From positions 1-10,010 of the forward strand of contig QKDJ01000246.1 in the NCBI GenBank assembly GCA_003252145.1: a stretch of 10,010 bases of DNA. The letters are read 5' to 3'. The notes under the pieces are model-generated. The model was given only the letters and a program-made list of their open reading frames with translations, did not search any database and was not told the origin of the DNA. A program made the position numbers and the translations under genes. This stretch comes from Azovibrio restrictus. GTDB lineage: Bacteria; Pseudomonadota; Gammaproteobacteria; Burkholderiales; Rhodocyclaceae. Below are positions 1-10,010 of the stretch, piece after piece. Each line of letters opens with the position of its first letter. Positions within the stretch are counted from its first letter, which is position 1.

Positions 1-807
1 GGCGAACTCCCCTTCGAAGTCCCGCATATTCCCCACCTCGGCCCCCCGGAAGGCGTAGATGCTCTGATCGTCGTCCCCCACGGCGAACACGGCAGCGCCG
101 CCCCCGGCCAGAAGCTTCAGCCAGGCATACTGGAGCCGGTTGGTGTCCTGAAACTCATCCACCAGAATGTGGCGAAAACGCTCCTGGTAATGACGCCGCA
201 GGGGTTCATTACGGCCCAGCAATTCGTAGCAGCGCAGCAGCAGTTCGGCAAAATCCACCACCCCTTCCCGCTGGCACTGGGTCTCGTACTCCTGATACAG
301 CTCCACCTTCTTGCGGGTATGGGGGTCGTAAGCCTCGGCCTGGGCGGCCCGGATACCCTGCTCTTTGTGACCATTGATGAAATACATCATTTCCCGGGGC
401 GGATATTTCTCGTCATCCACATTCAGGTTTTTCATCAGGCGCTTGATGGCCGCCAGTTGGTCCGCCGTATCGAGAATCTGGAAAGACTGGGGCAGGCCCG
501 CATCCTTGAAATGGGCCCGCAGCATGCGATTACACAGGCCGTGGAAGGTGCCAATCCACATGCTTCTGGGGTTGACCGGCACCTGGGCGGACAAGCGGGT
601 CACCATTTCCCGGGCCGCCTTGTTGGTGAAGGTCACTGCCAGAATGCCGTGGGGGCTCACCTGCCCCGTGGAAATCAACCAGGCAATACGGGTCGTCAAT
701 ACCCGGGTCTTGCCACTGCCCGCCCCCGCCAGAATCAGGCCATGTACTGGCGGCAAGGTCACAGCCTGAAGTTGGGGAGGATTGAGATGAGCAAGCAAAT
801 CGGACAT
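1..807 (-). CDS. uvrD: UvrD-type SF1 DNA helicase II, N-terminal part (3' end beyond window)
   Basis: ATP-dependent 3'-5' DNA helicase that unwinds DNA in nucleotide excision repair and mismatch repair. The visible 269 codons contain the N-terminal Q-motif region (LNPPQLQAV, about 8-16), Walker A AGAGSGKT at 27-34, motif Ia TFTNKAA, motif Ib GTFHGL, the DEFQD Walker B box with the Asp-Glu pair at 217-218, and motif [11 protein letters not shown] with Q248. Spacing matches E. coli UvrD almost residue for residue, and phrases such as ADQL and [11 protein letters not shown] fit UvrD better than Rep. The ATG at 805-807 gives [12 protein letters not shown], the usual family start; no good Shine-Dalgarno precedes it. 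The gene is divergent from the next gene and continues past the left edge. The family call is seen directly; repair roles are from the family. Confidence 0.95.
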
Positions 808-857
808 GTGGAAAACCCGGATGTTGAGTCTGTAAACAAAATTTAAAATTCGCACCC

Positions 858-863
858 ATTGTA
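858..863 (-). promoter_or_regulatory. possible -10 element for uvrD
   Basis: Read on the minus strand this is TACAAT, about 50 bases upstream of the uvrD ATG. The matching -35 position (881-886, AAACAA on the minus strand) is poor, so this is only a candidate. The dyad at 885-903 would lie against its -35 region. Confidence 0.25.
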
Positions 864-884
864 CCGTTCGGATGGAAACGTTGT

Positions 885-903
885 TTTTGTGCAACGCACA
901 AAA
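885..903. repeat. perfect dyad TTTTGTGC-AAC-GCACAAAA
   Basis: Two 8-base arms are perfectly complementary around a 3-base spacer, in the divergent region between uvrD and the small gene at 1051. The inner arm also takes part in a second possible pairing, CGTTG (879-883) with CAACG (892-896). It reads more like an operator than a terminator because it lies upstream of both genes. The regulator is unknown. Confidence 0.5.
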
Positions 904-939
904 TAAATGAACCAAGCCTCCCCATTTCCATCCAACAGG

Positions 940-953
940 CCAATACGCATTGG
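940..953. repeat. inverted repeat CCAAT-ACGC-ATTGG
   Basis: Five-base perfect arms around a 4-base centre, immediately upstream of a TACAAT hexamer. This would place it in the -10/-35 spacer of a candidate promoter for the gene at 1051, where a repressor or MerR-type activator could sit. A short dyad like this can also arise by chance. Confidence 0.35.
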
Positions 954-955
954 AT

Positions 956-961
956 TACAAT
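956..961 (+). promoter_or_regulatory. possible -10 element TACAAT for the gene at 1051
   Basis: TACAAT lies 90 bases before the ATG at 1051. Upstream bases at the -35 distance (around CCAACA at 932-937) match the sigma-70 consensus poorly, so promoter strength would be low or activator-dependent. Confidence 0.3.
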
Positions 962-1038
962 TCGTACCGCAGTGCAGCAAAAACTGTTCACGAGACATGG
1001 ATGCCCAACTGCATGAGCTCACCAGCTCACTGAAATTT

Positions 1039-1044
1039 AAGGAG
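1039..1044 (+). promoter_or_regulatory. strong Shine-Dalgarno AAGGAG that sets the start at 1051
   Basis: AAGGAG sits 6 bases before the ATG at 1051. The frame stays open upstream to an ATG at 907, but that start has no comparable ribosome binding site and would translate through the putative promoter and dyad region, so 1051 is preferred. Confidence 0.85.
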
Positions 1045-1050
1045 AACACC

Positions 1051-1407
1051 ATGAAAGCCCCGAAGATACTGCCCTGGGTTGCCAAGAAAGCTGGCATCAG
1101 TGAAACCCTGGCCCTGAAGCTGTGGCGTCGCGCCGCAGGTGAAGCCCAGCTCCTGACCGGGAAGCAGGAAGGATCGGAATACTGGGGACTGGCTGTGGAA
1201 CGTTTTCTGGATCTGGCCGAGGAAGAATCCACCCAGCGTAGCGCCAGCGACCTGCTGATGCCCGCACCCAAGGTGGACTGGATGTGGCGTCATCAAAGCC
1301 GCATGTCCATGCTCTCCCTGATGGCCGCCCAGAACGCTTACCGTTTCTGGCAACACACCTGGCAGAATTTCTACCTGCCTCGGGAAATGCAGAACCGGGC
1401 CGCCTGA
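1051..1407 (+). CDS. conserved-looking small tryptophan-rich protein, function unknown
   Basis: A 118-residue protein that I do not recognise by function; I have a vague memory of similar hypothetical proteins in other betaproteobacteria. It has no signal peptide, no clear membrane span and no cysteine. It has seven tryptophans (9, 25, 45, 77, 79, 100, 104) and looks mainly helical. The N-terminal half is basic then acidic (KLWRRAAGEAQ; DLAEEES), followed by a Pro/Ser-containing linker near 60-75 and a C-terminal half with WMWRHQSRM and FWQHTWQNF. The strong ribosome binding site and the dedicated terminator downstream suggest a well-expressed single-gene transcript. Its neighbours, uvrD (divergent) and leuS (separate promoter), give no clue to its role. 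The gene being real is well supported; its function is open. Confidence 0.85.
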   Translation: MKAPKILPWVAKKAGISETLALKLWRRAAGEAQLLTGKQEGSEYWGLAVERFLDLAEEESTQRSASDLLMPAPKVDWMWRHQSRMSMLSLMAAQNAYRFWQHTWQNFYLPREMQNRAA

Positions 1408-4245
<2,838 letters not shown>

Positions 4246-4259
4246 TCCCGTCCGAAACT

Positions 4260-4263
4260 GGAG
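4260..4263 (+). promoter_or_regulatory. Shine-Dalgarno GGAG of lptE
   Basis: GGAG lies 6 bases before the lptE ATG at 4270, within the 24-base gap after leuS. It supports that start, and with no terminator in the gap it supports co-transcription. Confidence 0.7.
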
Positions 4264-4269
4264 TAAGCC

Positions 4270-4791
4270 ATGCGCCTGATTCGTACCTGTCTGATGCTCT
4301 GTCTGGTCCTGTTGTTGGGAGCCTGCGGTTTCCACCTGCGTGGCTCCTTCGACATTCCCTACGAAGGCCTCTACATCGACCTGCCTGAGAATTCGGTGCT
4401 GGGCGCCGATCTGCGTCGCCAGATCAATGCCCACCAACCCCATTTGCTGGTGGAAGACCGGAAAAAAGCCAAGACCTTCTTCCGGCAGCTAGGCTCAGAC
4501 CGGGAACGGATCATCGCCGCCATCAACGCGGAAGGTCGGGCACGGGAATACCAACTGCGTTTGCGTTACTCGTTCAACGTGATTGATGACAAGGGACAGT
4601 CCCTGATCCCTCCCAACCAGATCATCCTGGCCCGGGAAGTCACCTATGACGATAACCAGGTTCTGGCCAAGGATCAGGAAGAAAACTTCCTCTGGCAGGA
4701 TATGGAGCGGGACCTGGCCCAACAGATTCTGCGGCGCCTGAGCGTAGTCCAGCCCAAGCCCAAGGCCCCTGCTGAGCCCGACGACAACTGA
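4270..4791 (+). CDS. lptE: LPS-assembly lipoprotein LptE
   Basis: Outer-membrane lipoprotein that plugs the LptD barrel and helps insert lipopolysaccharide into the outer leaflet. The 173-residue product starts with a lipoprotein signal: basic MRLIR, a hydrophobic stretch, then the lipobox LGAC with the lipidated cysteine at 19. Directly after it comes GFHLRG, the typical start of mature LptE. The body contains the expected beta-strand/helix pattern (QLRLRYSFNVID; ILAREVTYDDNQVLAKDQEE; QDMERDLAQQILRRL) and a proline/acid-rich tail. Its position between leuS and holA is the arrangement known in E. coli and many other proteobacteria, which supports the name. Its TGA shares one base with the holA ATG. 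Confidence 0.93.
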   Translation: MRLIRTCLMLCLVLLLGACGFHLRGSFDIPYEGLYIDLPENSVLGADLRRQINAHQPHLLVEDRKKAKTFFRQLGSDRERIIAAINAEGRAREYQLRLRYSFNVIDDKGQSLIPPNQIILAREVTYDDNQVLAKDQEENFLWQDMERDLAQQILRRLSVVQPKPKAPAEPDDN

Positions 4792-5798
4792 TGCAGATCA
4801 AGGGCGAGCAACTGGTCAGCCACCTGGAAGAGGGCATCAAGCCCCTCTATATGGTGTGCGGTGACTCGCCCCTGCTGGTGCTGGAGGCGGCAGACACCAT
4901 CCGTCAGGCAGCCCGCCATCGGGGTTACACGGAACGGGAAGTCCTCACCGTACTGTCCGGTTTTGACTGGGGACAACTGGCTGCCGCGACCGGCAACATG
5001 TCCCTGTTTGGCGGCCTGAAACTGGTGGATTTGCGCATTCCCAATGGCAAGCCAGGCAAGGACGGCAGCGCTGCCCTGACCGCCTACTGCCAGCACATGA
5101 GTCCCGATAATGTGCTCCTGATCACCCTGCCCCAACTGGATTGGAAAGAAGAAAAGGCCGCCTGGTTCACCACCCTGGCTCAGGCTGGCGTACTGGTCAA
5201 ACCTCAGGCGCCCAGCCTGGGCGAATTACCTGGCTGGATTGCCGGACGTCTGCGCCGTCAGCAACAAAGCGCCGATGATGAAGGACTACGTTTCATGGCG
5301 GAACGGGTGGAGGGCAACCTGCTGGCGGCCCATCAGGAAATCCAGAAACTGGGACTCCTGTACCCCACCGGCCAGATTTCCCTGGAACAGATTCGCGAAG
5401 CCGTACTCAATGTGGCCCGCTATAGCGTGGATGATGTGCGGGAGGCCCTACTCAGCGGTGACCTGCCGCGCCTGGCCCGAACTCTGGAAGGGCTTCATCA
5501 GGAAGGGGAGTCCCCGGTCCTGGTGCTCTGGGCCCTGACGGAAGAAATCCGTGCCCTGGCCCAGGTAAAGGCGGGAATGGCCCGCAATCAGAATATGGAC
5601 AGCCTGTTCCGGGAACTACGCATTTGGGGTCATCGGCAAGCCCAGGTGCGACGGGCCGCCCAACAATTGGGGGCCAAGGCTCTGAAATCGGCCCTTGAAC
5701 AGGCAGCCCGGCTGGACCGCTGCATCAAGGGCCTGGAAAGTGGAAGCGACCCTTGGGATGGCTTCCTGCGGTTGGGGATGTCCTTAGCCTTCCGCTGA
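4791..5798 (+). CDS. holA: DNA polymerase III delta subunit (clamp loader)
   Basis: The delta subunit is the clamp-loader component that opens the beta sliding clamp. The product is 335 residues, against 343 in E. coli. The N-terminus (QLVSHLEEGIKPLYMVCGDSPLLVLEAADTIRQAA) matches the family start. The clamp-binding motif MSLFGG carries Leu72-Phe73, equivalent to the beta-binding Leu-Phe of E. coli delta. The middle LLITLPQLDWKEEKAAWF and the C-terminal helical collar domain (VLVLWALTEEIRALAQV; ALEQAARLDRCIKG) are present. The TGATG junction with lptE implies translational coupling. The last 15 bases overlap the end of the minus-strand gene at 5784-6041, and no terminator is visible. Confidence 0.94.
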   Translation: MQIKGEQLVSHLEEGIKPLYMVCGDSPLLVLEAADTIRQAARHRGYTEREVLTVLSGFDWGQLAAATGNMSLFGGLKLVDLRIPNGKPGKDGSAALTAYCQHMSPDNVLLITLPQLDWKEEKAAWFTTLAQAGVLVKPQAPSLGELPGWIAGRLRRQQQSADDEGLRFMAERVEGNLLAAHQEIQKLGLLYPTGQISLEQIREAVLNVARYSVDDVREALLSGDLPRLARTLEGLHQEGESPVLVLWALTEEIRALAQVKAGMARNQNMDSLFRELRIWGHRQAQVRRAAQQLGAKALKSALEQAARLDRCIKGLESGSDPWDGFLRLGMSLAFR

Positions 5799-6041
5799 AG
5801 GCTTTTCCCCTGCCTCACCGTCGGCCGTATTTTCCGGCCCTAAATCGTCCCAAAGGCAATCCTCAAGGCAACGCACATCGGTCAATCCATGGGCTTGGCA
5901 TTCGGTGACCAGGCATTCCCCGTGGCAATCCTCATTGACCACCACCACCTGCATTTCCGTATCTACACGGCGCTCGCCATCCCAGTAACAGCAGGTCGCG
6001 CAGACTTTCACTTCTGCCGGAAGTATCAGTTTTTGTGTCAT
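5784..6041 (-). CDS. cysteine-rich small protein of unknown function
   Basis: An 85-residue acidic protein with eight cysteines at 14, 17, 18, 39, 43, 48, 58 and 62, arranged as CxxCC, then Cx3Cx4C, then Cx3C. The pattern CATCCYWDGERR resembles the opening of small metal-binding (zinc or iron-sulphur) domains. The last 20 or so residues are a low-complexity acidic/Gly/Pro tail. There is no signal peptide. It is convergent with holA, overlapping it by 15 bases, and divergent from proA with 136 bases between them. Upstream GGGGGCGGA is at best a weak ribosome binding site. Support for a real gene is the cysteine pattern, the position filling an otherwise empty gap and the intact frame; I do not recognise the family. 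It could be a spurious frame. Confidence 0.65.
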   Translation of the reverse strand: MTQKLILPAEVKVCATCCYWDGERRVDTEMQVVVVNEDCHGECLVTECQAHGLTDVRCLEDCLWDDLGPENTADGEAGEKPSAEG

Positions 6042-6076
6042 TCCGCCCCCAATGAAGGGATTTCCTCAATCAATGT

Positions 6077-6096
6077 GTGGGTAAGAGTTTACCCGC
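6077..6096. repeat. inverted repeat GGGTAA-GAGT-TTACCC in the proA/cysteine-rich gene divergent region
   Basis: Six perfect pairs (6079-6084 with 6089-6094) extend outward by a G-T and a G-C pair, around a 4-base loop. It lies between two divergent genes, about 30 bases upstream of the proA -10 candidate, so it could be an operator. There is no T-run, so it is not a terminator. Confidence 0.4.
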
Positions 6097-6125
6097 TCCC
6101 GAAAGGTTCCGTGGAGATTTACACC

Positions 6126-6131
6126 TATAAT
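6126..6131 (+). promoter_or_regulatory. -10 element TATAAT for proA
   Basis: A perfect TATAAT lies 46 bases before the proA ATG. The -35 region (AAGGTT at 6103-6108 for a 17-base spacer) is poor. The hexamer and its position upstream of the first gene of a run make it the likely promoter core of proA-ogt-xerD. Confidence 0.5.
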
Positions 6132-6150
6132 CTTCTTTTTGGATGAAGCT

Positions 6151-6170
6151 CCGGAAAACCCCGGAAAAAC
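6151..6170 (+). repeat. short tandem repeat in proA leader
   Basis: CCGGAAAACC is followed directly by CCGGAAAAAC, two 10-base units differing at one base, in the untranslated leader just before the proA start. The second GGA is the only Shine-Dalgarno-like sequence, 12 bases from the ATG, which is longer than ideal. Confidence 0.4.
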
Positions 6171-6177
6171 GATTCCC

Positions 6178-7398
6178 ATGGACATCAAGCACTACATGCA
6201 GACCCTGGGCCAACAGGCCCGTGCCGCCTCCCGCCATCTGGCCCGCGCCAGCACGGCAGAGAAGAATACCGCCCTGGAAGCCATTGCCGGCGCCATCCTG
6301 CGCGAAAAGGAGGCCCTGCTGGCTGCCAACCAGAAGGATCTGGATGCCGCCAAGGCCGCCGGTCTCGAACCCGCCATGCTGGACCGCCTGACCCTGACGG
6401 CCAAGGGCGTGGACAGCATGGCTGCCGGCGTGCTGCAGATTGCCCACCTAGCCGACCCCATCGGTGAAATGACCTACATCAAGTACCGCCCCTCCTGCAT
6501 TCAGGTGGGCAAGATGCGCGTGCCTCTCGGCGTCATCGGCATCGCCGCCCTGTGCCTGAAATCCGGCAACGCGGCCATCCTGCGGGGCGGCTCCGAAGCC
6601 ATTCACTGCAACCAGGCCATTGCTGCCCTGGTGCAGGAAGGCCTGCGCACCGCCGGTCTACCGGCCGAGGCCGTACAGGTGGTGGAAACCACTGACCGGG
6701 CCGCCGTGGGCGAACTGATCACCATGCGCGAATACGTGGATGTGATCGTGCCCCGGGGCGGCAAGGGCCTGATCGCCCGCCTGCTGGCCGAAGCCCGGGT
6801 GCCCATGATCCAGCACCTGGACGGCAACTGCCACGTGTATCTGGAAGCAGAAGCCGACCCCAACAAGGCCCTGCGCATTGTGGAGAATGCCAAGACCCAG
6901 CGTTATGGCACCTGCAACACGGCGGAATCCCTGTTGGTGGATCGGGAAGTGGCCAAGATGCTGCTACCCATGATCGGCCACATGCTCACCGAAAAGGGCG
7001 TGGAAATCCGCGGCTGCGCAGAAACCCTGGCCCTCATCGCCAACGCCCAGGCCGCCACGGACGAGGATTACGCCACCGAATACCTGGCCCCGGTCATTTC
7101 CGTGAAGGTGGTGGAAGGTATCGACGAAGCCATCGCCCATATCAACCAGTATTCCTCTCACCATACGGAAGCCATCGTCACGGAAAACCATACCCTGGCC
7201 ATGCGCTTCCTGCGGGAAGTGGACTCCAGCTCGGTGATGATCAATGCCTCCACCCGCTTCGCCGACGGCTTCGAGTACGGCCTGGGGGCTGAAATCGGCA
7301 TCTCCACCGACAAGATTCACGCCCGGGGCCCCGTGGGCCTGGAAGGCCTGACCAGTCAGAAATGGGTGGTCTTCGGTAATGGCCACGTGCGCGGCTGA
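6178..7398 (+). CDS. proA: gamma-glutamyl phosphate reductase, with an internal 12-residue gap at a conserved motif
   Basis: ProA reduces gamma-glutamyl phosphate to glutamate semialdehyde with NADPH, the second step of proline synthesis. The 406-residue product starts [19 protein letters not shown], the typical betaproteobacterial start, so I chose the ATG at 6178 over the open frame from 6139. Nearly all family landmarks are present: [47 protein letters not shown], catalytic cysteine 246 in [23 protein letters not shown] and [14 protein letters not shown]. However, GVIGI (118-122) runs straight into [10 protein letters not shown]. coli and every ProA I can recall carry IYEARPNVT plus three further residues between these, so 12 residues are missing. 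Adding 12 gives 418, the usual family length. In this aldehyde-dehydrogenase fold, that loop carries the asparagine matching the oxyanion-hole residue, so activity is doubtful. The last 20 bases overlap ogt. Confidence 0.93.
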
Positions 7399-7879
7399 CG
7401 CCACCGACCTCCCCTTCGACGCCGTCGTGGCTGCCCCGGGCTTCGCTCTGGGCGTGCGCTGCGGCGGGGAGGCCCTGACGGCCGTCCGTTTTCTTGAGCC
7501 CCGCCCGTCTCAGGCAGGCAGCACCGCCCTGGCTCAAGAAGCTGCCCGGCAATTGCAAGCCTGGCTGCAGGACGCCCGCTTTGGCTTCGACCTGCCCCTG
7601 CATCCTCAAGGTACGGATTTCCAGCATCGGGTCTGGCAGCAGATTGCCGCCATTCCCCTGGCTCAAACCCGCAGCTACGGCCAACTGGCTCAAGCCCTGG
7701 GCAGCGGCCCTCGGGCTGTGGGCGGTGCCTGTGGCGCCAATCCCCTGCCCGTCATCGTGCCCTGCCACCGGGTATTGGCCGCCCACGGAGGCCTGGGAGG
7801 CTTCAACCGGGCCCGGGGTGGTTTTCTTCTGGATGTGAAACGCTGGCTCCTGGCCCATGAAGCGTCAGCAGCCCGCTGA
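7379..7879 (+). CDS. ogt: methylated-DNA--protein-cysteine S-methyltransferase
   Basis: Suicidal repair protein that transfers alkyl groups from O6-alkylguanine (and O4-alkylthymine) to its own cysteine. The 166-residue product has a variable N-terminal domain (1-75) and the conserved DNA-binding/active-site domain: [26 protein letters not shown], the arginine-finger region [14 protein letters not shown] (R112), and the active site PCHRV at 128-132 with acceptor Cys129. It ends with the expected [15 protein letters not shown]. There is no Ada-type N-terminal methylphosphotriester domain or AraC domain, so this is the stand-alone Ogt/MGMT type; Ogt versus AdaB naming is uncertain. The start lies inside proA (20-base overlap) and its end overlaps xerD by 23 bases, so it is probably translated by coupling. 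Confidence 0.93.
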
Positions 7880-8792
7880 ACCACACGCCCCCCTGCGGCC
7901 AGAGGACCTGGCTGACATCGACATCTTCTGCGATGCCCTGTGGCTGGAAGATGGCCTGGCCAAGACCACCCTGGATAGCTACCGCATGGACCTGTCAGCC
8001 CTGGCCCGCTGGCTGGGCACGGAACAACGCCCCGCCCTGCTCCAGGCCAGCGAAGCCGACCTGCTGGCCTTTGTGGCCCGGCTCTCCCGGGAAAAGAAAG
8101 CCACCTCCCAATCCCGCTACCTTTCCAGCCTGCGCCGTTTCTACCGCTGGCAAGTGAGCCGGGGACGACTGGCCGCCGACCCTACGGGCCGACTATCCCG
8201 CCCTGTCACCCCCGGGCGCCTGCCCAAGGTGCTCTCGGAAGCCCAGGTGGAAGCCCTGCTGCAAGCGCCTGATCTGGATACCCCTCTGGGCCAACGGGAC
8301 CGGGCCATGCTGGAAACCCTCTACGCCACGGGCCTGCGAGTCTCGGAACTGGTAGGTCTGAAACTGCACGAAATCGGTTTCAACGAGGGGGTGGTGCGGG
8401 TCATGGGCAAGGGCAGCAAGGAGCGCCTGGTCCCCCTGGGAGAAGAGGCCCTGGAGTGGCTGCGCACCTTCATTCAGGAGGGCCGGGCCCAACTCCTGGC
8501 CGACCGCCCCTGCGAAGCCGTATTCGTCACCGCCCGGGCCGCCCCCATGACCCGGCAGATGTTCTGGACCCTGATCAAGGGCTACGCTACCCGGGCAGGC
8601 ATCGCCCGGGAACAGTTATCCCCCCACGTGCTGCGCCACGCCTTTGCCACCCACCTGCTCAACCACGGAGCAGACCTGCGGGTGGTGCAACTGTTGCTGG
8701 GCCACGCGGACATCACCACCACCCAGATTTACACCCATGTAGCCCGGGAACGGCTGAAGCGCTTGCACGGCGTTCACCATCCCCGAGGCTGA
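7857..8792 (+). CDS. xerD: tyrosine recombinase XerD
   Basis: Site-specific recombinase that, with XerC, resolves chromosome dimers at dif during FtsK-driven segregation. The 311-residue product has the N-terminal SAM-like core-binding domain (DIDIFCDALWLEDGLAKTTL onward) and the full catalytic set: R161 (TGLRVSELV), K185 (GKGSKERLVP), H257 and R260 (SPHVLRHAFATHLL), H283 (LLLGHADITTTQIYTH) and nucleophile Y292. Each is offset by exactly 13 from E. coli XerD (148, 172, 244, 247, 270, 279) because of a longer N-terminus. The C-terminal LHGVHHPRG matches XerD (HQQHHPRA) rather than XerC. The ATG is inside ogt with no Shine-Dalgarno visible. No dif-like site was seen in the window. Confidence 0.95.
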   Translation: MKRQQPAEPHAPLRPEDLADIDIFCDALWLEDGLAKTTLDSYRMDLSALARWLGTEQRPALLQASEADLLAFVARLSREKKATSQSRYLSSLRRFYRWQVSRGRLAADPTGRLSRPVTPGRLPKVLSEAQVEALLQAPDLDTPLGQRDRAMLETLYATGLRVSELVGLKLHEIGFNEGVVRVMGKGSKERLVPLGEEALEWLRTFIQEGRAQLLADRPCEAVFVTARAAPMTRQMFWTLIKGYATRAGIAREQLSPHVLRHAFATHLLNHGADLRVVQLLLGHADITTTQIYTHVARERLKRLHGVHHPRG

Positions 8793-8808
8793 GGGCTATC
8801 ATTCACTC

Positions 8809-9300
8809 ATGAAACACGATACCCACGCCCCCGAAACCCCGGCCACCCAGTTCCTGCGCCAGCACAAGATCGCCTTCTCCACCCACCTCTACGAGTATGT
8901 GGAACATGGGGGCACTTCCGTTTCAGCCAGCAGCTTGAATGTGGATGAACATGCGGTGGTGAAGACCCTGATCTTCCAGGACGAAGCCGCCAAACCCCTG
9001 ATCGTGCTCATGCATGGGGATTGCAAGGTGTCCGCCAAGGAATTGGCCCGTCAGGCTGCTCGCAAGAAGGTGGAACCCTGCAAGCCGGAAGTGGCCCAGC
9101 GCCATACGGGTTACATGGTGGGGGGCACCAGCCCCTTCGGCACGAAAAAGGCCTTACCCGTGTATCTGGAAAAAACCATCCTGGACCAGGCTCTGATCTA
9201 CATCAACGGCGGAAGACGGGGATTTCTCGTGGGTATTCACCCCCACGATCTGATCACCCTGCTAAACCCCACCCAGGTGAGTGTCGCCCTGGAAAAATGA
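8809..9300 (+). CDS. ybaK: Cys-tRNA(Pro)/Cys-tRNA(Cys) deacylase YbaK
   Basis: Editing protein that hydrolyses cysteine wrongly attached to tRNA-Pro by prolyl-tRNA synthetase. The 163-residue product matches YbaK (159 in E. coli). It has the catalytic lysine at 52 in VVKTLIF (E. coli K46 position), the hydrophobic core strand PLIVLMHGD, VSAKELAR, and the signature GYMVGGTSPFGTKK followed by LPVYLEKTILD and IYINGGRRGFLVGI. The ATG at 8809 lies 16 bases after the xerD stop. GAGGG at 8791-8795 is too far to be a convincing ribosome binding site, so coupling to xerD is possible. Its TGA directly abuts the folB stop on the other strand. Confidence 0.93.
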   Translation: MKHDTHAPETPATQFLRQHKIAFSTHLYEYVEHGGTSVSASSLNVDEHAVVKTLIFQDEAAKPLIVLMHGDCKVSAKELARQAARKKVEPCKPEVAQRHTGYMVGGTSPFGTKKALPVYLEKTILDQALIYINGGRRGFLVGIHPHDLITLLNPTQVSVALEK

Positions 9301-9651
9301 TCAGGCGGAGCGCTCGATGATGACGCCCACCCGCTTGACCCCCTTCATCATGCCCAGCTTGGCCACGGAAATACGCACCCACTGGGCGGCATAGTCTTCC
9401 AGGATCAAGGTGGCCACGAATTCCGCCAGTTTTTCCAGCAGATTGAAGTGGCGGGCCGCCAGCTCTCCCCGCAGACGCTCGGTCACCACCGCATAGTCAA
9501 TGGTGTCGCGGATATCGTCGCTGGCGCCTGCCGAGGCGGTAGACGCCCCCATCTGGATATCCAGTATCACAGTCTGAGGCATGGCCTTTTCCCGGGGGTA
9601 AATCCCGATCCAGGTTTCAGCGCGCAGCTCTTCGATAAAGATGATGTCCAT
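9301..9651 (-). CDS. folB: dihydroneopterin aldolase
   Basis: Cleaves 7,8-dihydroneopterin to 6-hydroxymethyl-dihydropterin and glycolaldehyde in folate synthesis. The 116-residue product starts MDIIFIEELRAETWIGIYPRE, very close to E. coli FolB (MDIVFIEQL). Family residues are present: E21, Y53 (IDYAVVTE), E73 (NLLEKLAEFVA) and the catalytic lysine K98 (ISVAKLG), ending VGVIIERSA. One small departure is KLG where KPG is common after the lysine. It is divergent from plsY across a 78-base gap and convergent with ybaK with no gap. A folB-plsY neighbourhood is common in proteobacteria. Confidence 0.94.
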   Translation of the reverse strand: MDIIFIEELRAETWIGIYPREKAMPQTVILDIQMGASTASAGASDDIRDTIDYAVVTERLRGELAARHFNLLEKLAEFVATLILEDYAAQWVRISVAKLGMMKGVKRVGVIIERSA

Positions 9652-9729
9652 TCGTGGGGGAGTGTAGAATCTGGCGCCGCATTGTAACCCAGCTCAACCC
9701 CTCCGTTTCCACCTGCCCCCTATCTGCCC

Positions 9730-10010
9730 ATGAGCCCTGCGCTGACTACCCTGATCGCCTGTATCGCCGCCTACCTGCTGGGCTCCATTTCCTTTGCCGT
9801 GCTGAGCGCCAAGCTCTTCAAGATGGCAGACCCGCGCAGCTACGGTTCCGGCAACCCGGGGGCCACCAATGTGCTGCGCAGCGGCAACAAGAAAGCCGCC
9901 CTGTTCACCCTGCTGGGAGATGCCCTGAAGGGCACGGCGGCCGTACTGGTGGCCAAGGCCCTGGAACTGCCGGGTGACACGATCGGCCTGGTGGCCCTGG
10001 CCGTATTCCT
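9730..10010 (+). CDS. plsY: glycerol-3-phosphate acyltransferase PlsY, N-terminal part (3' end beyond window)
   Basis: Inner-membrane enzyme that moves the acyl group from acyl-phosphate to glycerol-3-phosphate, making lysophosphatidic acid, the first step of phospholipid synthesis. The 93 visible codons show a first membrane helix ([21 protein letters not shown]), the signature [12 protein letters not shown] at 39-50, the start of the second conserved block LLGDALKG at 61-68, and the beginning of further membrane segments. The ATG at 9730 gives the family start, with the first helix beginning directly; no strong Shine-Dalgarno is visible. It is divergent from folB. A weak -10-like TAGAAT at 9665-9670 lies in the gap but has no convincing -35 partner. 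Confidence 0.95.

Follow-up and report, generated by a model that had tools for sequence, protein, structure and literature searches.

A clean in-frame gap of 12 codons in a near-invariant block of proA in a draft genome of Azovibrio restrictus

The proA gene and its missing block

Does a proA gene that lacks a near-invariant block and is otherwise well kept belong to an organism without a working enzyme, to one that uses a shortened enzyme, or to one whose sequence is wrong at this place? The question is raised by a contig of Azovibrio restrictus, of which we analyzed a stretch of 10,010 nt (the window) with the following features:

6178–7398, plus strand: proA, coding for glutamate-5-semialdehyde dehydrogenase (gamma-glutamyl phosphate reductase), 406 codons plus stop, ATG at 6178
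6543/6544, plus strand: junction lacking 36 nt, or 12 codons, which in near relatives encode IYEARPNVTADA, as placed by the PDB alignment and the relatives' rows
6913–6915, plus strand: codon of Cys246, intact; its catalytic role is taken from the homologous Cys of P5CS, named as catalytic in PMC8963878
7379–7879, plus strand: ogt, coding for methylated-DNA--protein-cysteine methyltransferase, above the TIGR00589 cut-off, overlapping the end of proA by 20 nt
First part of the window, in gene order: end of a uvrD-like helicase gene (minus strand), an ORF without family match, leuS, lptE, holA
Second part of the window, in gene order: proA, ogt, xerD, ybaK, folB (minus strand), start of plsY

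The gene names are those of NCBIfam, with LptE, the FolB equivalog and the incomplete PlsY and UvrD pieces scoring below the equivalog cut-offs. The program-made ORF listing opens the proA frame at an upstream TTG (6139), and the ATG at 6178 is used here. The product matches the ProA family profiles NF001221 of NCBIfam (559.4 bits, cut-off 289) and TIGR00407 (452.4 bits, cut-off 317.45) and aligns with PDB chain 4ghk_A at 6.1e-159; its start and its end are both present in the profile matches and in the PDB alignment. The motif YGTCN at residues 243–247 includes Cys246, which is aligned in the comparison with solved chains, occupies an invariant column and is indeed intact, as the initial annotation had noted. 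The overlap of proA and ogt is also found in the comparison genome G001, with which the contig is otherwise syntenic. It had further been argued that an in-frame loss keeps the start of ogt. The ATG at 7379 on the plus strand is present, but it would be there either way, and the frame of proA is relevant only to translational coupling.

In the window protein, GVIGI (residues 118–122) is joined directly to AALCLKSGN, which leaves a 12-residue hole against the PDB chains 4ghk, 1o20 and 8zok, and a blastn comparison with G001 placed a gap of 36 at 6543. With the relatives' DNA as proxy, the hole may also be set one base earlier. The GVIGI-IYEARPNVT block thus lacks 12 residues, and the absence of this near-invariant piece as a clean in-frame 12-codon gap at 6543/6544, first read from the sequence of the window, is confirmed both by the PDB chains and by the relatives' DNA. 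The sum of 406 and 12 residues had been given as the normal length of 418, and the closest homologs among the matches listed are 418 aa long.

To judge from homology and from the folds of aldehyde dehydrogenases, the lost piece presumably lies between a strand and a helix of the NADPH-binding (cofactor) domain and connects the two. The motif [YF]E-[AS]-RP within it is common to five aligned chains (three ProA and two P5CS). To judge from the sequence, a ProA protein without the block is probably inactive, in line with the initial annotation. The more specific proposal that the lost Asn corresponds to the oxyanion-hole Asn of aldehyde dehydrogenases turned out to be weak: the column holds Asp in the P5CS chains 7f5t and 2h5g, three of the 228 other homologs have Ser or Ile there, and an ambiguous alignment to one aldehyde dehydrogenase of the same genome sets the Asn of the latter opposite Arg, two residues off. 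For P5CS, an NADPH-binding domain is described in PMC8963878.

Distribution of the block and constraint on the remaining protein

The initial annotation had called for a comparison with ProA of relatives. We collected 105 loci, 98 of which had a match across the site, three being the window's own; some of these rows represent one gene present in two collections, and the relatives are the best 80 of 473. None of the 95 other rows lacked the block, which appeared as IYEARPNVTADA or as a form with one substitution. In an alignment of 81 distinct rows of full-length ProA, of which L014 was empty and left out, the block was present in all 80 usable rows and 10 of its 12 columns showed no variation, which bears out the high conservation previously ascribed to it. 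Two protein-database searches, each giving the best 120 of 8000 scored candidates, yielded 229 proteins including the window's own, and all 228 others keep the block (225 by motif and three in which RPN is replaced by RPS or RPI). Among the matches listed, this includes the nearest proteins P0002, P0003 and P0004, which are 91, 91 and 90% identical to the window protein. When the junction region (residues 106–147) was used as the query, the own protein scored 79 bits and the next 59 bits among the matches listed (best 120 of 8000).

At the level of the order, 142 of 150 genomes contained a ProA match. We set aside the own row, three genomes in which the match was split or partial and one in which it was weak. 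Each of the remaining 137 near-full-length rows exceeds the matching stretch of the window protein by at least 33 nt; they are therefore long enough for the block, and by length none has the same loss. ProA matches were present in 16 of 20 genus genomes, the own one included, and those of the genus are 74–91% identical to the window protein. The five aligned solved chains (three ProA, two P5CS) all keep the block at the same length. A natural variant with the same gap was thus not found among the locus rows, the fetched homologs and the order-level matches.

Other peculiarities of ProA were observed in the same material. Ser or Ile replaces the near-invariant Asn of RPNVT in the homologs P0141, P0153 and P0191. 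The draft CTSoil_120 (L093:2001-3170) has another in-frame gap, of 27 residues, in the part of ProA beyond about window residue 266. Contig C6 of G002 carries two proA-like copies about 6.6 kb apart (L019 and L023), each 77% identical to the window protein, and contig C28 of G005 (L014 / L024) contains about 20 extra proA codons near residues 53–66.

We then considered whether the rest of the gene is decaying. A proA pseudogene in decay was rejected: the frame is open throughout, with no frameshift and no stop, and the protein differs at only one (G107C) of 140 columns that are invariant among 199 other rows. With a looser definition, it differs at one of 231 near-invariant columns; one such departure was found in 18 of 82 rows and none in 45 of 82, where the 82 count the window and one empty row. 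LeuS from the same window served as a control and showed one departure in 375 invariant columns and four never-seen residues. If ProA had evolved neutrally since the split from G001, about 65 departures would be expected in the 140 columns and about 107 in the 231 columns, as calculated from the dS of 0.410 between the window and G001, halved for the branch, and an assumed value of about 2.25 non-synonymous sites per codon. Because one was observed, the neutral time amounts to at most about 7% or about 5% of the branch, respectively. A very young null allele would look equally undecayed. From the constraint on the remaining protein it follows that the gap is very young, or that it is absent from the organism, or that the protein still works.

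ProA on the window's line has accumulated more residue changes than on the sister line (18.5 vs. 6.5 with P0002, 19.5 vs. 7.5 with P0003 and 19 vs. 10 with P0004), and the corresponding numbers for LeuS are 25–27 vs. 16–20. ProA was not significantly accelerated, either relative to the other window genes (p 0.17) or relative to LeuS (p 0.43). As a separate observation, positions 1601–10010 of the window show a bias from G/C to A/T, with 373 vs. 126 changes on the window's side and 140 vs. 139 on the side of G001, and residue changes in eight window genes number 164 on the window's side vs. 51. These branch counts took G004 as outgroup and overstate the window's side, because, by ProA distances, G001 is closer to G004.

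Three residues of the window protein were never seen in the other rows:

6433–6435, plus strand: codon of Leu86 (R86L); residue in 0 of 199 other ProA rows
6475–6477, plus strand: codon of Tyr100 (D100Y); elsewhere mostly Asp or Glu, Tyr in 0 of 199; G>T at the first codon position
6496–6498, plus strand: codon of Cys107 (G107C); Gly in 199 of 199 other rows; G>T at the first codon position

All three sit 15 to 36 residues 5' of the junction. The chance of three random positions falling within 36 residues on either side is about 0.006, for an interval that was chosen post hoc, and at the base level two of four never-seen bases are near the junction. Because 41 of the 199 other rows also contain at least three never-seen residues, the count as such is ordinary and the clustering alone is suggestive; it fits either a poorly read stretch or a local adaptation to the gap.

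Origin of the gap

Our reading is that the organism may well carry, or may until very recently have carried, an ordinary full-length ProA, and we regard the chances as evenly balanced that a local error of sequencing or assembly produced the 36-nt gap in this fragmentary draft, e.g., through a chimeric read or one of low quality where coverage was thin. Such an error is slightly likelier than a very young null mutation, and a working short enzyme is unlikely. The possibility of a wrong sequence at this place, already raised by the initial annotation, is thus supported as a live option. In favor of an error, the gap is private as far as we searched, and the rest of proA is under full constraint.

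The quality of the source draft (G000; 1.87 Mb, 363 contigs, 57% complete) bears on this reading from both sides, its fragmentary state speaking for an error. We compared 40 of its contig stretches, five of which were masked and dropped, with about 1.77 Mb of G001, with some overlap; about 234 kb including the window was usable. The 100 accepted protein blocks (30,427 aligned residues) partly overlap, and some are stop-to-stop frames rather than genes. They contain 20 listed gaps of at least four residues, ProA's included, and none but that of ProA is flanked on either side by 15 identical residues. A gap of 4 residues in L113, whose flanks are fairly well conserved, comes next, and the others lie in variable stretches, as judged by eye. 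None of five listed frameshift candidates in these blocks was judged real, four of them belonging to frames that precede or overlap accepted genes and the fifth being a 62%-identical extension. At the DNA level, 31 aligned pieces (88,769 columns) contained 21 gaps of at least 9 nt, one of them counted twice; the longest is the 36 nt of proA, followed by 18 nt, several are not multiples of three, and by their coordinates many of the others fall at gene ends. A generally error-rich draft is not supported by these data, as no convincing further indel errors turned up in about 234 kb compared with part of G001. The clean rest of the draft argues against widespread errors and leaves the case for a single local one untouched.

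Contigs of two other fragmentary drafts of the genus, G014 (L021) and G018 (L022, L025), end inside proA, at residues of about 109, 182 and 66, which we also count for an error. The leuS gene of G004 gave two matches that overlap at about residue 630–636 of the window LeuS (L107:2348-2366), resembling a change of frame.

The breakpoints offer little that would promote a natural deletion. The left flank GGCATC meets GCCGCC, and with the relatives' DNA taken as proxy, the sole homology is one C common to both edges; if the lost residues were those of the relatives, synonymous codons for the I-Y and D-A ends would never give more than one common base. With one base in common, a repeat-mediated deletion was rejected and slippage between repeats is unlikely, so that end-joining or a chimeric read remain. 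A hairpin-mediated deletion was likewise rejected, because the intact site of G001 folds no better than shuffled sequences (z 0.49). The joined site of the window forms a somewhat more stable fold than its shuffled versions (z −1.71; 9 of 200 were as good), which is uninformative on the lost piece. A chimeric join of two strains is disfavored, although not wholly: DNA identity to G001 and G004 does not change abruptly at the junction, but the protein is more divergent before it than after it, with 12/122 vs. 13/284 residues to P0002 and 18/122 vs. 20/283 residues to G001 (control pair P0002–G001, 10/122 vs. 16/295). The minimal homology and the cluster of never-seen residues 5' of the junction count for an error. 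Points against it are the exactly in-frame loss, for which there is one chance in three, the clean assembly elsewhere, the lack of a DNA identity step at the junction and the weakness of the residue cluster at the base level.

Somewhat short of an even chance, we place a real and very young null mutation, by which 12 codons of proA would have been lost, the enzyme would be dead and the strain would depend on outside proline. Apart from the gap, the contig is clean and in synteny with G001, and ProA has changed faster than on the sister line, if not significantly differently from LeuS. Such a mutation must be younger than about 5–7% of the branch, because the other invariant positions are nearly untouched, and it would have arisen without any repeat at the breakpoints. 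The initial annotation had considered a second proA or an ornithine cyclodeaminase as ways around the defect. Neither bypass was found in the own genome (57% complete): it gave one proA match only, and PF02423 for ornithine cyclodeaminase was found in 0 of 20 genus genomes, with matches in 8 of 14 known genomes in a control search. This lack of a bypass again counts for an error. The own genome further contains a complete proB and part of a proC with a score below its cut-off.

Evidence for a real loss comes from the genus member G003, which is 95% complete, has proB and proC and gave no proA match. There, holA is followed by cytochrome-c-like and elongation factor P (efp)-like ORFs (L259, L253; judged by eye), and the ogt-xerD pair adjoins another neighbour, neither holA nor ogt lying beside proA. 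A real loss is therefore possible in the genus, and G003 accordingly also stands against an error in the window; the loss of proA in the genus may be real, or the sequence of G003 may be incomplete there.

It is very improbable that a shortened ProA still works, with GVIGI running straight into the helix and R86L, D100Y and G107C upstream compensating for the lost piece. The kept frame, the kept Cys246, the 139 of 140 invariant positions and the three never-seen residues just upstream of the gap would suit such an enzyme, but all five aligned solved chains keep the block at an unchanged length, it is present in the relatives examined, and by homology the lost piece should link strand and helix in the NADPH-binding domain. 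Slightly less credible still is the general claim that follows from it, namely a natural ProA that is active without the YE-x-RP[ND] loop by virtue of R86L, D100Y and G107C, the loop being dispensable in the family. A strain mixture, in which most of the population would have an intact gene and the consensus would represent a minority null allele, is as improbable as a working short enzyme: it is compatible with the clean flanks and the nearly untouched invariant columns, but the same bin contains no second proA contig.

Consequences and comparison with known systems

If the gap is an error, it illustrates that an in-frame gap in a draft can escape annotation and give a false metabolic picture, because the family model still scores far above its cut-off. 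If it is real and null, it would represent a proline auxotrophy at its birth, in a genus with one other member that is maybe already without proA. If it is real and the enzyme active, a block kept in bacterial ProA and P5CS would be dispensable.

In-frame deletion alleles and assembly indels in housekeeping genes of draft genomes likewise consist of a single clean event in a constrained gene; compared with these in general, there is nothing distinctive about the window proA. Among solved structures, chain 2h5g is human P5CS. The window protein resembles the ProA family (NF001221, TIGR00407; 4ghk, 1o20, 8zok) in its profile scores above the cut-offs, in both ends and in the catalytic Cys, and differs from it by lacking the 12 block residues that the examined members keep. 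It also belongs to the same family as the GPR domain of P5CS, represented by 2h5g and by 7f5t, the latter being Drosophila P5CS according to the entry list of PMC8963878. The order of motifs is the same in both, and the block reads IFESRPD in either P5CS chain, where it has its full length, unlike that of the window protein.
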